From the NCBI GenBank assembly GCA_009937575.1, contig JAACFI010000010.1:1-32070 (forward strand): a DNA stretch of 32,070 bases, read 5' to 3'. Under the pieces are notes generated by a model, which was not told the DNA's origin, did not search any database, and worked only from the letters and a program-made list of their open reading frames with translations. A program made the translations under genes and the position numbers. Shown piece by piece: positions 1 through 32,070 of the stretch (positions are counted from its first letter, which is position 1; every line of letters begins with the position of its first letter). Origin of the DNA: Haliea sp. GTDB lineage: Bacteria; Pseudomonadota; Gammaproteobacteria; Pseudomonadales; Halieaceae.

Positions 1-2078
1 GATTCCTTCTCAATCTGGGGACGGCTGTATTGATCGTGATCGGTGCGCTGCTGGTGACCATGGGCTGGCGCAGCGGCCTGATCGTGGGCACTACGCTGTT
101 ACTGACCGTGCTCGGCACCTTTATACTTATGAAAATCGGTGGCTGGCAGTTACACCGGCTGTCACTGGGAGCCTTGATCATTGCCCTGGGTATGCTCGTA
201 GATAACGCCATCGTGGTAGTGGAAGGCGCTATGGTCGGTGTCACCCGTGGCGTCAGTAAACGGCAGGCCTGCTTCGCCATCGTCAAGCAAACCAGGTTGC
301 CACTGCTTGCCTCCACGCTGATTGCCATCCTGGCCTTCACGCCCTTCGGTCTATCCGACTCGGACACCGGGCAGATCATGAAGGCGATGTTCTGGGTGTT
401 GACCTATTCCCTGTTCCTGAGCTGGATCCTGGCGATCTCGTTGACACCCTTCCTGGTGGATATCCTGATGCGCGACGTCGATGGCGATGGTGATGTCGGG
501 AGTGATCCCTATCAGGGGCTGGCGTACACGGTGTATCGAAAAATTCTCGAAATGTCACTGCACTATCGCAAGACCGTGATATTGATCATGGTGTCCCTGC
601 TGGCCCTGTCCCTGTACGGAATGGGGCACGTAAAGAAAGCGTTTTTTACCGCCTCGAACACGCCGATGTTCTATATGGATATCTGGTTGCCCTATGGCAC
701 CGACATCCGCAGCACCCTGGAGACGGTGGAGGAAGTGGAGGATCTGGTGCGGCAATACGAGGGTGTAGAGTTCGTTTCCTCCACAGTTGGCCGGGGCGCG
801 CCGCGCTTCTTTATGACCTATATGCCCGAGCAGAGTTACGAAAACTTCGCCCAGTTGCAGGTGAGGGCCGATAACCAGAAACAGATGCAGGCATTGATGC
901 AACACCTGGACGCGGATATGTATACCCACTTTCCGCAGGTGCTGCACCACATGAAACAGATGGTATTCGGGCCGCCCACCCGCTCCGAGATACAGGCGGA
1001 GTTCAGGGGATCAGATCCGGAGGTGTTGCGGACTCTCGGTCGGCAGGCTGCAGAGCTCATCCGCTCAGATTCCGCGGCCCGCAGCGTATTCCTCAACTGG
1101 CAGGAGCGCAGCAAGGAGCTTGTGCCCATGGTCAACGAATCCGAGGCGCGGCGCCTCGGGATCAGCAACGAAGAGATCGCCGGAAGCCTGAAAATTGCTT
1201 TCGGCGGGGCACCGGTAGGAGTCTATCGCGACGGTACCAGGAAGCTGCCCATTGTGGTGCGCCTGCCCGAGGAAGAACGGGTTGATTTCGGTCGAATCGA
1301 CAACCTGCGGATATGGAGTCCCACCCTGCAGACCTACGTGCCTATACAGCAGCTTGTCAGCCGTACCGATATTCGTTGGAGTGATGCCCTGATACTGCGC
1401 AAAGACCGGCAGCGCACTCTGACGGTGATGTCCAGTTTCGACAAGTTCAGCGACGAGACCGCGGAGCAAATGTTTAACCGAATACGCCCGGCGGTAGAGG
1501 CCATACCCCTGCCGGCGGGTTATTCCCTGGAGTGGGGTGGGGAATTCGAAAACTCCCAGCGCTCGCTTAAGGGTGCTTTCGGCAGTCTACCACTGGCCCT
1601 GCTGATGATGTTTGTACTCACAGTACTGCTGTTTAATTCTGTACGGCGATCATTGGTGATCTGGCTGACCGTGCCGCTGGCGGTGATCGGGGTTTCCATT
1701 GGATTGCTTTCGATGAGCCTGCCGCTGACCTTTCCGGCGATACTCGGGATGCTGGCATTGATCGGGATGATCCTGAAAAACGGCATCGTCCTGATCGACC
1801 AGATAATGGTTGAGCTGGAGACAGGCAAGGATAACTATACCGCGGTGCGCGACAGTGCCATCAGTCGTATGCGCCCTGTCTCCATGGCGGCGGCGACGAC
1901 CGTACTGGGCATGCTGCCGCTGGTTCTCGATCCCTTTTTCGCCTCCTTGGCGGTGACCTTTATTTTTGGCCTCAGTTTTGCCACGGTGCTGACCCTGGTG
2001 TTCGTGCCGGTGTTGTATCTCACTTTTCACAGGGGTGACCGAATCGAGCACCCCTCAGTGGCACAATCGGATATTTGA
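1..2078 (+). CDS. RND (AcrB/HAE1-type) efflux transporter permease, 5' truncated by window edge
   Basis: Inner-membrane, proton-driven RND pump subunit that would work with a periplasmic adaptor and an outer-membrane channel, both outside the window. The frame is open from base 3, so the true start lies upstream; about 690 residues are visible and roughly the first third (TM1 and the first porter domain) is missing. The first visible segment carries the family pattern MGWRSGLIVG. The TM4 motif LVDNAIVVVE is at about 195-225. The second periplasmic porter domain follows TM7 (about 570-640). TM8-12 fill about 1580-2040, with the conserved Lys of LKNGIVLID at 1776-1778. AcrB has two adjacent Asp in TM4 (LVDDAIVVVE). 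Here the second is Asn (204-206), a variant also common in other HAE1 pumps. Substrate unknown. The stop at 2076-2078 is followed by a secreted hydrolase gene 60 bp downstream. Confidence 0.93.
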   Translation, partial: FLLNLGTAVLIVIGALLVTMGWRSGLIVGTTLLLTVLGTFILMKIGGWQLHRLSLGALIIALGMLVDNAIVVVEGAMVGVTRGVSKRQACFAIVKQTRLPLLASTLIAILAFTPFGLSDSDTGQIMKAMFWVLTYSLFLSWILAISLTPFLVDILMRDVDGDGDVGSDPYQGLAYTVYRKILEMSLHYRKTVILIMVSLLALSLYGMGHVKKAFFTASNTPMFYMDIWLPYGTDIRSTLETVEEVEDLVRQYEGVEFVSSTVGRGAPRFFMTYMPEQSYENFAQLQVRADNQKQMQALMQHLDADMYTHFPQVLHHMKQMVFGPPTRSEIQAEFRGSDPEVLRTLGRQAAELIRSDSAARSVFLNWQERSKELVPMVNESEARRLGISNEEIAGSLKIAFGGAPVGVYRDGTRKLPIVVRLPEEERVDFGRIDNLRIWSPTLQTYVPIQQLVSRTDIRWSDALILRKDRQRTLTVMSSFDKFSDETAEQMFNRIRPAVEAIPLPAGYSLEWGGEFENSQRSLKGAFGSLPLALLMMFVLTVLLFNSVRRSLVIWLTVPLAVIGVSIGLLSMSLPLTFPAILGMLALIGMILKNGIVLIDQIMVELETGKDNYTAVRDSAISRMRPVSMAAATTVLGMLPLVLDPFFASLAVTFIFGLSFATVLTLVFVPVLYLTFHRGDRIEHPSVAQSDI

Positions 2079-2138
2079 CTGCACCTGACACCCCTGTAGA
2101 CTGACGCAAAAAGAACGACAAGAGTGAGGGGATCGGGC

Positions 2139-2774
2139 ATGCGATTCAGAAACCTCTGGGTCGCTTACCTGCTTTTGTGTGGCCAGGTGGCCTGGGCCGA
2201 CCAGCGCATCCTTATTATCGGCGACAGTATTTCGGAGCACATCTACTGCTGGCCGAATGAGATGCGCCTGATCGACCCGCAAATGAACCTGCAACTACAT
2301 ACCCAGGGCGGTCGCAGCATTCGCGACTATTCCCCACCCAGGGACCTGAGAAACGTTTCCGGCAAGGATATCGTCATCTATTTCCTGGGCACCAATGACG
2401 CGATCGGCGGCTACGAGATGCTGTATGTCAACGATGGCTTCACCGGTCATATGGCCTTCCTTCAAGAGCGCGGCTTCCGGGTTATCGTACTGTTGCCACC
2501 GCCTGCGACGAAACTGGAACCCCAGATAAACAAGGTGCGCCAGGTGCTGATCATGCAGAGCGAGCGGATGGGCATCGAATACCACGATCTGGCTTTCTGG
2601 GACGAGACGATGACCAAAGATGGCCTGCATCCGGGGCCGGAGCTTAGCCGACTGGTGGCAGATTTCGTCTACAGTCTGCTGGAACCTGTGCTACAAACGG
2701 GGTCTATTAAATACCTACCCGAGTGCACTCCCGATAGTGAAACAGCGCTTAGCGGCAGTGACCATCAGGATTGA
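2139..2774 (+). CDS. Secreted SGNH/GDSL-type hydrolase
   Basis: A 211-residue protein with an N-terminal signal peptide (hydrophobic 6-17, likely cleavage after AWA at 20), so periplasmic or secreted. SGNH landmarks are all present: block I GDSI with nucleophile Ser30, block II Gly in QGGRS (56-60), block III GTND with Asn86, and block V DGLHP with Asp161 and His164. This predicts an esterase, lipase or acyl-hydrolase fold. The substrate cannot be read from the sequence. ATG 2139 is chosen because a GAGGGG ribosome site sits about 8 nt upstream and the signal peptide then has normal length. An in-frame GTG at 2124 is an alternative. It follows the RND permease by 60 bp and may be co-transcribed. 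The Cys at residue 14 is not in a proper lipobox. Confidence 0.88.
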   Translation: MRFRNLWVAYLLLCGQVAWADQRILIIGDSISEHIYCWPNEMRLIDPQMNLQLHTQGGRSIRDYSPPRDLRNVSGKDIVIYFLGTNDAIGGYEMLYVNDGFTGHMAFLQERGFRVIVLLPPPATKLEPQINKVRQVLIMQSERMGIEYHDLAFWDETMTKDGLHPGPELSRLVADFVYSLLEPVLQTGSIKYLPECTPDSETALSGSDHQD

Positions 2775-2903
2775 GGATCGGGAGCTCCACCCCTCCATTT
2801 GGGGAATTGATTCGATCTACCCCGCAAATCTCCCACCCTGTTTCGAAATTTGACCGCTGATCACACGTGATTGTCCGGGTTGCATCCTGCGGGAGGCCGG
2901 CAT

Positions 2904-2919
2904 GTGAATTACAATTCAC
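2904..2919. promoter_or_regulatory. Perfect inverted repeat, operator-like
   Basis: GTGAATT-ac-AATTCAC is a perfect 7-bp inverted repeat with a 2-bp centre, in the 239-bp gap ahead of the 3-hydroxyacyl-CoA dehydrogenase gene and about 95 bp from its start. Size and symmetry fit a dimeric repressor site such as those of TetR or GntR family proteins. No cognate regulator gene is adjacent. The rest of the gap shows no gene or convincing terminator. Confidence 0.4.
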
Positions 2920-3013
2920 CCTGGATTACGAGTTAAGCTGTCGAATTCAACTGTAGTGCAGATGAAAACAAGTAGTGCTTTTTAGACGTTAGAAACCAAA
3001 TAGGAAAGTCGCG

Positions 3014-3919
3014 ATGAAAATCCAGAACATTCTTGCGTTGGGGTGTGGCACCATGGGCAGCCAGCCGGGGTTTTACTATGCCATGCACGGCTTCAATGTG
3101 ACCCAGTTTGATATCAGCGAAGAGGCGTTGGCCGCTTGCAAGGCGTATCATCGCAGGTACGTGGAACCCTTTCGGGCAGCCTTTCCTTCATTCACTGACG
3201 AGGATATCGATGCGGGCCTGGCCCGCATCAGCTACAGCTCGGATCTCGAAGTGGCAGCAAGGGACATCGACTTTGTTACCGAGTCCGTACCTGAAGTGCT
3301 GGAGATCAAGCAACAGGTTTACGCCGACCTCAACCGCTACTGTCCGGCTCACACCATTTTTGCCACCAACACCTCCACCATGGCCCCCAGTGCCATGGTG
3401 GAGTCCACTGGGCGCCCCGAGCGATTCCTGGCAGTGCATTACGCGGTGGGGATGTGGGATTCACCGATTGCCGAAGTGATGAAGCACCCGGGAACCGATG
3501 ACGCGGTATTCCAGGAGGTCGTCGAATTTGTGCAATCCAGTAAGTTGGTTCCTATCAAGATCGAAATAGAACAGCCCGGTTACATCATCAACAGCCTGCT
3601 GGTGCCCTGGCTCAGCGCCGGGCTGTCGCTGGTGGTGAATGGTGTCAGCAGCCACCAGGACGTCGACCGGACCTGGATGATCTGTGCCCAGGGCATGCGG
3701 ATGGGCCCGATCGGTGTAATTGACCAGGTAGGATTTGAGGTGAGCTGCAATATCCATCGCCTGAAGGCCGCCGAGGAACCGGACAATCCCCAGTACCAGA
3801 AAAATATCGATTACCTCGAAGAATATTTTCTCAGTAAGGGGCATACCGGGGCATTGAGTGGACAGGGCTTCTACAGCTACCCGGATCCGGAGTATCTGGA
3901 ACCGGGCTTTCTGAAGTAG
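3014..3919 (+). CDS. 3-hydroxyacyl-CoA dehydrogenase family protein
   Basis: A 301-residue single-function NAD-dependent dehydrogenase expected to oxidise a 3-hydroxyacyl-CoA (or related 3-hydroxy acid) to the 3-keto form in the cytoplasm. The N-terminal Rossmann motif GCGTMG is at 10-15. NTSTMAPS matches the family NTSS block. His142 and Glu154 have the 12-residue spacing of the catalytic His-Glu pair of this family. The C-terminal helical domain follows from about residue 185 (YIINSLLVPWL, later MGPIGVIDQVG). Length is typical of the stand-alone form, without a hydratase domain. Start ATG 3014 has a weak AGGAAA site about 10 nt upstream. An alpha/beta-hydrolase gene follows after about 24 bp, suggesting an operon. 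Substrate is uncertain; carnitine or crystallin-like dehydrogenases share this architecture. Confidence 0.9.
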   Translation: MKIQNILALGCGTMGSQPGFYYAMHGFNVTQFDISEEALAACKAYHRRYVEPFRAAFPSFTDEDIDAGLARISYSSDLEVAARDIDFVTESVPEVLEIKQQVYADLNRYCPAHTIFATNTSTMAPSAMVESTGRPERFLAVHYAVGMWDSPIAEVMKHPGTDDAVFQEVVEFVQSSKLVPIKIEIEQPGYIINSLLVPWLSAGLSLVVNGVSSHQDVDRTWMICAQGMRMGPIGVIDQVGFEVSCNIHRLKAAEEPDNPQYQKNIDYLEEYFLSKGHTGALSGQGFYSYPDPEYLEPGFLK

Positions 3920-3943
3920 TTCGATCATCGGGGAGTATTTGTG

Positions 3944-4822
3944 ATGGCTTATCTCGAAGTACGAAACGGCGCCCTGTACTACACCGATTACGGTGAAGGG
4001 GAGCCCATTATTACCTTACACGGCTTATCGGAGAGCGGACTTTACTGGACCCTGCCCGGTATTACCGACAGGCTGGTCGCGGCGGGCTACCGGGTCATCA
4101 ATCTGGATATGCGTGGTCACGGTCGCACCCGCGTCGACAGCACAGATCCCGGTTATGACGTGGATACCATGTCCGGTGATATCGGCCAACTGGCCGATAG
4201 CCTGGGGCTGGAACAGTTTCACCTGTTGACCCATGCTACCGGGGGGATGGTCGGTTTCCGCTACGCAATGAATCACTCCGAACGGTTGCTTGGTGTCATG
4301 GCCACTGACACCGGTTCCGCCACATTACCCTCGGATGATTTTGCCGGGTTGACTGATCCCCATGTCGAGGTACCGAAGATCAGTATTATTGACCTGGAAG
4401 AGGGGCGGCAGATGGTCGAAGCCTTCAGGGGTCAGAATTGGGACACCATCCAGGCAGGTATTCGTGCCGTGGCGCGCGAGCATATGTATTTCAACCGGAT
4501 GCATGCGGCGGTCAATCCCGAGAGCGCGTTCGCCATGTATGAGGCCTGCGCGGTCGCTGGCAATCCTGACCGTCTCGCAGATTTTGTGGAGTCATTCTAC
4601 AACGACCCCGATCCGAAGATCGCCGGTTTGCGAGGCATTCAGTGCCCGTGTCTTATGCTACTCGGGGAGTACGATGTGCAGTTCATCAAACCCGCGGAAC
4701 TGGTGGCGCGTGAGATTCCCAATTGTACTCATCGGGTGCTCGAGGGCATGGGGCATATGCTTGCCCTGGAGAACCCACAGCGGTTTGGGGATGAACTGCT
4801 GGCCTTCCTTGGTAGTCTTTGA
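3944..4822 (+). CDS. Alpha/beta-hydrolase fold protein lacking the nucleophile serine
   Basis: A 292-residue alpha/beta-hydrolase. HG oxyanion motif (LHGLSESG, residues 25-32), strand-4 turn (DMRGHGRT, 55-62), and C-terminal acid and histidine blocks (LGEYDVQF; EGMGHMLALENP) are all present. The nucleophile elbow, normally G-H-S-x-G-G, reads T-H-A-T-G-G. The nucleophile position is therefore Ala98, codon GCT at 4235-4237. Ordinary ester or C-C hydrolase chemistry is not expected, so it may be a non-hydrolytic member, a binding protein or an enzyme using another mechanism. ATG 3944 is preferred (GGGAG 8 nt upstream); GTG 3941 is possible. It is the second gene of a unit with the upstream dehydrogenase, implying a shared CoA-ester or ring-cleavage pathway. 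It converges on the Rieske remnant 13 bp away. Confidence 0.85.
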   Translation: MAYLEVRNGALYYTDYGEGEPIITLHGLSESGLYWTLPGITDRLVAAGYRVINLDMRGHGRTRVDSTDPGYDVDTMSGDIGQLADSLGLEQFHLLTHATGGMVGFRYAMNHSERLLGVMATDTGSATLPSDDFAGLTDPHVEVPKISIIDLEEGRQMVEAFRGQNWDTIQAGIRAVAREHMYFNRMHAAVNPESAFAMYEACAVAGNPDRLADFVESFYNDPDPKIAGLRGIQCPCLMLLGEYDVQFIKPAELVAREIPNCTHRVLEGMGHMLALENPQRFGDELLAFLGSL

Positions 4823-4835
4823 GAACAACCGCGGA

Positions 4836-5288
4836 TCACACCGGAGCGAGACCACAGAGCCGGTCGAGGTTGTCGTTAAAGGCCTTGAGGGACCACTCAT
4901 TGCACCCATAGTGGATATCCTTTATGGCACCCGACGCCAGGGAGCGCTGGATGCCTTCCCCCAGTTCGAAATCCTCGGTCACCAGGGTTGTGCCACGGTG
5001 GCGGCAACTGTTGAAAAACAGGTGTGACTGGCCTGTTTCATCGCGGGTGGTGACCAACTGGCCCAGCTGGGTGTCAACCCTCCTGAAAGCGTTGGTGTCG
5101 CGTATATCCGAGCTGTGGACCACCGGGAAGGGCAATCGCCTGATCACGCGGTCCATCTCAAGCTCGAAGCGCTCGGAACAGCAGTACCGGTGAGCGTCAG
5201 AACGACCATGTGGCCCTGAGGTCGTAGTTTTCGTCTCAAAGCCCTGGAGGCAGCGCTCGATGAGTTCCAGTTCCAGCTGGCGGTCCAT
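4836..5288 (-). pseudogene. Internally deleted Rieske ring-hydroxylating oxygenase alpha subunit
   Basis: 150 codons, against about 350-450 in this family. Residues 31-103 match the normal N-terminal part of a ring-hydroxylating oxygenase alpha subunit (YCCSERFELEMDRVIR, LGQLVTTRDETG, FFNSCRHRGTTLV), including the first Rieske ligand pair Cys95-x-His97. The sequence then jumps directly to what looks like the extreme C-terminus (TEDFELGEGIQRSLASGA, then GCNEWSLKAFNDNLDR). The second Rieske pair (C-x2-H) and the whole catalytic domain with the mononuclear iron site are missing. The joint lies near 4980 and keeps the frame. The product cannot be an active oxygenase, so I call it a deletion remnant; expression as a short protein is not excluded. 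ATG 5288 follows the methyltransferase stop by 11 bp with an AGAAG-type site. Confidence 0.75.
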
Positions 5289-5299
5289 ACTGCTTCTCT

Positions 5300-5839
5300 T
5301 CAATGTACAAGCGTGGGTTTGCGCGCAACGATCTGCGCGATGGCCTTTCGGGCGCCTGTATCGTCGCCCGCGGTGATGCCCTCGAAACTGTGCAGGATCT
5401 GCCAGTCGCGGAAACACTGTTCGAGTTCACCGGGGCGCAGCAGGAAATCGGGATTCTTCGGGCGGCCGTACTTTGGCTGTTCCCGGGTGAAGGTTTCATA
5501 AATTACCAGCCCTCCCGGGAGCACCGCTTCACGTATTGCGGGCAGCAGTGGGCGGTGCAGGTAACGAAATACCAGTATCGCAGAAAATTGCCTGCAGGCC
5601 AGCGGGCTGGATTGTTCTTGCTCCAGATCGACCTGCCATAACTGCGCGATGTCAGGGTCCAGGTTGTCTGCAACCTGTTGCAGCGCCTCACTCCGGATAT
5701 CGGCAAAAACCACCGGGATCCCCTGTTGCACCAGGTACAGGCCATTGCGGCCACCGCCGCAGGCCATGTCGAGTACCGGGGAGTCGTAGCTTGCCTGCGC
5801 CAGGTCCCCCAGGTAAGGCTTCAGCAGGGGAGAGTGCAT
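5300..5839 (-). CDS. Class I SAM-dependent methyltransferase
   Basis: A 179-residue small Rossmann methyltransferase. SAM-binding motif I is VLDMACGGGRNG at 22-33, followed by the acidic end of strand 2 (VVFADIR) and VDLEQE. The post-motif LPGGLVIYETF matches motif III of the TehB/UbiE-like small methyltransferases. Later residues (YGRPKNPDFLLRPGEL) resemble the TehB-like group that methylates small molecules or oxyanions. The methyl acceptor cannot be told from the sequence. ATG 5839 is used; a GTG directly before it (5842) is possible. No strong ribosome site is seen. It lies upstream of the Rieske remnant on the same strand, 11 bp away, and 50 bp after the SDR stop, so the three may once have been one operon. 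Confidence 0.85.
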   Translation of the reverse strand: MHSPLLKPYLGDLAQASYDSPVLDMACGGGRNGLYLVQQGIPVVFADIRSEALQQVADNLDPDIAQLWQVDLEQEQSSPLACRQFSAILVFRYLHRPLLPAIREAVLPGGLVIYETFTREQPKYGRPKNPDFLLRPGELEQCFRDWQILHSFEGITAGDDTGARKAIAQIVARKPTLVH

Positions 5840-5889
5840 CACCGCAGTGTGGCCGGGTTGGATTGCATGTATGTTTGATGCCCCTGTGG

Positions 5890-6624
5890 TTACATTTTTC
5901 GCAACAGGCGCAGCGGAAGAATTTTCAATACCTGCGCCACCAGGGTCCAGGGCCAGGGCGGCACATAGCTGAACCGCGACTTGTGCTCGATCAGGTCCAC
6001 CATGAAGGAGGTGCCTTTTTCCGCGCTGACCACGAAGGGACGGTTCTTCAGGGAGCGGTTCAGGTCGGTGTCGATGAAGCCGGGGGCCAGTTCGGTCACC
6101 ACGATGGGCTCGCCCAGGGTCTCGCAGCGGGCGCTCTCCAGGTACTTGCTGAACCCGGCCTTGCTCGCACAGTAGGCGCCCTGGCCCTTCATTCCTCGCA
6201 GGGCGGCGATGGAGGTTATACCCACCAGCTGACCCCGGCCCTGTTCCCGGAACAGGGACAGGGCGGCCTCGCTGGTAGCGATGGCGCCGGTGAGGTTGAT
6301 GTCCACGGTGTTGCGCAGGCTCTCGAACTTTCCCCGTCCGGTTCTGTCACCGGTAGCGACTCCAGCGTTCACCACCACGATATCCAGCCCGCCGAATTCC
6401 TCGGCGCACTCGCCCAACACCAGTGGAATCCGCTCGTAATCCAATACATCCAGGCCCCGGATGCAGATCTGGGCAGCCTGGGACTCCAGTTCCTCCCTCA
6501 GGGCTTCCAGGTCAGCCGGGTTACGCGATGTGAGGGCCAGCTTGTAGCCGCGCTCGGCGAAATGCCGGGCCATGCCCGCGCCGAGGCCTCGGGAGGCTCC
6601 GGTGATCAGTACCGATTTTGTCAT
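5890..6624 (-). CDS. SDR family NAD(P)-dependent oxidoreductase
   Basis: A 244-residue classical short-chain dehydrogenase/reductase. Cofactor motif TGASRGLG is at 8-15, NAG at 86-88, and the catalytic residues are Ser138, Tyr151 and Lys155 (YCASK). ELAPGFIDTDL follows the active site as usual. The Arg in the TGASRG turn and the SRN after strand 2 favour NADP(H). The C-terminal hydrophobic stretch (PPWPWTLVAQVLKILPLRLLRKM) is like that of membrane-associated SDRs of lipid metabolism. Substrate unknown. ATG 6624 has a strong GGAGGA site 5 nt upstream, whereas the upstream ATG at 6651 has none. It is divergent from the mechanosensitive channel gene, sharing a 117-bp gap. Confidence 0.9.
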   Translation of the reverse strand: MTKSVLITGASRGLGAGMARHFAERGYKLALTSRNPADLEALREELESQAAQICIRGLDVLDYERIPLVLGECAEEFGGLDIVVVNAGVATGDRTGRGKFESLRNTVDINLTGAIATSEAALSLFREQGRGQLVGITSIAALRGMKGQGAYCASKAGFSKYLESARCETLGEPIVVTELAPGFIDTDLNRSLKNRPFVVSAEKGTSFMVDLIEHKSRFSYVPPWPWTLVAQVLKILPLRLLRKM

Positions 6625-6705
6625 TTGTCCTCCATGGACACTGATGTTCAATGTGGCAACTGATTTTGAAGTGATATGCGTGCAGGATCAATGTCAACTA
6701 GAATG

Positions 6706-6721
6706 ATTAATGTGTATTAAT
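6706..6721. promoter_or_regulatory. Symmetric AT-rich site in divergent promoter gap
   Basis: ATTAAT-gtgt-ATTAAT lies in the AT-rich stretch between the SDR gene and the mechanosensitive channel gene. Each half is itself palindromic, so the unit is both a direct and an inverted repeat. It is about 20 bp upstream of the proposed channel start. It may be a regulator site or part of a promoter; no recognised consensus is matched. Confidence 0.3.
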
Positions 6722-6741
6722 TATCAAGGGATACCGGGGAA

Positions 6742-9700
6742 TTGGGGAACAATAGAAGAGCGAATACGCTGTCACGAATGGGTTCTGTCCCGTGGATATC
6801 AGGGCTGCTCCTGTACGCTATGCTTTCAGCCGCCCTCGGCTGTCTGCCGGCACTGAACGCATGGGCACAGGATGACGCGGCTCTGGGTACAGAGCTTGTG
6901 GAGCAACGCCTGGCGACCCTGCGGGACGGTGGCAGCGCGGACGACAGTGCAATCGTCCTCACCTACGAGCAAGTAAGGGGGCAGCTCTCGCAGGCGGCGT
7001 CCCTTGAGCGGGAGGCAGCCAAGTACCTTGAGGCGATGACCACCGCGCCGCAACGGGAAGCGGAGATCCAGGCGCGCATTGACGCTCTCGACGAGACCAG
7101 GGACCCGGACATGGATCTGGAGCCCCTGAAGCGCGCTGACGTCGAGGCGCGCCTGGTGCTGCTTCGCGGTGAGCTGGCAGACGCCAATAATGCCCTTGAT
7201 GTGCTTAAGCGACGTCTGGCTGCCCGGGAGACAAACGCCAATGAAAGCCGCACGCGGCTGGTCGAGATAGGCGCCCTGTTAGAGGTCATCCCGGACGTAG
7301 AGCTGAAGATCGACCAGGGTGCATCACCCTCCCAGTCAGAGGCTGAACGCTGGCTCATCGCGGCACAGGAGTTCGCGCTGGTTGCAGAACGGCGGGCACT
7401 GGAGGCCCGCCTGACAAGCCAGCCGGTGCGCTACAGCGCCATGGCGGTGGAGCGGGCAGAGACGAGGCTTGCAATCGAGCGCCTGATGCGCCAGGTGAAA
7501 CAGCTCGAGAATCACCTGGGGCGCGACGTTGAGGCGACCATGGATGCCCAGTCCCTGGGTATTATGGCGGATGATCCCGCGTACGAACTTGCAAGTCGCT
7601 GGGTCACAGCTGACACGGAGCTGATGGAATCGAGCATTGAATTGAATAACAGGCTGGCGCAGGTACGCCGTCAAATCGAGGATATCGAACGCCGTTCGAA
7701 GGCCCTGCGGGAAAATTTCACCAATGCTCGCAGGGTAGTGGATTTCGCCGCGGAAAGTGATGTCCTGGGCAATGTACTACTGGCTTACTGGAGCGAGGTG
7801 GATAATTTCAAACCCGCTGATCCTACTGTCGACCTCTCCCGGGAGACAGCTGAAACCGTCATCAGCCGAATCAAACTGGAAGAATCGCTCAAGCAGGTCT
7901 CCAGTGCCACTACTGCGGTCAATCGGGGCCTGGAAGGGGAGGGTATAGACCCGCAAACTGTGAGCAAAAGTACGCGCGCGGCACTGGTGGAACTTGTGGG
8001 TGCTTACCGCACCAGGCTGAGGAGTATCATCGACACGCAATCCGACCTTATCGAGGCCGTCAGTAAACTCGGTGACAGATACCAGGCCCTCAGCAGGTCC
8101 GCGAGGGAATACGAGGCCTTTCTCAAAAGTATGATCATCTGGATTCCCGCATTCCCGCCGCTGTGGCAAATTGCCGGAGCGTCTATTGCGGAAGAACTTG
8201 ATGGAATAGGTGCGCTGGTTCGTTCCATAAGGTTTTCCCCGCGTCCGATGCTTGCGGTCGGAGTGATGCTGTTTTTGTTCTTCTTTTCGCGTCGGCAACA
8301 GCTCGTCACCTTTCAGCAGGGTCTCAACCAGCGCATCCTGCGCCCTCGAGACGATGCGATCGAGCATACCCTGCTGGCCGTTGGCTGTGTCGCACTTCGC
8401 GCCCTGCCTATGCCTGCGCTGCTGATAGGACTGGGGGTGTGCCTCTCTCCGAAGGCCCTTGAGAGCGTGGTTGTCATGAGTGGGCTCGCAGTGTTCGGTC
8501 TGCTTTTTGCGCGTATGTGTTGCGAACGGGAGGGCATTGGTCCAGTCCACTTCAAATGGGATGAGGCTATCGTCTCCCGCCTTTACTCCGAACTCAAACG
8601 AATTACTTACTGGTGGCTGCCGCTTGCCGCTGTTACCGGCCTGCTGGTGCGTACCACCATGGGCATCGGTGAGGCGGTAATTGCCCGGTTTGCGGTCCTC
8701 GGCCTGGTCCTGCTGTTGCTGAGCCTGGTGCTGCTCGGTATTGCGCGTGGCGTCCGCGCTGGAGCTGGCGTGTCGCGCTGGACCCTGCTGAACACGATAC
8801 TGCTATTGCTGGTGGTCGTGCTCTCCACGACTGCGATTGCGGTTCTCATGGGGCATATGTATTCGGTCACAGTACTGTTTTATGGTGCCCTGGATACGCT
8901 GTGGATGGGTGGTCTACTGCTTTTGGGACATGCCGTGCTGATGCGCTGGGTATCCGTGACCCGGCGTCGTCTGCGCCTGCAGGAGCTCGTGGGCGCGCTC
9001 AACGAGGGAGAAAGTTCTGAAGACGGCCCGATAGAAGAGCAGGAGGCGAACCTTATTGACGTCAGCGCGGAAACCACCCAGTTGATCAACATGGCCCTGG
9101 TTGCGCTTTCCGCGGCCACCCTGTTCTACATCTGGTCGCCCCTGCTACCTGCCTTCGACGTGTTTTCAAAGGTCACCCTGTGGACCTCGAACACTGTTGT
9201 TGACGGGGAGACTGTGTCCAATGAAATCTCCCTGGCCATGCTGATCATTGTATTCGTCCTGGCCGGGCTCACGCTGTACGCGGCACGTAAATTGCCTGCA
9301 CTGATCGACCTGGTGCTGCGCAGCAGAACCAGCGTATCGGCCAGCGCACGTTACACGGTGAGCACCCTGCTTAACTATGTCATCGTGGGGGTTGGTATCG
9401 TGGCTGGCTTGTCAGCGCTGGGTTTACAGTGGTCCCAGCTGCAGTGGCTGGTGGCCGCACTGGGCGTTGGCATCGGGTTCGGCCTGCAGGAAATTATTGC
9501 CAACTTTATCAGCGGGCTTATTATCCTGTTCGAACGACCCATCCGCATCGGCGACGTGGTGTCCACGGGCGATAAGGACGGCGTGGTAACACGAATCCGT
9601 ATCCGCGCTACCACGATCCGTGATTGGGACGGCAAGGAACTGCTGGTACCCAACAAGGAATTCATAACCGGGCGATTGCTCAACTGGAGCCTGTCAGATC

Positions 9701-10050
9701 CCAAGGTCCGTCTCGTCCTGCCCGTTGGCATCGCCTACGGCAGCGACGTGGAGCTGGCGCTGAAATCGCTCATGGAGATGGTCACCGCCCACCCCCGTAT
9801 CGTCGATGATCCCGAGCCCCAGATTGTATTCGAGAGCTTCGGGGATAACGCACTGCACTTGTCAGCGCGCTGCCACCTCGATTCACTCGAGAATCGCATG
9901 GGCGTAGTCACGGAGCTCAACAAGAAGATCTACCGGCGTTTCGAAGAACTCGGTATCGTTATCGCGTTTCCCCAGAGGGATATCCATTTCGACGCGGAAA
10001 AGCCGATACGTATAAGCCTCGATCAGGCGCACGCTCAGACTCAGCCGTAA
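6742..10050 (+). CDS. MscK/KefA-type large mechanosensitive ion channel
   Basis: A 1102-residue inner-membrane channel of the large MscS class (MscK and MscM are of similar length), opening under membrane tension to release solutes on osmotic downshock. It has a signal peptide with likely cleavage after AWA, then a long charged, heptad-rich periplasmic domain to about residue 460, then many membrane segments (about 500-800). The MscS core is near 850-1090: the pore helix ALGVGIGFGLQEIIANFISG followed by LFERPIRIGD, then the beta domain with LVPNKEF and the C-terminal RRFEELGIVIAFPQRDIHF. The start is uncertain: TTG 6742 gives a basic n-region, while ATG 6778 starts just before the hydrophobic core with no clear ribosome site. 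The last 10 bp overlap the convergent ThDP-enzyme gene. No second small channel or K+ efflux gene is adjacent. Confidence 0.9.
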   Translation: MGNNRRANTLSRMGSVPWISGLLLYAMLSAALGCLPALNAWAQDDAALGTELVEQRLATLRDGGSADDSAIVLTYEQVRGQLSQAASLEREAAKYLEAMTTAPQREAEIQARIDALDETRDPDMDLEPLKRADVEARLVLLRGELADANNALDVLKRRLAARETNANESRTRLVEIGALLEVIPDVELKIDQGASPSQSEAERWLIAAQEFALVAERRALEARLTSQPVRYSAMAVERAETRLAIERLMRQVKQLENHLGRDVEATMDAQSLGIMADDPAYELASRWVTADTELMESSIELNNRLAQVRRQIEDIERRSKALRENFTNARRVVDFAAESDVLGNVLLAYWSEVDNFKPADPTVDLSRETAETVISRIKLEESLKQVSSATTAVNRGLEGEGIDPQTVSKSTRAALVELVGAYRTRLRSIIDTQSDLIEAVSKLGDRYQALSRSAREYEAFLKSMIIWIPAFPPLWQIAGASIAEELDGIGALVRSIRFSPRPMLAVGVMLFLFFFSRRQQLVTFQQGLNQRILRPRDDAIEHTLLAVGCVALRALPMPALLIGLGVCLSPKALESVVVMSGLAVFGLLFARMCCEREGIGPVHFKWDEAIVSRLYSELKRITYWWLPLAAVTGLLVRTTMGIGEAVIARFAVLGLVLLLLSLVLLGIARGVRAGAGVSRWTLLNTILLLLVVVLSTTAIAVLMGHMYSVTVLFYGALDTLWMGGLLLLGHAVLMRWVSVTRRRLRLQELVGALNEGESSEDGPIEEQEANLIDVSAETTQLINMALVALSAATLFYIWSPLLPAFDVFSKVTLWTSNTVVDGETVSNEISLAMLIIVFVLAGLTLYAARKLPALIDLVLRSRTSVSASARYTVSTLLNYVIVGVGIVAGLSALGLQWSQLQWLVAALGVGIGFGLQEIIANFISGLIILFERPIRIGDVVSTGDKDGVVTRIRIRATTIRDWDGKELLVPNKEFITGRLLNWSLSDPKVRLVLPVGIAYGSDVELALKSLMEMVTAHPRIVDDPEPQIVFESFGDNALHLSARCHLDSLENRMGVVTELNKKIYRRFEELGIVIAFPQRDIHFDAEKPIRISLDQAHAQTQP

Positions 10051-11765
10051 CCCTTGTCGCCATACCAGGTGGCAAATTCCTCGAAACCCGGAACGGCCAG
10101 TGCATTCGACGACGGGTCGATGGGAATCTGCACCACCGCTGGCCGCCCGGCGGCCAGCGCGCGCTCGATGGCGGGGGCGATGTCCTCGCGACGTTCCACA
10201 TACTCGCCGTGGGCGCCGTACCCCTCTGCGATCCTGTCGAAACGCACCTGGTCACCCCAGCGTGCCTCGGTGTATTGCGCCTCGTCGCCGAAGGCGAGGT
10301 TGTACACCTTTACTTCGAGCCCCCAGGCGTAGTCACAGCCCACTATGAACACAATGGGCAGGTTCTTGCGCACGGCGGTTTCCAACTCGGAGATATGGAA
10401 CTGAAAGGCCGAGTCACCGCTCACCAATACTACCCGCCGTTCTTCGCCCACAGCCAGCTGCGCACCGATAGCGTGGGGGATGCCGGTTCCCAGGTGGCCG
10501 AAGTTCTGGCACCAGTGAATATCGGAAGAGGGCGTGGTGCTGAATGCCATATTCCACAGCGATACTGCGCCGCCGTCGCGAATGATCACCGGGTCCACAG
10601 GGAGCGCACGGGAGATTTCCTGCGCCATATGTGCCGGGTGGATAGGAGGCCCCGCGGGTGCCTCTTCGGCAAACGCAGCGACCTCTTGCATGGCAGCCTG
10701 ATGCAGTTGCCTGAATTCCGCGGGGAAGCGCCGCTTTAAAGTCCGATCAGCCAGTCTCTCCTGCAGCTGGGGTATAACATCCCGAAGATCACCGGCAAGC
10801 GGCACATCGATGGGACGGTTGACCCCGAAGGCGGCCACGTCCCGCTCTACGTAGATCCATTTCCTGTCACTGCGTCCCGCCTGCCAGTGGCGACCCGTGC
10901 CGTAGTGTACCGGCTCGCCGAGTTCAGTGCCCACGGCCAATACCACGTCTGCCGCCGCGATCGCTGAATTAGCCGCGGGGGTGGCGTAGGGTGCCGTGTG
11001 CTCCAAAACCTCCAGCAACCTGGAAGAGGCGCCGGGGGTGTGGATCACCGGGCACTGCAGTGTCAGCGCCAGTTCGTTGAGGGCTTGCTGGGCGCGGGAG
11101 ACGAACACACCATTGCCCACCAGCAGCACCGGTTGCTCGGCCTGCTCCAGCAGATCGGCAGCCGCTTGCAGGGATGCGGTATCTGCCCGTTGCGCCGCCA
11201 GGCGATATTCATTGACTTGCTTGAGTGGCCCGTAGCGGTGGGTAGCGGCGGCGAAGTCCTGCGGATATTCGATATAAACCGGCCCCGGAGTACCAGTAAA
11301 GGCCTGGCGGAAGGCCTCATGGAAGATGTCATCGACGTGGTCCCCATGTTCGATGGTGCCGACAAATTTCATCGCTTCCTCGAAGTAGCGAGGCTGGCGG
11401 GTGTACTGGAAATGGCCGCGCCGGACCTGCTGGTCGAAGTAGCGCTCCCGCTGCCCGGCAATGAAAATGGTCGGGATGTTTTCTTTGGCAGCAGCGATGG
11501 CGGCGGGCGCAAGGTTGGCCACCCCGGGCCCTTCATTGCCGATGATGACGCCAGGCTTGCCTGTGAGTCGGTACAGTCCGTCAGCCATGAAACCGCCGGC
11601 CTGCTCGTGGTGGGGTGCCACCACCCGCCATCCGCGTTGTTCAGCGATGCTGAACAGGGTGATAAAACAGGGGTCCGGAATCCCGAACAGAGTGTCGATT
11701 CCCTCGATTTCAAGCAGTTGCAGAATCCTGTCAGGAATGAGCATTTCGCTGGTTTCAGTGGTCAT
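10041..11765 (-). CDS. Thiamine diphosphate-dependent enzyme (acetolactate synthase/decarboxylase-like)
   Basis: A 574-residue ThDP enzyme with the three-domain pyruvate oxidase/acetolactate synthase/benzoylformate decarboxylase architecture. The catalytic Glu54 that activates the cofactor is present in HHEQAGGFMADG (residues 52-63). The pyrimidine domain is 10-170, the central domain about 190-330 and the pyrophosphate domain about 370-540. The metal/diphosphate motif, usually GDG...NN, reads GDS (450-452)...C477-D478. The spacing is correct, but the Asn pair is replaced by Cys-Asp. This is not a housekeeping IlvB, and no regulatory subunit is next to it. Likely roles are 2-oxo-acid decarboxylation or carboligation; substrate unknown. 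ATG 11765 has a clear AAGGAG site. It is downstream of an SDR by 60 bp on the same strand, so probably co-transcribed. Its stop overlaps the channel gene end by 10 bp. Confidence 0.87.
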   Translation of the reverse strand: MTTETSEMLIPDRILQLLEIEGIDTLFGIPDPCFITLFSIAEQRGWRVVAPHHEQAGGFMADGLYRLTGKPGVIIGNEGPGVANLAPAAIAAAKENIPTIFIAGQRERYFDQQVRRGHFQYTRQPRYFEEAMKFVGTIEHGDHVDDIFHEAFRQAFTGTPGPVYIEYPQDFAAATHRYGPLKQVNEYRLAAQRADTASLQAAADLLEQAEQPVLLVGNGVFVSRAQQALNELALTLQCPVIHTPGASSRLLEVLEHTAPYATPAANSAIAAADVVLAVGTELGEPVHYGTGRHWQAGRSDRKWIYVERDVAAFGVNRPIDVPLAGDLRDVIPQLQERLADRTLKRRFPAEFRQLHQAAMQEVAAFAEEAPAGPPIHPAHMAQEISRALPVDPVIIRDGGAVSLWNMAFSTTPSSDIHWCQNFGHLGTGIPHAIGAQLAVGEERRVVLVSGDSAFQFHISELETAVRKNLPIVFIVGCDYAWGLEVKVYNLAFGDEAQYTEARWGDQVRFDRIAEGYGAHGEYVERREDIAPAIERALAAGRPAVVQIPIDPSSNALAVPGFEEFATWYGDKGYG

Positions 11766-11825
11766 GGTTTTCTTCTCCTTGTAAACGGCGTATGCGGCGG
11801 ATGGCTTCGGTTCTGGTATGTGGTT

Positions 11826-12656
11826 TCAGGCATAACCGATGGTGCGTGCCATTTTCATCGCCATCCTGCGCATCAGGGCGGGGGAGAGGCGCTTCACTTT
11901 TTCTGTCAGCGGCGCCTTGTTGCCGGTCCACAGGTGGGCGCGACCCTGTTTCACCGCCTTTACGATATCTCTGGCGACCACGGCAGGATCACTGCCGTGA
12001 GCCTGGTAGTACTCGCCGAGGTGCTGTTCCTGCCGGCGTCCTTCGTCCCCGTTATAGGACTGTCCCTCGGCGATCGGGGTATTGATGATGCCCGGGTGAA
12101 CGCAGGTCACGTCCACATTACTGCCGGACATTTCCATGGCCAGGACCTCGGTGAGACCGTCCACGGCGTATTTCGAAGCGGCGTAGGCTGACATATTGGG
12201 CATGGGAGAGATGGAGGCGAGGGAGGCCACGTTGACCAGGTGACAGGGCTCACCGGCCTCCAGCATCGCCGGCAGGAAGGCGTGGCAGCCGTTGTACACA
12301 CCGTACAGGTTGATATCGATAACGCGGCGTACGACATCCATGGGCGTGTTCAGGAATGAGCCGTGGGCGCCTATACCGGCATTGTTGATGACGACATGCG
12401 GGACCCCGGAATTGGCGATGATATCCCCGGCTACCTGGTGGAACTGCTCCTCGTTGCTGACATCCAGGCTGATAGATGTCGATTCGGCTCCCAGCTGCCG
12501 AATCGACTGCATGGTCCCGTTCAGGCCTCCGGTGTTGAGATCCGCCAACAGTAATTCGCAGCCCTCCCTGGCGAAAGCCTCCGCGGTGGCTGCACCGATG
12601 CCCGATGCCGCGCCGGTAATGAAGACCCTTTTACCCTTGAGATTTCTTATAGCCAT
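11826..12656 (-). CDS. SDR family NAD(P)-dependent oxidoreductase
   Basis: A 276-residue classical SDR. TGAASGIG is at 14-21, Asp39 ends strand 2 (LLLADL, favouring NAD(H)), NNAG is at 91-94, and the catalytic set is Ser145, Tyr158 and Lys162 (YAASK). The C-terminal extension after about 235 (LTEKVKRLSPALMRRMAMKMARTIGYA) is basic and amphipathic, as in SDRs found in lipid or aromatic catabolic clusters. ATG 12656 has GGGAG 7 nt upstream, whereas the longer frame from 12710 lacks one and adds residues absent from SDRs. It sits between the AraC regulator (114 bp upstream) and the ThDP enzyme (60 bp downstream), suggesting a two-gene unit acting on an acyloin, hydroxyketone or 2-oxo-acid-derived product. 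That pairing is inference. Confidence 0.9.
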   Translation of the reverse strand: MAIRNLKGKRVFITGAASGIGAATAEAFAREGCELLLADLNTGGLNGTMQSIRQLGAESTSISLDVSNEEQFHQVAGDIIANSGVPHVVINNAGIGAHGSFLNTPMDVVRRVIDINLYGVYNGCHAFLPAMLEAGEPCHLVNVASLASISPMPNMSAYAASKYAVDGLTEVLAMEMSGSNVDVTCVHPGIINTPIAEGQSYNGDEGRRQEQHLGEYYQAHGSDPAVVARDIVKAVKQGRAHLWTGNKAPLTEKVKRLSPALMRRMAMKMARTIGYA

Positions 12657-12770
12657 GCTGCGACTCCCGTGTTGTTCACTGTGATGAGTGCAGGATAGAC
12701 CCTCTGGCATTGGCTGTGGATGTGCGCAGAGGTCGAATACGTTTTAATTTCGGACAGGATGCCGGTTTGG

Positions 12771-13793
12771 TCAGTGCTCATGGCCCTGGCGGGCCTGCCG
12801 GAACTGGGAGGGGGACATGCCCTGCCAGCGACGGAAGGCCTGGGAGAAGTTCTGGGCGTCGGTAAAACCGCACTGGTCGGCAATCTGCTGTACGGTCATA
12901 GTGGTATTCAGCAGGAAATCTTCCGCGACCCTGCGCCGTTCCTCGTCCAGCAGGTCCTGGTAGCGCAGGTTGTGCTGGCCGAGTTTTCGCCTCAGCGTGC
13001 GCGAGGACATCGCCATCTCGTCGGCAATCTGTTCGAGACTGGGGAATTTTCCTGGTGTACGCCGCAGGGCCATTTTTACGTCCTGAACGATATCACCGCC
13101 AGAGGACAGTTTCTCGTGCAGGCTGGTGCGCAGCGCACCGAGCATATCGACCGCCTGGGGGTCGTAGGTTTCCAGTGGGTGGTCCAGCCATTCAGCGGTG
13201 AGGTGGATTTCGCAAGCCGGTTGTGAGAAGCGCAGGGGGCAGCGGAATACATCCTTGTATTTCTCGATATTGGCGGGTGCCTTGTAGTCCAGCAGGACCC
13301 TGAGGGGTTTTATATCCGGTCCGACCAGTTCCTCGCTATGCGCCTGCAGGGTGCCGAGCCCCCTCTCGATAAGGAAGATCCGCAGGCGTGGATCAGGCTC
13401 GGCGCAGCGCACCTGGTGAATCAGTACCTTGCCACTGATTTCATATTTCCAGTCCAGCAGCAGGTTGTAATTATCGCGTATCTCCCAGGTCTTGTGCAGC
13501 GCATCGCCGACCGTCCGTTCCGTTATCAGGGCCAGGCCGTGGGGGCCCATGTCAGACAGGGCTGTCAGCCAGCCGATCTCCAGTCCGACACCGTCGCGGT
13601 CAGCCACGCGCACCAGGTTGGCGTAGTACATGCGCGCCTGGTCTTCGCTGATCAGGTTGTAGGGATCGGCCAGGTCGGCCTCGGTGAGCTCGGTATTGAC
13701 GAGCAGTTCTGACGCGTCGAAATCGCGCGCCCTCATGAAGTGGTGGGCTTTGCGCAGGGTAATTGCGTAAATTCTTTTGCCTGAACTGCTCAT
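12771..13793 (-). CDS. AraC family transcriptional regulator (OruR/ArgR-like)
   Basis: A 340-residue regulator with an N-terminal arabinose-binding-like effector domain (about 20-210, including the ELLVNTELTEADLADPYNLI pattern of the OruR/ArgR-like group). Two helix-turn-helix units follow in the C-terminal 95 residues. The first is FPSLEQIADEMAMSSRTLRRKL. The second is MTVQQIADQCGFTDAQNFSQAF, ending in the family signature RWQGMSPSQFR. The most likely targets are the SDR/ThDP genes downstream on the same strand and the divergently transcribed TonB-dependent receptor. ATG 13793 has no strong ribosome site. The upstream region is very AT-rich and carries the shared promoter. Confidence 0.92.
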   Translation of the reverse strand: MSSSGKRIYAITLRKAHHFMRARDFDASELLVNTELTEADLADPYNLISEDQARMYYANLVRVADRDGVGLEIGWLTALSDMGPHGLALITERTVGDALHKTWEIRDNYNLLLDWKYEISGKVLIHQVRCAEPDPRLRIFLIERGLGTLQAHSEELVGPDIKPLRVLLDYKAPANIEKYKDVFRCPLRFSQPACEIHLTAEWLDHPLETYDPQAVDMLGALRTSLHEKLSSGGDIVQDVKMALRRTPGKFPSLEQIADEMAMSSRTLRRKLGQHNLRYQDLLDEERRRVAEDFLLNTTMTVQQIADQCGFTDAQNFSQAFRRWQGMSPSQFRQARQGHEH

Positions 13794-14081
13794 GATAATA
13801 ATTTTAGAATAGTTTTATAACACATTGAAAAATAATAACTAAATGTAATTTCTGGCGCAATACTCCAGGCGTGATACGGCGCCCCGGGTCGGCTGGTCGT
13901 GCAGGCGCGTGAAATACGCGGCGCTCAACCGCTCATGTCCGCAACACAGCTTAACCCTGTCCGAACTTCATTCACAACTGTCCTGATCACATCTCCCGAT
14001 CCGGTTGTCGCCGCCTTAATCTTTCCACCTGTAGGGATTACCCCATAAACCTAATTCTAATCCACAGATCCGGAGGGAATC
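13794..14081. promoter_or_regulatory. Divergent regulatory gap between araC-type and receptor genes
   Basis: A 288-bp gap without a gene. The 70 bp next to the AraC start (13794-13862) are strikingly AT-rich against the GC-rich surroundings and hold several possible -10 elements on both strands. None is clear enough to name. A strong GGAGG ribosome site for the receptor lies at 14072-14076. The remainder shows no hairpin or RNA gene I can support. Confidence 0.45.
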
Positions 14082-16469
14082 ATGAATACTCAATCTTTGA
14101 AGAAAGCGGGGCTGCGAGCACTGCCTTTGGCCGTTGCAGCTGCCATCGCCACGCCGATCTACGCCGAGAGCCTTATGCTGGAAGAGGTTATTGTAACTGC
14201 ACAAAAAAGGACCCAGTCACTGAGCGATGTGCCGTTGTCGGTCAGTGCAGTATCGGGACAGAAAATGCAGGACGCCGGCATTATGGACCTGGCCGACCTG
14301 ACCACCTACGTCCCCAACTTCCAGAAGTCCGATACATCAATCGGCAGTTACCTGGTGATTCGTGGACTGGGTTCCGGCATTAACCAGGGCTTCGAACAGA
14401 GCGTGGTGCAGTATGTCGACGACGTTGCCCTCGGCCGTGCGCCCCTTGCGCGCATGCCGTTTCTCGACCTCAACCGGGTAGAGGTGCTGCGCGGCCCGCA
14501 GAACGTCCTGTTCGGGAAAAACAGTATTGCCGGCGCCCTGTCACTGGTGACCAACCGGCCCACCGACGAGTTTGAGGGTAGTGTGCTGCTGGAGTACGAA
14601 CCGGATTACGAAACCAGTACCGCCAACGTGGTATTTTCCGGACCCGTCACGGACACCATGCGTGGCCGGCTCGCACTGCGCTATTACGACGACAATGGCT
14701 ATTTCGAAAACAACCTGAATGGCGATGACGAGGCCTCCCGCGAGGATCTCACCCTGCGCGGCACCGTCGCCTGGGACATCACGGACCAGCTTGAAGCGAC
14801 CCTCAAGGTAGAGCACACGAAATTCGAGACGGACGGTCGCACCGATGAGATGAGCTTTACCTACACCAATAACGACCCTGCCAGCCTGTTCAACGGCCTG
14901 ACCTATCCCGAGATTGCCGAAGGTGTGGGTTTGCTGGTCGGCCAGGACATCGGCAGTGACGATGGCAGGCAGAACTTCAAGCGCAATACCAATATTGACG
15001 AGAGCAGTGACATCGATACAGATAACGTCACCCTGACGGTGAATTGGGAGGCGGAAAATTTCAGCTTCACCAGTGTCACTGCTTACCTCGGTTACGATAC
15101 GGACGAGCTGCTGGATACAGACGGCTCGGGCATCGACGCTTTCGTCATGACCCAGGACGAGGACTACGACCAGTACAGCCAGGAAATCCGCTTTACCTCT
15201 CCGGGGGGAGAGACTATCGACTGGATCGTGGGCGCCTACTACCAGGACTGGGACCTGGATTTCGCCGCGGATTTCATGGTGGATGACGAGAACCTGTGGT
15301 CGGCGCTGGGAGTACTTGGCTCTGCTGCCGGCGATCCCAACCTGGCGGCGCTCGGTGTGCTGACCGATCTGCTCAGCACCCGCGAGTATTCAGGTGACAG
15401 CGAGACCTGGGCCGCCTTCGGCCAGGCCACCTGGAATATCTCCGATGTCTATCGGCTCACCCTCGGTGCGCGCTACACCTCCGAGGAAAAAACCGGCTTC
15501 CGTGAAATGAATATCTACGACACCAACACCGGTGAACTCAGCATTATCCAGGGGGCGACTGCCAAAGCCGTATTCGGTGTCGATTACGCCAACCTCGGTG
15601 AGGCGACCGGTGGGGTGTTCCCGATACACAGCCTGGACGAGAAGCGGGGCGAGGATTTCTTTACCCCGGCGGCCACCTTCGAGTGGGATGTCTCCCTGGA
15701 GACCATGTTGTATGCTTCGGTATCCAGCGGCGCCAAGGCCGGAGGGTTCGATGCCCGCGGTAACCTGGCCCAGGACCTGGAGTACGGTGACGAAACCGTG
15801 CTGGCCTATGAGCTGGGCGCCAAGAGCCGCCTGCTGGACGAACGGCTGGAGTTGAATCTTGCCCTGTTTTACAGCGAATACGACGACCTGCAGGTCAGCC
15901 AGTTTGACGGCACCCTGGGCTTCGTGGTGGGCAACGCCGCCGAGGCGACCTCCCAGGGGGTGGAACTGGATGGCCGCTGGTTGTTGGCGGAGGGTTTGAC
16001 CTGGACTTTTGCTGCCGCCTACCTGGACTTCGAGTTCGACGATTACCAGGACGGCACCTGCTCGTCGAAGGTGTCGCAGGCAACCGGCCAGACCCTGTGT
16101 GATTACTCCGGCAAGCGCAATATCTATACCCCGGAGTGGACCGCCAGTTCTTCACTGGACTTCGTGACCGGACTGACCCAAACCCTGGATTTCCACGCGA
16201 CACTGGATGTCCTGTACAGCGACGATCACTACGTGGATGTCACCCTCAATCCGGATATCGAGCAGGATTCCTACGTCAAGTTGAATGCCAGGCTCGCCGT
16301 GGAGGCGGACAACTGGAGTCTGTCATTGGTGGGCAAGAATCTGACGGATGAGGATATCGTGACCTTTTCCACTGATACGCCCCTCTCGGGTACCCTGGGT
16401 GCGCCGTCCTATACCTCCTATATGGACCGGCCCAGGACCGTCGCAGTCCAGGCGGTCTATCGCTTCTAA
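14082..16469 (+). CDS. TonB-dependent outer-membrane receptor
   Basis: A 795-residue outer-membrane transporter energised by TonB-ExbB-ExbD. The signal peptide ends at about Ala28 (PIYA). The TonB box EEVIVTA (34-40) is immediately followed by the plug domain (QKRTQSLSDVPLSVSAVSG; later RIEVLRGPQ-like RVEVLRGPQNVLFGKNSIAGAL). A 22-strand barrel follows and ends in the expected C-terminal aromatic residue (VYRF). The EEVIVTAQKR start and long soluble loops are typical of the large receptor group of marine and sphingomonad-type catabolic loci that import organic substrates as well as siderophores. Substrate unknown. ATG 14082 has an excellent GGAGG site. Divergent from an AraC regulator and an SDR/ThDP unit, it may import the compound they process. 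REP-like repeats follow the stop. Confidence 0.94.
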   Translation: MNTQSLKKAGLRALPLAVAAAIATPIYAESLMLEEVIVTAQKRTQSLSDVPLSVSAVSGQKMQDAGIMDLADLTTYVPNFQKSDTSIGSYLVIRGLGSGINQGFEQSVVQYVDDVALGRAPLARMPFLDLNRVEVLRGPQNVLFGKNSIAGALSLVTNRPTDEFEGSVLLEYEPDYETSTANVVFSGPVTDTMRGRLALRYYDDNGYFENNLNGDDEASREDLTLRGTVAWDITDQLEATLKVEHTKFETDGRTDEMSFTYTNNDPASLFNGLTYPEIAEGVGLLVGQDIGSDDGRQNFKRNTNIDESSDIDTDNVTLTVNWEAENFSFTSVTAYLGYDTDELLDTDGSGIDAFVMTQDEDYDQYSQEIRFTSPGGETIDWIVGAYYQDWDLDFAADFMVDDENLWSALGVLGSAAGDPNLAALGVLTDLLSTREYSGDSETWAAFGQATWNISDVYRLTLGARYTSEEKTGFREMNIYDTNTGELSIIQGATAKAVFGVDYANLGEATGGVFPIHSLDEKRGEDFFTPAATFEWDVSLETMLYASVSSGAKAGGFDARGNLAQDLEYGDETVLAYELGAKSRLLDERLELNLALFYSEYDDLQVSQFDGTLGFVVGNAAEATSQGVELDGRWLLAEGLTWTFAAAYLDFEFDDYQDGTCSSKVSQATGQTLCDYSGKRNIYTPEWTASSSLDFVTGLTQTLDFHATLDVLYSDDHYVDVTLNPDIEQDSYVKLNARLAVEADNWSLSLVGKNLTDEDIVTFSTDTPLSGTLGAPSYTSYMDRPRTVAVQAVYRF

Positions 16470-16485
16470 CTTCTGAGGTGTGTCC

Positions 16486-16509
16486 TGGTGCGCGGAGCGC
16501 ACCCTACGG
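16486..16509 (+). repeat. REP-like palindromic element, copy 1
   Basis: GGTGCGC-gga-GCGCACC hairpin followed by CTACGG, just after the receptor stop. It is the same stem as the copies at 16527, 25856, 31956 and 31993, with a variable 3-nt loop. Confidence 0.7.
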
Positions 16510-16526
16510 TTTCTGCGGTGTTTCGA

Positions 16527-16551
16527 TGGTGCGCATTGCGCACCCTACGGG
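16527..16551 (+). repeat. REP-like palindromic element, copy 2
   Basis: GGTGCGC-att-GCGCACC followed by CTACGGG. Same orientation as copy 1, 17 bp after it. Confidence 0.72.
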
Positions 16552-16564
16552 TACTCCGATCTAA

Positions 16565-16587
16565 TGTAGGGTGCGCACTGCAGACCA
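16565..16587 (-). repeat. REP-like palindromic element, copy 3 (inverted, degenerate)
   Basis: Inverted copy beginning TGTAGGGTGCGC. The second arm is degenerate (GCAGACC in place of GCGCACC). With copies 1 and 2 it fills most of the 162-bp gap between the converging receptor and patatin genes and may act as a transcript end. Confidence 0.55.
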
Positions 16588-16631
16588 CGAACTACCGACT
16601 GGCACCTGCCTCGCTTAATACGCAATGAATC

Positions 16632-17846
16632 TCATTTGATTTCCACCGCGCCCATCTGATCGATAGATATTTCGCTCCAGGCATTGCCACCGATGGCTCG
16701 CTGGTAGCCGTAGTCGAACAGTGCGGACATGTACTCCGGGTCGAATACCTCGTCCCCCGGATCCCTGATCGCGGTGGCAGGAATCCAGGTCAGTTTGACG
16801 TCTACACCATCCCTGTTGGCCAGGGCGGTGATGCGATAGGTGTCGCCGACGCCCTGGGTCCGGATCAGCGATGCCACCGACCGGCCGGCGATATCCTGCA
16901 GGCGTGCCCGCACCGGGTCATAGTCGGTAATAAAGCGCGAATTACGCAGCAGGTAGGCAGTGGGGGTGCCCTTTACCTGGAGAATGTCCAACAGACCACG
17001 CCAGTTCGCATTTGAGGGATACAGGAAAATTTGTGCCGAGGTGCCGCCGTCCACGTGCATTTCGTCATAGGTCTTGCCATCGGGTGTCTGTACCCGCAGG
17101 TACTGGGGCGGGAACACTCCGGGAATCGAGGCCGAGGCCAGCAGTACCTTGCGGATCAGGGCGGGTGCGTCCGGGTGGCCGCTGTCGGCGATGCGGGTGA
17201 TGTTCCAGACCACCGGTCGACTCGCGTCCAGGTTGGTGGTGATAACGAATAGCGATCGCCCGCGGCGGTACTCCCTGGCAATCTCAGCCACCATTTCTCT
17301 GGTGATGTAGCGATCCAGCATGGTGGCCAGGGGAGCGCTGTCTACCAGGGAATCGCCGCGCACAATGGAAAACAGGCTGCGCCGGATAAAAATGCTGGAG
17401 GTATCGAGTGTGGTGTACAGGATTTTCAACTGTTGGTCGTATTCAGGGCCCAGAAATGCGAAGGGCGCGGTCAGGGCGCCGGTGCTGACGCCCGTTACCA
17501 GGGTAAACTCCGGTCGTTTACCGGTGGCGCTCCAGCCGCTCAATATCCCGGCGCCGTAAGCGCCATTGGCGCCGCCGCCTGAGATTGCCAGGTAGTTGTG
17601 TTCCCGGTGCATGATGCTGCCGAACCTTTGTTCCAGCGCTTCGGGATCGGAGGTGGCCAGCTCAAAGGCAGGGTGTTGGCCCGTTCCCTGCCGGTCTCCC
17701 CAAAAACGCAGGTCATCCCGCTCCAGTACGGTGGTTTCGAGGTGGTACTCCTCCGGCACCGGATTGCGCAGGATGGAACTGCAGGCTGTCAGCCACAGCA
17801 GGCTGGCCAACAACAGCCAGTGGGTGAAACGGATTCTCGCCCTCAC
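16632..17846 (-). CDS. Patatin-like phospholipase lipoprotein
   Basis: About 404 residues. It starts with a lipoprotein signal (hydrophobic 10-20, lipobox LTAC with Cys22), so it is membrane-anchored in the envelope. Patatin catalytic features are complete: oxyanion loop GGGANG (90-95), nucleophile elbow GVSTG with Ser121, and the Asp of the DGG motif at Asp266, forming the Ser-Asp dyad. Expected activity is phospholipase A or acyl hydrolase on lipids. GTG 17846 is proposed as start because it gives a normal lipoprotein signal, with a purine-rich GGAAGAAG stretch upstream. The in-frame ATG at 17903 would add 19 residues and an abnormally long n-region. It follows the Tat-signal protein gene by 82 bp on the same strand. 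REP-like repeats lie beyond its 3' end. Confidence 0.87.
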   Translation of the reverse strand: MRARIRFTHWLLLASLLWLTACSSILRNPVPEEYHLETTVLERDDLRFWGDRQGTGQHPAFELATSDPEALEQRFGSIMHREHNYLAISGGGANGAYGAGILSGWSATGKRPEFTLVTGVSTGALTAPFAFLGPEYDQQLKILYTTLDTSSIFIRRSLFSIVRGDSLVDSAPLATMLDRYITREMVAEIAREYRRGRSLFVITTNLDASRPVVWNITRIADSGHPDAPALIRKVLLASASIPGVFPPQYLRVQTPDGKTYDEMHVDGGTSAQIFLYPSNANWRGLLDILQVKGTPTAYLLRNSRFITDYDPVRARLQDIAGRSVASLIRTQGVGDTYRITALANRDGVDVKLTWIPATAIRDPGDEVFDPEYMSALFDYGYQRAIGGNAWSEISIDQMGAVEIK

Positions 17847-17928
17847 TTGGTTTCTTCTTCCCGGAGTATTGTTCTGGCTCTCAGGGTAGCAGATCGAGTG
17901 CATCTATCACCACGCGGGCCCCGCGGCT

Positions 17929-19116
17929 TCAATCCAGGGTGATCACTTCGGTCTCCAGGGGAGGGATGTCCTCCTCCGGTAACTGGTAACGCCAGAACAT
18001 GATGCCGTAGGGGCGACCCTCGGTATCCAGCCAGTTGGGTCTGCCCGGGTCTCGGTGGGCAATGATCATCTCGAAGTTGCCCTCGTCGTCCTGCACGGTC
18101 TGCGCCCGGTTGCGCGAGATGGTCCGGGTTTCGTAATCAAACGTCTGCAGGAAGCGGTTGAACAGTACCAGGTTGGAGAAGCGGCATTTGGGAAAGCGCC
18201 CGCGTATCACCAGGGCCTGTTTGGGGCCGAGGACGAAGGGCGCCATGGCGTAGATATTGTCGATCGCGGCGTAACCCACCGCAGCGTTGCTCTTGTCGAT
18301 GACCGACGGGTTGAACTTGTTCGGCACCCTGGATACCCAGGGTGGACTCTTCTCCTCGGTCATGGTCACCACGTTGCCCTTGACGAAGATTGCCACCCGG
18401 CGGATACCCGCGGCGATACCGGCGTCGTTGGGCGGAGTGCGAGGCGGCACGGGATCGAGGTTTTCTATATCGATGGGAATGTGGTGCATCCGGTCGTTGT
18501 TGATGCTGGTCTCGCGTTCGTAGTAATGGCGGGTGGTGATACTGGTAGCGCCCTCGGGCAGGGCCATCCAATTGCCGGGTTCCTTCTCCCGGCTGAGGAT
18601 GATCTCGTAGTCGCCGTTGGCATCGGCCTTGAACTGGCTGTCATTCAGGGTAGTGCCGATGCCGGGACCGTCCGGGTCGGGGGCTAGTTCCACCGTAAAG
18701 CTGGTATAGGTGGCACCTGCCAGGTTGCCACGAATACGGTAGCGGTACCGGTCATCGATCACCGCCGAGAAATAGCGCGCGTCGGGATTGTCGCCAAGCA
18801 GTTTCTTGTGCTGGTGGATGAAGGCGCGGAAGAAGGGCCTCGCCGGGTCGGCTTCCAGCCAGGTTTCCAGGCCGTGCAGTAGTGCGTGCAGTATCACCCG
18901 CCTGCCCTCGGCAAAATCCTGCGGTGTACGCAATTTCCAGGCAGGGGTGGCCATGTCTGCTTCCAACTGGTCCAGGGTCTGCTGTAATTCGGCCAGGGCC
19001 TGGCCGGCTTCGCTGTCTGCGGTTTTGGGCGTTTCAGCCAGGGCCAGGCGGGGAGCCAGCAGTGCCGCGGCGATTCCACTGAGGGCGGTACCCTGAAGGA
19101 GTTCTCTTCTGTTCAT
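17929..19116 (-). CDS. DUF1214-type exported protein with Tat-like signal
   Basis: A 395-residue exported protein. The N-terminus MNRRELLQG plus a hydrophobic stretch and cleavage near ALA-E (residue 27) looks like a twin-arginine signal. The C-terminal region (FRYLFYRL-like block PFVLGPKQALVIRGRFPKCRFSNLVLFNRF, then DDEGNFEMIIAHRDPGRPNWLDTEG ending in a PxGIMFWRYQLPE motif) matches the DUF1214 family pattern. Biochemical function is not established, and I cannot assign one. Homologues are often seen beside steroid or aromatic catabolic genes in gammaproteobacteria (recalled association, not tested here). ATG 19116 has a GGAG site. It follows the Old Yellow Enzyme gene by 40 bp and is upstream of the patatin gene, so the three likely form an operon. 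Confidence 0.75.
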   Translation of the reverse strand: MNRRELLQGTALSGIAAALLAPRLALAETPKTADSEAGQALAELQQTLDQLEADMATPAWKLRTPQDFAEGRRVILHALLHGLETWLEADPARPFFRAFIHQHKKLLGDNPDARYFSAVIDDRYRYRIRGNLAGATYTSFTVELAPDPDGPGIGTTLNDSQFKADANGDYEIILSREKEPGNWMALPEGATSITTRHYYERETSINNDRMHHIPIDIENLDPVPPRTPPNDAGIAAGIRRVAIFVKGNVVTMTEEKSPPWVSRVPNKFNPSVIDKSNAAVGYAAIDNIYAMAPFVLGPKQALVIRGRFPKCRFSNLVLFNRFLQTFDYETRTISRNRAQTVQDDEGNFEMIIAHRDPGRPNWLDTEGRPYGIMFWRYQLPEEDIPPLETEVITLD

Positions 19117-19156
19117 AGCGCGCTCCGTTGTTGTTATGCGAAAAGTTGCAAGCTAG

Positions 19157-20263
19157 TCACTCGCCCATAGCGGGCAGGTCGATATAACCTTCGTCGCCAC
19201 CGCCGTACCAGGCGAGGGGATCCACGTCTTCATTGAGTGTCGCACCCGCGGCAACGCGCTCGGCGTAATCCGGAGTGGAAACGTAGGGTCGGCCGATCGA
19301 TACGGCGTCGGCGTAATCACTGCTGACTGCGTTTTCGGCGTCCTCCGGCTGGTAACAGCCGTTGACCATCAGCCTGCCACTGTAGGCCTCGCGCAGGTGG
19401 TGGGGTTGGAATTCGTCTTCCGCTGCGGTCCTGTTGGTGGCGGCGAGAGACTCGAAACCGCGTTCGACGATTTCCAGGAAGGCCAGGTCGCGCTTGTCCA
19501 GTTCCTTCACCGCGTGGGTAAATAGCGGTTGGGGATTCGAGTCGCTGCAATCCCAGGTGACGGTGAATGGCGACAGGCGAACCGAGGTGCGCCCGGCGCC
19601 AATCGCATCGATGACCGCGTCGGTGACGTCGAGCAGGAATCGGCAGCGGTTTTCGATGGATCCGCCGTACTCGTCCTGGCGCCTGTTGCAGCCGTCGCGC
19701 AGGAACTGGTCGATCAGATAGCCGCTGGCGGCGTGGATCTGCACACCATCAAAGCCCGCCTCGATCGCGTTGAGTGATGCCTTGCGGTAATCTCCCACGA
19801 CACCGGGAATCTCCTCGATCGCCAGCGGTCGCGGTGGGGTGGTTCGCTCAAAGCCCTCGGCAGTGAAGGTGTTGACCTCCCCGTGTACGTCGGAGGAGGA
19901 TACCGGGGCCTGCCCGTTCTCCTGGAAACTGGCGTGGGACACACGCCCCACGTGCCAGATCTGGCAGATGATGCTGCAGCCGCGGGCGTGTACCCCGTCG
20001 GTCACTTTTTTCCAGGCGGCGATCTGCTCGGCGGTATGGATGCCCGGCGTGGCGATGGAGCCGGTGCCCTGGACCGAAATCTGGGTCGCTTCTGTGATGA
20101 TCAGTCCGGCCCCTGCGCGCTGGGTGTAATAGGTCACCACGGATTGTGTGGGAACACGTTCAGGGGACCTGGCACGGGTCATGGGGGCCATGGCCAGGCG
20201 GTTTTTCATGGCGATAGCGCCGAGAGTGACGGGGGAGAAAAGGGCGGGGTAGTGTTCGCTCAT
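19157..20263 (-). CDS. Old Yellow Enzyme family alkene reductase (NADH:flavin oxidoreductase)
   Basis: A 368-residue FMN-dependent TIM-barrel ene-reductase. OYE landmarks: MKNRLAMAPMTRAR near 19-32, QIWHVGRVSH (101-110), and the active-site block HAASGYLIDQFLRDG (177-191) followed by NRRQDEYGGSIENR. Near the C-terminus are the phosphate-binding VNGCYQPEDAE and the SIGRPYVSTPD motif. It is expected to reduce C=C bonds conjugated to a carbonyl, or nitro compounds, using NAD(P)H. The active-site pair, usually His-x-x-Asn or His-x-x-His, is His177-x-x-Ser180; the tyrosine (Tyr182) is retained. ATG 20263 has only a weak ribosome site. It is likely first in an operon with the DUF1214-type and patatin genes. 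The 123-bp gap upstream separates it from the aminotransferase. Confidence 0.9.
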   Translation of the reverse strand: MSEHYPALFSPVTLGAIAMKNRLAMAPMTRARSPERVPTQSVVTYYTQRAGAGLIITEATQISVQGTGSIATPGIHTAEQIAAWKKVTDGVHARGCSIICQIWHVGRVSHASFQENGQAPVSSSDVHGEVNTFTAEGFERTTPPRPLAIEEIPGVVGDYRKASLNAIEAGFDGVQIHAASGYLIDQFLRDGCNRRQDEYGGSIENRCRFLLDVTDAVIDAIGAGRTSVRLSPFTVTWDCSDSNPQPLFTHAVKELDKRDLAFLEIVERGFESLAATNRTAAEDEFQPHHLREAYSGRLMVNGCYQPEDAENAVSSDYADAVSIGRPYVSTPDYAERVAAGATLNEDVDPLAWYGGGDEGYIDLPAMGE

Positions 20264-20386
20264 TGCCGGATTCCGTATTCTGCAGACGGGCGCCAGTGTA
20301 GAACAACTCTGCCAGGGCTGCAGCGAAAACGGCCACAGTTCTGGTACCTGGCCCTGGGCATCGGCGTCGAGAACGCCTGAAATTTG

Positions 20387-21709
20387 TCATGCAGCCTGGT
20401 CGATTGCCAGTGTCAGTTTGTCCACGATCTCGTCCACCTGCTCACGGGTGATGATCAGTGGTGGGCACATTGCCAGAGCATTGCCGGCCACGTTGCGAAC
20501 GATCAGGCCGTGATCCTGGCACAGCTGGGTAGCGCGTTTCGCCATTTCTACTGCGGGCGCTTTGGTGGCCTTGTTATCGACCAGTTCCACCGCAGCAATC
20601 AGGCCGGCGCCTCGCACTTCACCGACGCGTTCGTGGCCGCTGAGTTCAGCCAGACGGGACTGCAGGTATTCGCCCATTGCGGCTGCGTTTTCGTAAAGCT
20701 TGTCGCGTTCGTAGATCTCCAGGGCTTTCAATGCCGTGGCGCAGCCCACGGGATGTCCCGAATAGGTGTAGCCGTGCCCGAAGACACCCACCTCTGAACT
20801 GCGCTCGACCATGGGTTCATACAACTCGCCGCTGATCACAGAGGCGCTGATTGGGTAGTAAGCGGATGACAGCTGCTTGGCAAAAGTCATCTGGTCCGGC
20901 TCACGTATATTCATGGTTTCGCAACCGAACAGATTGCCGGTGCGTCCGAAGCCAGTGATTACCTCGTCTGCCCAGAACAGGATGTCGTACTTTTCGAGAA
21001 TTGCCTGCACTTTTTCATAGTACCCTGCGGGTGGAACGATGACACCGCTGGCTCCGGTGACGGGTTCTGCGATAAAGGCCGCGATGGTTTCCGGGCCTTG
21101 TTCGATGATCAGTTGCTCAAGGTTGCCAGTGATGCGCTCCACGAATTGTGCTTCTGTTTCATCCCCCTGGGCGCCCCGGTAGTAGTGGGGATGGTCTGTA
21201 CGCAAGATGCCGAGAGCTTCCAGCGGAGCATCGAAATGTGCCAGGTTTGCAGGCAGGCTGGTAAGGGCGCCGGCGGCTACGGTGACACCGTGGTAGGCGC
21301 GCTCCCGGGTAATGATCTTGCGCTTTTCCGGCTTGCCAATGGCGTTGAAGTGATAGCGCAGTAACTTGAGGTGGGTATCATTGGCATCGGAACCCGAATT
21401 GCCGAAGAACACTCTGGCGTCTTTGACCGGTACCATCTCGGCCAGTTTATTCGCCAGGTCTATACCGGGCTGGTGAGTCTTGCCACCGAACATATGTGTG
21501 TAGGACAACTGCGACAACTGTTCGCTGATAGTGTCGATCATCTCCCGGTTGCCGTAGCCCAGGCTGGTACACCACAGGCCTGCCAGGCCCTCCAGGTACT
21601 GCTTGCCCTGGTTGTCATAGACATAGACTCCCTCGCCGCGCTCGATAATCAGCTGTTCGGTGGCTTTCAGGTTGGTGGTCGGGTAAATCACCGCGGAATT
21701 TGCAGACAT
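20387..21709 (-). CDS. Class III PLP-dependent aminotransferase (omega-amino acid/GABA type)
   Basis: A 440-residue fold-type I transaminase. Class III features: the phosphate loop GNSGSDAND, the cofactor Asp in LFWADEVITGFGRTG, and Schiff-base Lys278 in MTFAKQLSSAYYPISA. The C-terminal EVRGAGLIAAVEL block is also family-specific. Expected reaction is transfer of an omega-amino group (GABA, putrescine, beta-alanine or similar) to pyruvate or 2-oxoglutarate. The next gene upstream on the same strand encodes succinate-semialdehyde dehydrogenase, making a GABA-to-succinate route the natural reading. ATG 21709 is preferred because AGAGGA lies 8 nt upstream; ATG 21727, 12 bp after the dehydrogenase stop, is the alternative. 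The amino acceptor and donor cannot be decided from the sequence, so I do not name it gabT. Confidence 0.88.
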   Translation of the reverse strand: MSANSAVIYPTTNLKATEQLIIERGEGVYVYDNQGKQYLEGLAGLWCTSLGYGNREMIDTISEQLSQLSYTHMFGGKTHQPGIDLANKLAEMVPVKDARVFFGNSGSDANDTHLKLLRYHFNAIGKPEKRKIITRERAYHGVTVAAGALTSLPANLAHFDAPLEALGILRTDHPHYYRGAQGDETEAQFVERITGNLEQLIIEQGPETIAAFIAEPVTGASGVIVPPAGYYEKVQAILEKYDILFWADEVITGFGRTGNLFGCETMNIREPDQMTFAKQLSSAYYPISASVISGELYEPMVERSSEVGVFGHGYTYSGHPVGCATALKALEIYERDKLYENAAAMGEYLQSRLAELSGHERVGEVRGAGLIAAVELVDNKATKAPAVEMAKRATQLCQDHGLIVRNVAGNALAMCPPLIITREQVDEIVDKLTLAIDQAA

Positions 21710-21739
21710 GTGGAGTTCCTCTGACATTAATTTTCCGGT

Positions 21740-23200
21740 TCAGGCTTGCAGCCCGCCCATACAGATGTATTTGGTTTCAATATAGTCGTCGATCCCGTAT
21801 TTGGAACCTTCCCTGCCCATGCCGGATTCCTTCATGCCGCCGAAGGGAATAATTTCGGAGGTAATAGCCACTTCGTTGACGCCGACCATCCCGTACTCGA
21901 CGCCCTCGCTGACGCGCCATGCTCGACCGATATCCCGGGTATAAATGTAGGATGCCAGGCCGAATTCGGTGTCATTGGCCATGTCGATAGCTTCTGCCTC
22001 GTCTTGAAAACGGAAAATTGGAGCCACCGGCCCGAAGATCTCCTCCCTGAACACGCGCATGTCCTGCGTCACGTCGGTCAATACGGTGGGTCGGTAGAAG
22101 CACTCTCCAAGTTCTTCGGCCCGTTCGCCACCCAGAGCGACGGTGGCGCCGCTGGAGACTGCATCCTGCACCATGTCATGTACGTCGTTGGCTGACCTGG
22201 CGCTTACCAGGGGTCCCAGGGTAGTGCTCTCCAGCAGGCCATCGCCCAGGCTTAAGCGGGCGGCCGCCGCGACGAACTTCGCGATAAAGGCGTCGTAAAT
22301 ACTGTCCTGAACAAGTACCCGATTGACGCAGATGCAGGTCTGGCCCGCGTTGCGGTATTTGGATTCCAGTGCGCCGGCGACTGCCTGGTCAAGGTCTGCA
22401 TCGTCGAACACGATGATGGGCGCATTGCCTCCCAGTTCCATGGAAACTTTCTTGACGGTGGCGGCGCTCTGCTGCAACAGTTGCTTGCCCACCGGGGTAG
22501 ATCCGGTGAAAGTAAGTTTGCGCACCACAGGACTATCGGTCAGCGCCTGGCCGATGGCGCGGGCATCGGTACCGGTTACCACATTGACCAGGCCGCGGGG
22601 GATACCGGCCCGATCTGCCAACTCTGCGAGCGCCAACGCAGAGAGAGGAGTCTCAGCTGCCGGTTTGATGACCACGGCGCAGCCCGCTGCCAGGGCCGGG
22701 CCCGCCTTGCGGGTGATCATGGCGCTGGGAAAATTCCAGGGTGTGATCGCAGCGACCACCCCAACGGCCTGTTTGACGACGATCTGGCGCCGGTCTGCGC
22801 TCCCCGGTATGACATCACCGTAGATGCGTTTTGCCTCTTCGGCGAACCACTCTATGAATGAGGCACCGTAGGCGATTTCTCCCCGGGATTCCGCCAGTAC
22901 CTTGCCCTGTTCAGCCGTCATGATCAGAGCAAGGTCTTCCTGGTTGGCCATGATCAGGTCGTACCAGCGTCGCAGCAGTTGACTGCGCTCTTTGGCCGGG
23001 CGGGCGCGCCAGCTCCGCAGGGCAAGCCCGGCTGCAGTGATCGCCAATTCCGTATGGGATGCACCCAGATCGGCGACACTCGCCAGCAGTTCGCCCGTGG
23101 CGGGGTTGAGCACACTGAATGTGGCACTGCCTGCCACCCATTCGCCGTCGATAAAGGCCCGGTTTTTGAGCAGCGTAGGGTCTTTCAGGGGCAGGTTCAT
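21740..23200 (-). CDS. gabD: NAD(P)-dependent succinate-semialdehyde dehydrogenase
   Basis: A 486-residue aldehyde dehydrogenase. TPWNFP and the FTGSTPVGK cofactor loop are present, with the catalytic Glu in MELGGNAP and the catalytic Cys289 in GQTCICVNR (the second Cys two residues later is typical of GabD). The C-terminal block SEIIPFGGMKESGMGREG is the GabD signature. Expected reaction: succinate semialdehyde to succinate, feeding the TCA cycle. It is immediately upstream of the class III aminotransferase (about 30 bp), as in GABA or polyamine catabolic operons, and divergent from a LysR regulator that probably controls it. Start ATG 23200 has only AAGG close by. Confidence 0.92.
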   Translation of the reverse strand: MNLPLKDPTLLKNRAFIDGEWVAGSATFSVLNPATGELLASVADLGASHTELAITAAGLALRSWRARPAKERSQLLRRWYDLIMANQEDLALIMTAEQGKVLAESRGEIAYGASFIEWFAEEAKRIYGDVIPGSADRRQIVVKQAVGVVAAITPWNFPSAMITRKAGPALAAGCAVVIKPAAETPLSALALAELADRAGIPRGLVNVVTGTDARAIGQALTDSPVVRKLTFTGSTPVGKQLLQQSAATVKKVSMELGGNAPIIVFDDADLDQAVAGALESKYRNAGQTCICVNRVLVQDSIYDAFIAKFVAAAARLSLGDGLLESTTLGPLVSARSANDVHDMVQDAVSSGATVALGGERAEELGECFYRPTVLTDVTQDMRVFREEIFGPVAPIFRFQDEAEAIDMANDTEFGLASYIYTRDIGRAWRVSEGVEYGMVGVNEVAITSEIIPFGGMKESGMGREGSKYGIDDYIETKYICMGGLQA

Positions 23201-23324
23201 GGCCTTGGCTCAGGATACGTCTGATGGGTATGGTGCTATTTTAGTGATTGAAATATTCACGACAATCGATATATATTCGCAATATCAGTGAGGAAAACTC
23301 ACATATTAACTGCGTGGAGCCACG
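23201..23324. promoter_or_regulatory. Divergent gabD-like/LysR promoter region
   Basis: A 124-bp AT-rich gap between divergent genes, the normal site of LysR-type autoregulation. It holds an inverted repeat GTGAG-gaaaa-CTCAC at 23288-23302, 22 bp ahead of the LysR start, and an AT-rich dyad around 23265-23280. These are candidate LysR contact sites; no -10/-35 pair is certain. Confidence 0.45.
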
Positions 23325-24242
23325 ATGGCCCTGTCTCGCCGAAATCTGCCACTCAATGCCCTGCGTGCCTTTGAGGTTGCGGCACGCCATTGCCATCTCG
23401 GTCTGGCGGCCGAAGAACTGGGGGTGACTCACGGCGCCGTGTCCCGACAGGTACGGCAGCTGGAGGACCAGTTGGGGGTGACGCTATTCGATCGCAGCCA
23501 TAGGCGACTCACACTGACCACTGCCGGGAGACGACTGTCGGTTACCGTGGGAGAGGCCCTGAACCGACTTACTGATGGAACCTTGTACCTCGATCCGGAG
23601 TCCGTGGCAGGGCGCCTGGTAGTGGCTACGACCCCGTCGATCAGTACTGGATGGTTGTTGGCCATGATCAGTGCCTTCAGTGAGAAATACCCGGAAATTG
23701 AGCTTCACCTGGTCAATATCCAACCCGGGCAGAAACAACTCCCTGCAGAAGTGAGTGTCGCTGTCTGTTTCGGCGAGCCGGAAGAACCTCATCGACTGGT
23801 TCGGGAATTGTTCCGGGAGCAACATTTCCCGGTGGCCAGTCCTGCCCTGCTGGCGGCAGGGCATCCTGTGGGTAATGCATCAGATTTGCTCCGTTACCCA
23901 TTGATTCACGACAGGCACGGCCGTTGGCAGCGCTGGTTGTCACGATTCGGCCTTGACGTGGAAGATGCGCGCAGCAACTTGTTTCTGCGGGAATCCTTCC
24001 AGATGCTTAGCGCTGCCCGGGAGGGCTGCGGTATCGGCCTGGCGGACGGGATCGAGGTGGCCAACGATCTGCGCAGCGGTAACCTGGTTGCACTGTCGGA
24101 AGATACGGTGGAAGCGAGCCAGTCCCACTACCTGGTCACGGACCAGGAGTCGCGCATGAGCGTCCGGGCGCGGTTATTCGCCGATCACCTGCTGCGCGAA
24201 CTGGGGCGCAGTCCGGGCAGTTTGCCGGGGGCCGTTGTATAG
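23325..24242 (+). CDS. LysR family transcriptional regulator (GcvA-like)
   Basis: A 305-residue LTTR. The N-terminal winged helix-turn-helix (LPLNALRAFEVAARH, then LAAEELGVTHGAVSRQVRQLEDQLG at about 26-51) is of the GcvA-like subgroup. A linker helix follows, then a periplasmic-binding-protein-like effector domain from about residue 94 (GRLVVATTPSISTGWL). It most likely activates the divergent gabD/aminotransferase unit in response to a pathway intermediate such as GABA or succinate semialdehyde, an inference from position. ATG 23325 has GGAG 7 nt upstream. A strong hairpin follows the stop. Confidence 0.92.
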   Translation: MALSRRNLPLNALRAFEVAARHCHLGLAAEELGVTHGAVSRQVRQLEDQLGVTLFDRSHRRLTLTTAGRRLSVTVGEALNRLTDGTLYLDPESVAGRLVVATTPSISTGWLLAMISAFSEKYPEIELHLVNIQPGQKQLPAEVSVAVCFGEPEEPHRLVRELFREQHFPVASPALLAAGHPVGNASDLLRYPLIHDRHGRWQRWLSRFGLDVEDARSNLFLRESFQMLSAAREGCGIGLADGIEVANDLRSGNLVALSEDTVEASQSHYLVTDQESRMSVRARLFADHLLRELGRSPGSLPGAVV

Positions 24243-24260
24243 GGCCCGTACAGTAAGATT

Positions 24261-24281
24261 GGTCGCGGCTTACCCGCGACC
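24261..24281. terminator. Hairpin between convergent genes, probable bidirectional terminator
   Basis: GGTCGCGG-cttac-CCGCGACC is a perfect 8-bp GC-rich stem with a 5-nt loop. It lies between the stop of the LysR gene and the stop of the convergent SYLF-domain gene. Neither side has a long T tract, so the mechanism is not certain. Confidence 0.6.
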
Positions 24282-24299
24282 GAACATTGATGTTGGCGG

Positions 24300-24878
24300 C
24301 TACTGCTTGAGTGGCTCGTAACTGAATTTCTGGCCGCCGATGGAGGCCTCGTACATCAGGCCGCCCTTGGCCACGGTGAACACTGCCATGCCCTTGCGGT
24401 AGCCACGCGAGGTGGTGGTGGCGTCGTTCCTGCCGCCACTGGCCCCTGCAGCAGTGCCGCCACCGGTATTTGCCTCGGCGGAAACCCCGGCGGTGAGCGC
24501 CACCGCGGTGGCCTGGGCGCCAAACTCGAAATTACCCGAGGTAAATTGTTCCAGGGCCGCCTCGTTCTCGAAGAAGATGATCTGGCTGTAGCCCTGGGCC
24601 CCCAACTGCAGGCCGACCGTCAGTTGTGTCATGGTGGTGTCGCCGATGGGTGTGCCCTGCCGATAGACCTTGCCCTTGCCGCGGGCGCCCCCGATACCGA
24701 GACCGGCCTTGCCGATGGTGGGAAACAGGGCGTAGCCGTGGGCGGTTTCGAAATAGGCGCCGCTTTCCCCGGCATTCTGGAATACTTTCATTGCCGCCTC
24801 GTAATTCTCGGCGTAACTGGCGTGGATCGGCAGGCAGACGAGTAGTGCGGCGAGGAGAGTCCTGAAAACTGTTGGCAT
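24300..24878 (-). CDS. Exported SYLF (Ysc84-like) lipid-binding domain protein
   Basis: A 192-residue protein. A signal peptide with cleavage near SYA (residue 23) indicates export to the periplasm. The rest matches the SYLF domain pattern: GYALFPTIGKAGLGIGGARGKGKVY (48-72), then TVGLQLGAQGYSQIIFFENEAAL, then the AVFTVAKGGLMYEASIGGQKFSY end. SYLF domains bind phosphoinositides in eukaryotes, and the bacterial role is poorly defined. A Gly/Ala-rich linker (NTGGGTAAGASGG) interrupts the domain, a common feature. ATG 24878 has GAGG about 8 nt upstream; the extra upstream residues of the longer frame from 24953 lack a signal-like start. It converges on the LysR gene. Confidence 0.85.
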   Translation of the reverse strand: MPTVFRTLLAALLVCLPIHASYAENYEAAMKVFQNAGESGAYFETAHGYALFPTIGKAGLGIGGARGKGKVYRQGTPIGDTTMTQLTVGLQLGAQGYSQIIFFENEAALEQFTSGNFEFGAQATAVALTAGVSAEANTGGGTAAGASGGRNDATTTSRGYRKGMAVFTVAKGGLMYEASIGGQKFSYEPLKQ

Positions 24879-25093
24879 GAGTGAGGCCTCGTAGTGGTTG
24901 TTGATGAAAGGTGCAAAGCTAGAGCTTGTGCGCGAAGCGCATAAAGGTAGCATGGCATCCGGGCGATGCCTACCCTCCAGCCCCGGGGGGCGTCCTCGTC
25001 ACAATACCTGTCCCCGACTTCCCCGGGGGAGGGACCGGTGGTACATTGAACACTGTTTCCGCTGTTTTTTGATGATGTGTATAAGGATTGACC

Positions 25094-25843
25094 ATGTTCC
25101 GTCGTTTGTTCGCGATCCTGCTTTTGACTCTCGGCACCAGCCTGGCCTCAGCGGATGCGCTGCGGGTCGGCGTCTCCCCGGACTACCCACCACTGGTCTA
25201 CCTCCAGGACGGCAAGGTGGTAGGTATCGAGGCGGATAACGCCCGGGCCGTGAGCGAGATCATCAGCCAGCCCATGAAAATGGTGCAGATGCCCTTCAAG
25301 GAGCTGATCCCCGCACTGCAGGCCGGCAAGATCGACGTCATCATGTCAGGCCTGAGCGTGACCGATGAGCGCGCCCAGCTTGTGGCCTTCACTGATGCCT
25401 ATATGAAGATGGGGCAGATGGCGATCATGCACCGGGACAAGGTCGCCCGTTTCGCCCAGCCCTGGGCGGTGTACAGGGAGGGTGTGCGTATCGGTGTGGA
25501 GCCCGGAACTACTGGCGCCGCCTTCGCGGAGAACGAACTGAAGGATGCCCAGGTGTCTTTTTACACGGATGCCGATGCGGCCTTCAATGGACTGCGCAAG
25601 GATGAGATTGACCTGTACATCCACGATGCCCCCACCAGCTGGCAGTTGGCCACCTCCAGTGAAAACGACGACCTGATCAGCCTGTATTCACCCCTGACCG
25701 ACGAGACCCTGGCCTGGGCGGTGCGCCAGGGGGACGACCGCCTGGCGGGTGAGCTCAATCGCGCGTTGCAGTTGATGAAGAGTAACGGGACCTTGCGTTA
25801 TATCCTCAATCGCCACATCCCGGTGACGGTTGAGGTTCGTTAG
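25094..25843 (+). CDS. Periplasmic solute-binding protein, SBP_bac_3 (amino-acid type)
   Basis: A 249-residue family 3 solute-binding protein. Signal peptide 1-20 (LGTSLASA), then LRVGVSPDYPPLVYLQDGKVVGIEADNARAV, the classic start of the domain, and PALQAGKIDVIMSGLSVTDERAQLVAFTDAY. GVEPGTTG and the YIHDAPTS block follow. Such proteins bind polar amino acids or act as sensors or catalytic relatives such as cyclohexadienyl dehydratase. No permease or ATPase gene is adjacent, so the partner is unknown and it may be an orphan binding protein. ATG 25094 has AAGGA 6 nt upstream; TTG 25088 is less likely. A REP-like element follows 13 bp after the stop. The 215-bp gap before it holds short GC-rich hairpins but no gene I can support. 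Confidence 0.87.
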   Translation: MFRRLFAILLLTLGTSLASADALRVGVSPDYPPLVYLQDGKVVGIEADNARAVSEIISQPMKMVQMPFKELIPALQAGKIDVIMSGLSVTDERAQLVAFTDAYMKMGQMAIMHRDKVARFAQPWAVYREGVRIGVEPGTTGAAFAENELKDAQVSFYTDADAAFNGLRKDEIDLYIHDAPTSWQLATSSENDDLISLYSPLTDETLAWAVRQGDDRLAGELNRALQLMKSNGTLRYILNRHIPVTVEVR

Positions 25844-25855
25844 ATCACGCGTAAT

Positions 25856-25880
25856 CCTGTAGGGTGCGCACCGCGCACCA
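25856..25880 (-). repeat. REP-like palindromic element, copy 4 (inverted)
   Basis: Reads TGTAGGGTGCGC-acc-GCGCACC on the plus strand, so it is in the opposite orientation to copies 1, 2 and 5. It lies between converging genes (solute-binding protein and extradiol dioxygenase) and may serve as their transcript end. Confidence 0.7.
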
Positions 25881-25922
25881 TTGAACCTCGCTGAATATTC
25901 TATCTCTTGGAATATCCGGGGT

Positions 25923-26828
25923 TTATTCGTTAACCCCCGGAAACGAATACTCATGTCCCCACAAATCCCCCTCGGTGCTGACCGTGGCCACGTGGGTCTC
26001 GGGGTCAATCAGCAGCCCATCGTAGCCGTATTCCACCGCGATACCACCCGGTGCCAGCAGGTAGACCGAGCACATGTTGTCGTTGACGTGTCTGCCCAGG
26101 GTGGCCAGGAAGTGGCTGCCGGCGGCCTTTGCCCGGTCCATGCACCTGCCCAACTCGTCCATGGTTTCCACTTCCACCATAATGTGAACAACCCCGGCGG
26201 GGTGGGGGCCGTTGAACAGGGCGAGGGAGTGCTGGCGCGGGTTATTGGCGTGCATGAAGGTGATCTGCACGCCCTCCATCCCTGGGGGGTACAGGGTGTC
26301 GGTGATGCCGGTACCAATGAGGTCGGTGTAGAACGCTATAGTGGCCTCCGTTTCAGGCGCCGGCAGTACGAAGTGGCCGAAACCCAGGTCGCCTATCTGC
26401 TGGTAACTGCTAACGAAAGCCGGAACTCCGGCCGCTGAGTTGAAGGGCACGTAGTCCAGTTCGCGGCCGTGGTACAACTCCAGCTGGTTGCCCGAGGGAT
26501 CCTTGACCGAGGCAAAGGCGGTGACGCAACGACGCTTCGCCTGTTCCGCGCTCCCGGGAGTCACTTCGTGGCCGGCGGCTGCCAGGGCGTCGCAGGTGGC
26601 TTGCCAGGCCGCTGCAGTGGGATACTCCATCCCGGCGGCGATCAGCCGGTCACCATCACCGGGTTCGATCATGAAACGGAACGGATGCTCGTCCAGGCGC
26701 AGGAAACGCGCGCCCTGGGCGTCTTCGCGGCGGGCATCCATCAGGCCCAGCACGTCGGTGCCGAAATCCATCCAGGCGTCGACGTTCGAGGCCTCGATCC
26801 TCAGGTATCCCGATGCTGCTACTGACAT
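25923..26828 (-). CDS. Extradiol ring-cleavage dioxygenase, BphC/HsaC-like (VOC family)
   Basis: A 301-residue two-domain type I extradiol dioxygenase. It is expected to open a catecholic ring next to the two hydroxyls (meta-cleavage) using Fe(II) and O2, as with 2,3-dihydroxybiphenyl or the steroid catechol 3,4-DHSA. The iron ligands are His152 (FGHFVL), His215 (VVHIMVEV) and Glu266 (AVEYG). Second-sphere residues known from BphC are also present: His200 (NPRQHS), His247 and Asn249 (GRHVND) and Tyr256. The N-terminal GYLRIEASNVDAWMDFGTDVLG and C-terminal LWGHEYSF are characteristic. All evidence indicates an active enzyme. ATG 26828 has AAGGAG. It is divergent from the DUF35/thiolase-like/acyl-CoA synthetase operon. 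No hydrolase or hydroxylase partner is adjacent, though a nucleophile-less hydrolase and a Rieske remnant lie 20 kb away. Confidence 0.92.
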   Translation of the reverse strand: MSVAASGYLRIEASNVDAWMDFGTDVLGLMDARREDAQGARFLRLDEHPFRFMIEPGDGDRLIAAGMEYPTAAAWQATCDALAAAGHEVTPGSAEQAKRRCVTAFASVKDPSGNQLELYHGRELDYVPFNSAAGVPAFVSSYQQIGDLGFGHFVLPAPETEATIAFYTDLIGTGITDTLYPPGMEGVQITFMHANNPRQHSLALFNGPHPAGVVHIMVEVETMDELGRCMDRAKAAGSHFLATLGRHVNDNMCSVYLLAPGGIAVEYGYDGLLIDPETHVATVSTEGDLWGHEYSFPGVNE

Positions 26829-27105
26829 AACTTGTCTCTCCTTCTGGTTTAGTGACGCCTATTATCGGTTTTTTGGCCGAGGGGCGACAGCGCGAGACGG
26901 CATTTCTCCCGGGTCTGGTATAAGTAAGGCAACCTGTTGATAAATCTTGCAGTGCCCCCGGGCTATCGCGCATCCCTCAAACGGCGGACAGGCTTATTGA
27001 TCTCAAAAGTCATACTCACTTGATCCTTTCCGTCATTGAGGCCCGGCGCCCACTCCCTGATACTCCCATGACTGAATCCATCCGCAGTTGAGGAGGGCCG
27101 TGACC
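26829..27105. promoter_or_regulatory. Divergent gap between extradiol dioxygenase and DUF35 operon
   Basis: A 277-bp gap without a supported gene. A TATAAG hexamer at 26919-26924 could be a -10 element for the rightward operon, but I see no convincing -35. A CGG-t6-GGCCG stretch lies near 26865. The gap should hold promoters for both directions. Confidence 0.35.
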
Positions 27106-27546
27106 GTGTCGCAGCCGGAAGTGCTACAACAGAGCTTTGAGCTTGGTTTCACCTACACCCGGTCTGTCGGGCCTGTGGTCGGTCGATTTCTGACCGAACT
27201 CAGGAACCGCAATATCGTGGGTATCAAGGCATCCGATGGTCGTGTGGTTGTGCCCCCCATGGAGTACGACCCGGATACCGCAGAGGAACTCAGTGAGTTC
27301 GTCGAAGTGGGGCAGGAGGGCGAAATCGTCAGTTTTGCCTGGGTCAAGGAACCGCGGGAAGCTCACCCCATGGACCGGCCATTTGCCTGGGCCATGATCA
27401 GGCTGGACGGGGCCGACGTGCCGATGATCCACTGCGTCGCCGCCAATGCAGAGAGTGATGTCGCTACCGGCGCCCGGGTGAAGGCCGTATGGGCCGATGA
27501 AACCATCGGCTTTATTACCGATATCCGCTGTTTCGAACTGGCCTAG
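27106..27546 (+). CDS. DUF35 OB-fold protein with degenerate zinc ribbon
   Basis: 146 residues. The layout is that of DUF35 proteins: an N-terminal helix (GPVVGRFLTELRNRNIVG), a ribbon region ending in the family PP (VVVPPMEY) and a C-terminal OB fold (FVEVGQEGEIVSFAWV to GARVKAVWADETIGFITDIRCFE). Aligned on that PP to the next gene product, the four zinc-binding cysteines are replaced by Lys41, Asp44, Asp55 and Thr58, so the zinc ribbon is lost. DUF35 partners bind thiolase-fold enzymes and complete their active complex. It probably pairs with one of the two thiolase-fold proteins downstream. GTG 27106 is chosen (AGGAGG 9 nt upstream); GTG 27100 and TTG 27088 are in frame. First gene of a five-gene operon. 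Confidence 0.8.
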   Translation: MSQPEVLQQSFELGFTYTRSVGPVVGRFLTELRNRNIVGIKASDGRVVVPPMEYDPDTAEELSEFVEVGQEGEIVSFAWVKEPREAHPMDRPFAWAMIRLDGADVPMIHCVAANAESDVATGARVKAVWADETIGFITDIRCFELA

Positions 27547-27558
27547 GAGGTACTGGCA

Positions 27559-28086
27559 ATGAGCGAAGAACAGGACGTAATCACCGGCATCGAAGCGCCG
27601 GTCTATCTCAAGTACAACTTCACCGCCGGCGCTGCCGCAGCGCGGTTTCTTCACCAGATCAAGAAGGGGGTGCTGACAGGGCAGCGCTGCCCGAGCTGCC
27701 AGCAGGTTTATATACCCCCCCGGGGTTCCTGTGCAGCCTGCGGCTGTCCCACCGAGGAAGAGGTCGAAGTCGCGGACAAGGCGACCATACAGTCGTTCAC
27801 CATCGTCACCATCCCGATTCCGAACAACCCGATCCAGCCGCCCTACATCATCGCCAACCTGGTGGCGGACGGTGCCAATATTTCCTTCCTGCACCTGATC
27901 AGCGAGTGTGTCAACGAGGACGTCCACATCGGCCAGCGCGTGCAGGCGCTGTGGAAGCCGGAAGAGGAGTGGGATTATGCCATGGACAATATCAGGTATT
28001 TCAGGCCGATCGACGAACCGGACGTGCCGGTGGAGATGATCGGTAAACTGCCGGTGACCGGTTGGGAGGGCTCTGCAGATGACTGA
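27559..28086 (+). CDS. Zn-ribbon OB-fold (DUF35) protein
   Basis: 175 residues with an intact rubredoxin-like zinc ribbon: Cys44, Cys47, Cys58 and Cys61 in RCPSCQQVYIPPRGSCAACG. An OB fold follows (ATIQSFTIVTIPIPNNPIQPPYIIANLVADG to GQRVQALWKPEEEWDYAMDNIRYF). In actinobacterial steroid degradation a DUF35 domain (of ChsH2) binds the thiolase-fold aldolase Ltp2 and is needed for its activity. A similar subunit role is inferred here. The 12-bp gap before it and the 8-bp overlap with the thiolase-fold gene after it show tight co-translation. ATG 27559 has AGGAGG 9 nt upstream. Confidence 0.88.
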   Translation: MSEEQDVITGIEAPVYLKYNFTAGAAAARFLHQIKKGVLTGQRCPSCQQVYIPPRGSCAACGCPTEEEVEVADKATIQSFTIVTIPIPNNPIQPPYIIANLVADGANISFLHLISECVNEDVHIGQRVQALWKPEEEWDYAMDNIRYFRPIDEPDVPVEMIGKLPVTGWEGSADD

Positions 28087-29137
28087 TATAGCAATCGTTG
28101 CCTACCAGCAGACCGACGCGGTCAGTGACGCGGGCGCGGTCAATGAAGTGGAACTGATCATCCCGGTACTGGGCCGTGTGTTCGAGCAGGCCGGCCTGAC
28201 CAACTCTCAGGACGTGGACTTTGTCTGTTCCGGCAGCTGCGACTACCTGCAAGGCGCGGCCTTCGCCTTCGTTCTCGGGGTGGATGCCCTGGGCGCCGTG
28301 CCACCCATCAAGGAATCTCACGTGGAGATGGACGCGGCCTGGGCCCTGTATGAATCAATTCTCAAGATCCGCATGGGGCACGCCGAGTCAGCCCTGGTGT
28401 ACGGTTTCGGCAAGTCGTCCCCCGGCGAGTTGCCCATCGTCCTGTCCCAGCAGCTGGATCCCTATTACCTGGCGCCCCAGTGGATCGATGCCATCTCCCT
28501 GGCCGCCCTGCAAGCCCGGCAGATGCTGGACCAGGGTCTGGTGAGCGAGCGCGATATGGCTGAAGTGGTGGCCCGTTCACGCAACAACGCGCTGAACAAC
28601 CCCCACGCGCAACTGGCGGGCGAGGTCAGCGTCGATGACGTGCTCGCCGAGGACACCTACGTCTCGCCCCTGCGCAAGGCGGACTGTTGCCCGGTATCGG
28701 ACGGCGCCAGCGCGATGATTATCGCCACGGTGGAAAAAGCGGAGGAGTGGGGTAAACCCTATGCCGTTATCAGCGGTATCGATCACCGCATCGAGACCCA
28801 CAACCTGGGTATGCGGGACCTCACCGACTCGCTGTCGACCCGCCAGGCAGCCGAGGGTGCCGGTATGGGACAGGGCAGGGTGGACGTGGCGGAACTCTAT
28901 GCCCCCTTCAGTCACCAGGAGATTATTCTCACGAGGGCGCTCGGCCTGGGTGAAGAGACCAGCATCAACCCCAGCGGAGGCGTGCTGGCGGGCAATATGA
29001 TGATGGCGTCTGGCCTGTCCCGGGTAGGCGAGGTGTTCGACCGTATCGTCAGTGGCGAGGCAGAGCGGGGGATCGCCCATGCGACCTCAGGGCCCTGCCT
29101 GCAACACAACCTGGTAACCGTATTGGAGAAAGCGTGA
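28079..29137 (+). CDS. Thiolase-fold lipid-transfer/Ltp2-like protein 1
   Basis: 352 residues with the thiolase/SCP-x fold (SDGASAMIIAT at about 207-217, INPSGGVLAGN at 296-306). It lacks thiolase chemistry residues: the acylated Cys site falls in HVEMDAAWAL (81-90, no Cys), the His of the usual GHPxGxxG block is Asn306, and the C-terminal Cys-Gly-Gly block reads HATSGPCLQHN (334-344). That is the state of Ltp2-type steroid side-chain retro-aldolases, where a Tyr in a block like AELYAPFS (here Tyr274) is conserved. A thiolase activity is therefore unlikely, and aldolase or other C-C lyase activity on a CoA ester is inferred. The start overlaps the DUF35 stop by 8 bp. Confidence 0.85.
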   Translation: MTDIAIVAYQQTDAVSDAGAVNEVELIIPVLGRVFEQAGLTNSQDVDFVCSGSCDYLQGAAFAFVLGVDALGAVPPIKESHVEMDAAWALYESILKIRMGHAESALVYGFGKSSPGELPIVLSQQLDPYYLAPQWIDAISLAALQARQMLDQGLVSERDMAEVVARSRNNALNNPHAQLAGEVSVDDVLAEDTYVSPLRKADCCPVSDGASAMIIATVEKAEEWGKPYAVISGIDHRIETHNLGMRDLTDSLSTRQAAEGAGMGQGRVDVAELYAPFSHQEIILTRALGLGEETSINPSGGVLAGNMMMASGLSRVGEVFDRIVSGEAERGIAHATSGPCLQHNLVTVLEKA

Positions 29138-30300
29138 TGGCTAACCTGGCAGCAGTGGTCGGTATCGGCCAGACGAAATACACCACCAAGCGCGATGACG
29201 TATCCATTGCGGGCCTGGTGCGGGAAGCGGCGGTCAATGCCCTGCAAGATGCGGGGCTGACCTGGGACGACATCGAGGCGGTGATCATCGGCAAGGCACC
29301 GGACATGTTCGAGGGTGTGATTATGCCCGAGATCTACCTCACCGACGCCCTGGGCTGCAACGGCAAGCCCATGCTGCGGGTACACACCGCGGGCTCCGTG
29401 GGTGGCTCCACCGCGCTGGTGGCGGCCTCCCATGTGCAGAGCGGCAGCTTCAAGCGGGTGTTGACCGTGGCCTTCGAGAAACAGTCCGAGTCGAACGCCA
29501 TGTGGGCCCTGTCCAACCCGCACCCCTTTTCCACTCACCTCAATGCCGGTGCCGGCGGCTACTTCGCGCCTATTATCCGCGAGTACATGCGCCGTTCCGA
29601 GGCGCCCCATGACGTGGGTATCAAGGTGGCGGTAAAAGACCGCCTGCACGGCGCCCGCAACCCGCTGGCCCACCTGCAGAAACCGGACATCACCATGCAG
29701 GAAGTGGAGGAGTCCTTCATGCTGTGGGACCCGATCCGCTTCCTGGAGTCCTGCCCGTCCTCCGACGGCGCCTGCGCCATGGTGATCGCCAACGAGGAGC
29801 TGGCGGAACAGGCACCCAAACCGCCCGCCTGGATCCGCGGGGTGGCCATGCGTTCGGAGCCCACCATGTACGCCGGACGCGAGGAGGTTAGCCCCCAGGC
29901 CGGGCGCGATTGCGCCGCCGATGTCTACCAGCAGGCGGGCATTACCGATCCTCGCCGGGACCTGGACTGCGCGGAAGTTTACGTGCCCTTCAGCTGGTAC
30001 GAGCCCATGTGGCTGGAAAACCTGGGTTTTGCCCCCGAGGGCGAAGGCTGGAAACTGACCATGGAAGGCGCTACCTCGCTGGATGAGGGCGGGGATATCC
30101 CCTGGAACCCCTCCGGCGGCGTGCTGTCTTCCAACCCCATCGGCGCCTCCGGCATGATTCGCTTCGCCGAGGCCGCCCGCCAGGTGCGTGGCGACGCCGG
30201 AGCCCACCAGGTAGAAGGGGCGAAGTTGGCCCTGGGCCATGCTTACGGGGGTGGTGCCCAGTTCTTTTCCATGTGGGTCGTAGGCGCCGAAAAACCCTGA
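29137..30300 (+). CDS. Thiolase-fold lipid-transfer/Ltp2-like protein 2
   Basis: 387 residues, a second thiolase-fold protein, diverged from its neighbour. N-terminal VVGIGQTKYTTKRDDVSIAGLVREA is typical of SCP-x/Ltp proteins. The nucleophile loop reads HTAGSVGGSTAL (83-94), with Ser87 where thiolases have Cys. The GHPxGxxG block is SNPIGASG with Asn333, and the C-terminus is GHAYGGGAQFF without Cys. AEVYVPFSWYEP (Tyr282) matches the conserved tyrosine block seen in the first protein. The two may form a heteromer with the two DUF35 proteins or act on successive intermediates. ATG 29137 shares one base with the previous stop (TGATG) and has GGAGAA upstream; GTG 29134 is less likely. Confidence 0.86.
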   Translation: MANLAAVVGIGQTKYTTKRDDVSIAGLVREAAVNALQDAGLTWDDIEAVIIGKAPDMFEGVIMPEIYLTDALGCNGKPMLRVHTAGSVGGSTALVAASHVQSGSFKRVLTVAFEKQSESNAMWALSNPHPFSTHLNAGAGGYFAPIIREYMRRSEAPHDVGIKVAVKDRLHGARNPLAHLQKPDITMQEVEESFMLWDPIRFLESCPSSDGACAMVIANEELAEQAPKPPAWIRGVAMRSEPTMYAGREEVSPQAGRDCAADVYQQAGITDPRRDLDCAEVYVPFSWYEPMWLENLGFAPEGEGWKLTMEGATSLDEGGDIPWNPSGGVLSSNPIGASGMIRFAEAARQVRGDAGAHQVEGAKLALGHAYGGGAQFFSMWVVGAEKP

Positions 30301-30320
30301 TCAATTCCTAGGAGATCATC

Positions 30321-31949
30321 GTGACCAGTCACTTCAATATTGCCGATATGTACGAAATCGTCGCCGACAGGGTGCCCTCCCGGGATGCCCTGGTATGTGG
30401 CGACCAGCGGGCCACCTTCGCCCAGTTGGACGAGCGTGCCAACAAACTTGCCCACTACCTGGCGCAGCAGGGCGTGGGGGCCGGGAACCACGTGGGGCTG
30501 TACCTCTACAACTGCAATGAATACCTCGAGGGTATGCTGGCCTGCTTCAAGATTCGCGCCGTACCGATCAACGTCAATTACCGCTATGTACAGGACGAAC
30601 TGCTGTATATCTTTGACAATGCGGACATGGTGGCCTGTATTCATAACCGCGAGTTCGCGCCGCATATTGCGGAGGTGCTGGATTCGGCACCCGACCTGAA
30701 AACCCTGGTTTACGTGGAGGATGAGAGCGACGCGGATCCCGGTACCATCGGTTCGGTGGAGTACGAGTCCGCTATGAACGGCCAGACTGCGGAGCGGGAT
30801 TTCGGCGAACGGGCCGATGACGACCTGTTCATCCTCTATACCGGTGGCACCACCGGCATGCCCAAGGGGGTGATGTGGCCTCACAAGAGTGTGTTCTTCG
30901 CCGCCATGGGTGGCGGCGGCTGGTTCCATCCGGACGGTGCCATCAGCTCGCCCGAGCAGATTGCCGATCGCATCGGTGATTTCCCCATCGTGGGGATGGC
31001 ACTGGCGCCGCTGATGCATGGCGCCTGCTGGTGGTACGCCTGTATCCAGCTACTGGCGGGTAACACGGTGGTACTGAATCCCTCCCGCTCCCTGGTGGGC
31101 GAGGAGGTCTGGGACATCGTGGCGAAGGAGAAAGTCAACGCCATCTCCATCGTCGGCGACGCCATGGCGGTGCCCCTGCTGGATGCCCTTGACGCCAACC
31201 TGGATCGCTGGGACCTGAGCTCCATTTTCAGTGTGGGCTCCGGCGGCGCGGTGTTCTCCGAGAGCAAGCAGGAGTCGTTCAAACAACATTTCCCCAACGT
31301 CTTTATCACCAATTCTTTCGGCTCATCCGAAAGCGGTAACATGGGTATGGACGGTGGCGGCAAGAAGGGGCAGGGCCTGGGCAATGTCACCAAGAGCGAG
31401 TTCATGTCAGTGATCAGCGACGTGGAGGGCGAGCTCCACCGGCACGTAGAGCCCGGGGAAATGGGTATTTTCGCCCGCAGTGGTTATATCCCGGTGGGTT
31501 ACTACAATGACCCGGGAAAGACCGCGAAAACCATCGTCGAGGTGGACGGCAAGCCCTGGTTGCTGCTGGGGGACGAGGCACGGCTGGAGGAAGACAACAG
31601 CATCACCGTCTACGGTCGCGGTTCCAACTGCATCAATACCGGGGGTGAAAAAGTGTTCCCGGAAGAAGTGGAGCAGGCCCTGAAAGCCAACCCGGCGATC
31701 TTCGACGCCCTGGTGGTGGCCACCCCCGACGAGCGCTTCGGCAGCAAGGTGACCGCGGTGGTAACCCGCCGCGGCGACGCCGAGCTGACCCTGGATGCGG
31801 TGCAGGAAGATGCACGCAAGTATATCGCCGGCTACAAGGTCCCGCGGGAATTGCACGTGGTCGATGAGGTCCCCCGGGCCCCCAGCGGTAAGCCCGCGTA
31901 CCCCAAAGCATTGGAGATCGCCTTGTCGGGTGAGCACAGGGTAGCGTAA
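30321..31949 (+). CDS. Acyl-CoA synthetase (AMP-forming), steroid-FadD-like
   Basis: A 542-residue ANL-superfamily ligase that activates a carboxylic acid to its CoA thioester via an acyl-adenylate. P-loop YTGGTTGMPKG is at 173-183. The adenine-binding SFGSSESG takes the place of the usual YGxTE. The hinge Asp/Arg region is LLLGDEARLEEDNSITVYGRG, GEKVFPEEVE follows, and the catalytic Lys524 is in SGKPAYPK. The INVNYRYVQDELLYIFDNAD block is characteristic of the FadD19/FadD17-like group that activates steroid or other bulky side chains. Substrate is not proven. GTG 30321 has TAGGAG 7 nt upstream, 20 bp after the preceding stop. It is the last gene of the five-gene operon and would supply the CoA ester its partners act on. 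Confidence 0.9.
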   Translation: MTSHFNIADMYEIVADRVPSRDALVCGDQRATFAQLDERANKLAHYLAQQGVGAGNHVGLYLYNCNEYLEGMLACFKIRAVPINVNYRYVQDELLYIFDNADMVACIHNREFAPHIAEVLDSAPDLKTLVYVEDESDADPGTIGSVEYESAMNGQTAERDFGERADDDLFILYTGGTTGMPKGVMWPHKSVFFAAMGGGGWFHPDGAISSPEQIADRIGDFPIVGMALAPLMHGACWWYACIQLLAGNTVVLNPSRSLVGEEVWDIVAKEKVNAISIVGDAMAVPLLDALDANLDRWDLSSIFSVGSGGAVFSESKQESFKQHFPNVFITNSFGSSESGNMGMDGGGKKGQGLGNVTKSEFMSVISDVEGELHRHVEPGEMGIFARSGYIPVGYYNDPGKTAKTIVEVDGKPWLLLGDEARLEEDNSITVYGRGSNCINTGGEKVFPEEVEQALKANPAIFDALVVATPDERFGSKVTAVVTRRGDAELTLDAVQEDARKYIAGYKVPRELHVVDEVPRAPSGKPAYPKALEIALSGEHRVA

Positions 31950-31955
31950 AAGAAA

Positions 31956-31980
31956 TGGTGCGCGGTGCGCACCCTACGGG
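31956..31980 (+). repeat. REP-like palindromic element, copy 5
   Basis: GGTGCGC-ggt-GCGCACC followed by CTACGGG, starting 7 bp after the acyl-CoA synthetase stop. With copy 6 it forms a head-to-head pair like a BIME unit, possibly ending or stabilising the operon transcript. Confidence 0.72.
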
Positions 31981-31992
31981 TCCTTCGATCGG

Positions 31993-32016
31993 ACGCAGGG
32001 TGCGCACCGCGCACCT
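31993..32016 (-). repeat. REP-like palindromic element, copy 6 (inverted)
   Basis: GCAGGGTGCGC-acc-GCGCACC, inverted relative to copy 5 and 12 bp away. The two copies can also pair with each other into one long stem. Flank after it (CCTTGGAACTTCGTTCGAT) resembles that after copy 4. Confidence 0.7.
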
Positions 32017-32041
32017 TGGAACTTCGTTCGATCAATAAACA

Positions 32042-32070
32042 ATGGATCAAACCATGCCCGAACTCGATAT
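32042..32070 (+). CDS. Possible start of next gene, cut by window edge
   Basis: An ATG at 32042 or 32054 opens a frame (MDQTMPELD...) to the window end. Only 9 codons are visible, with no clear ribosome site, so function cannot be judged. The position after the REP pair and on the same strand as the operon makes a new gene plausible. Confidence 0.3.

Follow-up and report, generated by a model that had tools for sequence, protein, structure and literature searches.

A five-gene block in a genome of the family Halieaceae is very probably the gammaproteobacterial form of the Ltp3-Ltp4 aldol-lyase module (ltp4-ltp3-fadD19-echA19) known from actinobacteria for C24-branched sterol side chains, and orthologous to it. 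The best reading of its products is a retro-aldolase made of Ltp3 and Ltp4, stapled by DUF35 proteins, that would act on sterol-CoA thioesters. Family membership, synteny, recurrent fusion and fission of the DUF35 genes, co-occurrence with homologues of steroid-degradation genes and the loss of thiolase residues were all directly observed. The block lies in a stretch of 32,070 nucleotides of Haliea sp. (contig JAACFI010000010.1), hereafter called the window, and the gammaproteobacterial host suspected from the sequence alone is supported, being Halioglobus-like.

The five genes are consecutive, packed and all on the forward strand, as the sequence-only reading had it, and their DUF35, thiolase-fold and ligase domains are supported by Pfam/NCBIfam profile matches. 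DUF35 A (27106..27546) is an OB-fold protein (PF01796) in which the zinc-ribbon cysteines are missing; its reading frame opens with a TTG at 27088, and the GTG at 27106, with AGGAGG 9 nt upstream, is a plausible and likelier start. After 12 bp follows DUF35 B (27559..28086), which combines a zinc ribbon (PF12172, CPxC..CxxC) with an OB-fold (PF01796) and overlaps by 8 bp the gene of the Ltp4-like thiolase-fold subunit (28079..29137; NF005924, 352 aa). The Ltp3-like thiolase-fold subunit (29137..30300; NF006180) has start candidates at 29134, 29137 and 29140: the ATG at 29137 gives a 1-bp overlap with Ltp4 and the ATG at 29140 a 2-bp gap, the latter being the place where Ltp3 starts in relatives such as L049 and L057. 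A gap of 20 bp leads to the FadD19-like acyl-CoA synthetase (AMP-ligase; 30321..31949; NF005863). This ligase appears as the last gene, with no hydratase beside it, because the contig ends at 32070, so that the lack of an adjacent hydratase in the earlier reading was an artefact. The operon probably does not stop there: an apparent EchA19-like enoyl-CoA hydratase, of which the first five codons (MPELD; 32054..32070, forward strand) precede the contig end, is suggested by relatives whose EchA19-like proteins at the matching place begin MPELDISTKNC (L057) or MAELDISTKNC (L049). Upstream and divergent, an HsaC/BphC-like extradiol ring-cleavage dioxygenase gene (25923..26828, reverse strand; Pfam/NCBIfam) adjoins the operon, and it is a neighbour likewise in many Halieaceae. 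It is possibly a steroid ring-A cleavage enzyme, its score on the HsaC family NF045631 being 246 bits, below the cut-off of 450.

Both thiolase-fold proteins and the ligase belong to curated families: the Ltp4-like protein reached 476.5 bits with NF005924 (cut-off 419), the Ltp3-like protein encoded directly downstream 680.2 bits with NF006180 (cut-off 514) and the ligase 658 bits with NF005863 (cut-off 543). The same families recur in Rhodococcus, Mycobacterium and Saccharopolyspora, where DUF35 precedes adjacent ltp4-ltp3 and the FadD19 and EchA19 families are nearby. In the Rhodococcus erythropolis locus L127, the ligase beside EchA19 matches NF005863 at 822 bits, and EchA19 and steroid 3-ketoacyl-CoA thiolase equivalogs surround the syntenic block of Ltp4, Ltp3 and ligase families. 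The published locus numbers of actinobacterial ltp3, ltp4, fadD19 and echA19 also agree with the order of the window (PMC6593523, PMC8708139). Compared with these actinobacterial loci, the window presents a single one-direction operon with split DUF35s, an intact zinc ribbon and a divergent ring-cleavage-type dioxygenase. The EchA19-like hydratase of relatives passed the cut-off of NF005864 (316) in the two gammaproteobacterial homologues scanned, both of which, at 322 and 331, fell short of the EchA19 equivalog cut-off of 400. Identity to five actinobacterial loci amounts to 66-70% for Ltp3, 53-57% for Ltp4 and 37-59% for the DUF35s, and to 45-48% for the ligase and its actinobacterial counterparts; identity above 60% to a characterised system thus holds for Ltp3 only and not for the whole block. 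The module can nevertheless no longer be called undescribed, as the sequence-only reading proposed, since its orthologues, with part of the gene order in common, are actinobacterial ltp4/ltp3/fadD19/echA19, to which the literature ascribes C24-branched sterol side chains. Its other proposal of a CoA-dependent C-C cleavage is likely.

The block is co-conserved from Halieaceae to Rhodococcus. Out of at least 551 related loci, the 80 best by Ltp4 similarity were compared, and 76 of them carry DUF35-DUF35-Ltp4-Ltp3 in this order on a single strand. Contig ends truncate the remaining four, L107 inside DUF35 B (and hence without DUF35 A) and L104, L106 and L128 before Ltp3; L107 was left out of the fusion and order counts. 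Ltp3 is set 1.6 kb downstream of Ltp4 in L126, and L091 has it as a reading frame broken into two parts. Among the 77 loci with Ltp3, a ligase homologue follows directly in 36, lies upstream on the opposite strand in 15 (all actinobacteria by title) and is found further downstream in 2, while 19 have none within the locus DNA and 5 are contig-cut. Where the ligase is in place, the EchA19-like gene comes next in 27 of 33 testable relatives. In 30 of 79 loci the two DUF35 genes are fused into one, DUF35 A corresponding to the N-terminal half of the fused protein in Rhodococcus, Amycolatopsis, Zhongshania and others, and the fused or split state changes six times across a 73-row tree. The four ribbon cysteines of DUF35 B are complete in 42 of 74 sequences, intact in the window and lost in Rhodococcus L127. 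In the tree built from joined Ltp4 and Ltp3 sequences (73 rows; a quick search with midpoint root and several long branches), the 18 actinobacterial rows cluster together (SH-aLRT 99) and the window falls in a cluster drawn mostly from Halieaceae. A recent transfer from actinobacteria into the lineage of the window was considered and left no sign in this tree, from which we claim no direction.

The gene content of related genomes bears on the substrate. The module, with both the Ltp3 and Ltp4 families, is present in 19 of 38 related genomes. Only NF005924 matches above cut-off were counted because matches at E <= 1e-3 occur nearly everywhere (38/38 relatives and 11/14 controls); the exception is G006, whose Ltp4 is split over two contigs with each piece below cut-off and which was counted as having it. 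Homologues of steroid-degradation genes follow the module closely: KshA_C (E <= 1e-20) is found in 19/19 genomes with the module and 3/19 without it, HsaC-like proteins (1e-40) in 18/19 and 3/19, EchA19-like proteins (1e-60) in 18/19 and 1/19, and a cytochrome P450 (1e-60) in 19/19 and 2/19. The Fisher p values range from 1.3e-6 to 1.2e-8, with an independence that is overstated by the shared ancestry of the relatives. The P450 query carries no curated family name and its matches are 33-43% identical; we take it to be CYP125-like from its position beside a steroid thiolase. The host genome itself harbors 7 KshA_C matches, 1 HsaC-like match (below cut-off) and 4 CYP125-like matches, all by homology only, and the HsaC cut-off (NF045631, 450) was reached by no match in the 38 genomes. 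None of 14 control genomes is above cut-off for NF005924, NF006180, KshA_C or HsaC, and in a class-wide sample the Ltp4 family occurs in 2 of 369 genomes, one being the window's own. The genome and locus sets are not independent because several records are shared (contig C42 of G007 is L049, and C1 of G032 is L101).

The sequence-only reading had suggested that the substrate may not be the classic steroid, and a related alternative is that the module serves another CoA-activated compound, such as a bile acid, an arylpropanoate or another isoprenoid, the steroid genes being present through a coincidence of lifestyle. Complexes of thiolase-fold and DUF35 proteins do serve several substrates, among them benzoylsuccinyl-CoA, acetoacetyl-CoA/HMG-CoA and phloroglucinols, and we know of no activity for the gammaproteobacterial Ltp3/Ltp4 module proteins. 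We nevertheless consider this unlikely, given the co-occurrence of KshA-, HsaC-, CYP125- and EchA19-like genes with the module and the actinobacterial synteny with steroid thiolase, P450 and EchA19; the P450, if truly specific for the alkyl side chain, would further favor sterols over bile acids. Orthology together with this co-occurrence instead points to a C24-branched sterol.

The catalytic residues separate both subunits from ordinary thiolases. The nucleophile Cys, the HDCF Cys and the GHP His are missing from both, being replaced by Gly, Pro and Asn in the window Ltp3 aligned to 6hsj, and by Glu, Pro and Asn in the Ltp4 profile aligned to 6esq; the first two places are gap-free in these alignments and a one-residue gap adjoins the third. 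In the window Ltp4, Glu83 occupies the nucleophile position, within an invariant ESHVEMD segment, and YAPF is found at 274-277. Across the 73 Ltp3 and 79 Ltp4 sequences retained of 81 possible (80 loci and the window, short or stop-containing sequences excluded), the HDCF Cys is Pro in 73/73 and 76/79, and the GHP His is Asn in 73/73 and 73/79, with His kept in 6/79 Ltp4. The YVPF motif of Ltp3, Tyr included, is present in 73/73, whereas the first place of the Ltp4 motif is Y in 41, H in 37 and L in 1 of the 79. That both proteins might be ordinary 3-ketoacyl-CoA thiolases of beta-oxidation would fit their fold, their weak Pfam thiolase matches and the high rank of SCP2 thiolases in the structural comparison; this is highly improbable and is contradicted by the lost catalytic residues, the nucleophile Cys being Gly in Ltp3 and Glu in Ltp4 and the other two replaced in nearly all sequences. 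The fold alone cannot separate aldolase from thiolase, since the ordinary SCP2 thiolase 6hsp fits the Ltp3 model (Z 47.4) as well as the enzymes with DUF35 partners, namely 6esq (48.7), PhlC (46.5), BbsB (46.3), Ltp2 (43.2) and Sal (41.9). The Ltp4 model matches Ltp2 (6ok1) at Z 36.6.

Among known systems, Ltp2-ChsH2(DUF35) (PDB 6ok1) similarly unites a thiolase-fold aldolase with a DUF35 partner and has its base Tyr at the matching motif position. However, YDHF (Tyr/His, with Tyr344) becomes YVPF or [YH]APF in the window pair and the place of Tyr344 is Asn, the DUF35s are not fused to a MaoC hydratase, and two distinct thiolase-fold genes are present, scoring 146.4 (Ltp3-like) and 54.1 bits (Ltp4-like) with the Ltp2 family NF005892 (cut-off 469). 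This family is above cut-off in one genome without the module and absent from the host and 5 other module genomes. The bile-acid aldolase Sal-Shy(DUF35) (PDB 9myr) shares the Gly replacing the nucleophile Cys (Ltp3 only), the DUF35 partner and the motif Tyr, but the catalytic Cys304 of its YDCY (Tyr/Cys) is Pro in the window, and DUF35 B has a four-Cys ribbon where Shy has Cys3His. The acid/base pairs found in Ltp2 (Tyr/Tyr) and Sal (Tyr/Cys) are both missing from each subunit, and an Ltp2 or Sal orthologue was rejected on the motif and the Ltp2 cut-off. The benzoylsuccinyl-CoA thiolase BbsAB (PDB 7pxp) also has separate DUF35 (BbsA) and thiolase-fold (BbsB) genes; unlike the window proteins, BbsB keeps the nucleophile Cys and GHP His in the alignment, and the window proteins score far too low for its equivalogs, with 56 and 124 bits against the BbsB cut-off of 750 and 22.6 bits against the BbsA cut-off of 250.

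In the mechanism that we propose, the FadD19-like ligase would convert a C26-oxidised sterol to its CoA thioester. An acyl-CoA dehydrogenase encoded elsewhere and the operon's own EchA19-like hydratase would then introduce a hydroxyl at the beta carbon (C24). Where C24 bears an alkyl branch, the product would be a tertiary alcohol; oxidation to a 3-ketoacyl-CoA is then impossible, so that the chain would be cut through retro-aldol cleavage rather than thiolysis. Ltp3 is the probable catalytic subunit, in which the invariant Tyr of YVPF would take the role of the catalytic-base Tyr of Ltp2 and Sal; Ltp4 would be its obligate thiolase-fold partner, and the two DUF35 proteins would act as stapling and substrate-shaping domains. 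Two publications give ltp3/ltp4 as aldol lyases (PMC8708139) and call Ltp3-Ltp4 a heteromeric aldol-lyase for C24 branches (PMC6678751). The scheme in the latter requires C28 carboxylation, for which the 10 annotated families that recur in the flanks offer no carboxylase.

The earlier idea of a 2+2 complex of DUF35s and thiolase-fold proteins remains a proposal, now helped by the natural DUF35 fusion. An arrangement in which the DUF35 pair links two separate homodimers, in the manner of PhlABC or thiolase/HMG-CoA synthase, is a possible alternative to a DUF35-flanked Ltp3/Ltp4 heterodimer, though we lean against it. In those two complexes, which rank among the best structural matches, DUF35 also touches a second thiolase-superfamily enzyme according to one study (PMC12329534), and an A-B fusion would suit such a bridge; on the other side stand the term heteromeric in the review cited above (PMC6678751) and the alpha-beta-beta-alpha arrangement of Sal-Shy(DUF35), with its central thiolase-fold dimer. 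Returning to the Ltp3/Ltp4 hetero-pair, it may, with more doubt than confidence, embody a third catalytic design in marine Halieaceae, Spongiibacteraceae and SAR86, in which a two-domain DUF35 (fused or split) would accompany it, the catalytic Cys/His/Tyr donors known from Ltp2 and Sal are missing, the Tyr of Ltp3 would be the base and Ltp4, with its ESHVEMD segment, would help form the active site or the branch pocket rather than being a dead copy. If true, this would explain the use of algal C24-branched sterols by these three groups.

A conserved promoter-like region (26998..27064, forward strand) precedes the operon. A generic consensus promoter scan found none there, and comparison of the 21 divergent spacers in which dioxygenase and DUF35 A lie 50-600 bases apart revealed GTCATTGAG in 21/21, the second repeat being exact in 13/21. 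The window has the direct repeat TGATCN6GTCA at 26998-27012 and 27021-27035, followed by TTGAGG (27036-27041), a 17-nt spacer and GATACT (27059-27064). Searching the host genome for the double repeat returned its own site alone without mismatch and 5 sites, own included, at up to 3 mismatches (reversed-pattern control, 1). With a weight matrix on 60 loci (L001-L008 and L129-L180, mostly steroid-gene loci), 19/21 training sites scored 54-71 and the single foreign score above shuffles was 15.1 (L164; maximum of 10 shuffles, 6.8), for which no second site is claimed.

C24-branched sterols are common in algae and plants, and the block and the CYP125-like P450s together are candidate genes for removing sterol side chains, C24-branched ones included, in Halieaceae and Spongiibacteraceae. 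The DUF35 pair is likely an overlooked partner of Ltp3/Ltp4. From gene order, we presume that Rv3521 is the fused DUF35; it is listed as a conserved hypothetical protein in a paper naming Rv3521, Rv3522 and Rv3523 together. In the portions of the open-licence literature accessible to us, no description was found of Ltp3/Ltp4 in Proteobacteria or of sterol genes in Halieaceae or Spongiibacteraceae. A 2016 study reported no evidence of proteobacterial 9,10-seco cholesterol catabolism and an absence of CYP125/CYP142 orthologues (PMC4810484). In 2018, Halieaceae and Spongiibacteraceae sponge isolates, including the Halieaceae isolate BC51, were grown on cholesterol, with genomic analysis deferred (PMC5790920). 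Locus L057 is labelled Halioglobus japonicus isolate BC5_1.

Five open reading frames lie end to end on the + strand at 27088-31949 and were assigned with Pfam and NCBIfam profiles. DUF35 A (27106-27546) has an OB-fold (PF01796, 45.7 bits) and DUF35 B (27559-28086) a zinc ribbon and an OB-fold (PF12172, PF01796). They are followed by an Ltp4-type protein (28079-29137; NF005924, 476.5 bits, above the cut-off of 419), an Ltp3-type protein (29137-30300; NF006180, 680.2 bits, above 514) and an acyl-CoA synthetase (30321-31949; NF005863, 657.8 bits, above 543). The labels ltp and fadD19, absent from the NCBIfam model names, are our assumption from protein lengths and synteny. The sequence-only reading had proposed an undescribed system, which was not borne out, since the Ltp3/Ltp4 family is already known from actinobacterial genetics; we read the block as the gammaproteobacterial form of the actinobacterial ltp4-ltp3-fadD19-echA19 set for C24-branched sterol side chains. 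Locus numbers in two papers place ltp3, ltp4, echA19 and fadD19 of Mycobacterium sp. VKM Ac-1817D in one such neighbourhood (PMC6593523), and ltp3, ltp4 and fadD19 of Saccharopolyspora hirsuta together (PMC8708139). As far as the available portions of the surveyed literature indicate, what appears new is the gammaproteobacterial form as a single operon, the DUF35 pair as a co-conserved, often fused partner of Ltp3/Ltp4, and a predicted active site unlike that of either solved steroid aldolase.

GTDB species genomes were scanned with an Ltp4 alignment; at least 551 relatives were obtained, and of these the best 80 were read. The order DUF35 A, DUF35 B, Ltp4, Ltp3 on one strand was found in 76 of these 80 loci, the other four (L104, L106, L107, L128) being cut by contig ends; one locus (L126) has 1.6 kb between Ltp4 and the Ltp3 behind it, and another (L091) has Ltp3 in two broken frames. 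By title, the hosts include Halioglobus, Seongchinamella, Spongiibacter, Zhongshania, Endozoicomonas, SAR86 and Deltaproteobacteria/Myxococcota bins, as well as Acidimicrobiaceae, Rhodococcus, Amycolatopsis, Prauserella, Saccharopolyspora and Streptomyces. The block of a MAG titled 'Klebsiella pneumoniae' (L101) clusters with uncultured Gammaproteobacteria/Pseudomonadales, and this record title looks wrong. Among the 77 Ltp3-bearing loci, the ligase directly follows Ltp3 in 36, lies upstream on the opposite strand, the fadD19 position, in 15 (all actinobacteria), stands further downstream in two and is missing from the sequence covered in 19; five loci cut after Ltp3 were left out of this judgement. 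DUF35 A and B form a single reading frame in 30/79 loci and are separate in 49/79, with six changes of state on a tree of 73 rows. Fusion or fission thus appears to have occurred several times, which would be in keeping with two proteins that act as one unit. Compared with five actinobacterial loci (L109, L116, L117, L121, L127), identity is 66-70% for Ltp3, 53-57% for Ltp4, 49-59% for DUF35 A and 37-47% for DUF35 B, and the ligase is 45-48% identical to those of 15 actinobacterial loci. A second ligase gene of the window's own genome (L048; contig C331, 13328-14657) has patches of 69-73% DNA identity to that of the block; by eye, it is preceded by a further coding ORF and a TetR-like one, and no Ltp or DUF35 gene was noticed around it.

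In a profile alignment with the thiolase-fold structure 6esq, Glu83 of the Ltp4 motif ESHVEMD, invariant in 51/51 aligned rows, falls on the nucleophile Cys. Pro stands at the HDCF Cys place and Asn at the GHP His place, the latter with a one-residue gap alongside and with no gaps near the nucleophile or HDCF places. Aligned with the SCP2-thiolase 6hsj, Ltp3 has Gly, Pro and Asn at the same three places. Pro replaces the HDCF Cys in 73/73 Ltp3 and 76/79 Ltp4, and Asn the GHP His in 73/73 and 73/79, respectively, His being retained in 6/79 Ltp4. The first residue of HDCF is Tyr in 73/73 Ltp3 (YVPF), and Tyr (41), His (37) or Leu (1) in the 79 Ltp4. The corresponding residue is the catalytic base Tyr294 of YDHF in Ltp2, with Tyr344 as acid, and Tyr302 in Sal, with Cys304 as acid and Gly at the nucleophile place (PMC12329534). 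Ltp3 resembles Sal in this Gly. The alignment puts Asn at the place of Ltp2 Tyr344. The replacements in both proteins rule out thiolysis as far as sequence can, and suggest retro-aldolase cleavage of the Ltp2/Sal type as the nearest chemistry and Ltp3 as a better candidate than Ltp4 for the catalytic subunit. AlphaFold models of the two thiolase-fold subunits (mean pLDDT 84.7 and 89.9) match 6esq with Z 48.7, rmsd 2.0 over 367 aligned residues for Ltp3 and Z 44.6, rmsd 2.0 over 341 for Ltp4. PhlC, BbsB, Ltp2 and Sal are also matched by both models and, like 6esq, work with DUF35 partners. Ordinary SCP2 thiolases rank equally high (6hsp, Z 47.4 to Ltp3, 40.3 to Ltp4), so that the fold alone leaves the chemistry undecided.

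A C24 alkyl branch leads to a tertiary beta-hydroxyl that is not oxidisable to a ketone, and for this reason an aldolase would be needed, not a thiolase. In the proposed route, a CYP125-like P450 encoded elsewhere in the genome would oxidise C26, the ligase (30321-31949) would form the CoA ester, an enzyme also encoded elsewhere would desaturate it, an EchA19-like hydratase (from 32054) would add water, and Ltp3/Ltp4 with the DUF35 pair would cleave the C-C bond. One published scheme has C28 carboxylation precede cleavage (PMC6678751); the 10 recurrent flanking families that were annotated include no carboxylase, and direct cleavage is therefore kept as a possibility. A study of M. smegmatis reports that FadD19 is required for sterol chains with a branch, though not for straight ones, and that echA19 is non-essential (PMC6273163), which limits conclusions on the role of the hydratase.

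Around the same block, Rhodococcus erythropolis (L127) encodes proteins scoring above the equivalog cut-offs for EchA19 (443.7 vs 400) and steroid 3-ketoacyl-CoA thiolase (726.5 vs 515), the thiolase gene being adjoined by a P450. The P450 query, for which curated families provide no name, is presumed to be 'CYP125-like' given its position next to the steroid thiolase gene. The Ltp4 and Ltp3 families occur in the same 19 of 38 genomes (the Haliea genome, G000, and 37 relatives), counting G006, whose Ltp4 is split over two contigs with each piece below the cut-off. In genomes with versus without the module, KshA_C (E <= 1e-20) was found in 19/19 vs 3/19, HsaC-like genes (1e-40, none above the curated cut-off) in 18/19 vs 3/19, EchA19-like genes (1e-60) in 18/19 vs 1/19, CYP125-like P450s (1e-60) in 19/19 vs 2/19 and Ltp2 above its cut-off in 13/19 vs 1/19. 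Fisher's test gave p values of 1.3e-6 to 1.2e-8 for the first four and of 1.1e-4 for Ltp2; within the family (25 genomes), those first four stayed at p < 1e-4. A control of 14 genomes, covering the KshA_C and HsaC profiles only and not the protein queries, gave no match to either. In one related genome (G031), about 14 kb separate the module from an Ltp2 gene that, by eye, adjoins acyl-CoA dehydrogenase-like and MaoC-like ORFs. Three genomes (G014, G034, G037) have KshA- and HsaC-like genes and no module, and could be degraders of steroids that lack a branched side chain. Growth on cholesterol is described for the sponge isolate BC51 of the Halieaceae (PMC5790920). The Halioglobus japonicus isolate BC5_1 (L057), which we infer from the names to be the same strain, carries the block (Ltp4 identity 83%). 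The block offers a directly testable explanation of sterol side-chain removal by marine gammaproteobacteria.

G000 is the sole module genome (n = 19) without an EchA19-like match at E <= 1e-60, which fits a contig that stops inside this gene; the match of G006 is cut short. The window closes with 17 bases (ATG CCC GAA CTC GAT AT, from 32054) that match the start of the next gene in relatives, e.g. MPELDISTKNC in L057; in 27 of the 33 relatives with enough DNA past the ligase, that gene encodes an EchA19-like enoyl-CoA hydratase. Between the ligase and this start lies a long inverted repeat (31958-32016; 19-bp arms GGTGCGCGGTGCGCACCCT / AGGGTGCGCACCGCGCACC), whose left part has at least 38 partial copies among the 46 matches listed (40 of 226 candidates scored), some at contig edges (C206, C23, C327). 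It is a dispersed REP-like element and perhaps the reason for the contig break. Downstream of echA19 in L071 (14983-17636) and other relatives, genes of the CoA-transferase III and nitroreductase families and a second enoyl-CoA hydratase recur, as assigned by scanning cluster representatives.

Upstream of the block, a divergent extradiol dioxygenase (25923-26828, - strand) is nearest to HsaC (246 bits) and BphC (236 bits), each score being below its cut-off. It is the only HsaC-like gene of G000 at E <= 1e-40 and may perform the ring-cleavage step. A homologue directly adjoins the block in 7/38 genomes (G000, G001, G002, G007, G012, G013, G018), and in none of these did the search at E <= 1e-40 turn up an HsaC-like gene with a higher score elsewhere; the homologue of G017 lies 2 kb from the block, and this genome has a better-scoring gene elsewhere. 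The spacer that separates the dioxygenase from DUF35 A contains, at 26998-27064, two copies of a TGATCN6GTCA direct repeat, 23 bp apart, which run into TTGAGG-17-GATACT, and looks like an activator-dependent promoter. A search of G000 for the double repeat gave no other site free of mismatches. All 21 divergent spacers compared have GTCATTGAG in common; the first repeat is present, by eye, in 21/21, with a one-base shift in L073, and the second is exact in 13/21. The double repeat possibly represents putative activator sites.
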